DNA of 64,000 nucleotides from Natronocalculus amylovorans. Its GTDB lineage: Archaea > Halobacteriota > Halobacteria > Halobacteriales > Haloferacaceae. Location: NCBI RefSeq assembly GCF_023638035.1, contig NZ_JAKRVX010000002.1, positions 186,001-250,000 on the forward strand. The letters run 5' to 3'. The notes beneath the pieces are model-generated. The model did not search any database, had not been told where the DNA came from, and worked only from the letters and a program-made list of their open reading frames with translations. Below, piece by piece: positions 1 to 64,000 of this stretch. A program made the translations under genes and the position numbers. Positions within the stretch are counted from its first letter, which is position 1. Each line of letters starts with the position of its first letter.

Positions 1-275
1 CAAAGGGCGGCCGGATTGTCACCTGTGGAGCAACAACTGGGCCACATCCAGGGGCAGGGCTGAATCGAATCTTTTGGAATCAGCTCTCAGTGATCGGATC
101 GACGATGGCGACACCCGGACAAGCAGATGAGGTGCTTGAGTTGGTGTGGGATGGGACGTTCACGCCACGAATCAGAGAGACGCTTCCAATGAGCGAAGCC
201 GCAGACGCCCATGCGCTTCTTGAAAACCGTGAGGGCTTTGGTAAAGTAGTGGTAATACCGGATAGTGAGTACTGA
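1..275 (+). CDS. Zinc-type alcohol dehydrogenase/quinone reductase (MDR family), C-terminal fragment
   Basis: The reading frame is open from the left edge (frame starting at base 3) to TGA at 273-275, so only the last 90 codons of a longer gene are present. The visible part reads KGGRIVTCGATTG, then FWNQLSVIGSTMATP, and ends with EAADAHALLENREGFGKVVV. These are the late Rossmann strand and C-terminal lobe typical of medium-chain NAD(P)-dependent dehydrogenases (zinc alcohol dehydrogenase or NADPH:quinone reductase). The zinc ligands and nucleotide-binding loop lie outside the window, so the substrate cannot be inferred. The next gene starts inside its last codons. Confidence 0.85.
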   Translation, partial: KGGRIVTCGATTGPHPGAGLNRIFWNQLSVIGSTMATPGQADEVLELVWDGTFTPRIRETLPMSEAADAHALLENREGFGKVVVIPDSEY

Positions 276-564
276 CGAGACAGACGGTGAGACATACACA
301 CATCGGCCAGGGTCGATAGACAACGAACAATCCGATGAAGACCCGTTCACCGAACCCGAACCCAGCGGATTCGGTGCCCAAGGATGGGTACTCGTTGCAG
401 CGGTTGTGATCTGTTTTCTTGTCATTCCCGGTGTGATCTATCTATTTCCCGCAGCACCCACACAGCTCGGTTGGACGTTCTTTGCAACATTTCTTGTACT
501 TCCACTGATTCCCGCTGTACTTCTTGGTGTGATCGCAGTCTGGTCGATGACCGCTGCCACGTAG
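265..564 (+). CDS. Small two-helix membrane protein, unknown function
   Basis: This 99-residue protein starts at a GTG that overlaps the end of the dehydrogenase gene by 11 nt, suggesting co-transcription. The first ~42 residues are polar and very acidic (many D, E, T). Two hydrophobic segments follow, at about residues 43-64 (WVLVAAVVICFLVIPGVIYLF) and 68-95, separated by a short PAAPTQLG turn. Both ends probably face the cytoplasm. I do not recognise a family. The acidic N-terminus is the usual haloarchaeal signature and supports a real gene. Confidence 0.6.
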   Translation: MSTDETDGETYTHRPGSIDNEQSDEDPFTEPEPSGFGAQGWVLVAAVVICFLVIPGVIYLFPAAPTQLGWTFFATFLVLPLIPAVLLGVIAVWSMTAAT

Positions 565-618
565 GAGTCGTGCTATTCGAGAGGCAGCTATTTGCATGTT
601 CGACGGCTATCAGATACT

Positions 619-1533
619 ATGTCACTTCCCTCACAGCCACAGTCGATTCCGACGGATGTCCCTGGTGAGTCCGTGTTTGTTGAGACAAATGGAATCGAAC
701 TTCACACCGTGCAAGCCGGGCCTGAAGATGGGCCACTTGTGATTTTGCTCCACGGATTCCCGGAGTTTTGGTATGGGTGGCACAACCAGATTCGAGCACT
801 CGCGAACGATGGCTATCGAGTGATCGTCCCTGATCAACGTGGATATAACCTGAGTGATAAACCACCAGGAATCGCGTCATACCACATCGATGAACTTACC
901 CAAGATGTGATTGGATTGATTGACGCATACGATCGAGAGATGGCGTCGATCGCCGGCCACGATTGGGGCGCAGCAGTTGCATGGTGGGCTGCACTACATC
1001 ATCCAGATCGTCTCTCGAATCTCTGTATTGTCAATGTCCCACACCCAACAGTAATGCAGCGAACACTCCAAAACAGCTGGGAGCAACGAATGAAAAGCTG
1101 GTACTTCCTTGGATTCCAACTCCCAAAAATTCCCGAGACGCTATCTCGACTCAACAACTGGCGCGGTCCAACACGCGCACTCAAAAAAAGCAGCCAGCCG
1201 GGGACGTTTACGCAAACCGATCTCGAATACTACCGGAACGCGTGGTCACAGCCGGGTGCATTTGAAGCGATGATCAACTGGTACCGTGCGATCGTCCGCT
1301 ATCGTCCATCAGTGAATGACCCGATCGTTGCTGTCCCGACACTTGTGATTTGGGGTGCAGAGGATACATTCCTCAAAAAGTCGATGGCATGGGAGAGTGT
1401 CGATCTCTGTGAGGATGGACAGCTCGTTATGCTTGACACAGCAACCCATTGGGTACTACATGAAGAACCAGTCCGAGTCAGCAACGAGCTGTGTACATTT
1501 CTCAACGGTGGGCCATTAACTGGTGGAGAGTAA
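619..1533 (+). CDS. Alpha/beta-hydrolase, epoxide hydrolase-like
   Basis: This 304-residue hydrolase has the full epoxide-hydrolase/haloalkane-dehalogenase pattern: oxyanion motif HGFPEFWYGW near residue 45, DQRGYNLSDKP, and the nucleophile elbow GHDWGAAVAW with Asp115 as nucleophile. Asp249 (GAEDTF) and His277 (THWVLHEEP) complete the triad. An Asp nucleophile rather than Ser points to epoxides or halogenated compounds as substrates; the actual substrate is unknown. The protein is cytosolic with no signal peptide. ATG at 619 is chosen because the homologous fold begins shortly after it; an upstream in-frame TTG at 592 would add nine residues. It faces idi tail to tail. Confidence 0.88.
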   Translation: MSLPSQPQSIPTDVPGESVFVETNGIELHTVQAGPEDGPLVILLHGFPEFWYGWHNQIRALANDGYRVIVPDQRGYNLSDKPPGIASYHIDELTQDVIGLIDAYDREMASIAGHDWGAAVAWWAALHHPDRLSNLCIVNVPHPTVMQRTLQNSWEQRMKSWYFLGFQLPKIPETLSRLNNWRGPTRALKKSSQPGTFTQTDLEYYRNAWSQPGAFEAMINWYRAIVRYRPSVNDPIVAVPTLVIWGAEDTFLKKSMAWESVDLCEDGQLVMLDTATHWVLHEEPVRVSNELCTFLNGGPLTGGE

Positions 1534-1543
1534 GCGGCTCGAA

Positions 1544-2116
1544 CTACTCAAAATCTCGGCGCATTGCAATCTCGAACCATGGGCAGAGACGAAGCTGACG
1601 GTACAGTCGTGGGTTAGTATTGAGATGTTCGTAATCGACCCATAGCATGCCACCAATCTCTTCTTCAACCGGATCAAGTGAGATGTCGTCAAGCGTAACT
1701 TTCAACACTGCACAGACTTCCCACTCAACGCCTTCGTTCGGGTAGTAGCGTTTGTATTCGAATTTATCAGTCACACGGAGGTCGTTGTACTGATCAGGCG
1801 TAATGCCAAGCTCTTCTTCGAGCCGCTGCTCAGTTGCCTCTTTCTGCGTCTGCCCCTCAACTGGGTGTGATGCAACGGTTCCATCCCAGTGAGTGTCCCA
1901 GAGGCGTTTGTTTGGGGCTCGCTGTGCGAGCAGAATTCGATCCTCATGGTCGAAAACAAGGCAGGTGAACGCACGATGTCGGATTCCATCCCCCGTATGT
2001 GCATCCAATCGGTTGACAAGGCCCTGCTCGTTATCGTCAGGATCGACAGCGATCACATCTTGGCGGGCATTTTTATGGAGTTCACCGCTTTCGGTAGCGG
2101 TTTCGTCTTCGCTCAT
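1544..2116 (-). CDS. idi: Isopentenyl-diphosphate delta-isomerase, type I (Nudix)
   Basis: This 190-residue protein converts isopentenyl diphosphate to dimethylallyl diphosphate, the starter for archaeal lipids, carotenoids and quinone tails. It has the type I Nudix features: HRAFTCLVFD at the start of the fold, LLAQRAPNKRLW, WDGTVASHP in the place of the bacterial catalytic-Cys loop, and the Nudix-like helix EATEQRLEEELGI. The loop has Ala where bacterial enzymes carry Cys (usual TCCSHP); I believe this is common in haloarchaeal members but cannot check it here. The first ~25 residues are acidic. Length fits the family. Confidence 0.88.
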   Translation of the reverse strand: MSEDETATESGELHKNARQDVIAVDPDDNEQGLVNRLDAHTGDGIRHRAFTCLVFDHEDRILLAQRAPNKRLWDTHWDGTVASHPVEGQTQKEATEQRLEEELGITPDQYNDLRVTDKFEYKRYYPNEGVEWEVCAVLKVTLDDISLDPVEEEIGGMLWVDYEHLNTNPRLYRQLRLCPWFEIAMRRDFE

Positions 2117-2178
2117 AGCAATGCAAACGGTCAGTGGGGTAAATAAGGGTTCGATCGACGGCGGGAAAAATGAGGCAT

Positions 2179-2592
2179 TTAGCCGAGCCGTTCATCTAGG
2201 ATGAGCCGTGTCTTTGTTCGTTTTACTTCATCCATTTCGCGAGCTTGTGTAATAAGTTCGTTCACCGCGCGTGTGTCAACGCAGTCAACCACGAGGACGA
2301 TGTCCTCCTCTCCGGAGACCTGCCAGACAAAATCGACCTCCTCCCACTCGGCCATGCGATCGCCAACCTCGCTCGTATTGACGTTCATCTCAACAGAGAT
2401 CTCAATCATCGCTTTTACGTTCCCTGTCTGTGTGGTGACGGTGAATCGCTCGATCACTCCCTCGTTCGTCAACCGATCGACACGGTTGCGCACAGTTCCT
2501 TCGGAGGTCCCAACCCGTGAGGCAATCTCTGTGTACGGCGTCCGGGCATCCCGACGGAGGATATTGAGAATCTGCCGATCGAGGTCGTCCAT
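2179..2592 (-). CDS. Lrp/AsnC family transcriptional regulator
   Basis: This 137-residue protein begins MDDLDRQILNILRRDART, the classic Lrp/AsnC winged helix-turn-helix, with recognition helix SEGTVRNRVDRL at about residues 27-40. A ligand-binding RAM/AsnC domain follows (about 60-130). Such proteins form dimers or octamers and sense amino acids or related effectors. The gene is divergent from carA across 97 bp. A perfect inverted repeat lies between them, so self-regulation together with control of carbamoyl phosphate synthesis is a reasonable inference. The effector is unknown. Confidence 0.9.
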   Translation of the reverse strand: MDDLDRQILNILRRDARTPYTEIASRVGTSEGTVRNRVDRLTNEGVIERFTVTTQTGNVKAMIEISVEMNVNTSEVGDRMAEWEEVDFVWQVSGEEDIVLVVDCVDTRAVNELITQAREMDEVKRTKTRLILDERLG

Positions 2593-2623
2593 ACTGACCT
2601 ATGAAACCTCCCACCACTTACCG

Positions 2624-2640
2624 ATTACGAATTTCGTAAT
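2624..2640. promoter_or_regulatory. Inverted-repeat operator candidate between lrp-type gene and carA
   Basis: The sequence has two perfect 7-bp arms, ATTACGA and TCGTAAT, separated by ATT. A third copy of TCGTAAT overlaps the carA start codon at 2685-2691. The palindrome sits just upstream of the carA TATA box and next to the expected TATA/BRE position of the divergent Lrp-type gene, where a bound dimer could affect both. Binding by the neighbouring regulator is inferred from position and symmetry only. Confidence 0.6.
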
Positions 2641-2659
2641 TGAGCTTCGAACGACGCAC

Positions 2660-2666
2660 TTATTAT
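2660..2666 (+). promoter_or_regulatory. TATA box of carA
   Basis: TTATTAT is centred 27 bp before the carA ATG, so transcription should begin at or next to the start codon and give a leaderless mRNA. This supports ATG 2690 as the start. Confidence 0.6.
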
Positions 2667-2689
2667 CGACGAACCATACGTAACTCGTA

Positions 2690-3751
2690 ATGTCGGACGC
2701 CTACATCGCGCTGGAAGACGGTAGCGTAATCGAAGCTCGCTGTCGCGCACCAGGGCGGACCCGTGGAGAACTGGTGTTTACAACGGCCTACACCGGATAT
2801 GAAGAGAGCCTCACAGACCCATCGTACGAAGAACAGGTCCTTACCTTCTCGTACCCACTCATTGGTAACTACGGAGTTCGAGAAGAGCGATTTGAGTCCG
2901 ACCGAGTCCACCCACGAGCAGCCGTTGCACGTGAATTCACAGATGACGTTGCCGCATGGTTGAGTGAAGCTGGTGTCCCAGCAATCGACCATCTAGATAC
3001 ACGTGAACTGGTTACATCGATCCGCGAGCGCGGCGCAATGAAGTGTGGAATCGCAGCTGGAGAGGACGCGACCCCGGAAGCGGCGAAGGCCGAACTTGCG
3101 GAGTGTAAATCGATGAGCGACCACATCGACATTGGCAAACGCGTGACCACCGTCGAGCACACACTGTACGAGGGTGGTGGTGAGTACAGCGTTGCACTGA
3201 TCGACTGTGGTGCAAAAGGCTCTATCATCTCGTCGCTCAATGAGCGTGGCGCAGATGTACACGTCCTCCCATACGATGCAAGCGAAGCAGATGTTCAAAC
3301 TGTCGATCCAGATGTACTGTTCATTTCGAACGGTCCTGGTGACCCTGTAAACTTCCCAAACGCACAGTCGCTTGTTGAGACATTCACTGGCGAGTTGCCG
3401 ATCGCAGGCATCTGTCTCGGACAACAGATTGTTGCACGAGCATTTAATGGAGAGACCGAAAAGATGGCATTTGGACACCGCGGTGTCAACCAGCCGGTGA
3501 AAGATGTCCAAACAGGACAGGTCATCATGACAACGCAAAACCACGGATATACCGTCTCAGACCCAGGTGACTTGGATGTTACACAGGTGAACGTCAACGA
3601 TGACACTGCAGAAGGCCTAGCGAGCGATGACCTCCGGATCATCACCCGCCAGTACCACCCCGAAGCAAATCCGGGACCGCACGACTCGCTTGGCTTCTTT
3701 GATGATGTGCTTGGGCTTGTTAACAAAGGCACCCCAGTCACAGCAGACTAA
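2690..3751 (+). CDS. carA: Carbamoyl-phosphate synthase, small (glutaminase) chain
   Basis: This 353-residue protein hydrolyses glutamine and channels ammonia to CarB for carbamoyl phosphate, the precursor of pyrimidines and arginine. The N-terminal CarA-specific domain (YIALEDGSVIEA, GELVFTTAYTGYEESLTDPSY) occupies about residues 1-150. The class I glutaminase domain follows, with nucleophile Cys242 in GICLGQQ and the His323/Glu325 pair in YHPEANPGP. No carB lies beside it in this window, so the large chain must be encoded elsewhere. The gene is monocistronic, convergent with the PHP gene, and has a leaderless-type promoter with an operator candidate. Confidence 0.96.
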   Translation: MSDAYIALEDGSVIEARCRAPGRTRGELVFTTAYTGYEESLTDPSYEEQVLTFSYPLIGNYGVREERFESDRVHPRAAVAREFTDDVAAWLSEAGVPAIDHLDTRELVTSIRERGAMKCGIAAGEDATPEAAKAELAECKSMSDHIDIGKRVTTVEHTLYEGGGEYSVALIDCGAKGSIISSLNERGADVHVLPYDASEADVQTVDPDVLFISNGPGDPVNFPNAQSLVETFTGELPIAGICLGQQIVARAFNGETEKMAFGHRGVNQPVKDVQTGQVIMTTQNHGYTVSDPGDLDVTQVNVNDDTAEGLASDDLRIITRQYHPEANPGPHDSLGFFDDVLGLVNKGTPVTAD

Positions 3752-3827
3752 CGACACAGCGATGCACGACTGACCACGCGTTTGGACAGTATCCTGTCTA
3801 CACTGTCGGCGCACTCAAATCGTCTGT

Positions 3828-4637
3828 TTATTTGGACGATGAAAAGAGGCTGTTAAGACCGCGAATACTTCGTACAATTCCCGATTTTGCCAGGTATCCG
3901 CTTTTTAGTGCTGCAAACTTTGCTGTTGAGCCAGCTTTGAGTGCACCAACTTTGGTATAATAGCCGCTTTTTCGTGCAGCGGCGATCGCGTAGTGTTTCC
4001 CAGCCATCGGAATTGGGGCACGTCGGCCGTTAACTGACGTTGACCCATCGCGAATTGCGGCAAGCACATCTTCGGCTGTTAGTTCGTCTTTTGGAACGTC
4101 CTCGATTTCAATCTCGGAAAATGCACGACCAACGTACTCCAGTTTGTGAGCATCGCTCGCAGCAATCTGCGGATACCCATGTTGCTGTGCAAAGCGGCGT
4201 GCGCGACGGTTTTTGTAGCCCGTAAAGAGCCACGCATTAAATACCTCAACGGCATCGCAGTCATCAATGTACTTTTTTCTAACACCGTGGCGAGTGCGTT
4301 GAAATGGGTGTGGGACGATCGCAACACCACCATGGTCGCGGATCCATGCGACTGTTTCATCAAATGGTGCACGATGGGGTGGCATCTCATCAACGCCGAT
4401 CGCCAGCAGATGTCCTCTTTGCGTCGAGACCTCGACGCCAGGGATACCAATTAATCCGTAGTCGTCAGCCAACTTCGCCGCGCGAATCGACTCATCAATG
4501 ACATCGTGATCGGTGATTACAACGGCATCAAGGCCAATATCGGCAGCGTGTTCGAGAATTAACTCCACCGGTTCATGTCCATCGTATGAACCATCTGAAT
4601 GAACATGTGGGTCAATTCGAACAGTCGTCGAAGACAC
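3828..4637 (-). CDS. PHP-domain metal-dependent phosphoesterase (TrpH-like)
   Basis: This protein has about 269 residues and the PHP metal-binding motifs in order: DPHVHSDGSYDG, VVITDHDVID, GVEVST, VPHPF and ASDAH. They build a trinuclear metal site. Relatives such as E. coli YciV/TrpH remove phosphate from nucleoside 3',5'-bisphosphates or trim RNA 5' ends; the substrate here is inferred only at family level. The start GTG at 4637 (MSSTTVRIDPH) is chosen because a TATA-like CTTATAT lies 27 bp upstream. The frame stays open to 4751, but that extension lacks family homology. The C-terminal ~55 residues are basic and serine-rich (KSGYYTKVG, KSGYLAKSG), an internal repeat of unknown role. Confidence 0.85.
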   Translation of the reverse strand: MSSTTVRIDPHVHSDGSYDGHEPVELILEHAADIGLDAVVITDHDVIDESIRAAKLADDYGLIGIPGVEVSTQRGHLLAIGVDEMPPHRAPFDETVAWIRDHGGVAIVPHPFQRTRHGVRKKYIDDCDAVEVFNAWLFTGYKNRRARRFAQQHGYPQIAASDAHKLEYVGRAFSEIEIEDVPKDELTAEDVLAAIRDGSTSVNGRRAPIPMAGKHYAIAAARKSGYYTKVGALKAGSTAKFAALKSGYLAKSGIVRSIRGLNSLFSSSK

Positions 4638-4660
4638 AATGTATGGTAAGAAATGGGGCA

Positions 4661-4667
4661 ATATAAG
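4661..4667 (-). promoter_or_regulatory. TATA box of the PHP gene
   Basis: On the minus strand this reads CTTATAT, centred 27 bp before the GTG at 4637. It decides the start in favour of that GTG over the longer open frame. Confidence 0.5.
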
Positions 4668-4829
4668 TACGTTCCTCGTATCTGTGTGTGAACAGACACC
4701 ACATAATTCCTCTAGCGTATAGATGGAACAATAAACAGTACTCTGTTGCATTATTCTCTCAAATCAACTCAGTGGTATACCGGTTGGATCGGTAGGGATG
4801 GGCTGAACTGATGGGTGCAGGCGAAATGT

Positions 4830-5888
4830 TCAGAGCGTGGCCGAGAGCTGTTCACCAAGCTCAACCCCATTCCAGTATGCCTTGTGCGCGCGTCCATGGC
4901 CAACGACCCAATCACCCGCAGCATAGAGGCCAATCTCTGTAAGCGGCTCGATCGCATCCATTGTGACCGAATCTTCTGGCTGTGCATACCGCCATCCTTG
5001 CTCATCGACCCAATCCGGCTCTGTGAGTGCGTCATCATCCAGCAGCTTTGCAACCATCTCCGCTACCACTGGTGCAAGCTCTTCGCGCGGCTCATCGTAG
5101 TGTGCTTCTGACCAATCATTTCCCATCTGTACGACGAGTAGCTCCTCGCCTTCGGGGACATGGTCATCTTTACACGACTCTCGGGCAAGCCACCCGATCG
5201 AATGCGCTTTGTCCCGATTAACAATCGCGTAGTAGTCTCTGTCAATCGCAAACGGATAGTGGAGGATGAATGTTCGAACCGATCGATAAGAGACGCCTTC
5301 GACTGCGGAGTGTGCAGCTACGAGGCGATCGTCTTCTTCGCCACCAACGGTTGTCTCTGCAAGCAGTGTCGCCGTCTGCGGCGCAGGTGGTGTAAAGACG
5401 ACTGCATCGAACGGACCATATTCCGCATCATCTGTATCTGTAACTGTCCATCGGCCATTGGCTTGATTGAGCGACTGTGCACGAACTGGTTGTTCGACAG
5501 TTGCGTGGGTACGAGCAAGGATCCGTTTTGAAAACTGTGTAATCCCTTGCTTCCATGTCCATTTGTGATCTTCCTGCCGATCGCTTTCTTGAATATCACC
5601 GTCTGCGTCGAACGTCCAAATAGGCTCATCAATGTCGACCAACCCACCCTCACCAAGGGATTCAATGAGCTGTTTTGTGTTCCCCGCTGGATCGTTTTTA
5701 ATATAGTTTGCGCCATGTTCGTACCGACAACCGTTTTTTCGGCGCGTTGCGGCACGGCCGCCAACCCCTCGACTTTTTTCGATAAACGTAACATCAATTG
5801 CAGATTCGGAGAGTGCATCTGCAATGCCGACACCCGCAACGCCTGCTCCAATAATACACAGCTGAACATTGTCGGTCTCTTCTGACAT
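4830..5888 (-). CDS. FAD-dependent oxidoreductase, renalase-like amine-oxidase fold
   Basis: This 352-residue flavoprotein starts with the dinucleotide-binding motif CIIGAGVAGVGIADAL and continues with FIEKSRGVGGRAATRR, the GG-doublet typical of the amine oxidase/renalase superfamily. Near the end, GLYAAGDWVVGHGRAHKAYWNG is the second FAD contact seen in COG3380-type proteins. No membrane segment or signal is seen, so it should be cytosolic. Renalase relatives oxidise aberrant dihydro-isomers of NAD(P)H; whether this one does is unknown. It is divergent from the HAD gene at 5987. Confidence 0.82.
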   Translation of the reverse strand: MSEETDNVQLCIIGAGVAGVGIADALSESAIDVTFIEKSRGVGGRAATRRKNGCRYEHGANYIKNDPAGNTKQLIESLGEGGLVDIDEPIWTFDADGDIQESDRQEDHKWTWKQGITQFSKRILARTHATVEQPVRAQSLNQANGRWTVTDTDDAEYGPFDAVVFTPPAPQTATLLAETTVGGEEDDRLVAAHSAVEGVSYRSVRTFILHYPFAIDRDYYAIVNRDKAHSIGWLARESCKDDHVPEGEELLVVQMGNDWSEAHYDEPREELAPVVAEMVAKLLDDDALTEPDWVDEQGWRYAQPEDSVTMDAIEPLTEIGLYAAGDWVVGHGRAHKAYWNGVELGEQLSATL

Positions 5889-5986
5889 GGTTTCACTACC
5901 AAATAGGGTCGGCAGAGGGTAAAACGCTCGTGCCGATGCATCTACTGAGCAAACGTTTTTCAGTCATACGCCCACAACTGTGAGAT

Positions 5987-6658
5987 ATGTATGACGCGGT
6001 CCTTTTTGACAATGACGGCGTCCTCGTCTCCCGGACCGCATACGAAGCTCTCCAGGAGGCTGCGTGGACGACATTTATGACGCTTGGTATTGAGAATCCA
6101 GATCCCGATGATGTTGAATCGATCGTCATTGGTGTCTCACCAGAGACGGTGCAGACACTCTCGGATCGATATGATGTTGACCCGGATACTCTGTGGGAAA
6201 CACGAGATGAAATCACAGCACAGAGACAGTACGACGAGATCGATGCCGGCCGAAAAACCCCATACAACGACGTCAACGCGCTTTCGAGGCTTGGTATGCC
6301 GCTTGGGATTATTAGCTCCAACCAGCAGGCAACAGTTGATTATCTGGTCGATCGGTTCTCGTTTTATCAGTCGTTCTCGCTTGCATATGGTCGGGAGCCT
6401 GAAATTGTGAGTCTTGAGCGAAAGAAGCCGGCCCCATTCTATCTTGAGCGTGCAGTGAACGAGCTTGAAGCGGATACGGCACTGTTTGTCGGTGATAACG
6501 ATTCAGACATGCGTGCAGCAGCGAACGCTGGAATCGACTCTGCATTTATCCGTCGTCCACATCGCCACCACCACAATCCGACGCCAGAGCCAACCTATAT
6601 TGTGAATGATCTTCACGACGTCGTTGATATCTGCCGCCGAGGAGTTTCAATGGCCTAA
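5987..6658 (+). CDS. HAD-superfamily phosphatase
   Basis: This 223-residue hydrolase shows the four HAD motifs: FDNDGVLV (nucleophile Asp and acid/base Asp), IISSN (motif II), the lysine in RKKPAPFYLERA (motif III) and FVGDNDSDMRAAANAG (motif IV). The alpha-helical cap between motifs I and II places it in subfamily I, with phosphoglycolate phosphatase and beta-phosphoglucomutase. Late in the protein there is a His-rich RRPHRHHHNPTPEPTY loop, common in haloarchaeal members. The substrate is unknown. The aldo/keto reductase gene follows about 30 bp downstream on the same strand. Confidence 0.88.
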   Translation: MYDAVLFDNDGVLVSRTAYEALQEAAWTTFMTLGIENPDPDDVESIVIGVSPETVQTLSDRYDVDPDTLWETRDEITAQRQYDEIDAGRKTPYNDVNALSRLGMPLGIISSNQQATVDYLVDRFSFYQSFSLAYGREPEIVSLERKKPAPFYLERAVNELEADTALFVGDNDSDMRAAANAGIDSAFIRRPHRHHHNPTPEPTYIVNDLHDVVDICRRGVSMA

Positions 6659-6689
6659 CTTCTTTGTTCTTGGCCGTTTGCTGTTTGAT

Positions 6690-7466
6690 ATGCGTCAACT
6701 GCCGCCGGTTGGGCTTGGAACAATGGGTCTTGACGGACCGACGGGTGTGACTGCCATCAAAACCGCGATTGAGCTTGGTTATAGACATCTTGATACCGCA
6801 CAGATATACGACAATGAAGAGGTTGTTGGGGCTGCAGTCGAACAGAGCCCCACCGCTCGCAATGAGCTTACGATTGCAACAAAAGTATGGGCTGATAGCC
6901 TCCCACCTGAGCAGGTGTTCAACACGACAACAGAGAGCGCAGCTAAACTCGGCGTGGAGACGATCGATCTGTTGTATGTTCACCGCCCGATCGACACATA
7001 TGATCCAGAAACGACATTGCCTGCATTTGAACAGCTTGTTGACGAAGGACTTGTTTCGAATGTCGGTCTCAGTAATTTCACGATCGAAGAGATAGAGACG
7101 GCACACAACGTGTTGTCAAGCCCGATCAGTGCACACCAAACCGAGCTGCACCCACTGTTCTATCAGCCAGCACTCATCGACCATGCACGTGAGCACAACT
7201 ACACCGTTGTTGGGTACTCTCCGCTTGCTGGAGGCGCAGTGTTTGAACTCCCAACACTGGTCGAGATTGCAGAGAAACACGAGAGTACTCCTGCCGCAGT
7301 GAGCATCGCATGGCTGACTGAAAAAGAGAACGTGGTGGTCATTCCAAAAGCCACCAGTAAGACCCACCTGCGAGCAAACATCGAAGCCAAAAGCTTAGAG
7401 CTTGATCCGGAGGATGTTGCAGCGATCGAATCCATTGAGGCAGAAAGAGAGCTGTTTGCAGAATAA
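6690..7466 (+). CDS. Aldo/keto reductase
   Basis: This 258-residue TIM-barrel oxidoreductase has the aldo/keto reductase tetrad: Asp and Tyr in HLDTAQIYDNEE, Lys in IATKVW and His in LLYVHRP. The NADPH-binding strand region is VVIPKATSKTHLRAN near the C-terminus. It is shorter than many members and begins almost directly with PPVGLGTMGLDG. The start ATG at 6690 is preferred over upstream codons in the same frame because it precedes the first barrel strand. It would reduce carbonyl compounds in the cytosol; the natural substrate cannot be deduced. It may be co-transcribed with the HAD gene. Confidence 0.9.
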   Translation: MRQLPPVGLGTMGLDGPTGVTAIKTAIELGYRHLDTAQIYDNEEVVGAAVEQSPTARNELTIATKVWADSLPPEQVFNTTTESAAKLGVETIDLLYVHRPIDTYDPETTLPAFEQLVDEGLVSNVGLSNFTIEEIETAHNVLSSPISAHQTELHPLFYQPALIDHAREHNYTVVGYSPLAGGAVFELPTLVEIAEKHESTPAAVSIAWLTEKENVVVIPKATSKTHLRANIEAKSLELDPEDVAAIESIEAERELFAE

Positions 7467-7506
7467 TCGCAGAAACGTCTTTCCACGGGCAGGACGAATA
7501 GAACGT

Positions 7507-7926
7507 ATGAGTGAAACCGATCGCGAGCAGGAAAGCGAAATTCCGAACACCGATGCAGAGTGGCGTGAAAAGCTAAGCGATGAAGAGTACCATATCTTGC
7601 GAGAAAGCGGAACAGAACCACGATTTAGCGGCGAGTACGTCGATCGAGATGATGAGGGAGTATACACATGCAAGGGCTGTGACAATGTGTTATTTGAATC
7701 CGAAACAAAGTATCACTCCGGCTGTGGGTGGCCGAGTTTCTATGCGGCAGAGTCAGATGCGGTTACAGAGACGTTGGATACAAGTCACGGGATGAGACGA
7801 ACGGAGATTCGCTGTGCAGAATGTGATAGTCACTTGGGTCACGTATTCAATGATGGACCGGAACCAACCGGGAAGCGGTTCTGCATCAACTCAGTCGCGC
7901 TTGATTTCGAGCCGGGCTCACAGTAG
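7507..7926 (+). CDS. msrB: Peptide-methionine (R)-S-oxide reductase MsrB
   Basis: This 139-residue repair enzyme reduces the R isomer of methionine sulfoxide in proteins. Two CxxC pairs (CKGCD and CAECD) bind structural zinc, CGWPSF carries the substrate-binding aromatic residues, and Cys126 in RFCINS is the catalytic cysteine. HLGHVFNDGP is the family hallmark. Length is typical for a stand-alone MsrB. It starts about 40 nt after the aldo/keto reductase gene, so the two may share a transcript. No MsrA is seen nearby. Confidence 0.94.
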   Translation: MSETDREQESEIPNTDAEWREKLSDEEYHILRESGTEPRFSGEYVDRDDEGVYTCKGCDNVLFESETKYHSGCGWPSFYAAESDAVTETLDTSHGMRRTEIRCAECDSHLGHVFNDGPEPTGKRFCINSVALDFEPGSQ

Positions 7927-8092
7927 TGACTACGTCATGATCTGTGGTTCATATCGAGGGAGTCAACTCAGCAATAGCGAGTGACATACCTAGACGTGGT
8001 TTATTAATCGAATCTGTCGTAGGCAACGGCAGATTCTGCACAGCACCAACGAGTTCATACCCGTGAATGGCGATTTATACAATACAGAACGA

Positions 8093-9421
8093 ATGACGCT
8101 CCCGGATCGTGAATCAGTCTCACGTCGTACATATCTCAAAACGGCAGTGGCTGTCGGTGGATCTGTTGGGCTTACTGCGTGTGTCGGTGAACTCACCACC
8201 ACGGAGCCACAACCGGACGGTGAGACCGATACGCAACGCGTCCCAACTGGTGATCGAGACTCGCTTCCCGATCGACAGCATGCGTGGAATGGGTATCTCT
8301 CCCAAGATGCGCATGGCAACTACGAACCACCGGCACACCATGTGTTGCGATATCTATCGATTGCGGATTCCGTTGCGTTAGATAGTGCAAGGGAGCAGTT
8401 TGAGACGGCACTTACCGATCTCGAATCAGCATTTGCATGGAGCAGTGACGGATTATTATTTACGGTCGGCTACTCACCGAGGTACTTTACTCAGTTTGAC
8501 GAGCAGCCAGCGCTCCCAGAGTCAGTCGAATTTCCAGAACCGACCGCACTCACCGATCTGGAGTCACCAACGTTCGATACCTATGAGTTGGTGGTTCATT
8601 TTGCAAGCGATCGGCCAGATGCACTCTTAGCAGCTGAAGAGGCGCTATTTGGCTCACAAGAGACGGTAAACGGGCGTGAGATAACCGCGATTTCTGACCT
8701 CTTTGACGAAGCCGAGAGCGATCGACGAACCGGATTTGTTGGGGCTGGGCTTCCTGCAGAAAATCAAGATGTAGAAGGAATTCCAAGCGGGAATCCGGTG
8801 CCGGAGGACGCACCGTTATTTATGGGCTTCCGATCGGGATTTGAGCGGACCCAAGCGACAGAAGACCGAGTGACAATAGAAGCGGGCCCATTTGCTGGTG
8901 GGACGACACAGCATATTTCGAAGCTGCAGCTCCAACTTAATGCGTGGTGGAACCAGGAGAATCATTTCCAGCGGGTCGCAAAGATGTTTTCTCCTCGCCA
9001 CGCAGCAGAAGAGCGAGTTGGAGATGTTGGAGAAAAGCTCACCACTGATTCAGGACTCACGACTGAAGATATCAGTGACCTTCTCAAACAAGCCCGAGAT
9101 GATGGCGTCGTCGGTCATGCACAGAAGACCGCTCGGGCACGTGAAGATGGCCGTCCAGTAATTTTACGACGTGATTTTGATACAACGGATGACGATCATG
9201 CAGGGTTGCACTTTGTCTCACTGCAGCGATCGATCTCGGACTTTGGTAAAACGAGAGCGGCAATGACTGGAACAGACATCGCAGACGAATCCGGAATTGG
9301 ACCGCGAGTGAACAACGGAATCATGCAGTACATTTTTGTGCGTAATCGAGGGAACTTTCTTATTCCACCGCGACCGCATCGCTCATTTCCAACCGCAAAC
9401 CCAGAGGCGAATGAAACATGA
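8093..9421 (+). CDS. Tat-exported DyP-peroxidase-like protein (haloarchaeal DUF7405-type)
   Basis: This protein has about 442 residues. A Tat signal SRRTYLKTAVAVGG is followed by LTACVG, which looks like a lipobox. The body resembles the dye-decolourising peroxidase fold: two ferredoxin-like halves with VVGHAQK (His342, matching the proximal heme His), GRPVILRRDF and AGLHFVSLQRSISDF. At the family's GxxDG motif the sequence is GFRSGF, so the catalytic Asp is missing. A classical peroxidase reaction is therefore doubtful; heme or iron handling is possible, as for EfeB. The stop overlaps the next start (ATGA), so translation is coupled. An in-frame GTG at 8063 is an alternative start. Confidence 0.75.
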   Translation: MTLPDRESVSRRTYLKTAVAVGGSVGLTACVGELTTTEPQPDGETDTQRVPTGDRDSLPDRQHAWNGYLSQDAHGNYEPPAHHVLRYLSIADSVALDSAREQFETALTDLESAFAWSSDGLLFTVGYSPRYFTQFDEQPALPESVEFPEPTALTDLESPTFDTYELVVHFASDRPDALLAAEEALFGSQETVNGREITAISDLFDEAESDRRTGFVGAGLPAENQDVEGIPSGNPVPEDAPLFMGFRSGFERTQATEDRVTIEAGPFAGGTTQHISKLQLQLNAWWNQENHFQRVAKMFSPRHAAEERVGDVGEKLTTDSGLTTEDISDLLKQARDDGVVGHAQKTARAREDGRPVILRRDFDTTDDDHAGLHFVSLQRSISDFGKTRAAMTGTDIADESGIGPRVNNGIMQYIFVRNRGNFLIPPRPHRSFPTANPEANET

Positions 9422-10731
9422 ACACACAACAGTCTGACCAACTAACACGACGAAGAGCACTCCAACTAGCCGTTGCAAGTGGATCGATTATGCTTGCAGG
9501 CTGCACTGGGGATGAAACTGAAGCGGAACCAGCAGGGGACCCTGACGAAACCGAGGACACAGCCGACACTGATGATGGTAACGTCGGTGAGTCGGGTGCA
9601 CCTCCACTCCCACAGGTAGAGGATCCACCTGATGCAGTGTACGTCCCAACACATGTTGAGTCGATGCGGCATCTCGACCCGGTCTCTGCCGGAGAGTTTG
9701 AGATCATCCCAATGATCACGTATCCGCACCTCTTCTGGAATGTGACGGGGACAGAGGCCGTTCCTGCCGAGCCAAGCCCAGAAGACGATGTTCACCTCAT
9801 GGTGGCAGTTCGAGATCCAGAAACAGGGATGATACTCCCTGCAGAGACGGGGCTCGAACTGACCGTTGGTCCAGCGGGTGAATCTGGGTCACCGCACTCA
9901 CCATGGCCGATGATTTCCCAAGAGATGGGATTTCACATCGGTGATAATGTCCCGCTTGGCGATGACGGAACGTATGAGATCTCCGTTCGAGTGGGTTCGA
10001 TCGGCGCACGAACAACAGGCGAGTTCGCTGATCGGTTCCAAGAGGCAGGTGAAGGTACGTTCACCTTTACGTTCGATCAGGAGTTCCGTGAAGAGGTTGT
10101 TGGCGGTATTGAGTACCTTGATGAAGAGCACTGGGGAGAGCCAGGGGCGCTTGCACCAACAATGCATATGCACATGGGTCATGAAAATCATGAACACGAC
10201 CATGATGATGAACAGAGTCATGATGATCATGGCCATGAGCACGGAGCTGACGACCACGAACACGGTCATGAAACACACGACGATCGATTCGGGACGTTTG
10301 AGCGCGATCGGAACGTGACAGAGCTCCCGCCGGTGGAAGACTTACCGGGGGTAATCCAAGAGACGGCACAGAGTGGAGATGCAGTGTTTGCAACAACGGT
10401 ACTGGACCGTGGCTCGCGGTTTGTTGATGGAGACGAGTACTACCTCGCCGTCTCACCACGAACGCCATATAATCGGGGAATGCTCCCCATGATGACGATT
10501 GATGTTACGGTCGAGCGTGACGGAGAGACCGTTATTTCCGAAGAACTGCAGGACACAATCGACCACGAACTCGGCTATCATTATGCGATCGAAGTTGAGG
10601 AACTCCACGATGGTGATGAGGTGACCGTTTCGTTCCCATCACCACCTGGAGTCTCCAGACATCAAGGATATGAGACCGCATTCATTGAGATGGATCCAGT
10701 GACGGTGACAATCGATGGTGTTTCAGAATGA
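9418..10731 (+). CDS. P19/FetP-like metal-binding Tat lipoprotein with histidine-rich insert
   Basis: This 437-residue lipoprotein starts with a Tat motif (TRRRALQLAVASGS) and lipobox LAGC. After an acidic linker, an immunoglobulin-like domain (YPHLFWNVTG, VHLMVAVRD, MGFHIGDNVPLGDDGTYEI) resembles the P19/Tp34 iron- and copper-binding family (haloarchaeal DUF7350-type). A second beta-rich domain occupies about residues 300-437. Between them, about residues 249-290 are a His/Asp/Glu-rich stretch with MHMHMGH and repeated HEHDHD and HDDHGHEHG, likely a metal sponge. It overlaps both neighbours by 4 nt. A role in iron or copper capture outside the membrane is inferred; no permease gene is in the window. 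Confidence 0.75.
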   Translation: MNTQQSDQLTRRRALQLAVASGSIMLAGCTGDETEAEPAGDPDETEDTADTDDGNVGESGAPPLPQVEDPPDAVYVPTHVESMRHLDPVSAGEFEIIPMITYPHLFWNVTGTEAVPAEPSPEDDVHLMVAVRDPETGMILPAETGLELTVGPAGESGSPHSPWPMISQEMGFHIGDNVPLGDDGTYEISVRVGSIGARTTGEFADRFQEAGEGTFTFTFDQEFREEVVGGIEYLDEEHWGEPGALAPTMHMHMGHENHEHDHDDEQSHDDHGHEHGADDHEHGHETHDDRFGTFERDRNVTELPPVEDLPGVIQETAQSGDAVFATTVLDRGSRFVDGDEYYLAVSPRTPYNRGMLPMMTIDVTVERDGETVISEELQDTIDHELGYHYAIEVEELHDGDEVTVSFPSPPGVSRHQGYETAFIEMDPVTVTIDGVSE

Positions 10732-11510
10732 ATACGCAAAGACGACGAGCATTCTATATTGGTCTCCTTGCACTGATCATTGTGTTTGGGAGTGCTGGAG
10801 TCGCTTTCTTTGCTGCACCCGCAACCGCTGGCGATCAGTATGCCGTGATCCAGTTTGAGCCACGAGAATCTACCGTCGAACCCGGCCAGACAATTGAGGT
10901 TGATGTGACGCTACAGAGCGATGGTCATCCCGGTGCTGGTGTTTATAAAATTGATATGCAGGTAGCGTATGCCTCTCAGTATGTGACAGTAACAGATATC
11001 GATCGAGGACCATGGCTGGAGAGTGCACCGCAGTATCAAGACGGTGATGCAGAGATTAGAACGGAGACAGAAATCGATGATTCCGCGGGTATTGCGGAGT
11101 TGACACAAGAGATTCGCCCACATGAGGATGGAACAACAGGCGCAGACACAATTGCAACACTAACTATTGAGATCGCTGACGATGCCCCACCGAGCACGGT
11201 TTCGTTGGAAGCAGGTACTAGTGAGGCTCAACTGACAGACCAGTGGCCCCAACCGATCGTTTCACAAAACGGACAGCTCATTATTGACGGTGGCGGTGAG
11301 GGAACACCGGCTGATGAATCAACCACGTCCACCGATAGTGACGGAGCTGAAGAACACGATCCAGACACACAACAGCGTGATGAAGCTGGAAATGAAGGCG
11401 AACGTACTGAAGAGACCGATCAAACAGATAGTGAAATACCGGTTCCGATCGCAACTGCGATCGCAACAGCAATGTTACTTCTCTTGCTGTATAGCCGTCG
11501 ATCGACGTAA
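10728..11510 (+). CDS. Membrane-anchored cohesin-fold surface protein
   Basis: This 260-residue protein has an N-terminal hydrophobic signal (about residues 8-34, ending PATAG). A beta-sandwich at about 36-185 follows the cohesin/dockerin-receptor pattern (FEPRESTVEPGQTIEVDV, GAGVYKIDMQVAY, ATLTIEIADDAP). A low-complexity acidic Ser/Thr/Asp/Glu linker and a C-terminal helix (VPIATAIATAMLLLLLY) ending in RRST follow. The domain should lie outside the cell, anchored at the C-terminus. It overlaps the P19-like gene (ATGA), making it the third gene of a coupled set. In that context it may scaffold the exported partners; this is inference. Confidence 0.7.
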   Translation: MNTQRRRAFYIGLLALIIVFGSAGVAFFAAPATAGDQYAVIQFEPRESTVEPGQTIEVDVTLQSDGHPGAGVYKIDMQVAYASQYVTVTDIDRGPWLESAPQYQDGDAEIRTETEIDDSAGIAELTQEIRPHEDGTTGADTIATLTIEIADDAPPSTVSLEAGTSEAQLTDQWPQPIVSQNGQLIIDGGGEGTPADESTTSTDSDGAEEHDPDTQQRDEAGNEGERTEETDQTDSEIPVPIATAIATAMLLLLLYSRRST

Positions 11511-11519
11511 CAACGGTAG

Positions 11520-12212
11520 CTACGGCAACAGCGTCCCAACGTGACTGTGTTGATCGTCGTCAACCAGTTCTTCAAGCGCGTCTGTCCCACGTGCCCCATT
11601 TGCGTTTACTAAATAGACGCGTCCATCTGCATCACCGTAGGCCCGATGGAAGTCATACACAAATCCGTACACATCAACATCGGGTGGCAATGAGTCTACC
11701 TCACGGAGGAACTGCACCTGCTCGTGGACGTTCCACTCAACAAGCCGATTGATTGCGCTTTCATCATCGCAGTTGGTCGTAAGTCCCTGTTCGATTCCAC
11801 GCTCAACTGCGGGCATGAGTGTCTCAATGTTTCCACGAATACCCGGATCAGCAGGAAGTTCGCCGGCTGTCACTGCGTGATAGGCCGCGGTTACAGCACC
11901 ACAACCGGTATGGCCGACAATGGCGATCGTTCGCGTGCCGGTATGATGGACCGGATATGCGACCCCACCTGAAACAACAAGCTCACCCTCATACCGCTCC
12001 CAGGCTTGGTTTCCAATATTACTCGGTGTAAAGACCCACCCTGGGTCTGTGACATTCCACATCCCTTCTTGAGAGACTCGTGAGTCCGAACAACACACCG
12101 AGACAACTTCCGGATGCTGCGCTGATCGCAGCTCGTCAAAACAGTGCGCAGAGAGCTGTTCGTGGTGGGCATCATTTCGAGCGATGAGTTCGCGAAGTAA
12201 CGCTGCAGGCAT
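11520..12212 (-). CDS. Beta-class carbonic anhydrase
   Basis: This 230-residue enzyme interconverts CO2 and bicarbonate. Zinc ligands are Cys41, His101 and Cys104, with the Asp43/Arg45 dyad in CSDSR and the signature GHTGCGAV, all in beta-class order. No signal peptide is present, so it is cytosolic. Its ATG overlaps the stop codon of a short membrane-peptide gene (TAATG), implying coupled translation. It lies tail to tail with the cohesin-fold gene, leaving only nine bases between stops. Phosphoenolpyruvate carboxylase, a bicarbonate user, is encoded 44 kb away and may benefit from it. Confidence 0.92.
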   Translation of the reverse strand: MPAALLRELIARNDAHHEQLSAHCFDELRSAQHPEVVSVCCSDSRVSQEGMWNVTDPGWVFTPSNIGNQAWERYEGELVVSGGVAYPVHHTGTRTIAIVGHTGCGAVTAAYHAVTAGELPADPGIRGNIETLMPAVERGIEQGLTTNCDDESAINRLVEWNVHEQVQFLREVDSLPPDVDVYGFVYDFHRAYGDADGRVYLVNANGARGTDALEELVDDDQHSHVGTLLP

Positions 12213-12334
12213 TATAAAACGAGTAGGATAAGTTGGTAAATAAATCCGATGACAAAGCCACTGATGAGCAGCCCGGTTGCAATAACAACTGCCGGTGATA
12301 GCTTATGGTCTTCGTTGATTATGTACTGCTCCAT
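12212..12334 (-). CDS. 40-residue single-span membrane peptide coupled to carbonic anhydrase
   Basis: The predicted peptide runs from MEQYIINEDHKL to YQLILLVL and has one long hydrophobic helix (about residues 15-40). The stop codon TAA shares one base with the carbonic anhydrase ATG, so translation would be coupled. An upstream start at 12397 is also open but has a poor N-terminus. The gene is too short for most callers. Function is unknown; an inner-membrane tether or an accessory for bicarbonate or CO2 handling are guesses from context. Confidence 0.5.
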   Translation of the reverse strand: MEQYIINEDHKLSPAVVIATGLLISGFVIGFIYQLILLVL

Positions 12335-12449
12335 ATCGAAACTACAACACCGGATTACACATAACGATTTGGTTGTTTTCTGCACGGCTGCAATCAAAAT
12401 CGATAATCAGCGGCGTAAGTAGAAGTGCACCGACTACTCAGAAGGTAAT

Positions 12450-13832
12450 ATGAGTGACCAGTTAGCGCCGCCGAAATCGGAGTTTCCCGATCGTGAATCA
12501 CAACTAGTCTACGAGCGAGATTTCTGGAAAGGACTGTTTGAAAATCTTGTTACTTTGTTTCCAGAACCTACGTTTGCGGTGACAAAAACTGGTGCAATAA
12601 CACACTGGAATGAGGCGTGTACACGAATTACAGGCGTTGAAGAAGGGGCCGCAGTTGGACGGAATGTTAACGAAGTGGTCGGTGTGGAAGACGAGGGCGG
12701 CTCAACTATTGAACGTGCCATCAAAACTGAGACCGCAATCCGAGAGGCGGAGATCAAAAGCGGCGTCAGTGATGCTGGAGCAAAATGGCATACTCGCGAT
12801 GTTGCAGTTCCATTATATGGTCCTGATGGTTCGATAGTCGGTGGATTCGAAGTTGCCAGCGAGGTTACCTCGATTATTGAGCAACAGAACGAACTTGAAG
12901 CGTTGCAATGGCAAATATCAGAGACCGTATTAGACGCTGCTCGATCGCTTGAGCAATCGAGTGAAACGGTTGCAGATAACAGCGAAGCGATTGCGATACT
13001 CACTGATGAACAGGTAACGAATACAAACGAGATTTCGGATGTGGTGTCGGATCTCAGTGCCACGATCGAAGAGATTGCAAGCACGGCCGTTGAGGTTGAT
13101 AATCACAGCGAAGCAGTAGAAGAGACTGCATCGGAGTCACGGTCGTCCGCAGACCAAGTGCTGTCTCGGATGAAAAAAATAGATACTGCGGCCGATCGAG
13201 TTGAAGAGAATGCACAGACGCTGTTGGTGGCTATTGAAGAGATTGAAGATATCGTTGAGGTGATAGACAATATCGCAAGCGAGACAAACATTTTGGCACT
13301 CAACGCCTCAATCGAGGCAGCCAGAAGTGGCGATGCAGGAGACGGATTTGCAGTCGTTGCTCAGGAAGTAAAATCACTCGCCGAACAGTCACGGACGCAA
13401 GCAGGTGAGATCGAATCGATCGTCCAAGAGATTACAACGCTTGGCGAAGAGACTGCAGAGAGCATCGATGATGTCACTGAAGAGGTTGCGGCAGGAACAC
13501 ACGAGGTTGAACAGTCGATGGAAAACATGGATCGAATTGCAGAGTCGATTGTGGAGGTCTCAAGCGGAATCAAAGAGGTCGCCGAGGCGACAGACGAGCA
13601 AGCGGCAGGCACAGAAGAAGTTGCAAATATGATTGAAACGGCTGCAGGTCGGGCAGAACAGATTTCACAGGCCGCTGATGACATCGCTGAAACGACAAAC
13701 AGACAAGAACAGACTGCGGAGGATGTTAAAGAGGCCGTGAAGCAGCTTGCACGAGATGTGGAAGATTCGATCGAGACCGTGGTTGAGGAACAAAGCCAGC
13801 AGAAAACGATCGGAACGAAGCCAAATCAATAG
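12450..13832 (+). CDS. Soluble methyl-accepting transducer with PAS domain
   Basis: This 460-residue protein has a PAS sensor (about residues 30-150: [20 protein letters not shown], then [11 protein letters not shown]) followed directly by a long coiled-coil signalling domain. The hairpin tip contains the highly conserved [19 protein letters not shown] and [15 protein letters not shown]. There are no transmembrane segments and no HAMP domain, so it is a cytoplasmic Htr-type transducer that senses an internal signal (redox, oxygen or a metabolite). Glu/Gln-Glu methylation-type pairs flank the tip. No other che gene is in the window, so CheA/CheW partners must be elsewhere. Confidence 0.92.
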
Positions 13833-13879
13833 TTGATAGTAGGTACCCGTATCTAAGAGCACCTCATTTCGCCGTGTTA

Positions 13880-14515
13880 TTATAAAATATCGTTAATATC
13901 CGTCCCACCTGATTCTCCGGGAATAATATCACCAAGTGCTGCACCGAGCGCGGCAGCAGCCCAAATAACTGTGATACGGGCGAACTGTTCGGCCTGAGAG
14001 GGGTCATCTGCAGCAAGTCGGCCCCACATAAGCAACATCGCCGTTGCGGTACAAAATGATACCAATAACACACCAAGATATCTCCGAGGGATAAAGCCAA
14101 AGATTGGTTTCGTAATCTGGACATCTCGAAAGTCAGCGTAGTACAGCAGTCCTGCCGCCATCATCAAAATAAAGAGTATATTTAAAAATAAAAAGATCGG
14201 GACGCTGAACAGTGTGAAATTCACAAACCATGCTGCGATTTCGAACACACCGTCTTCAACGAGTAATGGCAGTGCAAATACGACTGAGCCAACAAACGAC
14301 TGTGCAACATCGCGAGTTGTATATTTACTAATCCGCTTGGTGAATGCTTTACTCCCAGGCATTCGCTCGACGAGGGCGATCGTTTGTTCAACTTTCCGTT
14401 TTTCAGTTGGGCTATCGACCGTTTCTTTGAGCGTATCTAGCTTGGTTAACAGATCCGAAACATCAGGGTTATCTGGAGCCTGGAAGTTCTTCTGTTGCTC
14501 ACCATCCTCTGACAT
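13880..14515 (-). CDS. DUF2391-like integral membrane protein
   Basis: This 211-residue protein has an acidic, partly coiled N-terminal region (about residues 1-60, with KLDTLKETVDSPTEKRKVEQ). Four hydrophobic segments follow at about residues 70-90, 95-120, 145-165 and 175-195. The body (TRDVAQSFVGSVVFALPLLVE, a pair of long helices, then GALGDIIPGES) resembles the DUF2391/TIGR02587 group of haloarchaeal membrane proteins. Function is unknown. It runs convergent with the transducer gene and has no obvious operon partner. Confidence 0.65.
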   Translation of the reverse strand: MSEDGEQQKNFQAPDNPDVSDLLTKLDTLKETVDSPTEKRKVEQTIALVERMPGSKAFTKRISKYTTRDVAQSFVGSVVFALPLLVEDGVFEIAAWFVNFTLFSVPIFLFLNILFILMMAAGLLYYADFRDVQITKPIFGFIPRRYLGVLLVSFCTATAMLLMWGRLAADDPSQAEQFARITVIWAAAALGAALGDIIPGESGGTDINDIL

Positions 14516-14587
14516 GGAACACAGTTATCAGCAAAGAAGATAAAAAGTGTAGAAATTAAAATCCGTGCAGTAATTCTCCGGAGTACG

Positions 14588-15907
14588 TTATAACGGTCGG
14601 ACGCCGATGCCATGGAAGTCAGAATCTTCGTTTTCGGCATCAGGTGCGATGACTTGTTCTTGTTCGCGTGTCTCAACATTCATGACGGAGAAGCCTGGGA
14701 TCTCCCCTTCTGCGGCGTGCGGATCGCCGGACTGTGGCTGTGGGCCACGGAGTGTGACGAACATGTACTCACCATCAGGTGAACCCCAAATAATGTCGGG
14801 TGCTGGACCGTAGTCGTCGATCGTGTCAATGACTTCATCGGTCTCTGGATCAAGAACAAGGCCGTTATCAGTCTCACGATTGAGCACCCACAGCTCGTCA
14901 TTATCCGGGGTGAACCAGAAGCCGTGTGCATCATAGCCATCGGAGTCGCGGGAAACGGATTCCGTTTCAAAGTCGTCCGAATCAACAACATTTCCATCCG
15001 GATCGTATGGGCGGTGATCTTCAGTATCGAGGATATAGTACTCACCAACACCGCCTGTTGGCTCGTGGTTCGATGGTGCACCAGCAGTGAGATAGAACTT
15101 GTCGCCGTTTGGATGCGCCATTGTTCCACAGTTGGTTCGGAGCTGTTCTTTTGAGTAGACCTTCTCAATCTCGAAGCCTTCCCAATCAAACACAACAAGG
15201 CCTGCACCGTCAACTGATGGGCCAAGGGTGTGGTATGAATACTCGCCTGTGTAGTCGTGACAGATTGGATTTGCACTCTCGAACTCGTCCTCGTGGTCCT
15301 GCACTGCGTCTGCTTCGATTAGTTCGATCGTCTCTGTGATTTCAAACGCTTCGTCTTCGAGATTAGCATCGATACGCTTGATCGAACCTTCGCCGATGAC
15401 GTCCACATGAATATACTGATCATCCGGCGTGAAGCCAGCAAAATGTGACCCAGCGCCAGTATCGAGTGCAGCGACAAGCTCGTGGTCTGCGGTTCGGAAG
15501 ACGAGCGTCTGTGCACCGCCGGTACAGGCCACAGCAGCATACTCATAATCTGCTGTGAAGTCAATCATGTGAGGGACGTAGTCGGAGGCCTCAATGATGT
15601 CATCAAGATCGTCAAGAACAATCTCATCCGTGATCTCAAACTCTCGGTCTTCAGTTGGCTCGTACGTGTAGATGATATCTGTTCCCTGGTCTAGCGCCCA
15701 GACCTCATACGATGCGTCGTAGCTTGCTGGGGCGTCCTCCGTTTCTTCGGGCTCATCTGTTGGCTCATCCGTTGGTTCGTCTGTTGGATCCGCGCCATTT
15801 CCGTTTCCATCTCCATTGCCATCCTCACCAGCGCATCCTGCCAGTGCAATGCCAGTAACGACAGCACCGGACTGTAAGAATCGGCGGCGAGTTGTGTGAT
15901 CTACCAT
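14588..15907 (-). CDS. Exported beta-propeller (YVTN/SMP-30-like) Tat lipoprotein
   Basis: This 439-residue protein starts with the Tat motif TTRRRFLQSGAVVTG and lipobox LAGC. A low-complexity spacer with GDGNGNG and three tandem TDEP units comes next, then a seven-bladed-propeller-like body with repeated blade ends such as GFTPDDQYIHV, WFTPDNDELWVL and WGSPDGEYMFVTL. Such propellers bind ligands or metals or act as surface scaffolds; activity cannot be assigned. Start ATG 15907 (MVDHTTRRR) is preferred to a TTG at 15913. It stands alone between two genes of unrelated function. Confidence 0.75.
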   Translation of the reverse strand: MVDHTTRRRFLQSGAVVTGIALAGCAGEDGNGDGNGNGADPTDEPTDEPTDEPEETEDAPASYDASYEVWALDQGTDIIYTYEPTEDREFEITDEIVLDDLDDIIEASDYVPHMIDFTADYEYAAVACTGGAQTLVFRTADHELVAALDTGAGSHFAGFTPDDQYIHVDVIGEGSIKRIDANLEDEAFEITETIELIEADAVQDHEDEFESANPICHDYTGEYSYHTLGPSVDGAGLVVFDWEGFEIEKVYSKEQLRTNCGTMAHPNGDKFYLTAGAPSNHEPTGGVGEYYILDTEDHRPYDPDGNVVDSDDFETESVSRDSDGYDAHGFWFTPDNDELWVLNRETDNGLVLDPETDEVIDTIDDYGPAPDIIWGSPDGEYMFVTLRGPQPQSGDPHAAEGEIPGFSVMNVETREQEQVIAPDAENEDSDFHGIGVRPL

Positions 15908-16152
15908 ACACAAAGGATCGTGTTACACTTTGAAATAACTGGCGTTTCAAGGCCTCTATCCCGTAAATATCGGTGATTAGCCGATATACCGGTAAGAATT
16001 GCAACCGCTCAAAACAAAACAAATCGATTAAAATATGAAACCTTGTCATTCGATGTTTTGTGTGTCGCATCGACAGTTTGCCCAGCGATTAACGGGCAAC
16101 ATTATCCTATTTCTAGGACAGGAATTGTGCCACGAGTACCAAAAGTCGGACA

Positions 16153-16159
16153 ATATAAA
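16153..16159 (+). promoter_or_regulatory. TATA box of the methyltransferase gene
   Basis: ATATAAA is centred about 27 bp before the ATG at 16184. It favours that codon over the ATGs at 16172 and 16175. Confidence 0.45.
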
Positions 16160-16183
16160 CGAGCCACCCACATGATGATCTGT

Positions 16184-16801
16184 ATGGAGCCGGATGAGGT
16201 TCGCAACGACTGGGCGACCAGATCGGGGAAGTATTCACCAGCGTATTATGCGGAGGAGGGCCCAAATATTGTCAGTGAGACTCTTGTCGACGTAGTGTCT
16301 CACTATGGATCTGAAGCTGCGGAGATTCTTGAAATCGGCTGCGGCTCTGGACGCCATCTTGCACACATACGCGCACATGGGTTTTCCAATCTCACTGGAA
16401 TCGACATTAATGAGTCCTCATTTACTGTTATGGAAGAGACGTATCCCGAACTTGCATCTACCGGCACGTTTCACACTGGCGCGATCGAAGAGCTAATTGG
16501 AGAGTTCGAGACTGGCAGGTTTGATATCGTCTTTTCGGTTGAAACGCTCCAACATATACATCCTGATGATGAATGGGTCTTCGAGGAGTGTCTTCGTATC
16601 ACTGATGATCTATTGATTACTGCTGAAAACGAGGGGAACAGCCCAAATCGAGGTCGCAAAGAGACGCCAGTGAGCTATGTTGATGACTCGTTCCCGCTCT
16701 ACCATCGCAATTGGAAACACGTCTTTAGCGAACTTGGCGCTGCACAACTTATTCGGAAACCGACTTCCCGCGACACAATTCGAGTGTTTCGATCGCTCTA
16801 A
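16184..16801 (+). CDS. Class I SAM-dependent methyltransferase
   Basis: This protein has about 205 residues. The S-adenosylmethionine site is EILEIGCGSGRHLAHI (motif I), with LTGIDINESS as the acidic strand 2 and FDIVFSVETLQHIHPD as motif III. This layout is that of small-molecule methyltransferases (Methyltransf_11/25 type). A C-terminal RETPVSYV-like segment and NWKHVFSELGAA follow. The substrate is unknown. It is convergent with cbf5 and has its own TATA element. In-frame ATGs at 16172 and 16175 would lengthen the N-terminus by three or four residues. Confidence 0.8.
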   Translation: MEPDEVRNDWATRSGKYSPAYYAEEGPNIVSETLVDVVSHYGSEAAEILEIGCGSGRHLAHIRAHGFSNLTGIDINESSFTVMEETYPELASTGTFHTGAIEELIGEFETGRFDIVFSVETLQHIHPDDEWVFEECLRITDDLLITAENEGNSPNRGRKETPVSYVDDSFPLYHRNWKHVFSELGAAQLIRKPTSRDTIRVFRSL

Positions 16802-16811
16802 CAAAAGAGTA

Positions 16812-17714
16812 CTAAACAAGCACACGCTCAAGATTGACGACGGTGCCAGATGCTGCATCCGGGTCGCCAACAAATCGTCCTAAACAGATCGCAGTTCCGT
16901 TTGGTAGGTAGCACGCAACAAGCTGTCGCTGGCTTGGATCACCCTCTACACTGATTACACCGGGTGCATACACCGGCGCACCGTGAGCAACCTGCTCTGC
17001 GGCAGATGGTGCGATCGTTACCGATGGAAGCCCCGACAGTGCGCGCTCAGCTGGGGAGACGATCGATCGAAGCGGCTCCTCATCCCCGTCTGCTGCGAAT
17101 GCAAGCGCATCAACCAGCTCATACATTGAGACAAGATCTGTATCATCGAACGGGTCGGTTGCAGTTCGTCGAAGGTGGCCCATATGCCCGCCAGTCCCTA
17201 ATGCAAGCCCAAGGTCATGACAGAGCTTTCGAATGTATGTTCCACTTTCACAACGGACACGGAGCAGCACCTGTCTGTCGCGGATATCGAGGACAGCTAA
17301 GTCATATATTTCACGGACCCGGAGCCGCCGCGAGACGGCGCTTTTGCGTGGTGGCTTCTGGTACAGTGGCGCTTCAAACTCCGCAATCGTCTGCTCAATT
17401 GTTGCTGGTGCGGGCCCATGTAGTTCAAGCACAGCAACGTACTCTTTTGAGCCCTCAAGAAACACCTGTGCCATTCGCGTTGCGTCAGCAAGCAGTATCG
17501 GCAAGCAGCCAGTTACTTTTGGATCGAGGGTCCCTGCATGTGCAGCAGCTTCAATCGGTTCGACCCCGAGTTCCGTGCAGCCGTCGGCGATTGCATCTCG
17601 TGCCCATCCAGTAACTTGGTGTGCGGATGGTCCCGGCGGCTTATCCAGATTGACAACGCCAAACGAGAGGAGTTCTTCGATCGACCGATCAGCGGGGGCA
17701 GGGCGAAATGACAT
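16812..17714 (-). CDS. cbf5: RNA pseudouridine synthase Cbf5 (TruB/dyskerin family)
   Basis: This 300-residue enzyme makes pseudouridine in rRNA as the catalytic subunit of H/ACA guide ribonucleoproteins and also acts on tRNA U55. NLDKPPGPSAHQV opens the TruB fold, catalytic Asp64 lies in HAGTLDPKVTG, and ESGTYIRKLCHDLG and GGHMGHLRRT follow. The C-terminal ~80 residues form a PUA RNA-binding domain (VAHGAPVYAPGV, CYLPNGTAICLGRF). It begins one base after the cmk stop. Gar1, Nop10 and L7Ae are not in the window. Confidence 0.95.
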   Translation of the reverse strand: MSFRPAPADRSIEELLSFGVVNLDKPPGPSAHQVTGWARDAIADGCTELGVEPIEAAAHAGTLDPKVTGCLPILLADATRMAQVFLEGSKEYVAVLELHGPAPATIEQTIAEFEAPLYQKPPRKSAVSRRLRVREIYDLAVLDIRDRQVLLRVRCESGTYIRKLCHDLGLALGTGGHMGHLRRTATDPFDDTDLVSMYELVDALAFAADGDEEPLRSIVSPAERALSGLPSVTIAPSAAEQVAHGAPVYAPGVISVEGDPSQRQLVACYLPNGTAICLGRFVGDPDAASGTVVNLERVLV

Positions 17715-17715
17715 A

Positions 17716-18294
17716 TTAGAAATCGTATGAGACGCCCGAAACCGTTGCTTTTCCTTCGTCGCTGTCCGGATCGTACGAGTCGATTGCCGTTGTAAGCATC
17801 CCTAAGACCCCTTCTGGGCTCCAGCGCGCAGTGTTGTATGCGATATCGTAGATCGTCAGATCACCAATGTTGATATTGTAGTACGCTTGATATCGTTTTC
17901 CCTCGCTTTGCTCACGGCGGTTCGTCTCCGCTGCTGCAACGTCTACTGGTTTTCCCTCCCGATCTGCGATTCGCTCAGCGCGAATCTGCAATGGTGCATC
18001 AAGCCAGATTTTAATATCAGCGTAGTCACCTGCAAGCCAGCCTGCAAGCCGCGATTCTAAAAGTACGTCGTCACGTTCGATCGCAATCTGGCGAAGCCGT
18101 CGATCGAGTTCAGGATCGATCGACTCGTCGCTTTCTGCGTGCTCGTTAAACTCAACTGGCGTCATGTCGTTCTCTGCAGCCATCTCTCGAAAAATATCGC
18201 CACCAGAGATGTGCTCGAGATTAAATGAGTCCGCAAGCGCCGCTGCAGTGGTGCTTTTCCCACTGCCCGGCGGTCCGGAGACAGTCAGTAACAT
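17716..18294 (-). CDS. cmk: Cytidylate kinase, archaeal short form
   Basis: This 192-residue kinase phosphorylates CMP/dCMP using ATP. The P-loop GPPGSGKST lies at residues 7-15. SGGDIFREMA contacts the substrate, and DDVLLESRLAGWLAG and the lid-like RIADREGKP follow. It is shorter than bacterial Cmk (no CMP-binding insert), as usual in archaea. It sits between DUF106 and cbf5 in an order found widely in archaea, with a one-base gap to cbf5, so the genes are surely co-transcribed. Its product pool feeds CTP synthesis, whose enzyme PyrG is encoded at the right edge. Confidence 0.93.
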   Translation of the reverse strand: MLLTVSGPPGSGKSTTAAALADSFNLEHISGGDIFREMAAENDMTPVEFNEHAESDESIDPELDRRLRQIAIERDDVLLESRLAGWLAGDYADIKIWLDAPLQIRAERIADREGKPVDVAAAETNRREQSEGKRYQAYYNINIGDLTIYDIAYNTARWSPEGVLGMLTTAIDSYDPDSDEGKATVSGVSYDF

Positions 18295-18373
18295 ATGTAC
18301 TCTCCGCGGGTGTCCCTAAAAGAGGTTATCCTTCAGCGGTGGTGTGGTTGATAGTAGCGAAGGGTGAGACCGA

Positions 18374-19255
18374 TTATGAGGCCGTTGGACTCATGCTAAT
18401 ATTAAGCCCTTTCTGGATAATCTGTGTGAACGCCATTGAGCAGAGGAAGTACCACACAATCCACATCTGGATCGGGCCAATAATCCCGGTCGTCCACGTG
18501 ACCTCGCCAGCAAATGGGACGACAAGCGTTCCAAGCTCTGCACCTTGGCCGTCCCATACTCTCCAGTAGAGCCACAGGAACGCAGGGATTGTAAGGAACA
18601 TAATCCAGACCATCGGCCGGAACTGTTCTTTCATCATGCCGATCTGGTCGCCCATCATCTCCATCTGTTGCTCTTGGAGTCGGTCCATCTCCTCATCGTC
18701 GCCGGACTTTCTGGCTTCCTTGCGTCGACTCGACATATCTTTCATCCGTGCTTGGTACTCGCCCATCTTCTCCATATCCATTAGCCCAACACGGAGCAGT
18801 GAGGAGTACAGACCGGTTGCAAGTGCAAGGACCATAATCACCGCATAGAACGGTAACACTGCGTCGATCGGTCCAATCACAAGGTCAACAGAGGTGCCGA
18901 TTACGTCACGGACGGAGCTAAACGCGTAGCCGATGAACAAAAGCAGTGTAAAGAGACCAGCGCCTTTGTCCCATTTTGTCCATGAGGTTGTCTCAATCTC
19001 TTCATACTCATAATCCGATTCAGCTTCAAGCCCTGCTTGGACACCCGTTATATCTTCGATTCGGAATCCCTCGTCACCATCAACGAGAATCTCCTTTTCG
19101 ATGAGTCGGCCCCACTGACCGCTTGTGATGTCGTCGCGGACATCCACCCATTTCACATCTCCGCCCTCTGCTCGTTCAAGGACGGTTTCAATGGCCGAAC
19201 GCATCTCTTTGCTCTCGCGAGCGAGCGTTCGGACTTTCGACTCGATTCTACTCAT
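18374..19255 (-). CDS. DUF106 (EMC3/TMCO1-type) membrane insertase homologue
   Basis: This 293-residue membrane protein belongs to the archaeal DUF106 family of the Oxa1/YidC superfamily. It has three core helices (about residues 98-118, 132-158 and 215-235) and a C-terminal one, plus a charged methionine-rich cytosolic coiled coil between them (MSSRRKEARKSGDDEEM, MMGDQIGMMKEQFRPM) that in relatives contacts the ribosome. The first ~95 residues are an acidic cytosolic domain. It probably inserts membrane proteins after or beside SecYEG. Start ATG 19255 is preferred over GTG 19261. Confidence 0.88.
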   Translation of the reverse strand: MSRIESKVRTLARESKEMRSAIETVLERAEGGDVKWVDVRDDITSGQWGRLIEKEILVDGDEGFRIEDITGVQAGLEAESDYEYEEIETTSWTKWDKGAGLFTLLLFIGYAFSSVRDVIGTSVDLVIGPIDAVLPFYAVIMVLALATGLYSSLLRVGLMDMEKMGEYQARMKDMSSRRKEARKSGDDEEMDRLQEQQMEMMGDQIGMMKEQFRPMVWIMFLTIPAFLWLYWRVWDGQGAELGTLVVPFAGEVTWTTGIIGPIQMWIVWYFLCSMAFTQIIQKGLNISMSPTAS

Positions 19256-19337
19256 TACCACGTGGTTGGCAACCAGCCGTTAAGAACCTTTTACTCTGCG
19301 CTCACCAGACAGCGATAAAAACGAACTGTGAAACGTA

Positions 19338-19946
19338 TTATTCGACAATTGCTGCGATTCGATCGAAGACAGTATCTGGATCAGCCTCACCGTCGACTTC
19401 GACCAACGATCCTTCCTCACGGTAGTGTTCAATGACGGGTGCGGTGTTATCTTCGTAGACACGGAGACGCTCTCGGACCACATCTTCGGTGTCATCGTCA
19501 CGCTGGACGAGACGCTCTCGAATCTCATCGTCGTCTGGCATATTGAATTCGGTGTGGTAGATATCTCCCGTCTCAGGATCCATCCGGCGACCGGTCAGTC
19601 GGCGAACGAGCTCATCCTCACCCACGTTCAGATAGATAACTGCGTCAAGTTCCGTAATCTCGGTGAGATACTCTGCCTGTGAGAGATTCCGCGGATACCC
19701 ATCAAGCACGTATCCATCCGCAGACGAGAGAGCTTCATTAACGATTTCGTTAACGAGTCCATCCGGGACCAGTTCACCAGCGTCCATATACTCTCGCGGC
19801 GTGCCATACTCAGTCTCCATATCCTTGTTTGCACGGAGCGCATCACCGGTTGTGACGTGCTCAATATCGTATGCATCCGCAAGTCGTTTGCTCTGTGTTC
19901 CTTTTCCAGCTCCCGGTGCGCCGAGCAGTAAAATCCGCGGTTCCAT
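19338..19946 (-). CDS. adk: Adenylate kinase
   Basis: This 202-residue enzyme catalyses ATP + AMP to 2 ADP. The P-loop [10 protein letters not shown] is at residues 9-18. [12 protein letters not shown] binds [11 protein letters not shown] is the NMP signature, and [16 protein letters not shown] opens the short [14 protein letters not shown] follows. ATG 19946 (MEPRILLL) is chosen because a TATA element lies about 26 bp upstream; a further ATG at 19961 is in frame. In many archaea this gene follows secY. Here it leads the adk-DUF106-cmk-cbf5 set without secY. Confidence 0.94.
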
Positions 19947-19968
19947 ATCTGTACCCACCATGGCGATG

Positions 19969-19974
19969 CTTAAA
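19969..19974 (-). promoter_or_regulatory. TATA element of adk
   Basis: On the minus strand this reads TTTAAG, centred about 26 bp upstream of ATG 19946. It suggests a leaderless transcript for the adk-DUF106-cmk-cbf5 operon. Confidence 0.45.
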
Positions 19975-20109
19975 TGTTTGAAGAAACGGATGGGATTCGC
20001 CGGAGAGTTTCAACAGTCACATGTGACAGAATGCCACAGAGATATCGGCAGATGTTACAGCAAGAAGCGACAGGTGTAAACATACGTCTCTCAAAAGCGT
20101 ACACAGAGA

Positions 20110-20268
20110 ATGGCCGATCGACACGTGTCTTCACCACCAACTGAATCACCGCTTCGACACCTCCTTTGGAGCAGATTTCAGCAGATAATGGATCTTGATC
20201 GTGGATGGCAAGCGGTGATTTTGGGGCTGGTGATCGTTGGCCTCCAGTTTGTTATACAGCTGATCTGA
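20110..20268 (+). CDS. 52-residue membrane peptide upstream of YeiH-type transporter
   Basis: The open frame runs from ATG 20110 (MADRHVSSPP) to TGA 20266-20268, and the transporter ATG follows with no gap (TGAATG). A polar, Pro/Ser/His-containing N-terminus leads to one hydrophobic helix (WQAVILGLVIVGLQFVIQLI) at the very C-terminus. An internal ATG at 20188 (MDLDRGWQA) could give a 26-residue form. Tight abutment suggests coupled translation. I do not recognise a family; a regulatory or assembly subunit of the transporter is possible. Confidence 0.5.
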   Translation: MADRHVSSPPTESPLRHLLWSRFQQIMDLDRGWQAVILGLVIVGLQFVIQLI

Positions 20269-21282
20269 ATGGGCGCTGTCGAGTATCTGCGGAGATATTT
20301 TCCGGGGTTTCTGACACTTGTTGCCGGTGCTGCTGTCGCATATGCAACTGCGTCAGTGAGTCCGCTGCTCAACCCCCTTGTTGTTGCTGTCGCGGTTGGC
20401 GTGGTTGTTGGGAATACGATCGGTGTTCCGCAGTGGGCAGCGCCGGGGGTTGATCTTCGCCGACTCTTTCTTGAAACAGGGATTGTTCTGTTAGGTGCCA
20501 GTATTGCAGTTTCAGAGCTGCTTGCTGCGGGGCCTCGGCTTGCACTACTTGTCTGTGCCACGGTTGCATTTGGAGTCATGCTCGTTGAGCTACTGGGTCG
20601 CGTTGTTTTTCGGCTCTCCGGACATCTTCCGTCACTGTTAGCCGCTGGCTCAAGCATCTGTGGTGTCTCAGCAGTCGCTGCGATTGGGCGGGTAATCGGC
20701 GCAAAAGACAGCTACCTTGCGCTCGCAGCCGCGACGGTGCTGCTTTTTGATGCACTCACACTCGTTGCGTTTCCGATCGCTGGAAGCGCACTCGGGCTCT
20801 CAAGTATTGAGTTCGGTATCTGGGCGGGGCTGAGTATGTTCAGCACCGGCCCAGTCGCTGCAGCAGGCTTTGCACACTCACCCGAAGCAGGACAGTGGGC
20901 AACAATCACAAAACTCGCTCGGAACTCACTGCTTGGCGTCGTTGCGATCGGCTACTCAGCAATATACGCACGAAAGTATGCTGATACAACAGTCAGCGCG
21001 AACGATCCATCAGTTGCGCGGTTGTGGAGCGATTTCCCGAAGTTCCTGGTCGGGTTCATACTCGTAGCTGTGATTGCAAATGTGGGTGTGCTATCACCCG
21101 CTTCGATCGATTCGCTTGGAACCGTCACTGATTGGCTGTTTATTCTCGCATTCGTTGGACTTGGAACATCGATTCAGGCGCGGACAATGCGAGCGGCCGG
21201 TGCAACACCGATTCTACTTGTGCTCGTCTATCTGCTCTGTGTGTCCGCGATTTCTCTTGTCGCAGTTCGACTGCTCTTTTGA
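20269..21282 (+). CDS. YeiH/UPF0324 family putative sulfate or anion exporter
   Basis: This 337-residue integral membrane protein has about ten helices. Hallmarks of the YeiH family are visible: NPLVVAVAVGVVVGN, LRRLFLETGIVLLGASI, AAGSSICGVSAVAAIGRVIGA with the conserved SxCG motif, and LARNSLLGVVAIGYS. The C-terminal half repeats the same fold (LGTVTDWLFILAFVGLGTSI). Bacterial relatives are induced with sulfur metabolism genes and are called putative sulfate exporters; the substrate is not proven. It directly follows the small membrane peptide gene and probably forms an operon with it. Confidence 0.85.
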   Translation: MGAVEYLRRYFPGFLTLVAGAAVAYATASVSPLLNPLVVAVAVGVVVGNTIGVPQWAAPGVDLRRLFLETGIVLLGASIAVSELLAAGPRLALLVCATVAFGVMLVELLGRVVFRLSGHLPSLLAAGSSICGVSAVAAIGRVIGAKDSYLALAAATVLLFDALTLVAFPIAGSALGLSSIEFGIWAGLSMFSTGPVAAAGFAHSPEAGQWATITKLARNSLLGVVAIGYSAIYARKYADTTVSANDPSVARLWSDFPKFLVGFILVAVIANVGVLSPASIDSLGTVTDWLFILAFVGLGTSIQARTMRAAGATPILLVLVYLLCVSAISLVAVRLLF

Positions 21283-21334
21283 GAACAAACCCAAACCCCA
21301 ATGAATTTGAGCAAACCACGCCGAATACAACACC

Positions 21335-21730
21335 ATGACCCGTTTTGATGCCGCGACCCCAACCGAACGGCGGAAGCTGTTTGCAGATGCAATCACGGCA
21401 CACCGAAAGCGGAACAGTCCATTTCTAACGGTTGAGCCGGGCGAATTACCGTCAGACGCAGATGAGGAGCTCATTCCATGGATTCAGTTCACTGAAAAAA
21501 CGTTCGCTATGGACTGTACCGATGCAGAGCTCGATCGACTCAAATCGCTGGTGTCCGAGTTTCCTGAGTTTCGAATTGAGTCGCTTGACAGCCCAGACGA
21601 AGCGGAGGGAACACATGCTCGAATCTCAGCGCGATCGGATGCAAACCGCCTTGCCTCGTTCATGGATGCGGCATTCCAACGAGTGTACGGATATGACGAC
21701 ACCTTCACTGCGTGGGTTGTTGCAATTTGA
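21335..21730 (+). CDS. Conserved haloarchaeal protein of unknown function
   Basis: This 131-residue acidic cytosolic protein starts MTRFDAATPTERRKLFADA and ends DTFTAWVVAI. It has no signal, membrane segment or recognised catalytic motif. Predicted secondary structure is mixed: an N-terminal helix, a turn rich in P/G/D (FLTVEPGELPSDADEE), then alternating helices and strands (LKSLVSEFPEFRIESL, HARISARSD). It lies 52 bp after the YeiH-type gene and 47 bp before a UspA gene, all in the same direction, so a loose operon is possible. Function unknown. Confidence 0.65.
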   Translation: MTRFDAATPTERRKLFADAITAHRKRNSPFLTVEPGELPSDADEELIPWIQFTEKTFAMDCTDAELDRLKSLVSEFPEFRIESLDSPDEAEGTHARISARSDANRLASFMDAAFQRVYGYDDTFTAWVVAI

Positions 21731-21777
21731 TGTAGAGAGGGAATCATCTTTGAGGGTGGCACACAAAGTCGAGTACA

Positions 21778-22221
21778 ATGGCAGATACACTCCTTTCGCG
21801 ACCGATCGTCCCAGTAGCAAACCCGGAAGATGCAAAACTCACGTATGAACGGTTACGGCCACGGTTGCCCGCTGATTCGGTGCCACTCTTTGTCAACGTG
21901 ATTCAAAAGTCCGGTGGTGGAATTGACAAAGCGCCACTAGGGCGTATGCGGGAGTTGGGTGAAGAGATATTCGAACACGTTGGCTCGTTGGCGACCGAAG
22001 ATGGGCTCACCGTAGAAACAAAACAGCTGTATGGAACTGATGTTGCAGAGGCGATTATTGAGGCTGGAGACGAATATGATGCAAGCGCGATCGTTTTTAC
22101 ATCCCGTGGCGGGAACAAGTGGATCGATCTCCTCTCAGGAGGTATCCGAAGTACACTTGTTGCAGAAGCAAATATCCCGGTTGTTGTGCTTCCAACTGAC
22201 GTCGATACCGATCCGAACTAA
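21778..22221 (+). CDS. Universal stress protein (UspA family)
   Basis: This 147-residue protein has the Usp alpha/beta fold: an N-terminal strand LSRPIVPVANPED, a central VETKQLYGTDVAEAIIEAG and AIVFTSRGGNKWIDLLSGG followed by RSTLVAEANIPVVVLP. The family ATP site is usually GxxG followed by nine residues and G(S/T). Here it is RGGNKWIDLLSGGIRST, a recognisable but altered version, so ATP binding is uncertain. Haloarchaea carry many Usp copies involved in stress tolerance and transporter control. It is soluble. It is convergent with the small membrane gene that follows. Confidence 0.85.
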   Translation: MADTLLSRPIVPVANPEDAKLTYERLRPRLPADSVPLFVNVIQKSGGGIDKAPLGRMRELGEEIFEHVGSLATEDGLTVETKQLYGTDVAEAIIEAGDEYDASAIVFTSRGGNKWIDLLSGGIRSTLVAEANIPVVVLPTDVDTDPN

Positions 22222-22228
22222 TACATCC

Positions 22229-22519
22229 TCAGCTGTTGTCCGCAGTGCCGGTAAGCGACCCTTCCTGTTTCATTCGAGTGTAGAGATACACAATATGTGT
22301 GATTGCTGGAATAATAACACCGAAAATACCCCAGAGTGCGGCATAACCAAGCGATTTCCCGCGTTCGCGGGCATCTCGATACACCCACACCGATGCAGCG
22401 ATCGTGATTCCATACACCGCGATAAAGTATGCCCATGTCCGGAGCGTATCAATAAGCAGTGGTGTCGATACGACAAGTAGCTCAGCCAGGTCGCTCACCA
22501 GTACAGTACCCAATTCCAT
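22229..22519 (-). CDS. Small membrane protein, unknown function
   Basis: This 96-residue protein has hydrophobic segments at about residues 9-22, 28-48 and 57-80 (IAVYGITIAASVWVY and IFGVIIPAITHIVYLY). A charged YRDARERGKS loop lies between the last two, giving a probable cytosolic positive loop. The arrangement resembles short archaeal proteins of the phospholipase D-nuclease N-terminal or DUF3817 kind, but I cannot assign it. It lies downstream of the GNAT gene with a 58-bp gap and could share its transcript. Confidence 0.55.
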   Translation of the reverse strand: MELGTVLVSDLAELLVVSTPLLIDTLRTWAYFIAVYGITIAASVWVYRDARERGKSLGYAALWGIFGVIIPAITHIVYLYTRMKQEGSLTGTADNS

Positions 22520-22577
22520 TCGTTATCTGACTCTCTCACCCAATTCAAAAGAGGGTAGCGATCCGCGACAACAGGCG

Positions 22578-23552
22578 TTATCGTGTGCCAATCGTTGGGT
22601 CGGTGAGATTCGCAGACACCACAAAATCAGGCTCATCTGCGATCGGGACACGTGCCGCAGCAGTATCGCCAACCCATCGGGCGCTTTCAGGTATCAACAC
22701 CCGAGTCCGATCGGCACCGATCGAGGCTGCATCTGCTTCGATTGCACGGTACACTGCTTCAGCAGCAGACTCGCTCTCCCACGCTGCAACGGCGTACTCG
22801 GTCCATGTTTCGGTGTCGCTGTCACTGCCACTGTTGCTGTTGCTGTCGCTGTCGCTGTTGGTCTGTTGCTCAAATGTTCGGGTTCGGTAAGTGAACCCGA
22901 CTGTCTTTCCATCAAACACTGTCAAGAGCCGATCCTCATCAGCCGCTGCTACAAGCTGCGCGCGCGTGAGTGCAGACAACGACCAAGACTCCACCTCGTC
23001 CAAGGCGATCCCTCGAAGCGCATCACGGGTTGCAGACTCCTGCCAGAACGACCATGCAGCAGTCGCGTCCGGCTTAACAGTCAGTTTGGGTTCCGAGTCG
23101 GCATTCGGTTCGGGATGTGTGAACCTGAACTCTGTCGTCGGCTCAAACCCGACCGATCGGGACTGTCCTAACCCTGCAACGTTCCACGAAAACACCATTG
23201 CACGGACAACAGTTGCACCCTGGCTTCGGCACCAGTTGAACATCGCATTCGAGAGCTGTTTTGAGACGCCTCTTCCGCGGTATGTTGGGTTGACACGAAG
23301 CCCCTGTGCCCAGCCTTCGTACTCCGAAAGCAGCACTGCTTGACAGATTCCTGCAATGTCTTCGCCATCGTTCACGTCGAGGACAAATGTGCGCTGTGTC
23401 TCGCCGTCGGTTTCGATCCATTCGGAGAACACACGTGGAATATAATCATTACCCTCCCGATCGCTCCACGTATCTGTGGTAAAGCCAACAACAGCATCCT
23501 CATCGGACGCTTTGGCCTGTCGAACGGTAATTGTCGGTTCTGATGCGGTCAT
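22578..23552 (-). CDS. GNAT family N-acetyltransferase
   Basis: This 324-residue protein has a clear GNAT domain in its first half: TITVRQAKASDEDAVVGFT, then GLRVNPTYRGRGVSKQL with the R-x-x-G-x-G/A acetyl-CoA motif, then WNVAGLGQSRSVGFEP. The second half appears to be a degenerate second domain. It contains an unusual SDSDSNSNSGSDSD linker encoded by an imperfect hexanucleotide repeat at about 22813-22860. Its ATG overlaps the gatD stop by 4 nt (ATGA), so translation is coupled. The acceptor substrate is unknown. A GTG at 23558 is an alternative start. Confidence 0.85.
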   Translation of the reverse strand: MTASEPTITVRQAKASDEDAVVGFTTDTWSDREGNDYIPRVFSEWIETDGETQRTFVLDVNDGEDIAGICQAVLLSEYEGWAQGLRVNPTYRGRGVSKQLSNAMFNWCRSQGATVVRAMVFSWNVAGLGQSRSVGFEPTTEFRFTHPEPNADSEPKLTVKPDATAAWSFWQESATRDALRGIALDEVESWSLSALTRAQLVAAADEDRLLTVFDGKTVGFTYRTRTFEQQTNSDSDSNSNSGSDSDTETWTEYAVAAWESESAAEAVYRAIEADAASIGADRTRVLIPESARWVGDTAAARVPIADEPDFVVSANLTDPTIGTR

Positions 23553-24862
23553 CGCCACGGTTGTGACTCCTCGGTGATCTCACCGGCGAGACTCTCACCC
23601 ATTGCAGCTGCGATCGCAGATTGGTCGCGTACACTATCGCCATCGAGATTTGCGAGCGCCCACATGAGTTTGACTTTGGCAGTTCCCGGGAGCGTGTCAC
23701 CCGCTTCAACAACACCTGCATCGAGCAAGTCGCGGCCAGTGTCATAGACACGATCGCAGACACGACCCTCCAAACACTGACTTGTCATGACGACGGTTGT
23801 GCCGTCGGTAATGAGCGCTTCAATGCGTGGAATGAGATCCGTATGAACATGGCCCAGACCCGTTCCCTCTATTACAACGCCTGCTTTTCCATCAAGATAG
23901 TCCCATGCAGCAGGGTCCATCCCTGGCGTGAACTTAACCAGCTCGACAGCAGACTCAAGCTCATTGTTCAGTGTGAGCGTTGCATCGTCGCGTTTCGTAT
24001 ATGATCGAGCAAACTCGATACCCTCGGTTGCAACGTCACCCTGAGAACCTGCTTTTGCGGCGGTCTCGTAAGTCACGGTCCCGAGCGGTTTGTTCCCGAT
24101 CGTTTCAAACGCATCTCGCCGTGAGGTGTGGTTCTTTCTGACGCGTGTCCCACGATGTAATGCGCAGTAGTCGTCATTCTCGCTGCCGTGCATACAGACA
24201 AGCACCTCCGCACAGTCCGATTTCGCGGCCTCGACGGCACAGATTGCATTCATTACATTGTCCGAGGATGGCCGATCGGCCGATCGCTGACTGCCTGTAA
24301 AGACGATCGGAACGGGCGTCTCCAGCATGAATGAGAGCGCAGCCGCAGAGTACTGCATTGTATCAGTACCGTGCATGACGACAACACCATCTGCGCCGGC
24401 TTCGATCTCCTCGTACGCCGCTGTTGCAAGCGCTTGCCAGATCGAGGGGTCCATGTTCTCCGAAAGGATATTTGCGACGACGCGGCCGCGATAGTTGGCT
24501 CGGCCTGCTAGCTCTGGAACCGCACGAAGAACATCTTCGGCATCAAACTGTGCGGTTACGGCACCGGTTCGGTAGTCAACGGTGGATGCAATTGTTCCAC
24601 CGGTTGAAATGAGCGAAATTGTGGGGAGGTCGTCGTCAAATGTGATCTCAGAGACTTCACTATCATCGCTACCATCGCCGGATTCACCGACCGCGTATAC
24701 ATCCGACTCAAGAATGTCAATATCTGCATCCTCACGGCTGATACCAATATTGTATCCGCCGTCGATTTTGAGCACAAGATGGTCGCTGTCAGATGATGGC
24801 ATCAGTACGCCTTCATTTGTGACATCCGCATGGGTAACGCGAATACGATCGCCTGGTTGCAT
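23549..24862 (-). CDS. gatD: Glutamyl-tRNA(Gln) amidotransferase subunit D
   Basis: This 437-residue subunit releases ammonia from glutamine for GatE, which converts Glu-tRNA(Gln) to Gln-tRNA(Gln), the archaeal route to charged tRNA(Gln). An N-terminal SH3-like domain (QPGDRIRVTHADVTNEGVL) and an acidic linker precede an asparaginase-type domain. That domain has the two catalytic threonine motifs ISTGGTIAS and VVMHGTDTMQ, plus the Lys-containing KFTPGMDP region. The N-terminal extension separates it from true asparaginase. gatE is not adjacent here. It is the first gene of an operon with the GNAT enzyme. Confidence 0.95.
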   Translation of the reverse strand: MQPGDRIRVTHADVTNEGVLMPSSDSDHLVLKIDGGYNIGISREDADIDILESDVYAVGESGDGSDDSEVSEITFDDDLPTISLISTGGTIASTVDYRTGAVTAQFDAEDVLRAVPELAGRANYRGRVVANILSENMDPSIWQALATAAYEEIEAGADGVVVMHGTDTMQYSAAALSFMLETPVPIVFTGSQRSADRPSSDNVMNAICAVEAAKSDCAEVLVCMHGSENDDYCALHRGTRVRKNHTSRRDAFETIGNKPLGTVTYETAAKAGSQGDVATEGIEFARSYTKRDDATLTLNNELESAVELVKFTPGMDPAAWDYLDGKAGVVIEGTGLGHVHTDLIPRIEALITDGTTVVMTSQCLEGRVCDRVYDTGRDLLDAGVVEAGDTLPGTAKVKLMWALANLDGDSVRDQSAIAAAMGESLAGEITEESQPWR

Positions 24863-24950
24863 ACGCTACCGTTTCCGGCCAGCAGACTTGAAACCAACCT
24901 TTCGATCCGGGTGGCACAACAGCCAAGAGCATTGGTCTCCAACGAAGGAT

Positions 24951-25472
24951 ATGCAACGCTCAGATACTCGCTCTACTACCGACGAGAGCCAAGAGCGCAC
25001 TGCACCTCATTCGCTTTCGGATATCGGCTCTGATTTGCAGGCAGACACCGCAACGGAGCAAAGCACGTCCTCACGCGTTGGAATGGACGGATCGTGGTTC
25101 TCGGTGAAATTTCTGCTTGCGTCTGTGTTACTGATCGGAACCGGTGCCGTTCTTGGCGGGATGATTCCGATTGTTGGAGCACTGGGTCGAATCGGCGGTG
25201 TCTTTTTGGCTGCGTTTTTGCTTGGAACCGTTACAAACACCACTCGATACGTTGAGACTGGTGTGGCTGGTGCAGGTGTGGTTGCACTCTCGTTTGCGAT
25301 CGGACTGCTCTCCGTTGGCGTCTTACCCGTTGGATTAGACTTCCTGCAGCAGTACGGTATCGGGTTTTCTGCGCTTGGAGCTGCTATCGGTGGGCTCACG
25401 GCAGTTGTTGGACACTACTTCGGGCGCGACCTTCGATCAGGATTGACCGATGAAATTCCCTCGAAAAACTGA
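24951..25472 (+). CDS. Four-helix membrane protein with acidic N-terminus, unknown function
   Basis: This 173-residue protein has a Ser/Thr/Asp/Glu-rich first ~45 residues, then four hydrophobic segments (WFSVKFLLASVLLIGTGAVL, RIGGVFLAAFLLG, GAGVVALSFAIGLLSVGVL, GIGFSALGAAIGGLTAVVG) with many small residues. The pattern resembles haloarchaeal DUF5518/DUF456-type proteins, but I cannot assign a family. ATG 24951 is chosen because the frame upstream overlaps gatD and lacks a better start. It is divergent from gatD and precedes the PH-domain gene on the same strand. Confidence 0.6.
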   Translation: MQRSDTRSTTDESQERTAPHSLSDIGSDLQADTATEQSTSSRVGMDGSWFSVKFLLASVLLIGTGAVLGGMIPIVGALGRIGGVFLAAFLLGTVTNTTRYVETGVAGAGVVALSFAIGLLSVGVLPVGLDFLQQYGIGFSALGAAIGGLTAVVGHYFGRDLRSGLTDEIPSKN

Positions 25473-25525
25473 CTGTTCACTGTATCTGAAAACTAACTAC
25501 GTACTGAACGTCCCTCTCTTTCGGT

Positions 25526-26089
25526 ATGTCTCTGAGCCTCCCAAATCCATGGGAGAACGTCGAAGATGCCGACTGGCTCCATCTCACAGACGGTGAGCAG
25601 GTCAAGTGGAGCGGCCGTCCATCTCGATACACAATTGCACCCGTCATTGCCGGTGGAATACTCCTTGCAGCGGCGGGAATATTTATTACGTGGTGGTTCA
25701 GACCCGTTGCTGTTGAATCAATTGCACCCGATGTATTCGGATTTGCGCCGCTTTTGATCTCCGCTGTTGGCGTGTCGATCGCACTTGGTGTCTATTTGAA
25801 TTGGCTTCGGCTGTTGTATGTGATCACTGATGAGGAGATATACGTCAAACACGGATTGATTTCACGAGATGTGACACAGGTCCGGCTCGATCGGGTGCAG
25901 AACACGGCATACAACCAGTCAGTTATTGAGCGATCGCTCAACTACGGCAACGTACGAATCTACACTGCTGGAACAAGCACGGAGGATATCACGCTTGATC
26001 ATGTGCCAGCACCAGCTCGCGTCAATCGGATTCTGACAGAGTTGCTGAGCAACGAATCACGATCGCGTCACTATACGCTGACAAAATAA
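25526..26089 (+). CDS. Membrane protein with bacterial PH domain (bPH2/YdbT-like)
   Basis: This 187-residue protein has two membrane helices (about residues 38-58 and 70-92) followed by a bPH2 domain. The domain signature is clear: LLYVITDEEIYVKHGLISRDVTQVRLDRV, QNTAYNQSVIERSLNYGNV and RIYTAGTS, then DHVPAPARVNRIL. Before the helices, GEQVKWSGRPSRY is also typical of the family. These proteins sit at the cytoplasmic membrane face. In bacteria they affect membrane stress or antimicrobial resistance, but the mechanism is unknown. It lies 53 bp after the four-helix gene, probably in one unit. Confidence 0.82.
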   Translation: MSLSLPNPWENVEDADWLHLTDGEQVKWSGRPSRYTIAPVIAGGILLAAAGIFITWWFRPVAVESIAPDVFGFAPLLISAVGVSIALGVYLNWLRLLYVITDEEIYVKHGLISRDVTQVRLDRVQNTAYNQSVIERSLNYGNVRIYTAGTSTEDITLDHVPAPARVNRILTELLSNESRSRHYTLTK

Positions 26090-26096
26090 CGTCGTA

Positions 26097-26753
26097 TCAT
26101 CGAATCTCCCATCTGTTTGCTCTGTCAGTAATAACACCTAATTCTTTGAGTCGAGTCAACGCACCCTCCACAACGTGTGCGGGTGCATTCACTTGTTGTG
26201 TTATTGCATCCGTTCGACCGTCAGTGCCGTCGATCGCTGCAAGAACCTCTGCATAGAACCGACTATCGGAGTTTGTGCCGAGTTGGTCGTTGAGTCGATC
26301 GAGAAGGTCGGTTATTCGCCCATGTACCCATCGCTGTGCTAATGACAGTTCGTTCTCAAGCGATTGGAGCTCGCTGAACTCGTTGGCTAACTCCGAGAGC
26401 GAATCTGAGTTTCCGTTTGGCGTTGTGTCAATCGAAAGATGTGGACATCGCCCGGACATATCCAGCGATGAGCTGGCAGGATACGCACTTTTGGCACCAA
26501 AGCCATAGGGCGACACATTGACCTCAAGTCGCAGGCTTCGAGAGATATGGAAGTATTTTCGACGCTGATCATCAGTGTGGCTCTCGATTAGGCCTGCCTC
26601 TTCAAGCTTTCTGAGGTGGTCAATAACGGCTTTGGGACTGACACCGAGGTACTCGCTGATCTCGGTTACGTAACACGGTTTGTGTGACAACAGCCGGAGA
26701 ATCCGCCGGCGGTTCTCATTGCCAAGGAGATCTAACAGTACCGCAGAGTCCAT
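26097..26753 (-). CDS. ArsR-type winged-helix regulator with C-terminal extra domain
   Basis: This 218-residue protein starts with an ArsR-like winged helix: VLLDLLGNENRRRILRLLSHKP, recognition helix LGVSPKAVIDHLRKLEEAGL and the wing HTDDQRRKYFHI. The middle has a Ser/Asn-rich linker. A helical segment follows (LANEFSELQSLENELSLAQRW) that could dimerise as a coiled coil. The last ~55 residues resemble a second small winged helix (VEGALTRLKELGVITDRANRW). No metal-binding Cys cluster is seen. The target is unknown; the neighbouring membrane protein gene upstream is a candidate. Confidence 0.83.
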   Translation of the reverse strand: MDSAVLLDLLGNENRRRILRLLSHKPCYVTEISEYLGVSPKAVIDHLRKLEEAGLIESHTDDQRRKYFHISRSLRLEVNVSPYGFGAKSAYPASSSLDMSGRCPHLSIDTTPNGNSDSLSELANEFSELQSLENELSLAQRWVHGRITDLLDRLNDQLGTNSDSRFYAEVLAAIDGTDGRTDAITQQVNAPAHVVEGALTRLKELGVITDRANRWEIR

Positions 26754-26803
26754 TAACCGGAGGTAAGTCTTTGGACTTGAAAACCTTGTCTACCACGAAA
26801 CTG

Positions 26804-27457
26804 TTATATTTTTGATGGCTGCTCAAGCCGATCGAACATCCAACTGGCAAGCAGCACCGAGCCGATCGAGAGCGAAACAGTTGCTGTCGCAAGGAATAGA
26901 CCCGGTTCATACCGAATCGGTGGATGATAGCCAAATCCATAGTCGAAAATGTCGTTCACGAGTAACAGCCCAAGCGATGTGATGAGTGCACCACGTGTTG
27001 TCTTCCCATAGTGTGGAATCACAAACGCGAGGACAACAAAGAGCAGATGCGTGAATAGAATAAACCAATACGCGTACAGCGAGGCAATATCAAACCCAAT
27101 ATACAAATCAACGCGGCGATTGAGCGCGACGAACGTCCAGAGCCCATACTTTACCAACCAGACAAATGCAAACGTGTGCAGGTACGCTAACGGGAGGTTG
27201 ATAGGCGCATCGCGGAGTCGATTGTTGAGGTTTGGAAGGAGTGTCGCAAGCGACAGTGTGGCAAGTGCAATCGCGGTTGGAGAATCTGCATACAGCGGCC
27301 ACAGAAACGTCGGAACCGAGGGCATTGTTTCAACATAGTAGAGGATACCAACGAGAAACGCCATTGCATTAAGCAGCAGCAGGACGACCAAACTTGGTGC
27401 ATTTGAGAGATAGTATTCCGCAGATTTTTCAGAGATTGGTCGTCGAAGCGAAGCCAT
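26804..27457 (-). CDS. DUF1405 family membrane protein
   Basis: This 217-residue protein has about six membrane helices. YYVETMPSVPTFLWPLYADSP after helix 1 and the later PLAYLHTFAFVWLVKYGLW and HLLFVVLAFVIPHY match the DUF1405 pattern known in haloarchaea and Bacillus (YpjA). Function is unknown. ATG 27457 (MASLRRPISEKS) is chosen because residues encoded upstream to 27535 look non-coding. It lies upstream of the ArsR-type gene on the same strand with a 50-bp gap. Confidence 0.78.
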   Translation of the reverse strand: MASLRRPISEKSAEYYLSNAPSLVVLLLLNAMAFLVGILYYVETMPSVPTFLWPLYADSPTAIALATLSLATLLPNLNNRLRDAPINLPLAYLHTFAFVWLVKYGLWTFVALNRRVDLYIGFDIASLYAYWFILFTHLLFVVLAFVIPHYGKTTRGALITSLGLLLVNDIFDYGFGYHPPIRYEPGLFLATATVSLSIGSVLLASWMFDRLEQPSKI

Positions 27458-27571
27458 TGTGTATCGTATTGTATACGTTTTCTCAAAGTGGTTACTGTCA
27501 AAAGACAGCCAACCAACGGTAATAAAATGACACATAGTTTTTTTAATAGATTATCCTAAGCGGTTGACACC

Positions 27572-27964
27572 ATGCAACCGAGGCGGTTACAGACTCCAAA
27601 AAACCTTGTTGAGCAGTGGGATACTGTTTTCACCGCACTGTCAGAAGAGCCTCGTCGACAGCTTGTAGCATCACTAAGCGATGCAGACCGCGATGCCAGT
27701 GTATCGCTTCCACTCGCAGCGATGTCACCAACAATTGGCCCGGATGCAGAGACGCTTACTATTGAACTCTACCATCAACATCTCCCACTACTTGCCCGAC
27801 ACGGATTTGTTGAATGGGATGAGGAAAAAGACCGTGCGTGGAGAGGACCGAATTTTACTCAGGTAGAGATAGTGATGAACTTGCTGCAGCAAAACGCAGT
27901 CGTGCTTCCGGATTCGCTTGTCTATGGGTGTCAGCGACTAGAGCGTGAGCGGAGAAATGCCTGA
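27572..27964 (+). CDS. Winged-helix DUF7344-like haloarchaeal regulator
   Basis: This 130-residue protein reads VEQWDTVFTALSEEPRRQLVASL, the start of a winged helix like the DUF7344 domain that is abundant in haloarchaea. A positioning segment IELYHQHLPLLARHGFVEWDEEKDRAWRGPNF forms the recognition region and wing. No effector domain is present. It is therefore likely a small DNA-binding protein of unknown target. It is divergent from the DUF1405 gene; the 114 bp between them are AT-rich. Confidence 0.72.
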   Translation: MQPRRLQTPKNLVEQWDTVFTALSEEPRRQLVASLSDADRDASVSLPLAAMSPTIGPDAETLTIELYHQHLPLLARHGFVEWDEEKDRAWRGPNFTQVEIVMNLLQQNAVVLPDSLVYGCQRLERERRNA

Positions 27965-28098
27965 GGTAAGCACGTTAGCGTTCTGTTTGAAATTCAGCCG
28001 TAGTAGTTGGTGAATTATCGTCAAAAAGTTATCGGGCGGCCCGACCGAAAATAGAGACAAGGTTCAAGATGTAGGATGTAGTATGTTATCATTGGACT

Positions 28099-29238
28099 AT
28101 GGATATAACCGATATTGTTGTGCAGGAGTTCGTCGAAGTAGACGCTGACGAGCGTCTCGGCAAAGTCCGCTCTCTGTTTGAGTCGAAGAATCCGAAAGGT
28201 ATCATCGTTATGGAAGACGGTGAATATGCAGGTGTGATCGGTGAGTCCGAACTTGTCAAATCACGCATTGAACACGACACCAAGGCAAGTGTCTTGATGA
28301 AGTCTGCACCACGGATTGACGAGCGTGAAAACATCCGAGAGGTTGCGCGGCTCCTCACAGAAGGAGATGTCCGAATTGCCCCTGTCTACGCTGGTGAGAA
28401 ACTTGTCGGTATCATTACTACTGATGCAATTCTCAACGCTGTGCTTGACAATCTGGATGTTTTGGATGTCGAACAGGTCTACTCTGGAGACCCACTCACG
28501 ATTACTGATCAATCTCGAATCGGGCAAGCAATCAACCGCCTCCGTGAACACGGTGTTTCGAGGCTCCCAGTGACGGATGGTAATGGAAAATTAACTGGTG
28601 TATTAACAACACACGATATTGTTGATTTTGTCGTTCGTGATCAAAATCGACAAGAGAAAGGCGATCGGAGCGGTGACATCGATCGAATGCTTGATCTGCC
28701 AGTCTACAATCTCACAACAAGCCCAGTCTTGACGACCACACCAAGTGAGTCAGTGAAAGATGCAGTCAAGCGAATGCTGGAAAACGATATTGCAGGCCTC
28801 ATTGTGACGCCGGATGACGCTGAGACGGTTCTCGGTGTTATGACAAAAACGGACATCATGAGGGCATTGACCTTCACTGAAGAGTCACAGATGGACGTCC
28901 AGATCACGAATGTGGATCTGATTGATACAATCAGCCGAGGAGAGATCACAGATTCGATCACCCAGGTTGTGGACAAGTACAAGCAGATGGATGTACACCA
29001 CGCACATGTCCGATTCCACGAACATAAAGAGAAACTCCGTGGAACACCGTTGATTCAGTGTCAGATCCGTCTTCGAACAAGCCATGGCCAGGTTGCAGGC
29101 TCCGGTGAGGGGTACGGTGCAGACCACGCATTCCACGTTGCACTTGATAAACTTGAGCGAAACGTTCTAGAGATGAAAGGCATCAATGCGGATGAAAAGT
29201 ACCGCGGGCAACTACTCCGTAAGCTTGGCGAATTGTAA
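28099..29238 (+). CDS. CBS-domain protein with C-terminal HPF/RaiA-like domain
   Basis: This 379-residue protein has four CBS motifs in two tandem pairs (about residues 1-120 and 130-275). Their ends read GVIGESEL, GIITTDAIL, GVLTTHDIVDF and GVMTKTDIM. The last ~95 residues (MDVQITNVDLIDTISRGEI, then HHAHVRFHEHKEK, then AFHVALDKLERNV) look like the ribosome hibernation factor HPF/RaiA fold. CBS pairs bind adenine nucleotides. The natural reading is a nucleotide-sensing ribosome-silencing or ribosome-protecting factor. I know of archaeal CBS-HPF-type proteins in the literature but cannot verify homology here. Confidence 0.85.
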   Translation: MDITDIVVQEFVEVDADERLGKVRSLFESKNPKGIIVMEDGEYAGVIGESELVKSRIEHDTKASVLMKSAPRIDERENIREVARLLTEGDVRIAPVYAGEKLVGIITTDAILNAVLDNLDVLDVEQVYSGDPLTITDQSRIGQAINRLREHGVSRLPVTDGNGKLTGVLTTHDIVDFVVRDQNRQEKGDRSGDIDRMLDLPVYNLTTSPVLTTTPSESVKDAVKRMLENDIAGLIVTPDDAETVLGVMTKTDIMRALTFTEESQMDVQITNVDLIDTISRGEITDSITQVVDKYKQMDVHHAHVRFHEHKEKLRGTPLIQCQIRLRTSHGQVAGSGEGYGADHAFHVALDKLERNVLEMKGINADEKYRGQLLRKLGEL

Positions 29239-29243
29239 CACGA

Positions 29244-29942
29244 CTATCCGATATCAGTTGCAGTCAACCCAGTGTCGGTGATTTGGAACGTCACTGAGTC
29301 ACCAGCTGCCTTTGCTCTGTGTTTTTCTAGTGTTGCACGTCTGTTGCCCCCACGAAAGCGATCGAGTCGAAGAACAACGCCGGTCCAGTGTTCAAGCGTA
29401 TGGCCACCAAGTGCACGTGCTCGGTCACTGTCACTGTCAGGGTCAGAGAACACCTGATTCGTAATCACAACGGCGATATCATGTTTTCTGGCTAACGAGA
29501 GCAAGTGAGTGATCTGTCGGGCGACCGATCTGAGTGCTTCACCACCAGTTTTATCATCCGTTCGTTGAAGCCGATAGAATCCGGTTGCACTATCGAGTAT
29601 AATGAGTTCGATCGACTCAACAAACTCTTCGGCATCACGAACGGCTTCTGCTTGCTCATCAAACGAGAGTGCTTCCGAAATAATAAGCCGAGACGCAACC
29701 TCCTCAACTGGTTCATCAGTTTGTCCCTCAATCAACTGTTGAAATCGATCAGCAGATAGCCCTTCTGTATCAATGTAGAGTGCGCGATTGCCCGCAGCCG
29801 CGACAGAGACTGCAGCAGAGAGTGCAAGATTTGTTTTCCCCGCTGCAGGCTGTCCATAAATCTGTGAGACGGTCCCACGTTCAAATCCCCCACCCAGTAG
29901 CTCATCAAGGGCTGCACACCCGGTCGAGACTGGTGCATTCAT
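29244..29942 (-). CDS. radB: DNA repair and recombination protein RadB
   Basis: This 232-residue RecA-family ATPase lacks the N-terminal domain of RadA, which defines RadB. Walker A is GQPAAGKTN (residues 30-38), Walker B is ELIILDSATG, and TNQVFSDPDSD and GGHTLEHWTGVVLRL follow. RadB is a euryarchaeal recombination mediator that assists RadA. The gene is convergent with the CBS-HPF gene (5 bp between stops). Its start codon overlaps a possible upstream start of the divergent RuvC-like gene. Confidence 0.94.
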   Translation of the reverse strand: MNAPVSTGCAALDELLGGGFERGTVSQIYGQPAAGKTNLALSAAVSVAAAGNRALYIDTEGLSADRFQQLIEGQTDEPVEEVASRLIISEALSFDEQAEAVRDAEEFVESIELIILDSATGFYRLQRTDDKTGGEALRSVARQITHLLSLARKHDIAVVITNQVFSDPDSDSDRARALGGHTLEHWTGVVLRLDRFRGGNRRATLEKHRAKAAGDSVTFQITDTGLTATDIG

Positions 29943-30018
29943 GGAGAATAGTTATTATGGCGCTTGCAAAAGCACCCCGATTACGCTTGAGTACGCCGGG
30001 ACCGCAGCGTTTTTTCGG

Positions 30019-30786
30019 TTGAGTGACTACAAGCGGGTAGTGATTGTCGTCGCAACGAATGATTTTCGGCTCTATCACGAAGCGGTGAATGCGCTCCGAG
30101 ATAGAGGTGTCAGTTTCACGACCGTAACACCAGGTGAGACGCTTCCAAAGGGGACCACGGTAGTGCTCACTGCAGAGACTGACCCGATCGATATCAACGG
30201 CCAAACCGATATTGAGCAGGTGTACGCTGATCCGGATGACATTCGGCCTGCGATCGAGGACGTACTCACGATCCTTCGTACCGGAGACGATCGGCTCATC
30301 GTCGGCGTTGATCCAGGGCCACGGCCAGGGATCGTTGTCATGTCAGGAGACACCGTCGTTGCAGCGTTTCAGGTTCCGGTGACCGAAGCGGTATCGGTAA
30401 TTGCTCGTGAAGTTGCGGATACGGAGAATCCACTCGTTCGTATTGGTGATGGTGCACGGCTACACGGAGCACGAATTATCAACGAGTTAACTGATGTGAC
30501 GATCGAACTTGTCGACGAAACAGGAACCACACCATACCTTGGGGCTGGAGCGCGGGGAGCAGGTGACATTCTTGCAGCGACAAATATTGCACAGATTGAG
30601 GGGGAACAGATTACAACCAGAGTCATCGAGCCGACCGCAGGCGAACTCCAGCGAATCCAAAATGAGTCCAGAGTTCGGTCCGGTGGCGATCGGACAATCT
30701 CTGCATCGCTTGCACATGACGTTGCAGTCGGAGCGTTGACGATCGAGGAGGCGCTATCCGAACACGAAAATCAAAGAGGGTCGTGA
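30019..30786 (+). CDS. Putative RuvC-like (RNase H fold) protein next to radB
   Basis: This protein has about 255 residues from TTG 30019 (MSDYKRVVIVVATNDF); a longer form from ATG 29941 overlaps the radB start. The N-terminal ~95 residues form a small alpha/beta domain (VVIVVATNDFRLYHEAV). The rest resembles a RuvC-type nuclease core: IVGVDPGPRPGIVV (first Asp), an acidic IELVDETG, PYLGAGARGAGDI, and a final ASLAHDVAVGALTIEEAL, where RuvC has its last acidic motif. The divergent arrangement with radB suggests a recombination or junction role. No experimental family member is known to me. Confidence 0.65.
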   Translation: MSDYKRVVIVVATNDFRLYHEAVNALRDRGVSFTTVTPGETLPKGTTVVLTAETDPIDINGQTDIEQVYADPDDIRPAIEDVLTILRTGDDRLIVGVDPGPRPGIVVMSGDTVVAAFQVPVTEAVSVIAREVADTENPLVRIGDGARLHGARIINELTDVTIELVDETGTTPYLGAGARGAGDILAATNIAQIEGEQITTRVIEPTAGELQRIQNESRVRSGGDRTISASLAHDVAVGALTIEEALSEHENQRGS

Positions 30787-30802
30787 AACGCTACTCACTG
30801 CT

Positions 30803-32188
30803 TCAAGAGCGATCGTGGACAACTGACTCGGCCCGTCGCATAATTTCTCGAATCGGAATGTCAGTCGCTTCGGCCATCGCTGCTGCATCGTCGTACTCTG
30901 TGCTCACATCGTACTGTGCTCCGGACCCCGTTGTCGCGACTTTCACTGCGACTTCGTACGTTTCGCCGTCGTGTTCGAGCGAAACGGTCTCAAATGATCG
31001 GTGTGCCGTCCACCGATGGCCTGCACCATGCTCTCGAATGCCGAGCGTCCCCGTTTCTGTGGCAAGAGTATATGCAACCCGTTCTGCATCTTCAGGTCGA
31101 ACAATAACTTTCACCAGGTGCCCTGGACGAGATTTTTTCATTGTCACCGGGACGATCGAAACATCCCGTGCTCCTACCTTTTTGAGCGTCTGTTGTAGCC
31201 CCCCAAGGGTCTCCGGAGTCGCGTCATCAAGATTGGTTTCCAAGACAGAGATCCGTTCTCGTGGGAGTCGATCACCACTTGTCCCGACCGTTGCCCGGAG
31301 GACGTTTGGGTGGTGCGGAAACGTTTTTTTCCCCGCGCCGTAGCCACTGTGTGTCGTGTTGAGTGTTGGGAAATAGTCGACACCATCTGCGATCTCCGCA
31401 AGGATTGCGGCTGCAGTTGGTGTACACAGTTCAGCCTCGATCGGCCCCCCTTGGATCGACCACGCTGCATCGGTCGCAATCTCCGCGACAGCCGGTGCTG
31501 GAATCGGATAGATTCCATGGCTCATTTCAATGTCACCGCCACCAACAGCGATCGGTGTTGTGACGACGCGGTCTGGATTCAGTTCAAAGAGGAGGGCCAT
31601 CGTTCCAGTGATGTCTGCGATCGCATCGTCTGCGCCAACTTCATGGAAGTGTATTGAATCGAGCGACTCGCCGTGAATTTTTGCTTCTGCCTCGCCTAAC
31701 CGCCTGAATGCACCTTTTGCATTGTTGATGACTGGTTTCGGGAGGTCCATCGACTCAACGATACTGATGACTTCTGTATAGCTTCGATGTGGACCGTGGC
31801 CCTCTGCAGGCGTATTATCGCCATGCGTATGTGTATGAGTATGCCCAGGGTCCGTTTCGTCGCTGGGATGTGCCTGCTCGTGCGCGTGGCCAACATGAGA
31901 ATGATCATGGCTATGGCTGTGATCATGACTATGGTCGTGCTCATCATGCGGTTCGTGGCTGTTGGTGTGGCTAGTTGGACTGTCCGTGTCGTGGGATTCT
32001 CCGTCGAGAAGCACAGAGACCGTCGTTGAATCAATTCCATTTTTTACGGTGGTGTCCACCGAGAACGAGAGATTAAGTGCGTCTTCGATCGGTGAGAGAG
32101 CCGATCGGTCAGCCCCCACTGCAATGAGCGCTGCAAGAAGCATATCACCGCTTGCACCGCTCCGGCCATCAAATACCAGTGTGTTCAT
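30803..32188 (-). CDS. larC: Nickel pincer cofactor biosynthesis protein LarC
   Basis: This 461-residue LarC/DUF111 protein starts LVFDGRSGASGDMLLAAL. A strongly histidine-rich insert at about residues 85-150 (HDHSHDHSHSHDHSH and HTHTHTHGD) is typical of LarC and probably holds nickel for insertion into the pincer nucleotide used by lactate racemase and related enzymes. The body includes SIHFHEVGADDAIADI and ETNLDDATPETLG; the latter continues into the DUF111 C-terminal half. larA, larB and larE are not in this window. Start ATG 32188 is used; the upstream frame to 32254 lacks family residues. Confidence 0.9.
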   Translation of the reverse strand: MNTLVFDGRSGASGDMLLAALIAVGADRSALSPIEDALNLSFSVDTTVKNGIDSTTVSVLLDGESHDTDSPTSHTNSHEPHDEHDHSHDHSHSHDHSHVGHAHEQAHPSDETDPGHTHTHTHGDNTPAEGHGPHRSYTEVISIVESMDLPKPVINNAKGAFRRLGEAEAKIHGESLDSIHFHEVGADDAIADITGTMALLFELNPDRVVTTPIAVGGGDIEMSHGIYPIPAPAVAEIATDAAWSIQGGPIEAELCTPTAAAILAEIADGVDYFPTLNTTHSGYGAGKKTFPHHPNVLRATVGTSGDRLPRERISVLETNLDDATPETLGGLQQTLKKVGARDVSIVPVTMKKSRPGHLVKVIVRPEDAERVAYTLATETGTLGIREHGAGHRWTAHRSFETVSLEHDGETYEVAVKVATTGSGAQYDVSTEYDDAAAMAEATDIPIREIMRRAESVVHDRS

Positions 32189-32291
32189 AATCGACAGTAG
32201 CCGGCGGATCGTAAAATAGTCTACATCTCGAATCCGAATCACAGAGTGATACACTTATGTTCGTGCTCGCGCGAACGACAGTCGGGTTCGT

Positions 32292-33083
32292 ATGGAGAAC
32301 GCGGTAAGCACAGTCGAGTATATAACACGATCAACGTCCAGAGTGCAGGTGTTACTATCGCTCAACGATGGAGCGAAAGACCTAGAGACGCTCGAGCTAG
32401 AGATATCCGCGTCGGGGCGAACCGTTCGACGAGCAGTTGATGGACTTATTGAAGAGGGGTGGGTAAACAGATGTGGGCACGAGTACGCCGTCACCAGCAC
32501 TGGAAGTGCATTTGCGACACGGCTGGATACGTTTTTACAACAAACAGAGACACTCCTTGAGCTGCAGACGTTTTTTGAGTGGTTCCCAGACGCAGTGTGT
32601 TCGCTTGATCCGATCGAATTTGAAGATGCAACAGTGACCGTCCAACAGCCACACTCGCCGTACCAGCCACTGGAGCGGACACTTTCGCTAATCGATCTAG
32701 CTGACGAAATTAAGACGATTGCACCGATTAATTCACCATTTTACAATGATTCCTACTACGAGCGGATTACCGATGAGGAGATTACTGCTGAGACTGTGCT
32801 CCCCCATTCGGTATTCGATGCAATCCGAAACGCAGATACTGAACAGTTCCAAGAAGTACTCGACACAGGGAGGGTTGAAGTGTATGTCTGTGACTTACCG
32901 CTCTCATTTGGATTGTTGATAACAGAAAATATGGTTGCTATCGGAGCGTACGATCACAATAACTCTCTGCGGGCATTAATAGAATCAAACACACCGGTTG
33001 TCCGAGAGTGGGCGGAAGATGTCTTTGCGGAGTATAAAAACGACAGCGAGAAAATCACCACGCCGATAAATAATGAGGTATAG
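32292..33083 (+). CDS. Winged-helix regulator with FilR1/DUF1724-like domain
   Basis: This 263-residue protein starts with a winged helix (VEYITRSTSRVQVLLSLNDG, ISASGRTVRRAVDGLIEEGW, RCGHEYAVTSTG). A ligand-like domain follows (about residues 85-250, FEDATVTVQQPHSPYQPLERT, VEVYVCDLPLSFGLLITENM) of the methanogenesis-regulator FilR1/DUF1724 kind, common in haloarchaea. Signal and targets are unknown. It is divergent from larC and runs toward a gene-free region and the cdc48 gene. The promoter region has a CTTATGT at 32254 and a GTTCG/CGAAC arm pair. Confidence 0.78.
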   Translation: MENAVSTVEYITRSTSRVQVLLSLNDGAKDLETLELEISASGRTVRRAVDGLIEEGWVNRCGHEYAVTSTGSAFATRLDTFLQQTETLLELQTFFEWFPDAVCSLDPIEFEDATVTVQQPHSPYQPLERTLSLIDLADEIKTIAPINSPFYNDSYYERITDEEITAETVLPHSVFDAIRNADTEQFQEVLDTGRVEVYVCDLPLSFGLLITENMVAIGAYDHNNSLRALIESNTPVVREWAEDVFAEYKNDSEKITTPINNEV

Positions 33084-33133
33084 TGACAGCCCGTGTCAAA
33101 AAGACAGACCATGTCGTGACGACGCAAGATGAC

Positions 33134-33140
33134 TTTATTA
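33134..33140 (+). promoter_or_regulatory. TATA box of the candidate RNA
   Basis: TTTATTA is centred about 26-27 bp before position 33163. The long RNA stem begins at 33166, so the predicted start fits the structure closely. Confidence 0.5.
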
Positions 33141-33162
33141 TGTTTGTCTCTCTTGTTACTAA

Positions 33163-33288
33163 CGCAGCCGTAATTGAGATAGTTGATCCCCACTGGCGGC
33201 CCTCCTACTGCAATAAATAACGCCGCCCATGTCTCAGTTGCGGTTACACACTGCCCAGTCAGCACAACGCATGCCCTGCGTTGTTTTT
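33163..33288 (+). ncRNA. Candidate structured small RNA of unknown function
   Basis: Bases 33166-33181 can pair with 33230-33245 in a 16-bp helix with four G-U pairs and no mismatch. Inside it, GGCGGC (33195-33200) pairs perfectly with GCCGCC (33222-33227), enclosing a 21-nt loop. The sequence directly 3' of the outer helix is ACA, which recalls box H/ACA guide RNAs. However, the lower stem is longer than usual and no clear K-turn is seen. An 8-bp hairpin with T-tract follows and would end the transcript. The TATA box fits the 5' end. Identity is unknown; a long leader of cdc48 is the main alternative. Confidence 0.5.
33264..33288 (+). terminator. Hairpin plus T-tract ending the candidate RNA
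   Basis: The arms ACAACGCA (33264-33271) and TGCGTTGT (33277-33284) are perfectly complementary around a 5-nt loop and are followed by TTTT. Archaeal termination depends mostly on the T-tract; the stem makes it look like an intrinsic terminator. Confidence 0.55.
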
Positions 33289-33336
33289 GTCTCAAGTACT
33301 CGTATTTCCGTCAACCATTAGTACCATCGTCACCGT

Positions 33337-33351
33337 ACCATGTCACATGGT
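33337..33351. promoter_or_regulatory. Palindromic operator candidate upstream of cdc48
   Basis: ACCATGT-C-ACATGGT is a perfect 7-bp inverted repeat. An overlapping pair, GTCACC (33329-33334) and GGTGAC (33349-33354), extends the symmetry. It lies about 100 bp before the cdc48 start and upstream of a TATA-like element near 33390. The binding protein is unknown. Confidence 0.4.
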
Positions 33352-33453
33352 GACAATGCAGGCTCTCATACAGACGCAAACATATCAATTTAGGCGAACA
33401 AAGGACTTATCTCCAAACCAGACGGAGTTTTCTGTACCCGCTACGAGCCAACA

Positions 33454-35679
33454 ATGAACGAAGTGCAACTTGAAGTGGCGAAGGCGTACCCGAACGATTC
33501 GGGGCGTGGAATCGCCCGTTTAGACCCCGACACACTGCTGCATCTAAAGCTCTCTCCAGGGGATATTATTGAGATTGAAGGTGCAGAACTCACTGCTGCC
33601 AAGGTTTGGCGTGCAGATAGACAGGATTGGAATACAGATACCGTCCGAATTGACGGATTCACTCGACAGAATGCAGACGTTGGAATTGGCGAACGAGTGA
33701 CAATTCGGAAGGCAGAGGCGGAAAAAGCCGAGCGGCTTGTGCTTGCTCCACCGGAGGAGGCAAGCGTCCAGTTCGGCTCTGATGCAGCCGGTATGGTGAA
33801 ACGACAGATCCTCAAACGGCCTGTCGTCCAACGCGACATCGTCCCGGTGATGAGTTCGACAAATCATCCGTTTATGCGATCGCCAGGACAGGCAATTCCG
33901 TTGATTGCAGTGGAAACTGAGCCCGAAGGGGTTTGTCTGATCACTGAGGATACGGATGTCGAACTCCGTGAGGAACCAATCAGTGGATTCGAAAAAACAG
34001 GTGGTGGCATAACCTACGAAGATATCGGTGGCCTCGAAAACGAGATCCAACGCGTTCGTGAGATGGTTGAGCTGCCGATGAAGCATCCGCAGATCTTCAA
34101 AAAGCTCGGCATTGAGCCGCCGCAAGGTGTGTTGCTTCACGGACCGCCTGGAACCGGAAAAACACTGCTCGCAAAAGCAGTCGCCAACGAGACCTCTGCA
34201 AGTTTCTTCTCTATTGCTGGCCCGGAGATCATCTCAAAATACTACGGTGAATCAGAGCAACAGCTCCGAGAGATCTTCGAAGATGCGAAAGACGAGTCAC
34301 CAGCGATCATCTTTATCGATGAATTGGATTCGATCGCCCCAAAACGCGAAGATGTGACTGGTGAAGTTGAGCGGCGTGTTGTCGCCCAACTGCTCACAAT
34401 GATGGACGGCCTCGAGGCCCGTGGTCAAGTGATCGTCATTGCAGCAACAAACCGAGTGGATTCGGTTGATCCAGCACTGCGTCGTCCGGGTCGATTCGAT
34501 CGTGAGATTGAGATCGGTGTTCCCGACGAAGTTGGACGAAAGGAAGTGCTCCAGATCCACACCCGAGGTATGCCGCTTTCGGATGATGTGTCGCTCGATC
34601 ACCTCGCAGATGAGACACATGGCTTCGTTGGTGCAGACATCGAGAGTTTGACCAAAGAAGCGGCCATGAAGGCACTTCGCCGATATCTCCCAGAGATCGA
34701 CCTTGATGAGGAGGATATCCCACCAAGCCTCATTGATCGGATGATTGTCAAGCGGCAGGACTTCACCGGTGCGCTTTCAGAAGTCGAGCCATCCGCAATG
34801 CGAGAGGTGCTTGTCGAACTCCCAAAAATCACATGGGACGACGTTGGCGGTCTCACGGATCCGAAACAAAAAGTCAAAGAAAGCGTCGAGTGGCCGCTGA
34901 CAAATCCCGAAAAATTCGATCGGATGGGTATTGACGCACCGAAAGGTGTGCTCCTCTACGGCCCGCCAGGGACCGGAAAGACGCTCATGGCAAAAGCGGT
35001 TGCAAGCGAGACAAATGCGAACTTCATTTCCGTTCGTGGTCCACAACTGCTTTCGAAATGGGTCGGAGAATCCGAGAAGGCAATCCGACAGACGTTCCGA
35101 AAGGCACGGCAAGTGAGTCCAACAATCATCTTCTTTGATGAGCTGGACAGCCTTGCACCCGCTCGTGGCCAAGAGATGGGCAACAATGTGTCAGAGCGCG
35201 TTGTGAACCAGCTTCTGACTGAGCTTGATGGGCTCGAAGAGATGGGCAATGTGATGGTCATCGGTGCGACAAACCGTCCAGACATGATCGACCCAGCACT
35301 GATCCGATCGGGTCGGTTCGATCGACTTGTCATGATCGGCCAACCCGACGAGGAAGGCAGAGAGCAGATTCTCCGAATCCACACCGGAAACACACCGCTT
35401 GCAGCGGATGTGAGCCTTCGAGAGATCGCGGAGATAACCGATGGCTACGTCGGCTCCGATCTTGAGTCGATCGCTCGTGAAGCCGCAATTGAGGCGCTGA
35501 GAGAGACCGACGATGCCGAGGAAGTCGAGATGCGACACTTCCGAAAGGCAATGGAGTCGGTGCGTCCAACGATCAACGAGGATATTATGTCCTACTACGA
35601 GGATATCGAACAGCAGTTCAAAGGTGGCGGCAGCGATCGATTCCGCGAACAGCGCGACGGACGTATCGGGTTCCAGTAG
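33454..35679 (+). CDS. Cdc48/VAT-type double AAA+ ATPase
   Basis: This 741-residue protein is the archaeal p97/VAT homologue that unfolds proteins and feeds the proteasome. The N-terminal double-psi barrel and second N subdomain ([21 protein letters not shown]) occupy about residues 1-185. The two AAA+ modules follow: Walker [15 protein letters not shown] with [12 protein letters not shown], then [14 protein letters not shown] with [13 protein letters not shown]. Arginine fingers are in [10 protein letters not shown] and RSGRFDRLV. It should form hexameric rings. Haloarchaea usually have several paralogues, so the exact symbol is left open. It is monocistronic with a possible operator upstream. 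Confidence 0.95.
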
Positions 35680-35896
35680 CGTCGCATCGGAATTACACTT
35701 CGACCGGTGTTGGCTCTTTATATGAAATCGGAGTATGATTTCGGTACGGAGATTGTAGGTTGTGTACCAAAAGCAGGCAAGTAAACCCTCAATATCCACT
35801 GATAGTCACACATGTATATTTATTGCCGGTGAATAACGAGTAACTTCATCAAATTTTGAAATTATATGAGCGGTTCATGTTTTTAAATTGCGTTAC

Positions 35897-35905
35897 AAAA
35901 TATAC
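35897..35905 (+). promoter_or_regulatory. TATA box of the beta-helix gene
   Basis: AAAATATAC is centred about 27 bp before the ATG at 35928 and supports that start over the longer open frame from 35856. The 248 bp before the gene are AT-rich and carry a second TATA-like TTTATAT near 35719 with no gene assigned to it. Confidence 0.5.
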
Positions 35906-35927
35906 AGAATACGACTCAGTTGCTGTA

Positions 35928-36848
35928 ATGGAAGAAATGGATCACTCCTACCGGTCGACACGGCGAAAGTACCTCTCGGCAACAGCTGCAATTGGAGGAC
36001 TTGCGATTGCATCCGGAACAGCAAGTGCATGTGACGAGAAAGACAAAAAGAAAGATGATGAGAAGCGTGCTGATGAGCGTCGCGAAGAACTTGATAAATT
36101 TACTGATGGGGTTGAGTCTGAAGACACAGATCCAACAGAGATTGACTCACCAACAGTGATCACAGAGCCCGGTGCGTACGTGATTACCGAGGACATCGAA
36201 ACAGACCTGCAACGAGGTGAGGCCTGTATATTTGTGAAATCGGATAATGTGACAGTCGATGGGCGGGACAATACACTACGAGGTGGCGGTAGCGGTGCAG
36301 GTATCTTTGTCTTAGATTCAACTAATGTCCGTGTTCGAAACTGTAACATAGAGAACTTTTTGTTCGGAGTTACATATTTCGAAGCGGCAGATGATGGTGT
36401 GGTTGATGGGTGTACTGTAACTAACTGCACAGAAGGAATTGGGATTGACGATGCTACCGACAACGTTGTCAGAAACTGTACGCTTCGCGAGTCAAAATTG
36501 GTTGTTGAGTTTGATTCTATTGGAACGGTGTTAATAAATAATGAAATCACAGATGTCCCTGATAGAAATGGGGTCTCTCTTGCAGATTCATCGCGTTGTT
36601 ATGTTATTGACAACAAGGTAACAGGGAGTGAACAATCTGGGCTCTTCTGTGACTCTGTTATCACATCCACGATTAGTGGCAACGAGTTCACAGACAATGG
36701 TGCATACGGCATCGAGCTTGACTTCTGCGAAGATAATCGAATTACGGACAATGATCTCAGCGATAACGAAGATGGTGCATGCAACCTTGAGAACTCAGAT
36801 GCTAATTTATTCAGAGGGAATGATCCCGCGTGCGGGCCAGATGAGTAG
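35928..36848 (+). CDS. Exported right-handed beta-helix (NosD-like) protein
   Basis: This 306-residue protein has a Tat signal STRRKYLSATAAIGGLAIA ending ASAC, possibly a lipobox. A highly charged Lys/Asp/Glu linker follows. From about residue 85, regularly spaced parallel beta-helix repeats follow: NVTVDGRDNTLRGGG, NVRVRNCNIENFLFGV, GVVDGCTVTNCTEGIGI, NVVRNCTL, CYVIDNKVTGSEQSG and TISGNEFTDNGAYGI. Such proteins bind or cleave polysaccharides or act as surface or copper-enzyme accessory factors. No catalytic residues stand out, so a structural surface role is likely. A/T-richer codon use than its neighbours is visible. Confidence 0.78.
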   Translation: MEEMDHSYRSTRRKYLSATAAIGGLAIASGTASACDEKDKKKDDEKRADERREELDKFTDGVESEDTDPTEIDSPTVITEPGAYVITEDIETDLQRGEACIFVKSDNVTVDGRDNTLRGGGSGAGIFVLDSTNVRVRNCNIENFLFGVTYFEAADDGVVDGCTVTNCTEGIGIDDATDNVVRNCTLRESKLVVEFDSIGTVLINNEITDVPDRNGVSLADSSRCYVIDNKVTGSEQSGLFCDSVITSTISGNEFTDNGAYGIELDFCEDNRITDNDLSDNEDGACNLENSDANLFRGNDPACGPDE

Positions 36849-36859
36849 ATAGCTACCGT

Positions 36860-37624
36860 TTATTTGACCTCTACATCGTCCGTCTGTGGCGGCTCAGCGA
36901 CCGTTTCAATCCGATCGGCGAGCCACGCTGTTGCATCAACAACAGTTTGCTTGTCGGTCCCAACCAATTTAATTCGATTCGGGGCAGGGCGTCGCGCAGG
37001 GTAGCTTCCAGCAACAATCTCAAACCGTTCGTGGAGTTCAGCAAACGTCTCACCCATTGCTCCTTCAGGAACTGGTGTATAGAGCGTTTCTGTGATCCGA
37101 TCACCACCAAACTGGTCTGCAATCTGATCAAACATCGCGCGCATTTCATCTGGAATTCCCGGAAGGACAAACACTGTTTCGAGGATACATCCTGGTGAGA
37201 GCCCGACTTCATTGAGAAGCGGTTCTGCACCGGCCGGAATCGACGCCTGTGCATCCGGATCAACCCGAAGGTCGTATGTCTCTACGAGCTCTGGATGGTC
37301 GGCTCGATATTGAGCCATCGTTTCGAGCACATCCTCACGCGCAGCATCATTGACGTCGACTGATTGTCCAAACGCACCAGCAACGGCCTCCATTGTGATG
37401 TCGTCGTGGGTTCCACCAAGCCCACCAGTTGTGATCACGGCATCAAAGGTCGAACTCCACTCACGGATTGTATCCGCAATGAGTTGTTGTTCATCGGGGA
37501 CAACCAAAATACGTTGAACCGTTGCACCACGCGCTGTGAGCTGTCGTGCAAGCCAACTTGCATTGGTATTTTCGGTGTCACCAGACAGCAACTCATCCCC
37601 GATCGTCAGCAGTGCAACGTCCAT
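36860..37624 (-). CDS. Molybdopterin-binding (CinA N-terminal-like) protein
   Basis: This 254-residue protein begins VALLTIGDELLSGDTENTNASWLARQL and has ITTGGLGGTHDDITMEAV, the hallmarks of the CinA/MoCF_biosynth domain. It continues through GLSPGCILE and VFVLPGIPDEMRAMFD to a short C-terminal region. It lacks the nicotinamide-nucleotide amidase domain of full CinA, so it is the stand-alone form common in archaea. These are related to ADP-ribose pyrophosphatases; the true substrate is unknown. It lies 50 bp downstream of phoU on the same strand and may be read through from the pst transcript. Confidence 0.88.
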   Translation of the reverse strand: MDVALLTIGDELLSGDTENTNASWLARQLTARGATVQRILVVPDEQQLIADTIREWSSTFDAVITTGGLGGTHDDITMEAVAGAFGQSVDVNDAAREDVLETMAQYRADHPELVETYDLRVDPDAQASIPAGAEPLLNEVGLSPGCILETVFVLPGIPDEMRAMFDQIADQFGGDRITETLYTPVPEGAMGETFAELHERFEIVAGSYPARRPAPNRIKLVGTDKQTVVDATAWLADRIETVAEPPQTDDVEVK

Positions 37625-37674
37625 ATCGGGTATGAGGGAGCCAAAGAGAAAGAACGTTTCCGAGCGGTACCGAC

Positions 37675-38349
37675 TTAGTAGATCAGTTCGTCGTTGTTCT
37701 CGATCATGTACAGCGTCCGTGCTGCGATATTGACCGCATGATCGCCAACACGTTCGAGGTCACGGATAGTAAGAAGTAGTCGCGAGACATCTTTCATAAG
37801 GATCGGGATGTCCTCATCGTTATTTGAGCGCTCCCCTTCGATCAGATCACGGACCACAATTTCGCTTGCGATTTCACAGAGTTCGTCAAGTTCGTCATCT
37901 TTTTCAGCGACCTCATAACACATCTGTGGTCGATCGCCGGAGTATGCAGTCATGGCCCGATCGAGCATCTCAAGCGTTACGTCTCCGAGTCGCTGGATGT
38001 CAACATCTGGAAACACATCACGCTGAGCGTTTTTTGCATACTGCCCGAGATTTGTCGCAAGATCCGCAATCCGTTCTAAATCAGTAATTATCTTGAACGA
38101 TGCTGCAATAAATCGAAGATCACCGGCAACTGGTTGTTGGAGTGCAATCAAGTTGATACAGTCCTTTTCAAGTTCGAGGTACATCTCGTTGATTTCTCCG
38201 TCACCAGTTATGACCTCCTCAGCAAGCTGGGCATCTTTCTGTGCTAGTGCATCCAGACCCATTCGAAGCCGTTCCGCAACGACCTCACTCATATAGAGAA
38301 CGTCACCGCGAAGATCTTCAAGCTTGGTTTGATATTCGTTTCGTGGCAT
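37675..38349 (-). CDS. phoU: Phosphate transport regulator PhoU
   Basis: This 224-residue protein consists of two three-helix PhoU repeats. Each carries the metal-binding type motif: DLERIADLATNLGQYA and DLERVGDHAVNIAART. PhoU modulates the Pst transporter and phosphate signalling. It is the last pst-related gene of a long minus-strand array (pstS-pstC-pstA-pstB-pstB-phoU), 86 bp after pstB. A TATA-like CCCTTTTGC about 27 bp before its ATG suggests it can also be transcribed by itself. A second, AbrB-fused PhoU is encoded at 46692. Confidence 0.93.
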   Translation of the reverse strand: MPRNEYQTKLEDLRGDVLYMSEVVAERLRMGLDALAQKDAQLAEEVITGDGEINEMYLELEKDCINLIALQQPVAGDLRFIAASFKIITDLERIADLATNLGQYAKNAQRDVFPDVDIQRLGDVTLEMLDRAMTAYSGDRPQMCYEVAEKDDELDELCEIASEIVVRDLIEGERSNNDEDIPILMKDVSRLLLTIRDLERVGDHAVNIAARTLYMIENNDELIY

Positions 38350-38435
38350 ATCCTACCTCAATTCGGATGACGCAAAAGGGTTGTCCTCAGAGTGTGTCTG
38401 TGATCTATATAGACACTTAGGAGATATATACAAAA

Positions 38436-39287
38436 CTATCCGAATTTACCGGTGATATAATCTTCGACACGTTGACTCTGTGGATTTTCGAAGATCCTGT
38501 TTGTATCGTCGAACTCAACTAGCTCTCCACCAGTAAGGAACACGGCTGTTTTATCCGAAATTCGTGCCGCTTGCTGCATATTGTGCGTGACGATAACCAC
38601 CGTAAAGTCTCGAGAGAGTTCCTCGATCAGGTCCTCGATCTGGGCAGTCGCAATCGGGTCAAGCGCAGATGCGGGCTCGTCCATGAGGATTACCTGTGGG
38701 TCAACGGCGATCGCACGAGCGATACAGAGTCGCTGCTGTTGGCCACCGGAGAGGTCAAGACCTGACGTATGAAGTTTGTCTTTGACCTCATCCCAGAGTG
38801 CAGCGCCCTTGAGCGCATTCTCGACCTTCTGATCCATATCCTCCGTTTTTCCTTGGATCTTTAATCCATAGGCAACGTTATCATAGATCGATTTTGGGAA
38901 TGGATTTGGTTGTTGAAACACCATCCCGATCCGACGGCGAAGGACAACCGGATCAACATCGTCATCATAAATGTTTTTCCCACGAAACTCGATTTCCCCG
39001 TCAACACGGCAAACATCAATCTGATCATTCATCCGATTAATGCAGCGGAGGAACGTCGATTTTCCACAGCCTGATGGGCCAATCATCGCAGTAACTTGTT
39101 TTTCAGGTATCTCCATTGAGATATCCTGCAATGCCTGATCCTCACCATAGAACACATCAACGCCCTTTGCTTCAACAATGGTATCGCTACGTGTTGTGGC
39201 TCGATCGGACAACCCAGACGATGTATCAACAACCGACTCAGTGCTCCCGACAGGGTCGGCCGTTCCAGAATCATCGGCAGAAGTCAT
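38436..39287 (-). CDS. pstB: Phosphate ABC transporter ATP-binding protein PstB (copy nearest phoU)
   Basis: This 283-residue ATPase drives phosphate import. After a Ser/Thr/Asp-rich N-terminal ~45 residues come [18 protein letters not shown], Walker [29 protein letters not shown] (PstB-specific), signature LSGGQQQR and Walker [14 protein letters not shown]. It is strongly similar to the upstream pstB product over the whole domain, so the two are paralogues from duplication. The 71-bp gap to the first pstB contains a TATATATA tract that could be a separate weak promoter. Its permease partner cannot be told from sequence. Confidence 0.94.
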
Positions 39288-39358
39288 TTCGTAACAGCAT
39301 ATATATGGTTCAAGCAGATACCTGTTGCGGAGTTAGCCCGTTCAAGTTGTACAACAGA

Positions 39359-40192
39359 CTATCCAAATTTACCCGTAATATAATCTTCAACCTGCTTGTG
39401 TTCTGGATCTTCAAAGATTCTTTGTGTTTCACCAAATTCAACGAGTTCTCCGCCTGTGAGAAAGACTGCAGTTTTATCCGAGATTCGGGCAGCCTGCTGC
39501 ATGTTGTGTGTGACAATAATAACGGTGTACTCGTCTGCAAGATCATCGATAAGATCTTCGATCTTTGCGGCTGCGATCGGGTCAAGCGCGGATGTTGGCT
39601 CGTCCATCAGGATGACTTCTGGATCGGGAGCGATTGCACGAGCAATGCAGAGCCGTTGTTGTTGTCCACCGGAGAGATCAAGCCCTGAGCTGTCGAGTTT
39701 GTCGTTTACTTCATCCCAGAGTGCTGCACCACGAAGCGCACGTTCGACTTCTGCGTCGAGATCAACCTCTTTCTCGCGGCCTTGAACACGGAGCCCATAC
39801 GCTACATTATCGTAGATCGACTTCGGGAATGGGTTTGGCTTCTGAAACACCATTCCGATCTTTCGACGGAGGGCAACCGGGTCAACATCATTATCGTAGA
39901 CATTTTTGCCATGGAACGTGATGTCACCCTCGACACGGCAGACATCAATCTGGTCGTTCATTCGGTTGATACAGCGCAAGAATGTTGATTTTCCACAACC
40001 CGATGGGCCGATCATCGCGGTTACTTTATGTTCTGGAATCTCCATCGAGACGTTGTCGATCGCCTGATCTGATCCGTAGAACACATCGAGATTTTGAGCC
40101 TCAACAACGGTGGTGTCTGGCTGATCAGTACGGCCGGTGTCTGTGATCGATACGTCAGTGGTAATCAGTGAGTCTTCCTGTTGTGTAGACAT
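39359..40192 (-). CDS. pstB: Phosphate ABC transporter ATP-binding protein PstB (copy nearest pstA)
   Basis: This 277-residue ATPase begins [15 protein letters not shown] at ATG 40192, four bases after the pstA stop; the open frame upstream of this overlaps pstA. Motifs are [54 protein letters not shown] and [13 protein letters not shown]. It is the direct operon partner of the first pstSCA set. It differs from the second pstB at scattered positions and in the variable N-terminus, so the duplication is not recent. Confidence 0.94.
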
Positions 40193-40196
40193 GTGT

Positions 40197-41096
40197 TTAG
40201 ACCTCCGTTTCGTATTTATTTCGCAGATAGATCGCAACCCCATTCATCGTCAGCAGTATCGACAAGAGCACGACAATCCCAACCCCTGCAAGATGGATAA
40301 AGTGCTGGCTTGGCTCTGCTGCCCACCCATAGATCTGAGTCGGCATGCCGCTGAATCGATCCAATGGGCCAAACGGCATTCGATTGGTGAACAGTGCACC
40401 AACCATAAGCAACGGTGCCGTTTCGCCGATCGCACGGGCAAGTGCGAGAATCGTTCCAGTAAGTATCCCCGGCATTGCGGCCGGAAGTACAACCTCTTTG
40501 ATTGTCTGCCACTTCGTTGCGCCAGTTGCGTACGATCCGTTTCGGACACTATCTGGAACTGCTCGAAGCGCTTCCTGTGAGGAGACAATAATAATTGGCA
40601 TCACCAGCAAGGCAAGCGCAACCGATCCTGCAATCAGGATCGGACCAGTCCCAATTCCGTTGACAAGTGCCGCAAGTGCCAAGAGACCGTAGACGATTGA
40701 CGGAACGCCTGCAAGGTTTGCAAGGTTTGCTTCGAGAAGTCGCGTGATGCGGGTATCTGGTGCGTATTCTTCAAGATACACTGCCGTTCCAAGACCAATA
40801 AAGAACGCAAGTATTGCAGTGAAAAGCATCAACATCACGGATGCGATAATTGCACCACGGAATCCTGCAAGCTCTGGCCGGCGAGAGCCATCAACGGTAA
40901 AGAACTGGACAAGACTAATATTGAACTCGGTGAGTCCAACGTAGAATGTGTGAGCAACGTCGAGCAACAAGAGTGCAAGCATGACCACACCAAACATCGA
41001 TGCAGCGAAGATGAGCCCAAGGAAGAGCTTATTTTTTGTATGCTCCCATCCAAGGTCGATATCGCCGAACAACCCTTCGTCAGTATCGGTGCTCAT
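40197..41096 (-). CDS. pstA: Phosphate ABC transporter permease PstA (set 1)
   Basis: This 299-residue permease has six core helices with the PstA pattern [16 protein letters not shown] and [18 protein letters not shown]-type coupling loop ([17 protein letters not shown]). The first helix follows an acidic, Thr/Asp-containing N-terminus. It pairs with PstC and PstB in the membrane to import phosphate delivered by PstS. The ATG overlaps the pstC stop by 4 nt (ATGA), so production is coupled. The second PstA (43557-44495) shares the same loop and helix motifs. Confidence 0.94.
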
Positions 41097-42088
41097 CGGT
41101 ACTCCTCCTGGAAACGGCGTTTAAACCAATCGTTCATCAGATTCATCACCAGTGTCATCAAAAACAGCACCAGTCCGACAGCGAAGAGGCTCTGATACTC
41201 AACAGTTCCAACAGCTGATGTACCACGAGCCATCGAAACCATATACGCAGTCATTGTCATAATTTCGCTGAACGGGTTTGCTGTGATGTTTGCGTTAAAT
41301 CCTGCCGCAAGTGTTACTGCCATTGTCTCACCGATCGCACGCGAAACTGCGAGAATATACGATGCAAAAATACCAGACACCGCAGCTGGTATTACAACGT
41401 TCAATGACACATCAAATTTTGTTGCGCCGAGTGCGTAGGCACCGTTTCGTAGATCATCGGGAACAGCCTGCATCGCATCTTCACTGATTGATGAGACCAT
41501 CGGGATCGTCATAATCCCAACAACAATCATTCCCGAGAGCATACTGTACCGTCCGATACTAATCCCAAACAGCGACTCCGCAATTGGACCCAACATGACC
41601 GGATTTATGAATGAGATTGCAAAGTACCCGTAGACAATCGTCGGGATTCCTGCAAGGACCTCAAGCGTTGGTTTCAATTTGCTTCGCACGGATTTTGAGG
41701 AATATTCGGAGAGATAGAGTGCTGTTGCTGTTCCAATCGGGATTGAAACAAATGCGGCACCAACTGTGATTGCGATCGTTCCAAATGCGATCGGTAAGAT
41801 TCCGTGTGCAGGCGTTGAGTGATCAGGGGCCCATCGTGTGCCGGTGAAGAATTCAGTAAATGTTATTGTTTGTTCAAAACTGCCACCAACAAGCACTTCG
41901 GTTATTCTGGCGCCAAAAAAGTAGCTTGCGGCGTTATCAATCAGTACAAAAAAGATCGAAAGTGTTGTGAGGACCGTGATTGCGGCACATCCAAACAGGA
42001 CACGCCGAGCTCTACGATTGGCCTTCTGGTCAGCCTTAGCTCCGGTGCCGCTTGTAATCCCTGGTCCTTGGTCGGTTTCAGTACTCAT
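41093..42088 (-). CDS. pstC: Phosphate ABC transporter permease PstC (set 1)
   Basis: This 331-residue permease has an acidic N-terminal tail with KADQKANRRARR, then six-plus helices. PstC-type motifs are [44 protein letters not shown] and [16 protein letters not shown]. It lies 15 bp after pstS and overlaps pstA by 4 nt. Compared with its paralogue at 44492 it has a longer N-terminus. Location is the cell membrane, where it forms the channel with PstA. Confidence 0.94.
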   Translation of the reverse strand: MSTETDQGPGITSGTGAKADQKANRRARRVLFGCAAITVLTTLSIFFVLIDNAASYFFGARITEVLVGGSFEQTITFTEFFTGTRWAPDHSTPAHGILPIAFGTIAITVGAAFVSIPIGTATALYLSEYSSKSVRSKLKPTLEVLAGIPTIVYGYFAISFINPVMLGPIAESLFGISIGRYSMLSGMIVVGIMTIPMVSSISEDAMQAVPDDLRNGAYALGATKFDVSLNVVIPAAVSGIFASYILAVSRAIGETMAVTLAAGFNANITANPFSEIMTMTAYMVSMARGTSAVGTVEYQSLFAVGLVLFLMTLVMNLMNDWFKRRFQEEYR

Positions 42089-42103
42089 TGTAACAACTCG
42101 TGA

Positions 42104-43129
42104 TTATTCAGGCTGAACGCTCAGATCATCACGATCGAAGCCGACCTGCTCGAGCCAACTGTCGAGTTTATCCTGGTTCTCTTGTGTAACCTCGTCCGGT
42201 GCCGCATAGAACCCCTCATCACGAGCAAACTCCTGTGCATTGTTGATATAGAACTGTGCGAAAGAACCGATCAGATCCGGTTCTTCTTCAAGGCTTGCAA
42301 GGTTGAAGTATGCAAACAATGGTCGGGCAAGCGGTGAGTAGAGACCCTCCTCGATATTATCTTCTTCTGGGAGGTAGAAATCACCGTCAACATCGCTCTC
42401 GACAGGTACTGCCTCAATTGGCTGGTCATCCTCAATTTCGCGGAGATAACCAAGACCGCCCCAACCGAACGCATACTGATTGTCGGCTACTGCGCCCATA
42501 ATTTCGTTTGTTTGGCTGGTTGCGGAGTAATCGTCTCGGATATTCCCCATCTCACCATTAATATACTCAGTGAAGTAGTCGAACGTACCAGAAGCACTGT
42601 CACGGGCGTGCAGTTGCATCTCCTCGTCCGGCCACTCATCACGAACGTCGCTCCAGAGTTCGATATCTGATTCGAACTCCCAAATCATTTGCAGCTCTTC
42701 AAGCGTAATATTGTCTACCCAGTCATTCTCCGAGTTTTTAACGACTGAGAGCCCGTCAAGACCGACTTCAAGGAAGTCGTAATCAACACCCTCCTCCTCA
42801 CATAGCGCAATCTCTTCGTCAGTGATTTCACGGCTTGCACTCTGAACCGCGGAGTTTGCACGACAGAACTCTTGGAATCCAGCACCAGTTCCTTGTGGAT
42901 CGACATCAACGAGAACATCTTGGAACTCGTTTTGGAAATTCTCACCAGTCCAAGAAGTAATCGGTGCCACTGTGTTGGACCCTGATGCATCGATTGTTCC
43001 AGCAAGGCCATCACCGTCACCACCACCGGTACATCCTGCAATGGCAATAGCACCAACTGTGCCCGCACCAGCAAGGAATTGACGTCTGTTTACTGTGCGA
43101 TCGGTTGTATCCGATGAGCGGTTTCTCAT
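42104..43129 (-). CDS. pstS: Phosphate-binding lipoprotein PstS (set 1)
   Basis: This 341-residue protein has a Tat signal (VNRRQFLAGAGTVGAIA) and lipobox IAGC, then a Gly/Asp spacer. The binding fold shows ASGSNTVAPI near the start, GTGAGFQEFC and [13 protein letters not shown], which are the phosphate-coordinating Ser/Thr loops of PstS, and ANAIYAFGWGGL-type segment QYAFGWGGLGYL. It is anchored outside the membrane and passes phosphate to PstCA. A TATA element 25 bp before the ATG and a TAGCAG motif shared with the other pstS promoter lie upstream. Confidence 0.94.
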   Translation of the reverse strand: MRNRSSDTTDRTVNRRQFLAGAGTVGAIAIAGCTGGGDGDGLAGTIDASGSNTVAPITSWTGENFQNEFQDVLVDVDPQGTGAGFQEFCRANSAVQSASREITDEEIALCEEEGVDYDFLEVGLDGLSVVKNSENDWVDNITLEELQMIWEFESDIELWSDVRDEWPDEEMQLHARDSASGTFDYFTEYINGEMGNIRDDYSATSQTNEIMGAVADNQYAFGWGGLGYLREIEDDQPIEAVPVESDVDGDFYLPEEDNIEEGLYSPLARPLFAYFNLASLEEEPDLIGSFAQFYINNAQEFARDEGFYAAPDEVTQENQDKLDSWLEQVGFDRDDLSVQPE

Positions 43130-43556
43130 CAGTTACACAAAACGCGATATCGCATAAGAACACTGCTAATAGGTATATACAGGCTCCTGTAGCGCTTGGT
43201 AGCAAACAATAGAGATATAGAGTCTATTGAGCACTCTACAGACCAAGAGAAACAAAGCTCATGGCGTACAAACAGAAGCGACGTAGAGACGGTATGTTGG
43301 CAGTACATTGAAGAGGCAGATCGCTCACCGTTTCTATGGAGATATTGCAGCAGGTAATTACAGTGTCAACAAAGACATTGTTGAGGTATCACTACAGAGC
43401 AGAAATAACCGACATTTGCTGAGCTGTATCTATAAATATATATCCCAAGGAGAGTGTTCAGAAACAAAAATCACATCTATATAATATATAATCTAGAACA
43501 AATACCAAATTTTTTGCGATGTTTGTAATGTACTGTCGACGGACAAAAAAGCGAAA
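43130..43556. other. 427-bp gene-free region between the two pst sets
   Basis: No convincing gene is present. On the minus strand the right end has a T-tract (plus-strand AAAAAA at 43543-43549) suited to terminate the upstream pst transcript. The left end has the pstS promoter (43154-43168). The middle is AT-rich, especially 43427-43500 with TATATA tracts. One plus-strand frame of 54 codons without an ATG spans 43193-43357; its length is within chance. The region could be a relic of a duplication junction. Confidence 0.5.
43154..43168 (-). promoter_or_regulatory. pstS (set 1) promoter with TAGCAG element
   Basis: On the minus strand TAGCAG (43168-43163), five bases, then TTAT (43157-43154) precede the ATG at 43129 by about 25 bp. 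The same TAGCAG-N5-TTAT order occurs in front of the second pstS. The shared block could be a phosphate-response (P-box-like) site joined to BRE/TATA. Confidence 0.45.
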
Positions 43557-44495
43557 CTACCGCGTCTCGTACCGATTTCGGATGTAGATCGCCGTTGCAT
43601 TCATAAACAGGAGCACAGAGAGCAACACGACAATCCCTGCCGCGGCGATATGCTGGAACTCGGCTTGGGGGAGTCGTGCCCAATCGAAAATCTGCATGGG
43701 CATTGCTGCAAACGGCCCGAAGAGATCAGGATACGGTACTCCAGCAGTAGTTTTGACTGGTGGGACGAACATCGAGGTTGCGGCACCGACCATGATGATT
43801 GGAGCCGTTTCACCGATCGCACGTGATAGTGACAAGATTGTACCAGTCATAATACCGGGCATTGCCCGTGGAAGGACAACATCTCGTGTGACTTCCCATT
43901 TGTTCGCACCAAGCCCGTATGCAGCCTGCCGTTGTGAATCAGGAACTGCTCGCAACGCTTCTTGACTGGAGACGATAACGATCGGTAAAATCAGTAGTGT
44001 CAGCGTCAGTGCTGCAGCAATGAGGCTTGTTCCTAACTGAAATGCTCGAACAAACATTGCAAGCCCCAGCAGTCCATACACGATCGATGGAACACCAGCG
44101 AGGTTTGCGATGTTTGCCTCAATAAATGCGGTCAGCTTTGTCTCAGGTGCATACTCTTCTAAATAGATCGCCGCACCGACACCGAGGAACATAGTAAAGA
44201 CTGCAGTCAATGCAATGAGCAGGATCGAACCAATAAGTGCTGGATAGATTCCCGCACCACGCCCGGTTGGGAGGTAGTTCTCTGCAAATCGGGATGGTGG
44301 ATATGTGAGGAAGTCAAGTGAGAGCCAGCCCCACGATTCATACAGTACATCTGCAATCAGTGCGACAAGCGCAACAATACCAACAAGGGTTGATGCAAAA
44401 CAGATTGCAACAAAGATCTTTCCGATTGTCCGTTTCCGATCGACATCATCCCCAACGTTCTCAAACGGGGAGCCACCGGCTGTATCGCTGCTCAT
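43557..44495 (-). CDS. pstA: Phosphate ABC transporter permease PstA (set 2)
   Basis: This 312-residue permease has [20 protein letters not shown] and [23 protein letters not shown] as coupling and helix motifs. Between helices it carries [21 protein letters not shown], which is absent from the other PstA and probably forms an external loop. The ATG overlaps the pstC stop by 4 nt. No pstB follows directly; the transcript ends in a 427-bp gene-free region, so this set must share the ATPases encoded downstream or use another. Confidence 0.93.
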
Positions 44496-45451
44496 CTGTA
44501 CTCCTCCTGATATCGTTCTCTAACCCACAAACTCAGTAGGTTCATTGCGAGTGTCATTGCAAATAGCGTAATCCCAACTGCGAAGAGGCTCTGATAGCCG
44601 ATCGAGCCAACCGAGACATCACCAGTTCCGATCTGAACCATGTACGCGGTCATCGTCTGAATCTCCGCAAATGGGTTCATTGTGATGTTTGGCTGCATCC
44701 CTGCGGCCAATGTGACCGCCATTGTCTCGCCGATCGCCCGCGAAATCGCGAGAATAAACGCGGCTGTAATACCCGACACTGCTGCTGGGACAACAACCTG
44801 TGTTGAGACCTCGTACTTTGTCGCACCAAGCCCATACGCTGCGTTCCGAAGATGGTCCGGGACGGCACTCATTGCATCCTCCGAAAGCGATGAGACCATC
44901 GGAATAATCATAATCCCGACGACGATCGCGCCTGCAGCTGCATTGAATGTCCCCGTTTCAGGGAAGAACCGTTGTAAGATTGGTGTAATAAACGAGATCG
45001 CAAAGAATCCATACACAATCGTCGGGATTCCTGCAAGCACCTCAAGGGTTGGCTTGATGGTTCGACGAACCCGTGGATCCGCATATTCGGAGAGATAGAT
45101 TGCAGTTGCGGTGCCCACTGGAAGTGCAACGATCGCAGAGCCAACGACGATCATCATTGTCCCCCAAAGCAGTGGTAATACACCATAGCTTCGATCACCA
45201 ATTATCGGTGACCACTCTGTTCCAGTAAAGAATTCAGTGAACGTCACCTGTTGGAACCAGGCGTCGCCAGTGAGTCGATCAATAACAGATGCGCCAAAAA
45301 AGAAGTTGACTGCGCCGTTGACAAGCACTGCGATGATCCCCAGTGTTGTTAGTACGGTAATAAATGCGCAGCCAAAGAATACCCATCGAACGGCCACACT
45401 GGTCCGATGAGACGTCGAGTTCGTTTCACTGGTTAGGTCAATACTGCTCAT
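44492..45451 (-). CDS. pstC: Phosphate ABC transporter permease PstC (set 2)
   Basis: This 319-residue permease has [44 protein letters not shown] and [19 protein letters not shown], nearly the same blocks as the set 1 PstC. It overlaps both neighbours: 4 nt with pstA downstream and 4 nt with pstS upstream (ATGA at each). This overlap is tighter than in set 1, where pstS and pstC are 15 bp apart. Confidence 0.94.
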
Positions 45452-46479
45452 TGAATTCTCGAAATTGTGTCCTCAAGTGATTCTCTACTCTCATCAACAG
45501 TTAGATCCGGGATTGCGTAGAAGCCAACCCTGCGTGCTGCCCACTGTGTCCATGTGAGCTCCTCGCCGTCCTCAACGACTGACCGATCGGCTCGGTCGTC
45601 AACTTCGGCAAAAAAGAAGCGAAGGTACTCGCGGAACTCCGTTCGTTCGAGTTCATTCGTGTTTACGTATGCAAACATTGGGCGGCTCAGGGGCGTGTAT
45701 TCACCAGACTCAATCGTCTCACGGGTTGGTTCAATACAGCCGTCACCATCATCAATACCAACAAGCTTGAGTTCGTCTTCGTTTTCGTAGTAGTAGCCTG
45801 CCCCACCGAACCCCATCGCATACTCGTTTCCGCGAACACCACGAACGATGACGTTTGTGTCTGGTGTTCCCGAGTAGTCCGATCGAATGGCACCGTATGA
45901 ACCATTTATTGCTTCTGTAAAGTAGTCAAATGTACCTGAAGCAGAATCACGACCATACAGCCGAATCTCCTCGTCCGGCCACTCGTCGTCAACATCGTGC
46001 CACGTTTCGACCTCAGAGTTGGGCTCCCAAATTGCCTGTAGCTGTTCGACAGTGAGACAGTCACACCAATCATTATCGGGATGAACCCAGATTGCAATCC
46101 CATCTAATACAGCCTCAAGTTCAATGAACTCGACACCGTTCTGCTCACAAAGGGCTTGCTCATCGTCTGTTATTTCGCGGCTCGCGTTCTGAATGTGGGT
46201 CTCTCCGGACGCAAATCGTTGAAATCCAGCACCAGTCCCGGACCCTCGAACAGGAATCCGGACGCGATTGTTCCGCCACTGGAACTCCTCTGCAAGTGCA
46301 GCAGCATGTGGGAGAACAGTATTGCTTCCATCAACCCGTATTTCGCCCTCAAGATCTGTTTCATCGCCTCGAACAAGACACCCAGCTAATCCCGCCGTAA
46401 GCGATCCCCCTGCAGCCAAGAGGAACTGTCGCCGTGAACGACTAGAGCTATTGTCATCTCGGGATTGCTCTATATCCAT
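45448..46479 (-). CDS. pstS: Phosphate-binding lipoprotein PstS (set 2)
   Basis: This 343-residue protein begins [25 protein letters not shown], a Tat signal with lipobox LAGC. The binding fold has [43 protein letters not shown] and ECAMGFGG-like [18 protein letters not shown] 46479 is supported by a TATA element at about 28 bp; a longer frame to 46536 is open but lies in AT-rich promoter sequence. It is divergent from the AbrB-PhoU gene. Sequence divergence from PstS 1 suggests different affinity or conditions of use. Confidence 0.93.
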
Positions 46480-46503
46480 CAATATACTAATAATCCTACG
46501 TTG

Positions 46504-46519
46504 GATAAATACCCTGCTA
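46504..46519 (-). promoter_or_regulatory. pstS (set 2) promoter with TAGCAG element
   Basis: On the minus strand TAGCAG (46519-46514), five bases, then TTAT (46508-46505) lie 26 bp before ATG 46479. Order and spacing match the set 1 pstS promoter at 43154-43168. Confidence 0.5.
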
Positions 46520-46661
46520 TAATATCTATATAGCACTATGTATGATAACGTTACGTTATGTGTGTATATTGATTAAAAATACCCTATATCAGCAGTACAA
46601 GACCTATAACGCCTGTAAAAATAACTATAGTAATTTGACTGCATCTACATACTTGGATAGA

Positions 46662-46672
46662 TTTATTTATTA
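46662..46672 (+). promoter_or_regulatory. TATA box of the AbrB-PhoU gene
   Basis: TTTATTTATTA is centred about 25 bp before the ATG at 46692, so the mRNA should be leaderless. It shares a 212-bp AT-rich divergent region with the second pstS. Confidence 0.55.
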
Positions 46673-46691
46673 GCTGCGTCCACTGTCGACT

Positions 46692-47690
46692 ATGGAGACG
46701 CGGAAAGTCCAAGTGACTGGCGGCTCGACATATACAGTCTCAATACCAAAAAGTTGGGCAACAGAGAATGGTGTGAGTGCCGGGAGCGTTGTTGAGTTCT
46801 ATCCGGAGAGTGACGCGCTATTTTTAACACCGAAGACTGAAAACGAGCGAACAGAAGGGACACTCGATATCAGTGATCTCCACGGAGATGAGCTCACACG
46901 TGCCGTGATGACAATGTATGTAAGCGGATTCGATATCATCGCGCTTGAAGGGGCACGTATTACGACTGATCAACGGCGGACGATCCGCGAATCAACACAA
47001 AGTTTGGTTGGGCTTGAGGTGCTTGAGGAGACAACCGATCGAATCGTTATCCGCGACCTCTTGGACTCATCAGAGCTTTCGATACACAATGCAGTCACCC
47101 GAATGCGTCTCATTTCGCTTTCAATGCTCGATGATGCACTCACTGCACTTTCGACGCTTGATAAAGACCTTGCAGATGATGTCATTCAACGTGACGAGGA
47201 TGTTGATCGACTGTGGATGGTTGTCTCTCGTATTTTTCGATCGACGCTCCGGACGCCGAAAGCAGCCGAAGAGTTGGGACTGCCACGAGAGATCTGTTTC
47301 GACTATCACTCAAGTGCACGCCAGCTCGAACGGGTCGGTGACCACGCAACAAAGATTGCCCACCTGACAAAGAATATCGAGCGCGAGGTTCCAAAAAACG
47401 TCATCGATGCGCTTGATGAGCTTCATATAGACGCTGTCGACGTCATCGACAAAGGGATGGATGCGCTGTTTACCGAAGACAGTAGCGAAGCAACGAAACT
47501 CGCAAACGAAGCCAGAGAAGCCGTCCAAGAGATCGATGCTCACGCCCGAGCGATTGACGAACTGCTCCGTGACTTAGATCCTGCTCGTGCACAGATTCTT
47601 GGATTAATTGTTGATTCGGTTTCTCGCAGTGCAGATTACGGTGGCAATATTGCAGAGACGGCGTTACAGAAGGCAGCACCAACACCGTAA
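46692..47690 (+). CDS. AbrB/SpoVT-domain PhoU family regulator
   Basis: This 332-residue protein joins a swapped-hairpin AbrB DNA-binding domain (METRKVQVTGGSTYTVSIPKSWA, then AGSVVEFYPESDALFL) at residues 1-50 to a linker (about 55-120) and a two-repeat PhoU helical domain (SSARQLERVGDHATKIAHLT and SRSADYGGNIAETAL). Fusion of a DNA-binding fold to PhoU lets it act directly on promoters. Divergence from the second pstS, with a shared control region, points to phosphate-responsive regulation of these clusters. This is inference; direct binding has not been shown here. Confidence 0.9.
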   Translation: METRKVQVTGGSTYTVSIPKSWATENGVSAGSVVEFYPESDALFLTPKTENERTEGTLDISDLHGDELTRAVMTMYVSGFDIIALEGARITTDQRRTIRESTQSLVGLEVLEETTDRIVIRDLLDSSELSIHNAVTRMRLISLSMLDDALTALSTLDKDLADDVIQRDEDVDRLWMVVSRIFRSTLRTPKAAEELGLPREICFDYHSSARQLERVGDHATKIAHLTKNIEREVPKNVIDALDELHIDAVDVIDKGMDALFTEDSSEATKLANEAREAVQEIDAHARAIDELLRDLDPARAQILGLIVDSVSRSADYGGNIAETALQKAAPTP

Positions 47691-47770
47691 CTTCTCTACG
47701 GTACCACCCTTCTTGTTTGTAACTCAGATTGGGGCTCCACCATCTGATTACGAATTGCTCGCTTCGGAGC

Positions 47771-48589
47771 TTACAGATCGGCTCGATCGGCGTGTTGATA
47801 GATGAACTCCCGGAGAAGTTTGCCGGCCAACGCTGCAGTTTGCCCATCATCTCGATCGTTCACTTCAACAACGTCAAACCCATCGCAGAATGGTGCAACG
47901 GTGCGGACGAGGTCTCGCATCTCCCGTGGTGTCATCCCGAAGGGCTCCATCGTTCCAGTCCCTGGTGCAAATCCTGGATCTGCGCCATCAATATCAACCG
48001 AAAGGTAGACTGATCGATCGTCGAATGCAGGTGGATCAGAAAGCCACGACGCAACGTCTTCCGGCGGAACGACTGTCACATCATCTTGTGCTGCCCGATC
48101 CCACTCCTCCGGTGAACCGGTTCGAGCACCAAGAATAATCGCTTCCTCGGCGGTATCTAACACGTGTCGAGTAACACAGGCATGGCTCCACTCGTTTCCA
48201 TCGTAGTTGCTTCGAAGGTCAAGATGTGCATCGAGACAGACGAACACGTCCGGCTCGACGGCCTCGACACCGGCAGCAGTGACGGTGTGTTCGCCACCGA
48301 TCGTCACTGGAATTGACCCATCCCAGACAGCGGCCCTGAGCTCGCTCGCAAGATGATCAAGATATTCGCGGGCAGCAGACCATGCATGGATATCACCAGC
48401 GTCGTGAACAGCTAGTTCGGAAAAAAATGAATCCGTCGTATGGTCGTAATCGTCGTACGTCTCCGAGAAGCGACGGACCCGATCGGGTCCGAATCGCGTT
48501 CCGGGTTGGAATGAGGTCGAGATGTCCAACGGTGCGCCGACGATTACGTAAGAGGCAGCGTCGCGATCGGCGGTCGCACCGGGGAACAT
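47771..48589 (-). CDS. speB: Agmatinase (ureohydrolase family)
   Basis: This 272-residue enzyme hydrolyses a guanidino group. Manganese ligands sit in GGEHTVT, LDAHLDLRSNYD and SVDIDGADPGFAPGTG, and DVVEVNDRDDGQTAALAGKL closes the active site. It abuts aIF5A (TAGATG, no gap). In haloarchaea agmatinase next to aIF5A has been linked to making the hypusine residue from agmatine, so that role is likely. The symbol is by family; substrate is inferred from context. Confidence 0.9.
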   Translation of the reverse strand: MFPGATADRDAASYVIVGAPLDISTSFQPGTRFGPDRVRRFSETYDDYDHTTDSFFSELAVHDAGDIHAWSAAREYLDHLASELRAAVWDGSIPVTIGGEHTVTAAGVEAVEPDVFVCLDAHLDLRSNYDGNEWSHACVTRHVLDTAEEAIILGARTGSPEEWDRAAQDDVTVVPPEDVASWLSDPPAFDDRSVYLSVDIDGADPGFAPGTGTMEPFGMTPREMRDLVRTVAPFCDGFDVVEVNDRDDGQTAALAGKLLREFIYQHADRADL

Positions 48590-48964
48590 CTACACAACCT
48601 TTCGCTGTCCTTCGTACTCGAGGAACTCGATTTCGTCACCGTTTGCGAAGTCCTGGTCGTCTGGAACGCGCATGGTAAACGTTTCGTACGTCGCAAGGTC
48701 CATGACCTGTGCATCGTCGCCGGTAACGGAAACAACCTGTCCCTGTTTTCGCTCAATAATTGGGACCCAGACCTTTGCATCGACGGGCTGGCTCAGGCTT
48801 CGCTTTTTACTATCGAAGACGCCTTTCCCCTCAACACGTGCTTTTGCGCTGCCGTGTTTCCCCGGTTTTGCCGTGCTGTAATGGTTGATTTTACATGGAG
48901 AGTCATCCATCATTACATAGCTTCCTTCTGACAGTTCGCGAACTTGTTTCTGCTCTCTTGGCAT
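48590..48964 (-). CDS. eif5A: Translation factor aIF5A
   Basis: This 124-residue factor relieves ribosomes stalled at proline-rich and other difficult sequences. The N-terminal domain ends in the hypusine loop [11 protein letters not shown], where Lys36 (PGKHG) would be modified. The C-terminal OB-fold domain follows ([19 protein letters not shown]). Length and layout are standard. It is the first gene of a leaderless operon with agmatinase. Confidence 0.97.
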
Positions 48965-48988
48965 ACTTCCGAATTCCGTTGGCGACGG

Positions 48989-48995
48989 TATAAAG
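48989..48995 (-). promoter_or_regulatory. TATA box of the aIF5A operon
   Basis: On the minus strand this reads CTTTATA, centred about 28 bp before the aIF5A ATG at 48964. The rest of the 251-bp gap up to 49215 holds no gene I can see; it contains a CGTATAATAG near the DoxX-like gene. Confidence 0.55.
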
Positions 48996-49215
48996 GGATT
49001 GATACGCTCTGAGTGTCGCGTCTAGCTACGCTAAAAACGTGCAGTCACAACTGTCGTGTTAATTTATTCTCTATGGTGAACAATGACCAACTATAATGGC
49101 AAAATATGCAGTATGAGCGCCTGAAACGACTGATATGACTCTTTCGGCGATTACCATTTAGCTGCATTCTCCGGGGTACTTTCACTCTTGAGCGCGTATA
49201 ATAGAGTGAACAGTT

Positions 49216-49749
49216 ATGTCTACATCAGAGACCACCGAACGGGAGTCAGATACAACGGCTTCAACCAGTGGTGGATTCACGGAAGCCCGCGAACGATTTG
49301 ATGCGATCGATCGGCGGATTACAGAGGAGATGACTCGGTGGGGAATTCCGACCCTCCGCGTCGCGCTTGGTATCGTCTTCATCTGGTTTGGTGGTCTCAA
49401 AGTGATCGGGGGGAGTCCAGCCGCAGAGCTTGTGGCTGCAACCGTGTATGTTGTTCCACCTGAGCTTTTTGTACCGGTACTTGGCGTCTGGGAGGTCCTT
49501 ATTGGGCTCTGTCTGCTCTATCGGCCATTAATCCGGGTTGGCATCCTATTGTTGTTCTTCCAGATGCCGGGGACGTTCTTGCCGATACTCCTGCTTCCCG
49601 ATGTCGTCTTCACGACGTTCCCATACGGACTCACCGTTGAGGGACAGTACATCATTAAAAACCTCGTCATCATCGGCGCAGCGCTTGTTGTTGGGGGAAC
49701 CGTCCGAGAAGATGACCCCCGATGGGCACAAGAAGATACTGAAGAGTAG
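49216..49749 (+). CDS. DoxX-like membrane protein
   Basis: This 177-residue protein has a polar N-terminal ~45 residues (STSETTERESDTT), then four helices (TLRVALGIVFIWFGGLKVIG, LFVPVLGVWEVLIGLCLLY, VGILLLFFQMPGTFLPILLL, IIKNLVIIGAALVVGG). The pattern FIWFGGLKVIG and GVWEVLIGL fits the DoxX/DUF417 superfamily. Some relatives are quinol oxidase subunits, others affect redox balance; the role here is unknown. It stands alone and is convergent with the UbiB-type kinase gene. Confidence 0.75.
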   Translation: MSTSETTERESDTTASTSGGFTEARERFDAIDRRITEEMTRWGIPTLRVALGIVFIWFGGLKVIGGSPAAELVAATVYVVPPELFVPVLGVWEVLIGLCLLYRPLIRVGILLLFFQMPGTFLPILLLPDVVFTTFPYGLTVEGQYIIKNLVIIGAALVVGGTVREDDPRWAQEDTEE

Positions 49750-49772
49750 CAGTAGTACTGGAGCAGCCGAAT

Positions 49773-51452
49773 CTATGGCTCATTTTCACGCCGCTCTCGC
49801 ATACTCTGTCGCGTGAACTGTGGACGTGCACGAAGGCCTCGTGGCTCGCGGAACGATTGCCAGAGGAAAAACACCATTGGCACCGTTAACCCTAAGATTG
49901 CAACGGAAATGCGCCACTCACCGGTAAATGCATAAATAATTGATGCAGACAATAGCCCGACAGCGACCAAGATTGAGTATGCAATCCGTTTTGCCAGTTT
50001 ATCCAGGACGTGGTTTGCGTCGTCGATTTGGACATTAACAGTTAGGTTATCTCGCTCAACGGTATCTAAGACACGATCAAGCTTTGGTGGCACAGTAAAC
50101 AGTGCCTGTGTTGTCCGTTGGACCTGCTCTCCGGCCTCTTTTGCGAATCGTTTTGCGGTATCTTCACGGTAGCCTTGCTCCGTGAGATAGTCTGTGGCAA
50201 CTGAAATAAAGTCGAAATCAGGGTCAAGCGTCACACAGACGCCCTCAACAACCGTCGCAACGCGAAGCACAAGTGCAAGGTTACGCGGGAGTCGAAGTGG
50301 GAACTCATAGATCGTTGACTCAACCTGCTCAATAATCTGATTTACACGGTACTGTTCGATATCCTCACCGCGGGCATCTGCGATCGCAAGCTCAAGCACG
50401 TTTGCCATCACTTCGCGATCTGCCTCGGGACTCAGTGTTCCCATCTCAACGAGCGTATCTAAGATTCCACCGATGTCTTGATTTGCAACCGCAATGTAAA
50501 ACTCGACAATTTTATCCTGAATAAACGGGGTAACCGTCCCACTCATTCCGAAGTCGTAAAAGATGATCCGACCGTCTTCATCAATCGCAAGGTTCCCCGG
50601 ATGTGGGTCCGCATGGAAGACGCCGTCTTGAATCATCATCTGGAGATAGATTCGCTGGAGCTCTGTTGCAAGCTCGGTCCGATCGATTCCCTTTGCATCC
50701 AGTGTCTCAATATCGTTGATTTTAGTTCCCGGTAGGTACTCCATCGTGAGCACACGAGCACTTGAGGCATCCTCCCTTGGCGTTGGGATTCGCATCCGGC
50801 TATTGTCTTCAAAATTGGATTGGATCTGATTGAGGATGCGTCGTTCACGGGCGTAGTCCATCTCTTCTCGGATGGTCTTTGCAAACTCATCTGCAAGGCT
50901 ATCCAGCGAAAATGCCTGTCCTTCACCGATAAACCGAACGAGAAGTGGAATGGACCAGCGAAGCACTTTCAGATCGGCTTCAACAAGATCTTCAATTCCT
51001 GGGCGTCGGATTTTCACTGCGACTCGCTCACCCTCAAACTCTGCAAGGTATACCTGTCCGAGGCTTGCACCGCTAATTGGGTCCTGCTCGAATGAGTCAA
51101 ACGTCTCACTAATCGGGCCCAAATCCTCCTCAAGCACCTGTTTTGATTCCTCCCACGGGGCGGGTGGCACGTCATCTTGGAGGCTTGAAAGCACCTCAAT
51201 ATACTGTCTGGGAAGGATATCGGGACGTGTCGAGAGCAGCTGCCCTAACTTGATGAACGTCGGTCCAAGCGTCAAGAGCGTGTCGAGCAGGATCTCTGCT
51301 CTGTGAGTCTGCATCTCTGGGGTAACACGCCGTTTCCCACCAACGATGAGATATTTTCGACGGTCGCGGAGATAGGCAAATATGAGCGGGAAGAACCCGT
51401 AGAAGACGACGAAAAAGCGCCAGTAGGCGCGGAGATTGACCAGCGTCACCAC
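49773..51452 (-). CDS. ABC1/AarF/UbiB family atypical kinase
   Basis: This 559-residue protein starts at GTG 51452. It has the family KxGQ region (TFIKLGQLLSTRPD, residues 68-71 KLGQ), the Ala-rich loop ISGASLGQVYLA in place of the normal Gly-rich loop, catalytic VAVKIRRPG, HADPHPGNLA and the DFG motif YDFGMSG. Two C-terminal helices (about residues 490-530) anchor it. Relatives support ubiquinone synthesis or lipid homeostasis with atypical ATPase activity. Haloarchaea use menaquinone, so its target is open. It starts 6 bp after the Hsp20 gene. Confidence 0.92.
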   Translation of the reverse strand: MVTLVNLRAYWRFFVVFYGFFPLIFAYLRDRRKYLIVGGKRRVTPEMQTHRAEILLDTLLTLGPTFIKLGQLLSTRPDILPRQYIEVLSSLQDDVPPAPWEESKQVLEEDLGPISETFDSFEQDPISGASLGQVYLAEFEGERVAVKIRRPGIEDLVEADLKVLRWSIPLLVRFIGEGQAFSLDSLADEFAKTIREEMDYARERRILNQIQSNFEDNSRMRIPTPREDASSARVLTMEYLPGTKINDIETLDAKGIDRTELATELQRIYLQMMIQDGVFHADPHPGNLAIDEDGRIIFYDFGMSGTVTPFIQDKIVEFYIAVANQDIGGILDTLVEMGTLSPEADREVMANVLELAIADARGEDIEQYRVNQIIEQVESTIYEFPLRLPRNLALVLRVATVVEGVCVTLDPDFDFISVATDYLTEQGYREDTAKRFAKEAGEQVQRTTQALFTVPPKLDRVLDTVERDNLTVNVQIDDANHVLDKLAKRIAYSILVAVGLLSASIIYAFTGEWRISVAILGLTVPMVFFLWQSFREPRGLRARPQFTRQSMRERRENEP

Positions 51453-51458
51453 CCACCG

Positions 51459-51815
51459 TTAGGCGTCGTCGATCGGAATTGGTTGCCCGTCTTCATCGAC
51501 CCGTTTTGGAACTGAAATTTCGAGTACACCGCGGTCCATTGTCGCAGATGCGTTCTCCCCATCTGCGTCGCGTGGCAGTGGGAGTTCTGCATCTAAAAAC
51601 AGTGGTCGGTCCTCACGAACGTAGTGAAACTCCGGTGGAACCGATTTTTCACGCCGGGCATCGACCCGAAGCCGGCCGCTTTCTGCAATAAGATCTGCCG
51701 TATCAGCAGTGACGCCGGGAACGTCAATCACAATACGGTACTCATCGTCAGACTCCAACAGGTCCGCGAATACCGCATCCGGCAGGTCGCGGAGTGCATC
51801 GCGCAGTACAGACAT
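51459..51815 (-). CDS. Small heat-shock (Hsp20/alpha-crystallin) family protein
   Basis: This protein has about 118 residues from ATG 51815 (MSVLRDALRDLPDAVF), the start typical for haloarchaeal members; an upstream ATG at 51857 would add 14 residues. An alpha-crystallin fold is recognisable: YRIVIDVPGVTADTADL, LRVDARREK, PLFLDAELPLP and GVLEISVPKR. Unlike classical Hsp20 it lacks the long N-terminal arm and the IxI motif is weak (QPIPIDD). It sits directly upstream of the UbiB-type kinase gene, so they are probably one operon. Confidence 0.82.
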   Translation of the reverse strand: MSVLRDALRDLPDAVFADLLESDDEYRIVIDVPGVTADTADLIAESGRLRVDARREKSVPPEFHYVREDRPLFLDAELPLPRDADGENASATMDRGVLEISVPKRVDEDGQPIPIDDA

Positions 51816-51908
51816 ATCACTGCATAGGGTCGCCGGGTCGAAAAAGCCCGCGGTCATGCTATTTGTTCACACAAAACGGTTCTGTAAGTTATTCGCACCA
51901 ACCAGAAT

Positions 51909-51915
51909 CTTATAC
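51909..51915 (+). promoter_or_regulatory. TATA box of the moeA operon
   Basis: CTTATAC is centred 27 bp before ATG 51939 and points to a leaderless mRNA starting there rather than at the upstream GTG 51924. Confidence 0.55.
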
Positions 51916-51938
51916 GTACGGATGTGAACGTACAACAT

Positions 51939-53159
51939 ATGACTGAAACCGACAGACGTGAGTCGGGGTTTAAATCACGGACTCGGGTGCAGGCCGCGCG
52001 CGAGAAACTCCTCGCTGCAGTTTCACCACATACCCGGACAGAACCAATCTCCCTTCGATCGGCAGATGGACGTTCCATCGCAGCGACCATTACGGCTCCA
52101 AGTCCGGTTCCAAGCTACGATCGCGCTGCAATGGATGGATACGCTGTTCGTGCACAGGATACATTTGGCGCATCCACCCGATCGCCAAACATTCTCAGAG
52201 AATCCGCCGACGCTGTCGGCCCAAATGAGGCGGTCCGCGTTCACACTGGAAGTGAACTGCCAACTGGTGCAGATGCGGTTGTGATGATCGAACACGTTGA
52301 GACAGTTGGTGCGGAGATAGAGGTCTTTGATGGCGTTGCAGAGCGCGAAAATGTCGGAGAAATCGGTGAAGATGTGACTGAAGGCCAGCCATTATATGAC
52401 CCTGGACACCGGCTCCGGCCATCTGATGTTGGACTGCTGAAATCCGTTGGCGTATTTGAAGTCGATGTGTACGATCGACCCACAGTCGGTGTTATTCCGA
52501 CCGGTGAGGAGTTAGTTGAGGCAAACCCGCAGCCCGGAGAGGTCATCGAAACAAACGGATTGACAGTCTCACAGCTTGTCCAGCGGTGGGGCGGTGACGC
52601 AACATACAGAGACATTGTCACAGATGATGAGAATGCGCTTCGTGCTGCGGTTCAACGTGACCTCACCAAAGATGTGATTGTCACGACAGGCGGCTCTTCA
52701 GTTGGGGAACGAGATCTTATCCCTGAGGTTGTCTCCAAACTTGGTGAGGTACTTGTCCACGGTGTTGCACTCAAACCGGGACATCCGGTTGCACTTGGTA
52801 TCGTTGAGGAGACACCGGTGATCATGCTGCCGGGGTATCCAGTCGCCTGTATTATCAATGCAATGCAGTTCCTTCGACCAGTGCTCAAACATGTCGGTAA
52901 TCTTCCGATAGAACCCACTCCAACCGCAGCCGCGACGCTCTCACGAAAGATTCCCAGTGAACCTGGTACACGGACATTTGCTCGCGTCAGGACCGAACAA
53001 ACAGACGACGGACTGGCAGCAACACCAACCCGCGCAAGCGGCTCAGGCGTCCTCTCAAGTGTTGCACTTGCAGACGGCTGGGTTGTGGTTCCGGAAGACA
53101 GAGAGGGATACGGAGCAGGAGAAACGGTTGCAGTTGAAAACTGGGAGGCGCTACCATGA
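51939..53159 (+). CDS. moeA: Molybdopterin molybdenumtransferase MoeA (first copy)
   Basis: This 406-residue enzyme inserts molybdate (or tungstate) into adenylylated molybdopterin. Characteristic blocks are SYDRAAMDGYAVRAQDT, GSELPTGADAVVMIEH, VIPTGEELVEANPQPGEV, the cofactor-binding VTTGGSSVGERD, VALKPGHPVALG and LPGYPVACIINAM. All key acidic residues look present. ATG 51939 is preferred over GTG 51924 because of the TATA spacing. It overlaps the second moeA by 4 nt, so both are made together. Confidence 0.94.
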   Translation: MTETDRRESGFKSRTRVQAAREKLLAAVSPHTRTEPISLRSADGRSIAATITAPSPVPSYDRAAMDGYAVRAQDTFGASTRSPNILRESADAVGPNEAVRVHTGSELPTGADAVVMIEHVETVGAEIEVFDGVAERENVGEIGEDVTEGQPLYDPGHRLRPSDVGLLKSVGVFEVDVYDRPTVGVIPTGEELVEANPQPGEVIETNGLTVSQLVQRWGGDATYRDIVTDDENALRAAVQRDLTKDVIVTTGGSSVGERDLIPEVVSKLGEVLVHGVALKPGHPVALGIVEETPVIMLPGYPVACIINAMQFLRPVLKHVGNLPIEPTPTAAATLSRKIPSEPGTRTFARVRTEQTDDGLAATPTRASGSGVLSSVALADGWVVVPEDREGYGAGETVAVENWEALP

Positions 53160-55066
53160 GTGACCGACGGGAATTCAAAGACCTTGTTTCACCCGAAGTG
53201 GCACATGAAACGATCGAGACGCTTGAGTTAGACCCTGGCACTGAAGAGATTACACTCTCGAACGCAGATGGTCGAATCTTGGCAGAACGCATTGATGCAA
53301 CCCTGGATGTACCGGGATTCGATCGTGCTTCAATGGATGGATACGCAGTTAATGCACGGGATACGTTCGGTGCTGACGAAGCGGATCCGGTTGTGCTCGA
53401 GCAGATTGATGCAGTGCATGCAGGGACAACCCCGTCTGTAGAGGTAGTACCGGGCACGTGTGCAGAGATCTCCACCGGTGCGGTGATGCCGCCGGGTGCA
53501 GATGCAGTGGTGATTGTCGAACGAACAGACGAGCAAACAGCTGGTGAGACAACGGAGATTGAGATTCGAACGAGTGTCGCGCCAGGTGACAGTGTGATGG
53601 CTGCAGGTGCAGACATTGCAGCCGGTGCTCGTGCGATCGGCCCCGGAACCGTGCTTACCCCACGTGAGATTGGCCTGCTCGCAGCACTTGGATACAAATC
53701 AATTCCCGTTCGAGCAAAGCCACGAGTTGGAATTGTGTCGACTGGCGATGAGTTGGTTCGTCCAGGCCAAGAACTTGACAGTAGTCGTGGGCAGATATAT
53801 GATGTAAACAGCGATACGATCGCTGCGGGGGTCCGAGAAGCCGGCGGAAACCCGGTCCTCTACCCCCACGCAGGCGATGACTATGATGAGATGGAGCGGC
53901 TACTTAGAACCGCAGCGGATGAGTGTGACCTTGTCCTCTCCTCCGGTTCAACATCCGCGAGCGCGGTTGATGTGATCTACCGTGTCATCGAGGACCGAGG
54001 TGAGCTGTTGCTTCACGGTGTTTCGGTCAAACCAGGAAAGCCGATGCTTGTTGGGCGGATGGGACAATCTGATGGCGGCGAGTCAGCGTACGTTGGGCTT
54101 CCAGGCTACCCAGTTTCGGCGTTAACGATTTTTACGACGTTTGTTGCACCTGCCATTCGTGACGCAGCAGGCATTCCAGAGCCAGTCACGGCGACGACAA
54201 GCGGACAGATGGCAACGGTGGAACGCTACAGCGAGGGACGGACACGTCTCATGCCGGTTGGACTGGTAGAAAATAGCGACCGTGATACGCTCGTGTATCC
54301 GGTTGATAAAGGATCGGGCGCAACGACAAGCCTTGTTGAAGCTGATGGGATTGTAACGGTTGACGCAGACACGAGCTATCTCGATCGCGGCGAGCAGGTA
54401 ACTGTAGAACTGTTTTCACCAAACGTGCGAGCGCCGCCACTGCTCGGTGTCGGTGAGGATGACCCACTGCTCAATCAACTGCTTGATGCGCTTACAAACC
54501 CACGATATCTCCCGCTTGGAAGCAGAGAAGGTATCAGACGCCTTCGCAACGGCGTCCCAGACATTGCCGTTGTCGCGGGACCACAACAAGCGGAGGTCGA
54601 TGCGATCGATATTGGTGGGTGGAGCCGTGAGTGGGGATTCGTTGTTCCGGCAGGGAATCCTGACGCTGTTACTGGGATCGAATCGCTAGTTGAAGAGGAA
54701 CTCCAGTTTGTGAACCGAGAAACGAACTCCGGGCTTCGAACAAGCTTTTCGAGCGCCATTGGAGAGTATGCGGACGCAGCCGGGGTTGATCGCCACGAGG
54801 TCGTTTCTGCAATCTCCGGATTCGAATTCGGACTCAAAGCGTTTGAAAGTCCAGCAAGGCGAGTCCATGCTGGTCGTGCAGATGTTAGTCTTGGCCTCAA
54901 AGAAACTGCAGATCGGCTAGGGCTTTCATTTGTTTCGCTCGGGACGCAGCCGGTTCGAATCTTTGTGAATCCCGATCGTCTCCAAAAAGCAAGTGTCGGC
55001 CACCTTACTGAGTTGCTTGAAACGATCGAAACACTCACAGACTCGTTCAGCGGTTACGAGCCATAA
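53156..55066 (+). CDS. MoeA fused to a periplasmic-binding-protein-like domain (second copy)
   Basis: This 636-residue fusion begins with a MoeA domain (about residues 1-410): FDRASMDGYAVNARDT, GAVMPPGADAVVIVER, STGDELVRPGQELDSSRG, SSGSTSASAVDV and VKPGKPMLVGRM. The C-terminal ~225 residues form a PBP-like_2 (type 2 periplasmic-binding-protein) domain without signal peptide (PRYLPLGSREGIRRLRNGVPDIAVV, AFESPARRVHAGRADVSLGL, FVNPDRLQKASVG). Such domains bind oxyanions such as molybdate or tungstate inside the cell. Here it may deliver metal directly to the transferase, or sense it; this is inferred. Confidence 0.92.
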   Translation: MSDRREFKDLVSPEVAHETIETLELDPGTEEITLSNADGRILAERIDATLDVPGFDRASMDGYAVNARDTFGADEADPVVLEQIDAVHAGTTPSVEVVPGTCAEISTGAVMPPGADAVVIVERTDEQTAGETTEIEIRTSVAPGDSVMAAGADIAAGARAIGPGTVLTPREIGLLAALGYKSIPVRAKPRVGIVSTGDELVRPGQELDSSRGQIYDVNSDTIAAGVREAGGNPVLYPHAGDDYDEMERLLRTAADECDLVLSSGSTSASAVDVIYRVIEDRGELLLHGVSVKPGKPMLVGRMGQSDGGESAYVGLPGYPVSALTIFTTFVAPAIRDAAGIPEPVTATTSGQMATVERYSEGRTRLMPVGLVENSDRDTLVYPVDKGSGATTSLVEADGIVTVDADTSYLDRGEQVTVELFSPNVRAPPLLGVGEDDPLLNQLLDALTNPRYLPLGSREGIRRLRNGVPDIAVVAGPQQAEVDAIDIGGWSREWGFVVPAGNPDAVTGIESLVEEELQFVNRETNSGLRTSFSSAIGEYADAAGVDRHEVVSAISGFEFGLKAFESPARRVHAGRADVSLGLKETADRLGLSFVSLGTQPVRIFVNPDRLQKASVGHLTELLETIETLTDSFSGYEP

Positions 55067-55075
55067 GGGTCGGCC

Positions 55076-55399
55076 CTACGACTCATCTGGTTCGCTTTCT
55101 TCAGTTGATCGCATTCCCTCTGGAGAGAGGTCTTCGAGTCGACCGGCAAGCGTTGCAGCATCTCCAGCAACCGTTGATGGATCGACACCGGCCTGATTTG
55201 CGACGATACGGACGTGTGTTGCTAACAGCGATAGTGCCTGTAACCCTTCGTCTTCCGGTGAATCTGCCGTTTGGGCAAATGTCGTGTCAATTTCCTCGCT
55301 GTCCCGAATAACACCAAGATAGAACGCAGAGATCGAGTCATCTTCAAGAAGTTCGATCGCGGTTTCGCGCTCAGACGTGAATGCAGAGTCATCGCTCAT
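55076..55399 (-). CDS. Small acidic haloarchaeal protein, unknown function
   Basis: This protein has about 107 residues from ATG 55399 (MSDDSAFTSERETAIELL). It is strongly acidic and mostly helical (ETAIELLEDDSISAFYLGVIR, EGLQALSLLATHVRIVANQAG, TLAGRLEDLSPEGM). It has no signal or membrane segment. It lies 56 bp downstream of the Rieske gene on the same strand and may be a companion of that operon. I recall similar short proteins near haloarchaeal respiratory genes but cannot name a family. Confidence 0.6.
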   Translation of the reverse strand: MSDDSAFTSERETAIELLEDDSISAFYLGVIRDSEEIDTTFAQTADSPEDEGLQALSLLATHVRIVANQAGVDPSTVAGDAATLAGRLEDLSPEGMRSTEESEPDES

Positions 55400-55455
55400 A
55401 CTTTCTTTCAGAGCGGGATCAAGAAAAATAGTGGGGGCGATCGTGCTGTGGTGCG

Positions 55456-56295
55456 TTAGTCCTGTGGTCGTGGCAGGGCAATGTAGAGTGTACTGACGAT
55501 GTTGAACGGATCGTACACCGACTGGTGGCACTGACAGTAGACTCGGTCTTCTGCATTGTACCGTGCGGATTCACCAGTTCGTTTGTATCCTGGCACACAG
55601 CAGAAGTGCGTACACTTGTTGACGAAAGCAAACACACCTTCGTCGGTACTCGCATCAAGCCACTCGCTTTCTTGGGCCGCCTCTTCCATCCGGCTCGATC
55701 GAATAATCACTACTGGGATGACGTTGTCGGTATCTTCAGACCTCCATGTTGCAGTTGCTGGTTTTCCAACACCGGAATTTCCAACGTCGTTGCCCCACTC
55801 TTCGTAATCGTCGAAATCATCAATATGGAACCGATCGCCCTCGTCTTTGACATCTGCTTGCCAGTCGTATCCCGGTGCGGAATCAGATTTGAAGTAGTTG
55901 TCCGAGTCAAAATTTGGGTCAAGTCCTTCGTACGACTGGTGTCCACAGTACTGGAACCACTCTTGTGAGTACTGGAGTCCACCAAGCTCTTCTCGGGCAA
56001 TCTCAACCTCAACACCTTGGACCTCTTCAGTGTCAACCTCAGGCCAGACACCGCGGATATACCCTTCGTCATCGATCTCAATGGGGACTTGTGGCATCCC
56101 GTACGGTGCAGGACCACCGGTCCGATCGATCGTCATTGCCTCGACAGGACCGCCACCGATCCCTGATGCGGAGGTGAGCGACTGCACACTCACGGTTCCA
56201 GCAACACCGAGTCCAGCAAGCGTTGCACCACCAACAACGCCTTTGACGAAACGCCGTCGCCCGGACTCTTCTGGATATTTGTCGTCTGCGCTCAT
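55456..56295 (-). CDS. Rieske [2Fe-2S] iron-sulfur protein
   Basis: This 279-residue protein has a Tat signal RRRFVKGVVGGATLAGL with a single N-terminal helix that serves as membrane anchor. The Rieske cluster ligands are in CTHFCCVPG and YCQCHQSVYDP near the C-terminus (C-x-H and C-x-x-H with the extra disulfide cysteines). A large insert between the anchor and the cluster domain is typical of haloarchaeal menaquinol:cytochrome b-type complexes. The cytochrome b partner (petB/petD) is not next to it in this window. It is divergent from ppc. Confidence 0.9.
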   Translation of the reverse strand: MSADDKYPEESGRRRFVKGVVGGATLAGLGVAGTVSVQSLTSASGIGGGPVEAMTIDRTGGPAPYGMPQVPIEIDDEGYIRGVWPEVDTEEVQGVEVEIAREELGGLQYSQEWFQYCGHQSYEGLDPNFDSDNYFKSDSAPGYDWQADVKDEGDRFHIDDFDDYEEWGNDVGNSGVGKPATATWRSEDTDNVIPVVIIRSSRMEEAAQESEWLDASTDEGVFAFVNKCTHFCCVPGYKRTGESARYNAEDRVYCQCHQSVYDPFNIVSTLYIALPRPQD

Positions 56296-56415
56296 ATGAG
56301 AACCTTGTACCGGCCGGTAAAAAGCATGACGAAGTACGTGGTTAATACAGAAACAGACAATTATTCATTACTGTTTTACTCAGTTGTGAGGCAATTTTCC
56401 GGAGCATGTAGGGTG

Positions 56416-56422
56416 CTTTTAG
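56416..56422 (+). promoter_or_regulatory. TATA box of ppc
   Basis: CTTTTAG is centred about 28 bp before the ATG at 56447, supporting that start (MSLHNRSVRQDV) over the upstream frame from 56429. Confidence 0.5.
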
Positions 56423-56446
56423 GAGTGGGTGAGCATATCACACAGT

Positions 56447-59140
56447 ATGTCACTCCACAATCGAAGCGTCCGCCAAGACGTTCGTGAACTTGGTGCATTA
56501 GTCGGAGACGTGCTGTCCGAGCAGACCTCATCTGACTCGTTTGAGACGGTAGAGACGCTGCGACAGGCATCGATCGCCTACAGAAACGGGGAAACAGATT
56601 CCAGAAAACGACTTCACTCGGTCTTTGAGCGACTGCCACCCGAAGAAGAAAGCGTTGTCGCGCGTGCCTTTGCGACCTATTTTGAACTCATCAATCTCGC
56701 AGAGGAGCGCGAGCGCGTGCGAGCAGTCCGGGAAGACTCCCAGCAGCAAACGCTCACAGACAGCCTTGATCAGACAGTAAAGACGCTTTCTGAGGCTGGC
56801 GCTGACGACGAGCTGGTTCAATCTATTCTTAATGATATTCTTATTGAGCCAACATTCACTGCGCACCCAACGGAAGCTCGACGTGCAACCGTCAAAGCAA
56901 AACTCCGATCGATCGCAGGCCACTTAGAAACGCTTGATGAACGCAACCTCACCGATCGAGAAGCAGAGCGTGTCTGGAAACAGATCGACGCAGAAGTAAA
57001 CAGCCTGTGGGGGACACGGCAGGTTAGAAATCGGCCCCCGGAGCCGCAAGATGAGGCACGAAATGTGCAGTGGTATCTGGAGAACACATTGTTTGACGTC
57101 GTTGGGGAGGTGTACAGCGAGTTTGAATCAACTGTTTCGGCGGAGTACGAGGACATCGAACTTCCAAAACTGTTCGAATTTCGATCGTGGGCCGGTTCCG
57201 ACCGTGATGGCAATCCATATGTAACCGTTGATGTTACGGACGACACACTGAGTCGTCAACGTGAAATTGTTATCACCCGCTACCGTGACACGCTGAAGCG
57301 GCTATCAGCAGTCTTGAGTCAGGATGGCGATCGCTATCCAACAACAGAGGCATTCAAGTCGTCATTCCGTGCAGATGAAGAACACTTCCCGCGGATTGTC
57401 GAAGAGGCAACGGAGCGATATCCGGATGAACCATACCGACAGAAGCTTCGGCTGATGCGAGAACGTCTCGATCGAGTTGGCGATGTTCGACCGAATGGCT
57501 ATCAGGATGTTTCGGGACTAATCGAGGATCTGACAGTGATTAATGAGAGCCTCAAAACGTACGGTGGCGAAGATGTGGCAGAAGCGTTTGTCGAGCCGCT
57601 CCGACGCCAAGTGAACACGTTCGGGTTCTCGCTCGCAAGCTTGGACCTTCGAGACCATCGAAAGAACCACACAAAAGCGATCGCTGATGCGCTCGAAACC
57701 GAAGGAATTGATTACCAAGCGATGGATGAAAAAGAGCGAACTGAGTTGCTCACAGAGGCGATTTTGCAGGATGAGCCGCTCATTGATCCTGAAGATCCAG
57801 GCGACATTGGCGACACAGCCGAACGGATCTTGAACAGATTTGTTGCGCTTGGTGAGTGGCAAAAAGAGTATGGTGTCGAAGCGATTGACACCTACTGTAT
57901 TTCAATGACTGATGAGCCGAGCCACGTGCTTGAGGTGCTATTCTTGGCTGATCAGGTTGGTGTTGTTTCGCTCCCTGATCACTGTGGCCTCGACGTTGTC
58001 CCACTGCTTGAGACGGAGTATGCACTCAATGGAGCAGAGCGAATCATGGGGACCCTCTTCGAAAATGAGGCGTACGCGAAGGCACTCGACGCCCGTGGAT
58101 ACACCCAAGAGATCATGTTGGGGTACTCAGACTCAAACAAGGAGAATGGCTTCCTTGCGGCGAACTGGGACCTCTATAAAAATCAAAAACGGCTCGCATC
58201 GATTACGGACGAGCACGATGTGACAATGCGGCTGTTCCACGGCCGTGGTGGCTCGATCTCCCGTGGTGGTGGCCCAATGAATGAAGCGATGATCGCCCTC
58301 CCAAACGAGACTGTAACCGGGCAGATCAAATTCACCGAACAGGGTGAGTCGATCGCCGAAAAGTATGGCAGCCCACGGATTGCAGAACGGAATCTCGAAC
58401 AGATGCTTGATGCACAGGTTCGGGCCCGCCAGCAGGCACTCGAAGAACCGATCGAAGAGGTGCCAACGGAATGGTCCGATGCAATGAATACAATGGCGAC
58501 TGCAGCCAGACAAGCATACCGAGACCTACTGAATAGCAAAGGGTTCGTCCGCTACTTCGAACAGGCGACTCCAATTACAGTCATCGAGGATCTCAATCTT
58601 GGCTCCCGACCAGCATCCCGGTCAGGTGAACGAACGGTTGAGGACCTCCGTGCGATTCCATGGGTGTTCTCATGGACACAATCTCGCTGTATCATTCCGG
58701 GATGGTACTCGATCGCCGCTGGAATTGACGCATATATCACAGACGGTGGTGACATCGAGACGCTGCAAGAAATGTATGGCAGCTGGGACTTCTTCCGGAC
58801 AACACTCGATAACGCAACGCAAGCGGTTGCCCGAACTGAGTTGGAAATCGCACAAGAGTATGCAAATCTCGCAGATGAGGAGCTCCGAGAGAAGTTCTTC
58901 CCAGAACTCACCGACGAGTATGAGCGAACCGTCGAACACCTGCAGACGATCACCGGCAGAGATGAGCTATTGAAGCGACAGTGGCTCCAAGAGAGCCTCG
59001 ATCGTCGAAATCCGTACGTTGATCCGCTCAATATCTTACAGACACACCTGCTCGATCAGACACACAGAACAGAAGCCGAAGAACGAACGCTCCGACTCAC
59101 AGTGAACGGAATCGCAGCAGGAATGAAAAATACCGGATAA
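56447..59140 (+). CDS. ppc: Phosphoenolpyruvate carboxylase
   Basis: This 897-residue enzyme adds bicarbonate to PEP to make oxaloacetate. It is the long bacterial-type enzyme rather than archaeal PpcA. Motifs in order: TFTAHPTEARR (catalytic His), FRSWAGSDRDGNPYVT, LGYSDSNKENGFLAANW, FHGRGGSISRGGGPM (PEP/bicarbonate loop), DLNLGSRPASR and AIPWVFSWTQ. The C-terminus (NGIAAGMKNTG) is intact with the conserved terminal Gly. Anaplerosis, and possibly carbon fixation with the carbonic anhydrase, is its role. It is monocistronic. Confidence 0.97.
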   Translation: MSLHNRSVRQDVRELGALVGDVLSEQTSSDSFETVETLRQASIAYRNGETDSRKRLHSVFERLPPEEESVVARAFATYFELINLAEERERVRAVREDSQQQTLTDSLDQTVKTLSEAGADDELVQSILNDILIEPTFTAHPTEARRATVKAKLRSIAGHLETLDERNLTDREAERVWKQIDAEVNSLWGTRQVRNRPPEPQDEARNVQWYLENTLFDVVGEVYSEFESTVSAEYEDIELPKLFEFRSWAGSDRDGNPYVTVDVTDDTLSRQREIVITRYRDTLKRLSAVLSQDGDRYPTTEAFKSSFRADEEHFPRIVEEATERYPDEPYRQKLRLMRERLDRVGDVRPNGYQDVSGLIEDLTVINESLKTYGGEDVAEAFVEPLRRQVNTFGFSLASLDLRDHRKNHTKAIADALETEGIDYQAMDEKERTELLTEAILQDEPLIDPEDPGDIGDTAERILNRFVALGEWQKEYGVEAIDTYCISMTDEPSHVLEVLFLADQVGVVSLPDHCGLDVVPLLETEYALNGAERIMGTLFENEAYAKALDARGYTQEIMLGYSDSNKENGFLAANWDLYKNQKRLASITDEHDVTMRLFHGRGGSISRGGGPMNEAMIALPNETVTGQIKFTEQGESIAEKYGSPRIAERNLEQMLDAQVRARQQALEEPIEEVPTEWSDAMNTMATAARQAYRDLLNSKGFVRYFEQATPITVIEDLNLGSRPASRSGERTVEDLRAIPWVFSWTQSRCIIPGWYSIAAGIDAYITDGGDIETLQEMYGSWDFFRTTLDNATQAVARTELEIAQEYANLADEELREKFFPELTDEYERTVEHLQTITGRDELLKRQWLQESLDRRNPYVDPLNILQTHLLDQTHRTEAEERTLRLTVNGIAAGMKNTG

Positions 59141-59190
59141 CGGAACAGCAAACGCGAATGTGGGTGCCTCTCACCCGGTTGAATTCACGT

Positions 59191-59529
59191 TTACGGGAGT
59201 GGACACAGACTTGCTGTGAAATAGACAACGTCGTCTGAATCGTTTCGTGCACCGTGGATTACACCCCGATCGTGGAGTACAATACCAGGTGCATCGACCA
59301 TCTCTGAAACTGCGTCATCCCCCTTTCCTTGGAGAACCGTCACGGTTCCAGAGAGAATATGAAAGACGTTTGTGCTGTCTCCGTGTTCGTGTGGATCGAG
59401 TTCCGCACCCGGTCCAAGCGCAAACAACTTGACAAGCACATCGTCTCGCACAACGACTTCTCCCGTTTGAATCTCCCCGTCAGCGGGGTTAAGTTCGGAT
59501 ACAGTATCGTCGAATCGATCGAGTACCAT
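59191..59529 (-). CDS. Single-domain cupin protein
   Basis: This 112-residue protein from ATG 59529 has the cupin metal motifs LGPGAELDPHEHGDSTNVFHILSG (two His, Glu absent or replaced by Asp) and PGIVLHDRGVIHGARNDS (last His). It is a small beta-barrel with probable metal binding; substrate unknown. A TATA element 27 bp upstream (59553-59559) fits ATG 59529; ATG 59538 is an alternative. It is convergent with ppc. Confidence 0.82.
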   Translation of the reverse strand: MVLDRFDDTVSELNPADGEIQTGEVVVRDDVLVKLFALGPGAELDPHEHGDSTNVFHILSGTVTVLQGKGDDAVSEMVDAPGIVLHDRGVIHGARNDSDDVVYFTASLCPLP

Positions 59530-59552
59530 ACTCAACATATGCGACTGATCGA

Positions 59553-59559
59553 TTATAAT
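59553..59559 (-). promoter_or_regulatory. TATA box of the cupin gene
   Basis: On the minus strand this reads ATTATAA, centred 27 bp before ATG 59529; it decides the start. Confidence 0.5.
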
Positions 59560-59693
59560 ACCCGCTCTGCCCGATCGGTACCGCACCCCTGCTGTGCATA
59601 CAATCTGTCACAGCACCTTGGATACCTTCACCCAGACCAGTGGTGGTATTGTCGATCGATTTCAGATACTGTTATCGCGTCATATACACGTGG

Positions 59694-60533
59694 TTACCGG
59701 CCGCCAGCGTTCGAGTGTGCTGGGGCATTCCCTGGCCGATCGCTTGTATTGCCGTTTCGTTCGGTTCGATCGGTGTCAGTGTTGCGCTCTTCATTGTCAT
59801 CACGATCTGTGTCGGTATCTGTTGTATCTGAACTGTTATTTGTTGTAGACTCGTTGGTTGCGTTCTCGTCTGACTCATCTGCGTGAGACTGGCCGTTCGC
59901 GGACGCATTTTCAGCGGGTCCGTTGCCGTTATTTCCAGCTGCATCACTGACTGCCGGCCCAAGCTGGTCGATCGATCCACCAAGGAACTGATTAATTAGC
60001 GAGTGGATTTCGCTCACATGATCTGGGACCTGTGATGGCATCTCTGATGGTGGCCCTGCCCGCTCTGATTGATTTGGAGTGTCTGTTTCATTCCCTGCAT
60101 CTGCATCAGATTCGTTTACGTTTCCAGCATCGGAATCAGCGTCTGTATCGTCAACAACTTCCTCACCGTTGATGGTGTATGTTGTCGATGCAGTTTGGTC
60201 GTCTGTCGTCACTGTTACATTGAAGGACTCATCCGCAGCAACAGCAAACTCAATCATACCATCCTCGTCTGTCTCACCGACTGAAGCGTTGTTCACACTC
60301 ACGTTTGCGCCGGAGACAACGCTCTCGTTCTCGCTCACGGTGAGCGTCACTGTTCCATTATCGTAGGCTGCGTCGATCGACAACCCACCAGTGGTCGATT
60401 CGTTCCCAATGTCAGTGTCAGTGTCCGCTTCTGTCTCTGTCTCTGCAAGTGCCGTTCCTGCAAGTGCAGGGGCAGCCAGAAGAAGCACAACTGCCAACCC
60501 AACAGCAATCAGTGATTGTCGATTCAGTTTCAT
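59694..60533 (-). CDS. Secreted acidic low-complexity protein with one beta domain
   Basis: This 279-residue protein has a Sec-type signal (IAVGLAVVLLLAAPALAGTALA) and a small beta-sandwich at about residues 50-125 (GGLSIDAAYDNGTVTLTVSEN, GANVSVNNASVGETDEDGMIEFAV) like carboxypeptidase-regulatory or Big domains. The rest is strongly biased to Asp, Asn, Glu, Ser and Thr with many N-x-S/T sites, and lacks a clear C-terminal anchor. Extracellular location with N-glycosylation is likely. Function is unknown. Confidence 0.68.
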   Translation of the reverse strand: MKLNRQSLIAVGLAVVLLLAAPALAGTALAETETEADTDTDIGNESTTGGLSIDAAYDNGTVTLTVSENESVVSGANVSVNNASVGETDEDGMIEFAVAADESFNVTVTTDDQTASTTYTINGEEVVDDTDADSDAGNVNESDADAGNETDTPNQSERAGPPSEMPSQVPDHVSEIHSLINQFLGGSIDQLGPAVSDAAGNNGNGPAENASANGQSHADESDENATNESTTNNSSDTTDTDTDRDDNEERNTDTDRTERNGNTSDRPGNAPAHSNAGGR

Positions 60534-60695
60534 CGTGGCTCAGCCAATGCGAGCACCCCCTATTAATCGGCAAGATGCTACACCCGAATTCACTCCTCTA
60601 AACCACGTTTTAACGATAATTAACCCGGATTAAATGGTGGCTACCGCACTGACGGGCACTACGTGGAATAAAATAGCACGAGCGTCGCCCGATCG

Positions 60696-61349
60696 CTATC
60701 GCGCGTCACCCGTCGCTGCGTCTGCGGTCTGCTCCTGTGAGTCATCCCCTCGTACAGGGAGCGGCTCATCTGGAATCTTGAGCCCTTTGATTCGTGCGAT
60801 CGTCGGCAATATCGCACCCATCACACGAGTCACTGCGTTCTCTTTCGGTGCGGCAATTGCAGGGCCGTATGCATCGGTGACAACTGAAAAGTATGGAATA
60901 TTAAGCCCGTCTTTTGGATATGATTCACGCGCCAGTGCATGTTCAGCCACGACAAAGTCCTTAAATTTGAGTGCCGGCGTCATCGTCACCGAGAGGGTGA
61001 CTGGTTCATCACTAATTACGGTATATTTGTGTGGAACGCCTTTTGGAATCTTCTCGTGATCGCCTGCGCCAGCAGTATGCTCTTTGCCGTCGATCGTCAC
61101 TCGAAGTTCACCGGTGTTGATCGTGAATGTCTCTACCTGTTCAGGATGGCAGTGTTCCGCAACCGTGTGCCCCGGTTCAAGATGGAACTTGAGTGTCAAG
61201 GTTCCAGTTTCGGGGTCGTCCGGTTCATTGAGAAATTCAACCGTCTCCCCACGGACGGGGTGTTCTGTGACTGTAACCGATCGACCACCACGGGTTTCGA
61301 TCCACTGTTGTTTGTTGCCTCGCGGAACACTCCATGCTGTAGAATCCAT
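60696..61349 (-). CDS. Cupin-domain protein
   Basis: This 217-residue protein has an N-terminal cupin with the full metal motif HLEPGHTVAEHCHPEQVETFTINTGEL (His, His, Glu) and IPKGVPHKYTV (last His), then a helical C-terminal region (KFKDFVVAEHALARES, AVTRVMGAILPTIARIKGL). The C-terminal half is not a second cupin and may mediate membrane or partner contact. ATG 61349 (MDSTAWSVPRGNKQQW) is the chosen start. The enzyme activity, if any, is unknown. Confidence 0.8.
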   Translation of the reverse strand: MDSTAWSVPRGNKQQWIETRGGRSVTVTEHPVRGETVEFLNEPDDPETGTLTLKFHLEPGHTVAEHCHPEQVETFTINTGELRVTIDGKEHTAGAGDHEKIPKGVPHKYTVISDEPVTLSVTMTPALKFKDFVVAEHALARESYPKDGLNIPYFSVVTDAYGPAIAAPKENAVTRVMGAILPTIARIKGLKIPDEPLPVRGDDSQEQTADAATGDAR

Positions 61350-61411
61350 GACAACACACCGCCACAAGAGTAGATAATTGTTCCTGTTACTGAACAACGG
61401 CGTGCGACGCG

Positions 61412-61750
61412 CTAGAGTGAGCCAACAAGCTCTTCAGCAACAATTGACGCATCAAGGAGTGCGGGATCTACCGCAAGATCGGCTTGTCCTTTTACGAATT
61501 CCGGAAGCGACTCATCCGCATAGACGACAACTCGAACGTCTGGGTAGTTCTCTTTTGCAACCGGAATACCGGTTGCTTCCGCAGTGTCGGTAAACACCAA
61601 GAGTGCGGCCTCTGCAATACCTGCGTTTTCAAGCGTCTCCGTCGAGACGATATCTGTGATACGAGAGACGGCCACACCTTCGGCCTTGAGGGCATCACCG
61701 AGATCGTATAGATCCGGTCCAGCAACGATCGCGGTTGGAGTATCTGACAT
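61412..61750 (-). CDS. Conserved haloarchaeal protein downstream of guaA (DUF7126-like)
   Basis: This 112-residue acidic protein has a Rossmann-like alternation: AIVAGPDLYDLGDALKAEGV, EAALLVFTDTAEATGIPVAKE and DVRVVVYADESLPEFVKGQ. It has no catalytic motif that I recognise. Its ATG shares one base with the guaA stop (TAATG), so it is translated together with GMP synthase subunit B. The order pyrG-guaA-this gene suggests a role in nucleotide synthesis or its control; this is inference. Confidence 0.72.
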   Translation of the reverse strand: MSDTPTAIVAGPDLYDLGDALKAEGVAVSRITDIVSTETLENAGIAEAALLVFTDTAEATGIPVAKENYPDVRVVVYADESLPEFVKGQADLAVDPALLDASIVAEELVGSL

Positions 61751-62667
61751 TATTCGTACTCAATGGTTGCCGGCGGTTTATGTGTCACGTCATACACGAC
61801 TCGGGCAACGTTCTGATTGGTTCCGGTAATTCGGCTCTGAATGCGCTGGAGCACATCCCACGGTAACTCCTGTGCCCGTGCAGTCATCCCATCTCGTGAC
61901 TCAACCGATCGAACCGAGACAATCCAGCCGTGAACTCGGTTGTCACCTTTGACACCGGTTCCTTTCCCAATCACCGCAGCAAATGCCTGCCATGGGTCGT
62001 GTTCTTCGAGTTCGTCCTCAACAACGTGACATGCCTCCCGTGCCACCTCAACCTTCTCAGGTGTGACTTCGCCAAGCACACGAACTGCAAGGCCTGGCCC
62101 TGGGAATGGCATGCGCTCGGAGATGATCTCTTCGAGACCAAGCGCGCGAGCAACCTCTCGGACTTCATCTTTGTATAGATCGCGAACTGGCTCAACAATG
62201 CCATCAAAATCAACAATATCCGGGAGTCCACCAACATTGTGGTGGGATTTGATTCCGCCTTCGCTCTCGATTCGGTCAGGATAGATCGTTCCCTGAACGA
62301 GGTAGTTTGCACCGGTCTCTTTTGCCTCACGCTCAAATTCGCGAATAAACCCTTCACCGATGACGGCACGCTTCTCTTCAGGGTCGATGACACCGGAGAG
62401 CGCATCAAAGAACCGATCGCTTGCGTCAACCACGCGGAGGCTTTCCATGAAAGCAAATGTTTCTTTGATTTGTTCTGTCTCGCCTTTTCGCATCAATCCG
62501 GTGTCGACATACACTGGTGTGAGCTGTTCACCGACTGCTTCGTATGCAAGTGTTGCAGCAACGGATGAATCAACACCGCCGGAGAGTGCGATGATTGCCT
62601 CATTGTCACCAATCTGATTTTTGATCTCTGCGGTCGCTTCGTCAATGAATTCGTCTACGTTTACCAT
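61750..62667 (-). CDS. guaAB: GMP synthase [glutamine-hydrolysing] subunit B (ATP pyrophosphatase)
   Basis: This 305-residue subunit adenylates XMP and aminates it to GMP. The PP-loop [15 protein letters not shown] (residues 29-35 SGGVDSS) is clear. [32 protein letters not shown] and the C-terminal dimerisation domain ending PPATIEYE follow. The glutaminase subunit (GuaA-A) is separate in archaea and not seen here. It starts 3 bases after the pyrG stop, so CTP and GMP synthesis genes are in one operon. Confidence 0.95.
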
Positions 62668-62669
62668 AG

Positions 62670-64000
<1,331 letters not shown>

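Follow-up and report, generated by a model that had tools for sequence, protein, structure and literature searches.

A structured RNA gene upstream of cdc48 in three haloarchaeal genera and its predicted pairing with a near-universal haloarchaeal RNA

The stretch directly upstream of cdc48 in the window (the whole 64,000-nucleotide stretch of Natronocalculus amylovorans DNA that was analyzed) is, judging from its sequence and from that of its relatives, almost certainly a real RNA gene, and its product is very probably independently transcribed and folded into a defined structure. The best explanation, to which we give slightly more belief than doubt, is that this lineage-restricted gene encodes an RNA acting in trans as an antisense RNA or sponge of a second small RNA that occurs in nearly all haloarchaea (the universal RNA). 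Computation gives the anatomy and strand of the gene, the fold, the homologs, the complementarity and the predicted accessibility. The universal RNA is moderately supported as the partner; transcription of the cdc48-linked RNA, contact in the cell and an effect on the partner are what we infer.

A plain DNA similarity search of 60 relatives matched the window alone, and homologs were found through synteny with cdc48. RNA homologs occupy the same place before cdc48 in the window and in six relatives from two other genera: Halalkalirubrum salinum (L024), halophilic archaeon SHRA6 (L025), Halohasta salina (L026), a Haloferacaceae MAG (L027, the same as L159 and placed in the genus of L026) and two further genomes of that genus (L160 and L161). 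At about 100 other cdc48 loci, including those of Halonotius, Haloferax and Halorubrum, the motif ahead of cdc48 is absent except for chance matches or matches to larC codons. As far as searched, the RNA family is confined to the genus of the window and two other genera of its family.

Anatomy and fold of the RNA

The RNA gene and its surroundings in the window comprise the following features.

32292-33083, + strand: gene for a FilR1-type transcriptional regulator (Pfam PF08350, PF25213), the upstream neighbor in the window, L024 and L025
33134-33140, + strand: TATA box TTTATTA, about 27 nt 5' of the predicted start, with similar spacing to P1 in all seven homologs
33161-33288, + strand: predicted small RNA of about 128 nt (promoter spacing, fold, homologs, covariation)
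33166-33181, + strand: 5' strand of helix P1, 16 bp with 33230-33245, with compensatory changes across homologs
33187-33191, + strand: unpaired UCCCC block, proposed pairing seed 1; four to five C here in all seven homologs; complements GGGGA of the universal RNA
33187-33205, + strand: 19-nt block complementary to the universal haloarchaeal RNA except for one A-C mismatch and a bulge on the partner side
33195-33200, + strand: 5' strand of helix P2 (GGCGGC), pairing with 33222-33227
33199-33205, + strand: GCCCUCC, mostly apical loop, proposed pairing seed 2; complements the GGAGGGC loop of the universal RNA
33222-33227, + strand: 3' strand of P2 (GCCGCC), pairing with 33195-33200
33230-33245, + strand: 3' strand of P1 (fold and covariation)
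33264-33288, + strand: terminator-like hairpin (8 bp) with T tract, in this form specific to the window
33406-33411, + strand: CTTATC, TATA-like box of cdc48, 3' of the RNA; in relatives, an ACTTATC-type box precedes the cdc48 ATG by about 45 nt
33454-35679, + strand: cdc48, encoding an AAA ATPase with CDC48_N and CDC48_2 domains (Pfam), the downstream neighbor in all seven homologs

The initial annotation had placed a TATA box, a start at about 33163, a 16-bp helix with G-U pairs running from 33166 and closing with 33230-33245, an inner GGCGGC/GCCGCC stem, an ACA after the helix and an 8-bp hairpin with T tract in this stretch. TTTATTA is read at 33134-33140 as described, the start is predicted close by, at A33161 or A33162, and the helix, inner stem, ACA (33246-33248, adjoining P1) and hairpin all lie where they had been placed. 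Read letter by letter, P1 of the window consists of 16 uninterrupted pairs, 4 of them G-U. The terminator-like hairpin is formed by ACAACGCA (33264-33271) and TGCGTTGT (33277-33284) with a T tract at 33284-33288, and the predicted end of the RNA falls within the U tract.

The computed fold of 33163-33288 (126 nt) has an energy of -41.6 kcal/mol (z -3.69), and none of 200 dinucleotide shuffles is as stable. The reverse strand of the same stretch is ordinary, with a z-score of -1.20 and 24 of 200 shuffles as stable. On the + strand, each of the four P1 positions that depart from Watson-Crick pairing is a G-U pair, and this favors the + strand as the RNA. The RNA is present as a single copy in its genome.

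Conservation and covariation

The homologs share one architecture. A box of the TTTAWTA type (TATTATTA in L160) precedes P1 with similar spacing in all seven, and a count of about 27 nt from the TATA box predicts a start approximately 3-6 nt before P1. P1 varies from 9 to 21 pairs and is followed by an internal loop ending in 4-5 C, a short P2 within or after CUGRC, and a C-rich apical loop, so that the conserved core reads YCCCC-N-CUGRC plus the C-rich loop. Forward z-scores of the seven core RNAs range from -1.35 to -4.58. A T-rich stretch alone lies within about 15 nt of P1 in L026, L160, L161 and L027, and L024 and L025 have none.

The letters of P1 are very different between clades while the pairing is kept. 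When the 40 nt before the motif and the 70 nt starting 31 nt into it were re-paired within and between species, own P1 partners gave a mean of -35.7 kcal/mol vs -24.4 for foreign ones over the seven homologs, and 2 of 5040 re-pairings, the true one counted, were as stable as the true one; the second is presumably the swap of the near-identical strands of L024 and L025. In a trimmed alignment (A3), pairing holds in 97% of P1 cells and two-sided changes occur in 10 of 10 pairs; when the alignment is shifted by 1-3 columns, the share of the structure that is paired drops from 91% to 27-49%. This alignment was made by hand from excised blocks (variable linkers were taken out, and in L024 and L025 one bulged base was taken out and one C added), with P1 taken from each sequence's own fold, so that it leans towards pairing. 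The re-pairing test is the cleaner of the two tests of covariation. Stretches that are complementary but precede the predicted start, such as ACAGG/CCTGT in L027, were for that reason excluded.

The initial annotation had staked its reading on compensatory changes in homologs of the predicted helix, and such changes are present. Its proposal, a new regulatory RNA that has a promoter and a terminator of its own, is thereby well supported, by homologs as well as by compensatory changes, except that the terminator is clear only in the window. Two features that mark an independent haloarchaeal intergenic sRNA are found here: a predicted promoter of its own, and a conserved, covarying structure. 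A DNA feature such as an inverted repeat or a mobile-element remnant, or a fold arising by chance, is scarcely credible given that the RNA is single copy, that P1 letters have been replaced with pairing kept and that the P1 mismatches in the window are all G-U on one strand.

The 10-mer CCCCRCTGGC is also matched in L070, L091 and L098, at a comparable distance from cdc48, where it forms the beginning of larC on the opposite strand (GASGDM codons). A reading of the RNA as a larC remnant was rejected: the window, L024 and L025 have an intact larC elsewhere, and the outer helix is kept by pairing.

Relation to cdc48 and to guide RNAs

The RNA always lies directly before cdc48 and in the same direction, as would a cis-acting leader, attenuator or upstream terminator of that gene. 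However, the ACTTATC-type box about 45 nt 5' of the cdc48 ATG is found in relatives both with and without the RNA, and in the window a terminator-like hairpin separates the RNA from cdc48. The conserved TATA-like box indicates that cdc48 has its own promoter, and suggests that its transcription need not depend on the promoter of the RNA. A cis-acting role is thus quite improbable. In L026 and L027, metG and a small ORF replace the FilR1-type regulator upstream; since the upstream gene differs, the RNA travels with cdc48 and not with the regulator.

The initial annotation had also considered a guide RNA of unusual shape. In the window a hairpin is followed by ACA, as in archaeal H/ACA guide RNAs, but the defining features of these RNAs are not conserved in the homologs. 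ACA lies within 3 nt of P1 (directly after it) in the window only, one of seven; ANA is also found in L160, and neither box directly 3' of the hairpin is found in the other five. Box C (RUGAUGA) occurs in none of the seven RNAs. A simple motif scan for a kink-turn or K-loop in the upper stem (the L7Ae site) revealed no UGA motif common to all seven. No H/ACA-type pseudouridylation pocket is present, the internal loop in the window being 13 vs 2 nt and the best rRNA duplex sites of the core differing among homologs. Rfam 15 gave no match at the gathering cut-off in the window and none at E <= 10 in 33000-33460. The proposal of an H/ACA- or C/D-type guide is therefore mostly refuted, and such a guide is very improbable.

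A near-universal haloarchaeal RNA

A structure model (R2) was built from the seven cdc48-linked RNAs only and run over 169 genomes of the family. Outside the training genera, four of the better matches (L191, L197, L200 and L201; 25.9-28.3 bits) are one and the same element, and most of the remaining matches in the family resemble coding sequence without the motif. With up to 3 mismatches allowed, the 24-mer of this element, CCCCGCTGACGCTTCGGCCCTCCA, occurs in 234 of the 243 haloarchaeal genomes searched from the order, mostly in 1-2 copies, and in 115 of 116 genomes of the class sample (which, as listed, belongs to the same order); the backwards control pattern is found in none of the genomes listed. 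The 24-nt stretch is usually identical letter for letter among haloarchaea.

At the loci inspected, the opposite strand carries a TATA-like box (TTTAAG, TTTATA, etc.) some 27 nt ahead of the probable start, and further downstream there is a terminator-like hairpin followed by a T-rich tract. The universal transcript, UGACGCUUCG...GGAGGGCCGAAGCGUCAGCGGGGACC..., is therefore read as the reverse complement of the motif. It is laid out as UGACGCUUCG, a loop with GGAGGG, CGAAGCGUCA, then GCGGGGACC and the terminator hairpin. The element is probably not protein coding, since the loop changes in length by one base (TTTGG or TTGG) and all positions are conserved. The GGAGGG of the loop resembles a Shine-Dalgarno sequence.

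The genome under study carries two exact copies, both outside the window (L238 and L239, 1300-1720, - strand; G000:C12:70370-70393 and 288634-288657), which are loosely linked to the cdc48-linked RNA at about 70 and 149 kb. The universal RNA has no Rfam match and is unannotated in the two plasmid records checked; its motif was not found in phage and viral collections, and the literature yielded no sequence match or name. Only 4 of 27 studied Haloferax volcanii sRNAs (H225.2R, hts10, htsf_359 and IG1.7/htsf_242) occur in at least 7 other haloarchaea (PMC3956466), and one of these four may be the universal RNA. Genomes of the Halohasta genus contain further, diverged copies of the universal RNA (L255, L257 and L258), in which the box is of the TTATT type and the stem is altered but keeps partial pairing.

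Complementarity between the two RNAs

In reverse complement, the conserved core of the cdc48-linked RNAs matches the part of the universal RNA that is conserved best. In the window the conserved block reads UCCCCACUGGCG followed by GCCCUCC and complements CGUCAGCGGGGA and GGAGGGC of the universal RNA. In other homologs the region of the second block is C-rich without identical letters, and this block (CCUCC) is loosely conserved. The core of the window, L024 and L025 carries an A that gives an A-C mismatch despite the invariant partner.

The computed duplex energy of the seven cores with the universal RNA sums to -263.7 kcal/mol, a value reached by 0 of 7553 control windows (rRNA and 1716 G-matched windows included) and 8 standard deviations better than that of shuffled cores (-187.5 +/- 9.3 kcal/mol). 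For single homologs, the universal RNA is equaled in fit by 0-146 of 9670 control windows, the weakest fit being that of L027 (146 of 9670); for the window the figure is 1 of 4244. In local alignment the antisense orientation scores higher than the sense orientation, not significantly for every homolog singly. All of the homologs thus appear to share complementarity to another RNA, in a test that is partly circular and not independent because the partner was found with a model built from these same RNAs. By extrapolation, some windows, up to about 10 per whole genome, would fit as well by chance; the fit gains weight because universal RNAs are few and the partner is among them.

The pairing blocks are predicted to be accessible in both RNAs. 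The C block has a mean predicted unpaired probability of 0.96 in the window and 0.59-0.96 over the seven RNAs, and that of CCUCC at 33201-33205 is at least 0.9; in the universal RNA, GGGGA and the GGAG at the loop tip are predicted to be mostly unpaired. Folded together, the full-length RNAs gain little (about -5 kcal/mol net), each being stable by itself. A target in rRNA was rejected, as the best rRNA duplex site of the core differs from homolog to homolog and no site is common to them.

C-rich seeds are frequent among regulatory RNAs, and every homolog has several C-rich stretches predicted to be unpaired. A structured trans-acting sRNA could pair through such loops with Shine-Dalgarno-like or other G-rich sites in several mRNAs, and its resemblance to the universal RNA would then be incidental. 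Against this, what is conserved is a particular sequence (CUGRC following the C block) and not C-richness alone, and none of the 1716 G-matched windows fits the seven homologs as well as the universal RNA does; we regard this reading as unlikely, yet worth keeping in mind.

The likeness could also be one of descent only: the gene may be an inverted and since diverged duplicate of the universal RNA gene, with a promoter gained for itself and no action on its parent. The blocks stand in the same order in both RNAs. Three genomes of the Halohasta genus carry a copy of the universal RNA gene about 7-8 kb 5' of cdc48 and the RNA next to it, a linkage that would suit descent from an inverted duplicate, but in the genome under study the linkage is loose. 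However, it is precisely the complementary letters that have been retained while P1 turned over, and no intermediate form was seen, which leaves descent without action improbable.

Proposed mode of action and comparison with known systems

In the antisense or sponge reading, the TATA box would drive an RNA of about 100-130 nt from an independent gene. The RNA would fold as a long hairpin in which P1 forms the base, UCCCC is exposed in an asymmetric internal loop, and a short P2 leads to the C-rich apical loop. P1 would serve as a clamp whose letters do not matter and which displays the two single-stranded C-rich blocks. These blocks would start pairing with the single-stranded GGGGA linker and the GGAGG loop of the partner, and pairing may spread through the stems of both RNAs. 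The cdc48-linked RNA would in this way act in trans as an antisense RNA or sponge of the universal RNA.

A fuller version of this reading, which we offer tentatively and hold to be rather doubtful as a whole, is that of an archaeal anti-sRNA that arose as the opposite strand of a duplicated universal RNA, had its outer helix freely replaced and now sequesters or modulates the universal RNA. The Shine-Dalgarno-like GGAGG loop of the latter may act on the anti-Shine-Dalgarno sequence, so that an RNA mimic and anti-mimic would form a pair acting on translation. That the GGAGG loop binds the anti-Shine-Dalgarno CCUCC of 16S rRNA, placing the two RNAs in translation control, is speculation.

The two RNAs are alike in that their cores are identical or nearly so in reverse complement, they are similar in size, and each has its own TATA box and a hairpin near the 5' end. 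They differ in that the universal RNA is transcribed from the other strand of the shared motif, has no P1 helix and is almost invariant across haloarchaea, whereas the cdc48-linked RNA is limited to three genera and is fast changing. In bacteria, sRNA sponges and anti-sRNAs are small RNAs that pair with another small RNA. They resemble the proposed RNA-on-RNA mode but belong to another domain of life, and the interaction described here is a predicted one. Like the intergenic sRNAs of Haloferax volcanii, which include s194, IG1.7 and Hts4 (PMC6104027), a larger collection (PMC3956466) and sRNA132 (PMC6560208), the cdc48-linked RNA is a stand-alone RNA within the range of about 70-130 nt; the partners proposed for the H. 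volcanii sRNAs, in contrast, are mRNAs or the ribosome. In the literature on these intergenic sRNAs, no haloarchaeal sRNA was found reported as antisense to another sRNA.

Haloarchaeal sRNAs are numerous and mostly species specific, without known targets; 22 of 27 H. volcanii sRNAs are confined to one species (PMC3956466). The homologs of the cdc48-linked RNA span three genera with strong evidence of compensatory change, and its candidate partner is specific enough to be tested. The universal RNA is itself remarkable as a 24-letter stretch in nearly all haloarchaeal genomes that is absent from Rfam. If the two RNAs do pair, this would represent RNA-on-RNA control in archaea and offer a handle on the function of the universal RNA.

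Other features near cdc48

In many relatives larC is directly divergent to cdc48, and the gene for the FilR1-type regulator intervenes in the window (30803-33083), L024 and L025. Between the RNA and the cdc48 promoter, the window contains a dyad, TGTCAC-ATG-GTGACA, at 33341-33355. Related sequences (TATGGTATACNGTGACA) are found in relatives, with a GGTAGGGATTTGTA element just 5', and the dyad is possibly a regulator site of cdc48. Downstream of cdc48, an ORF at 35856-36848 contains right-handed beta-helix/NosD repeats and a possible signal sequence near its start.
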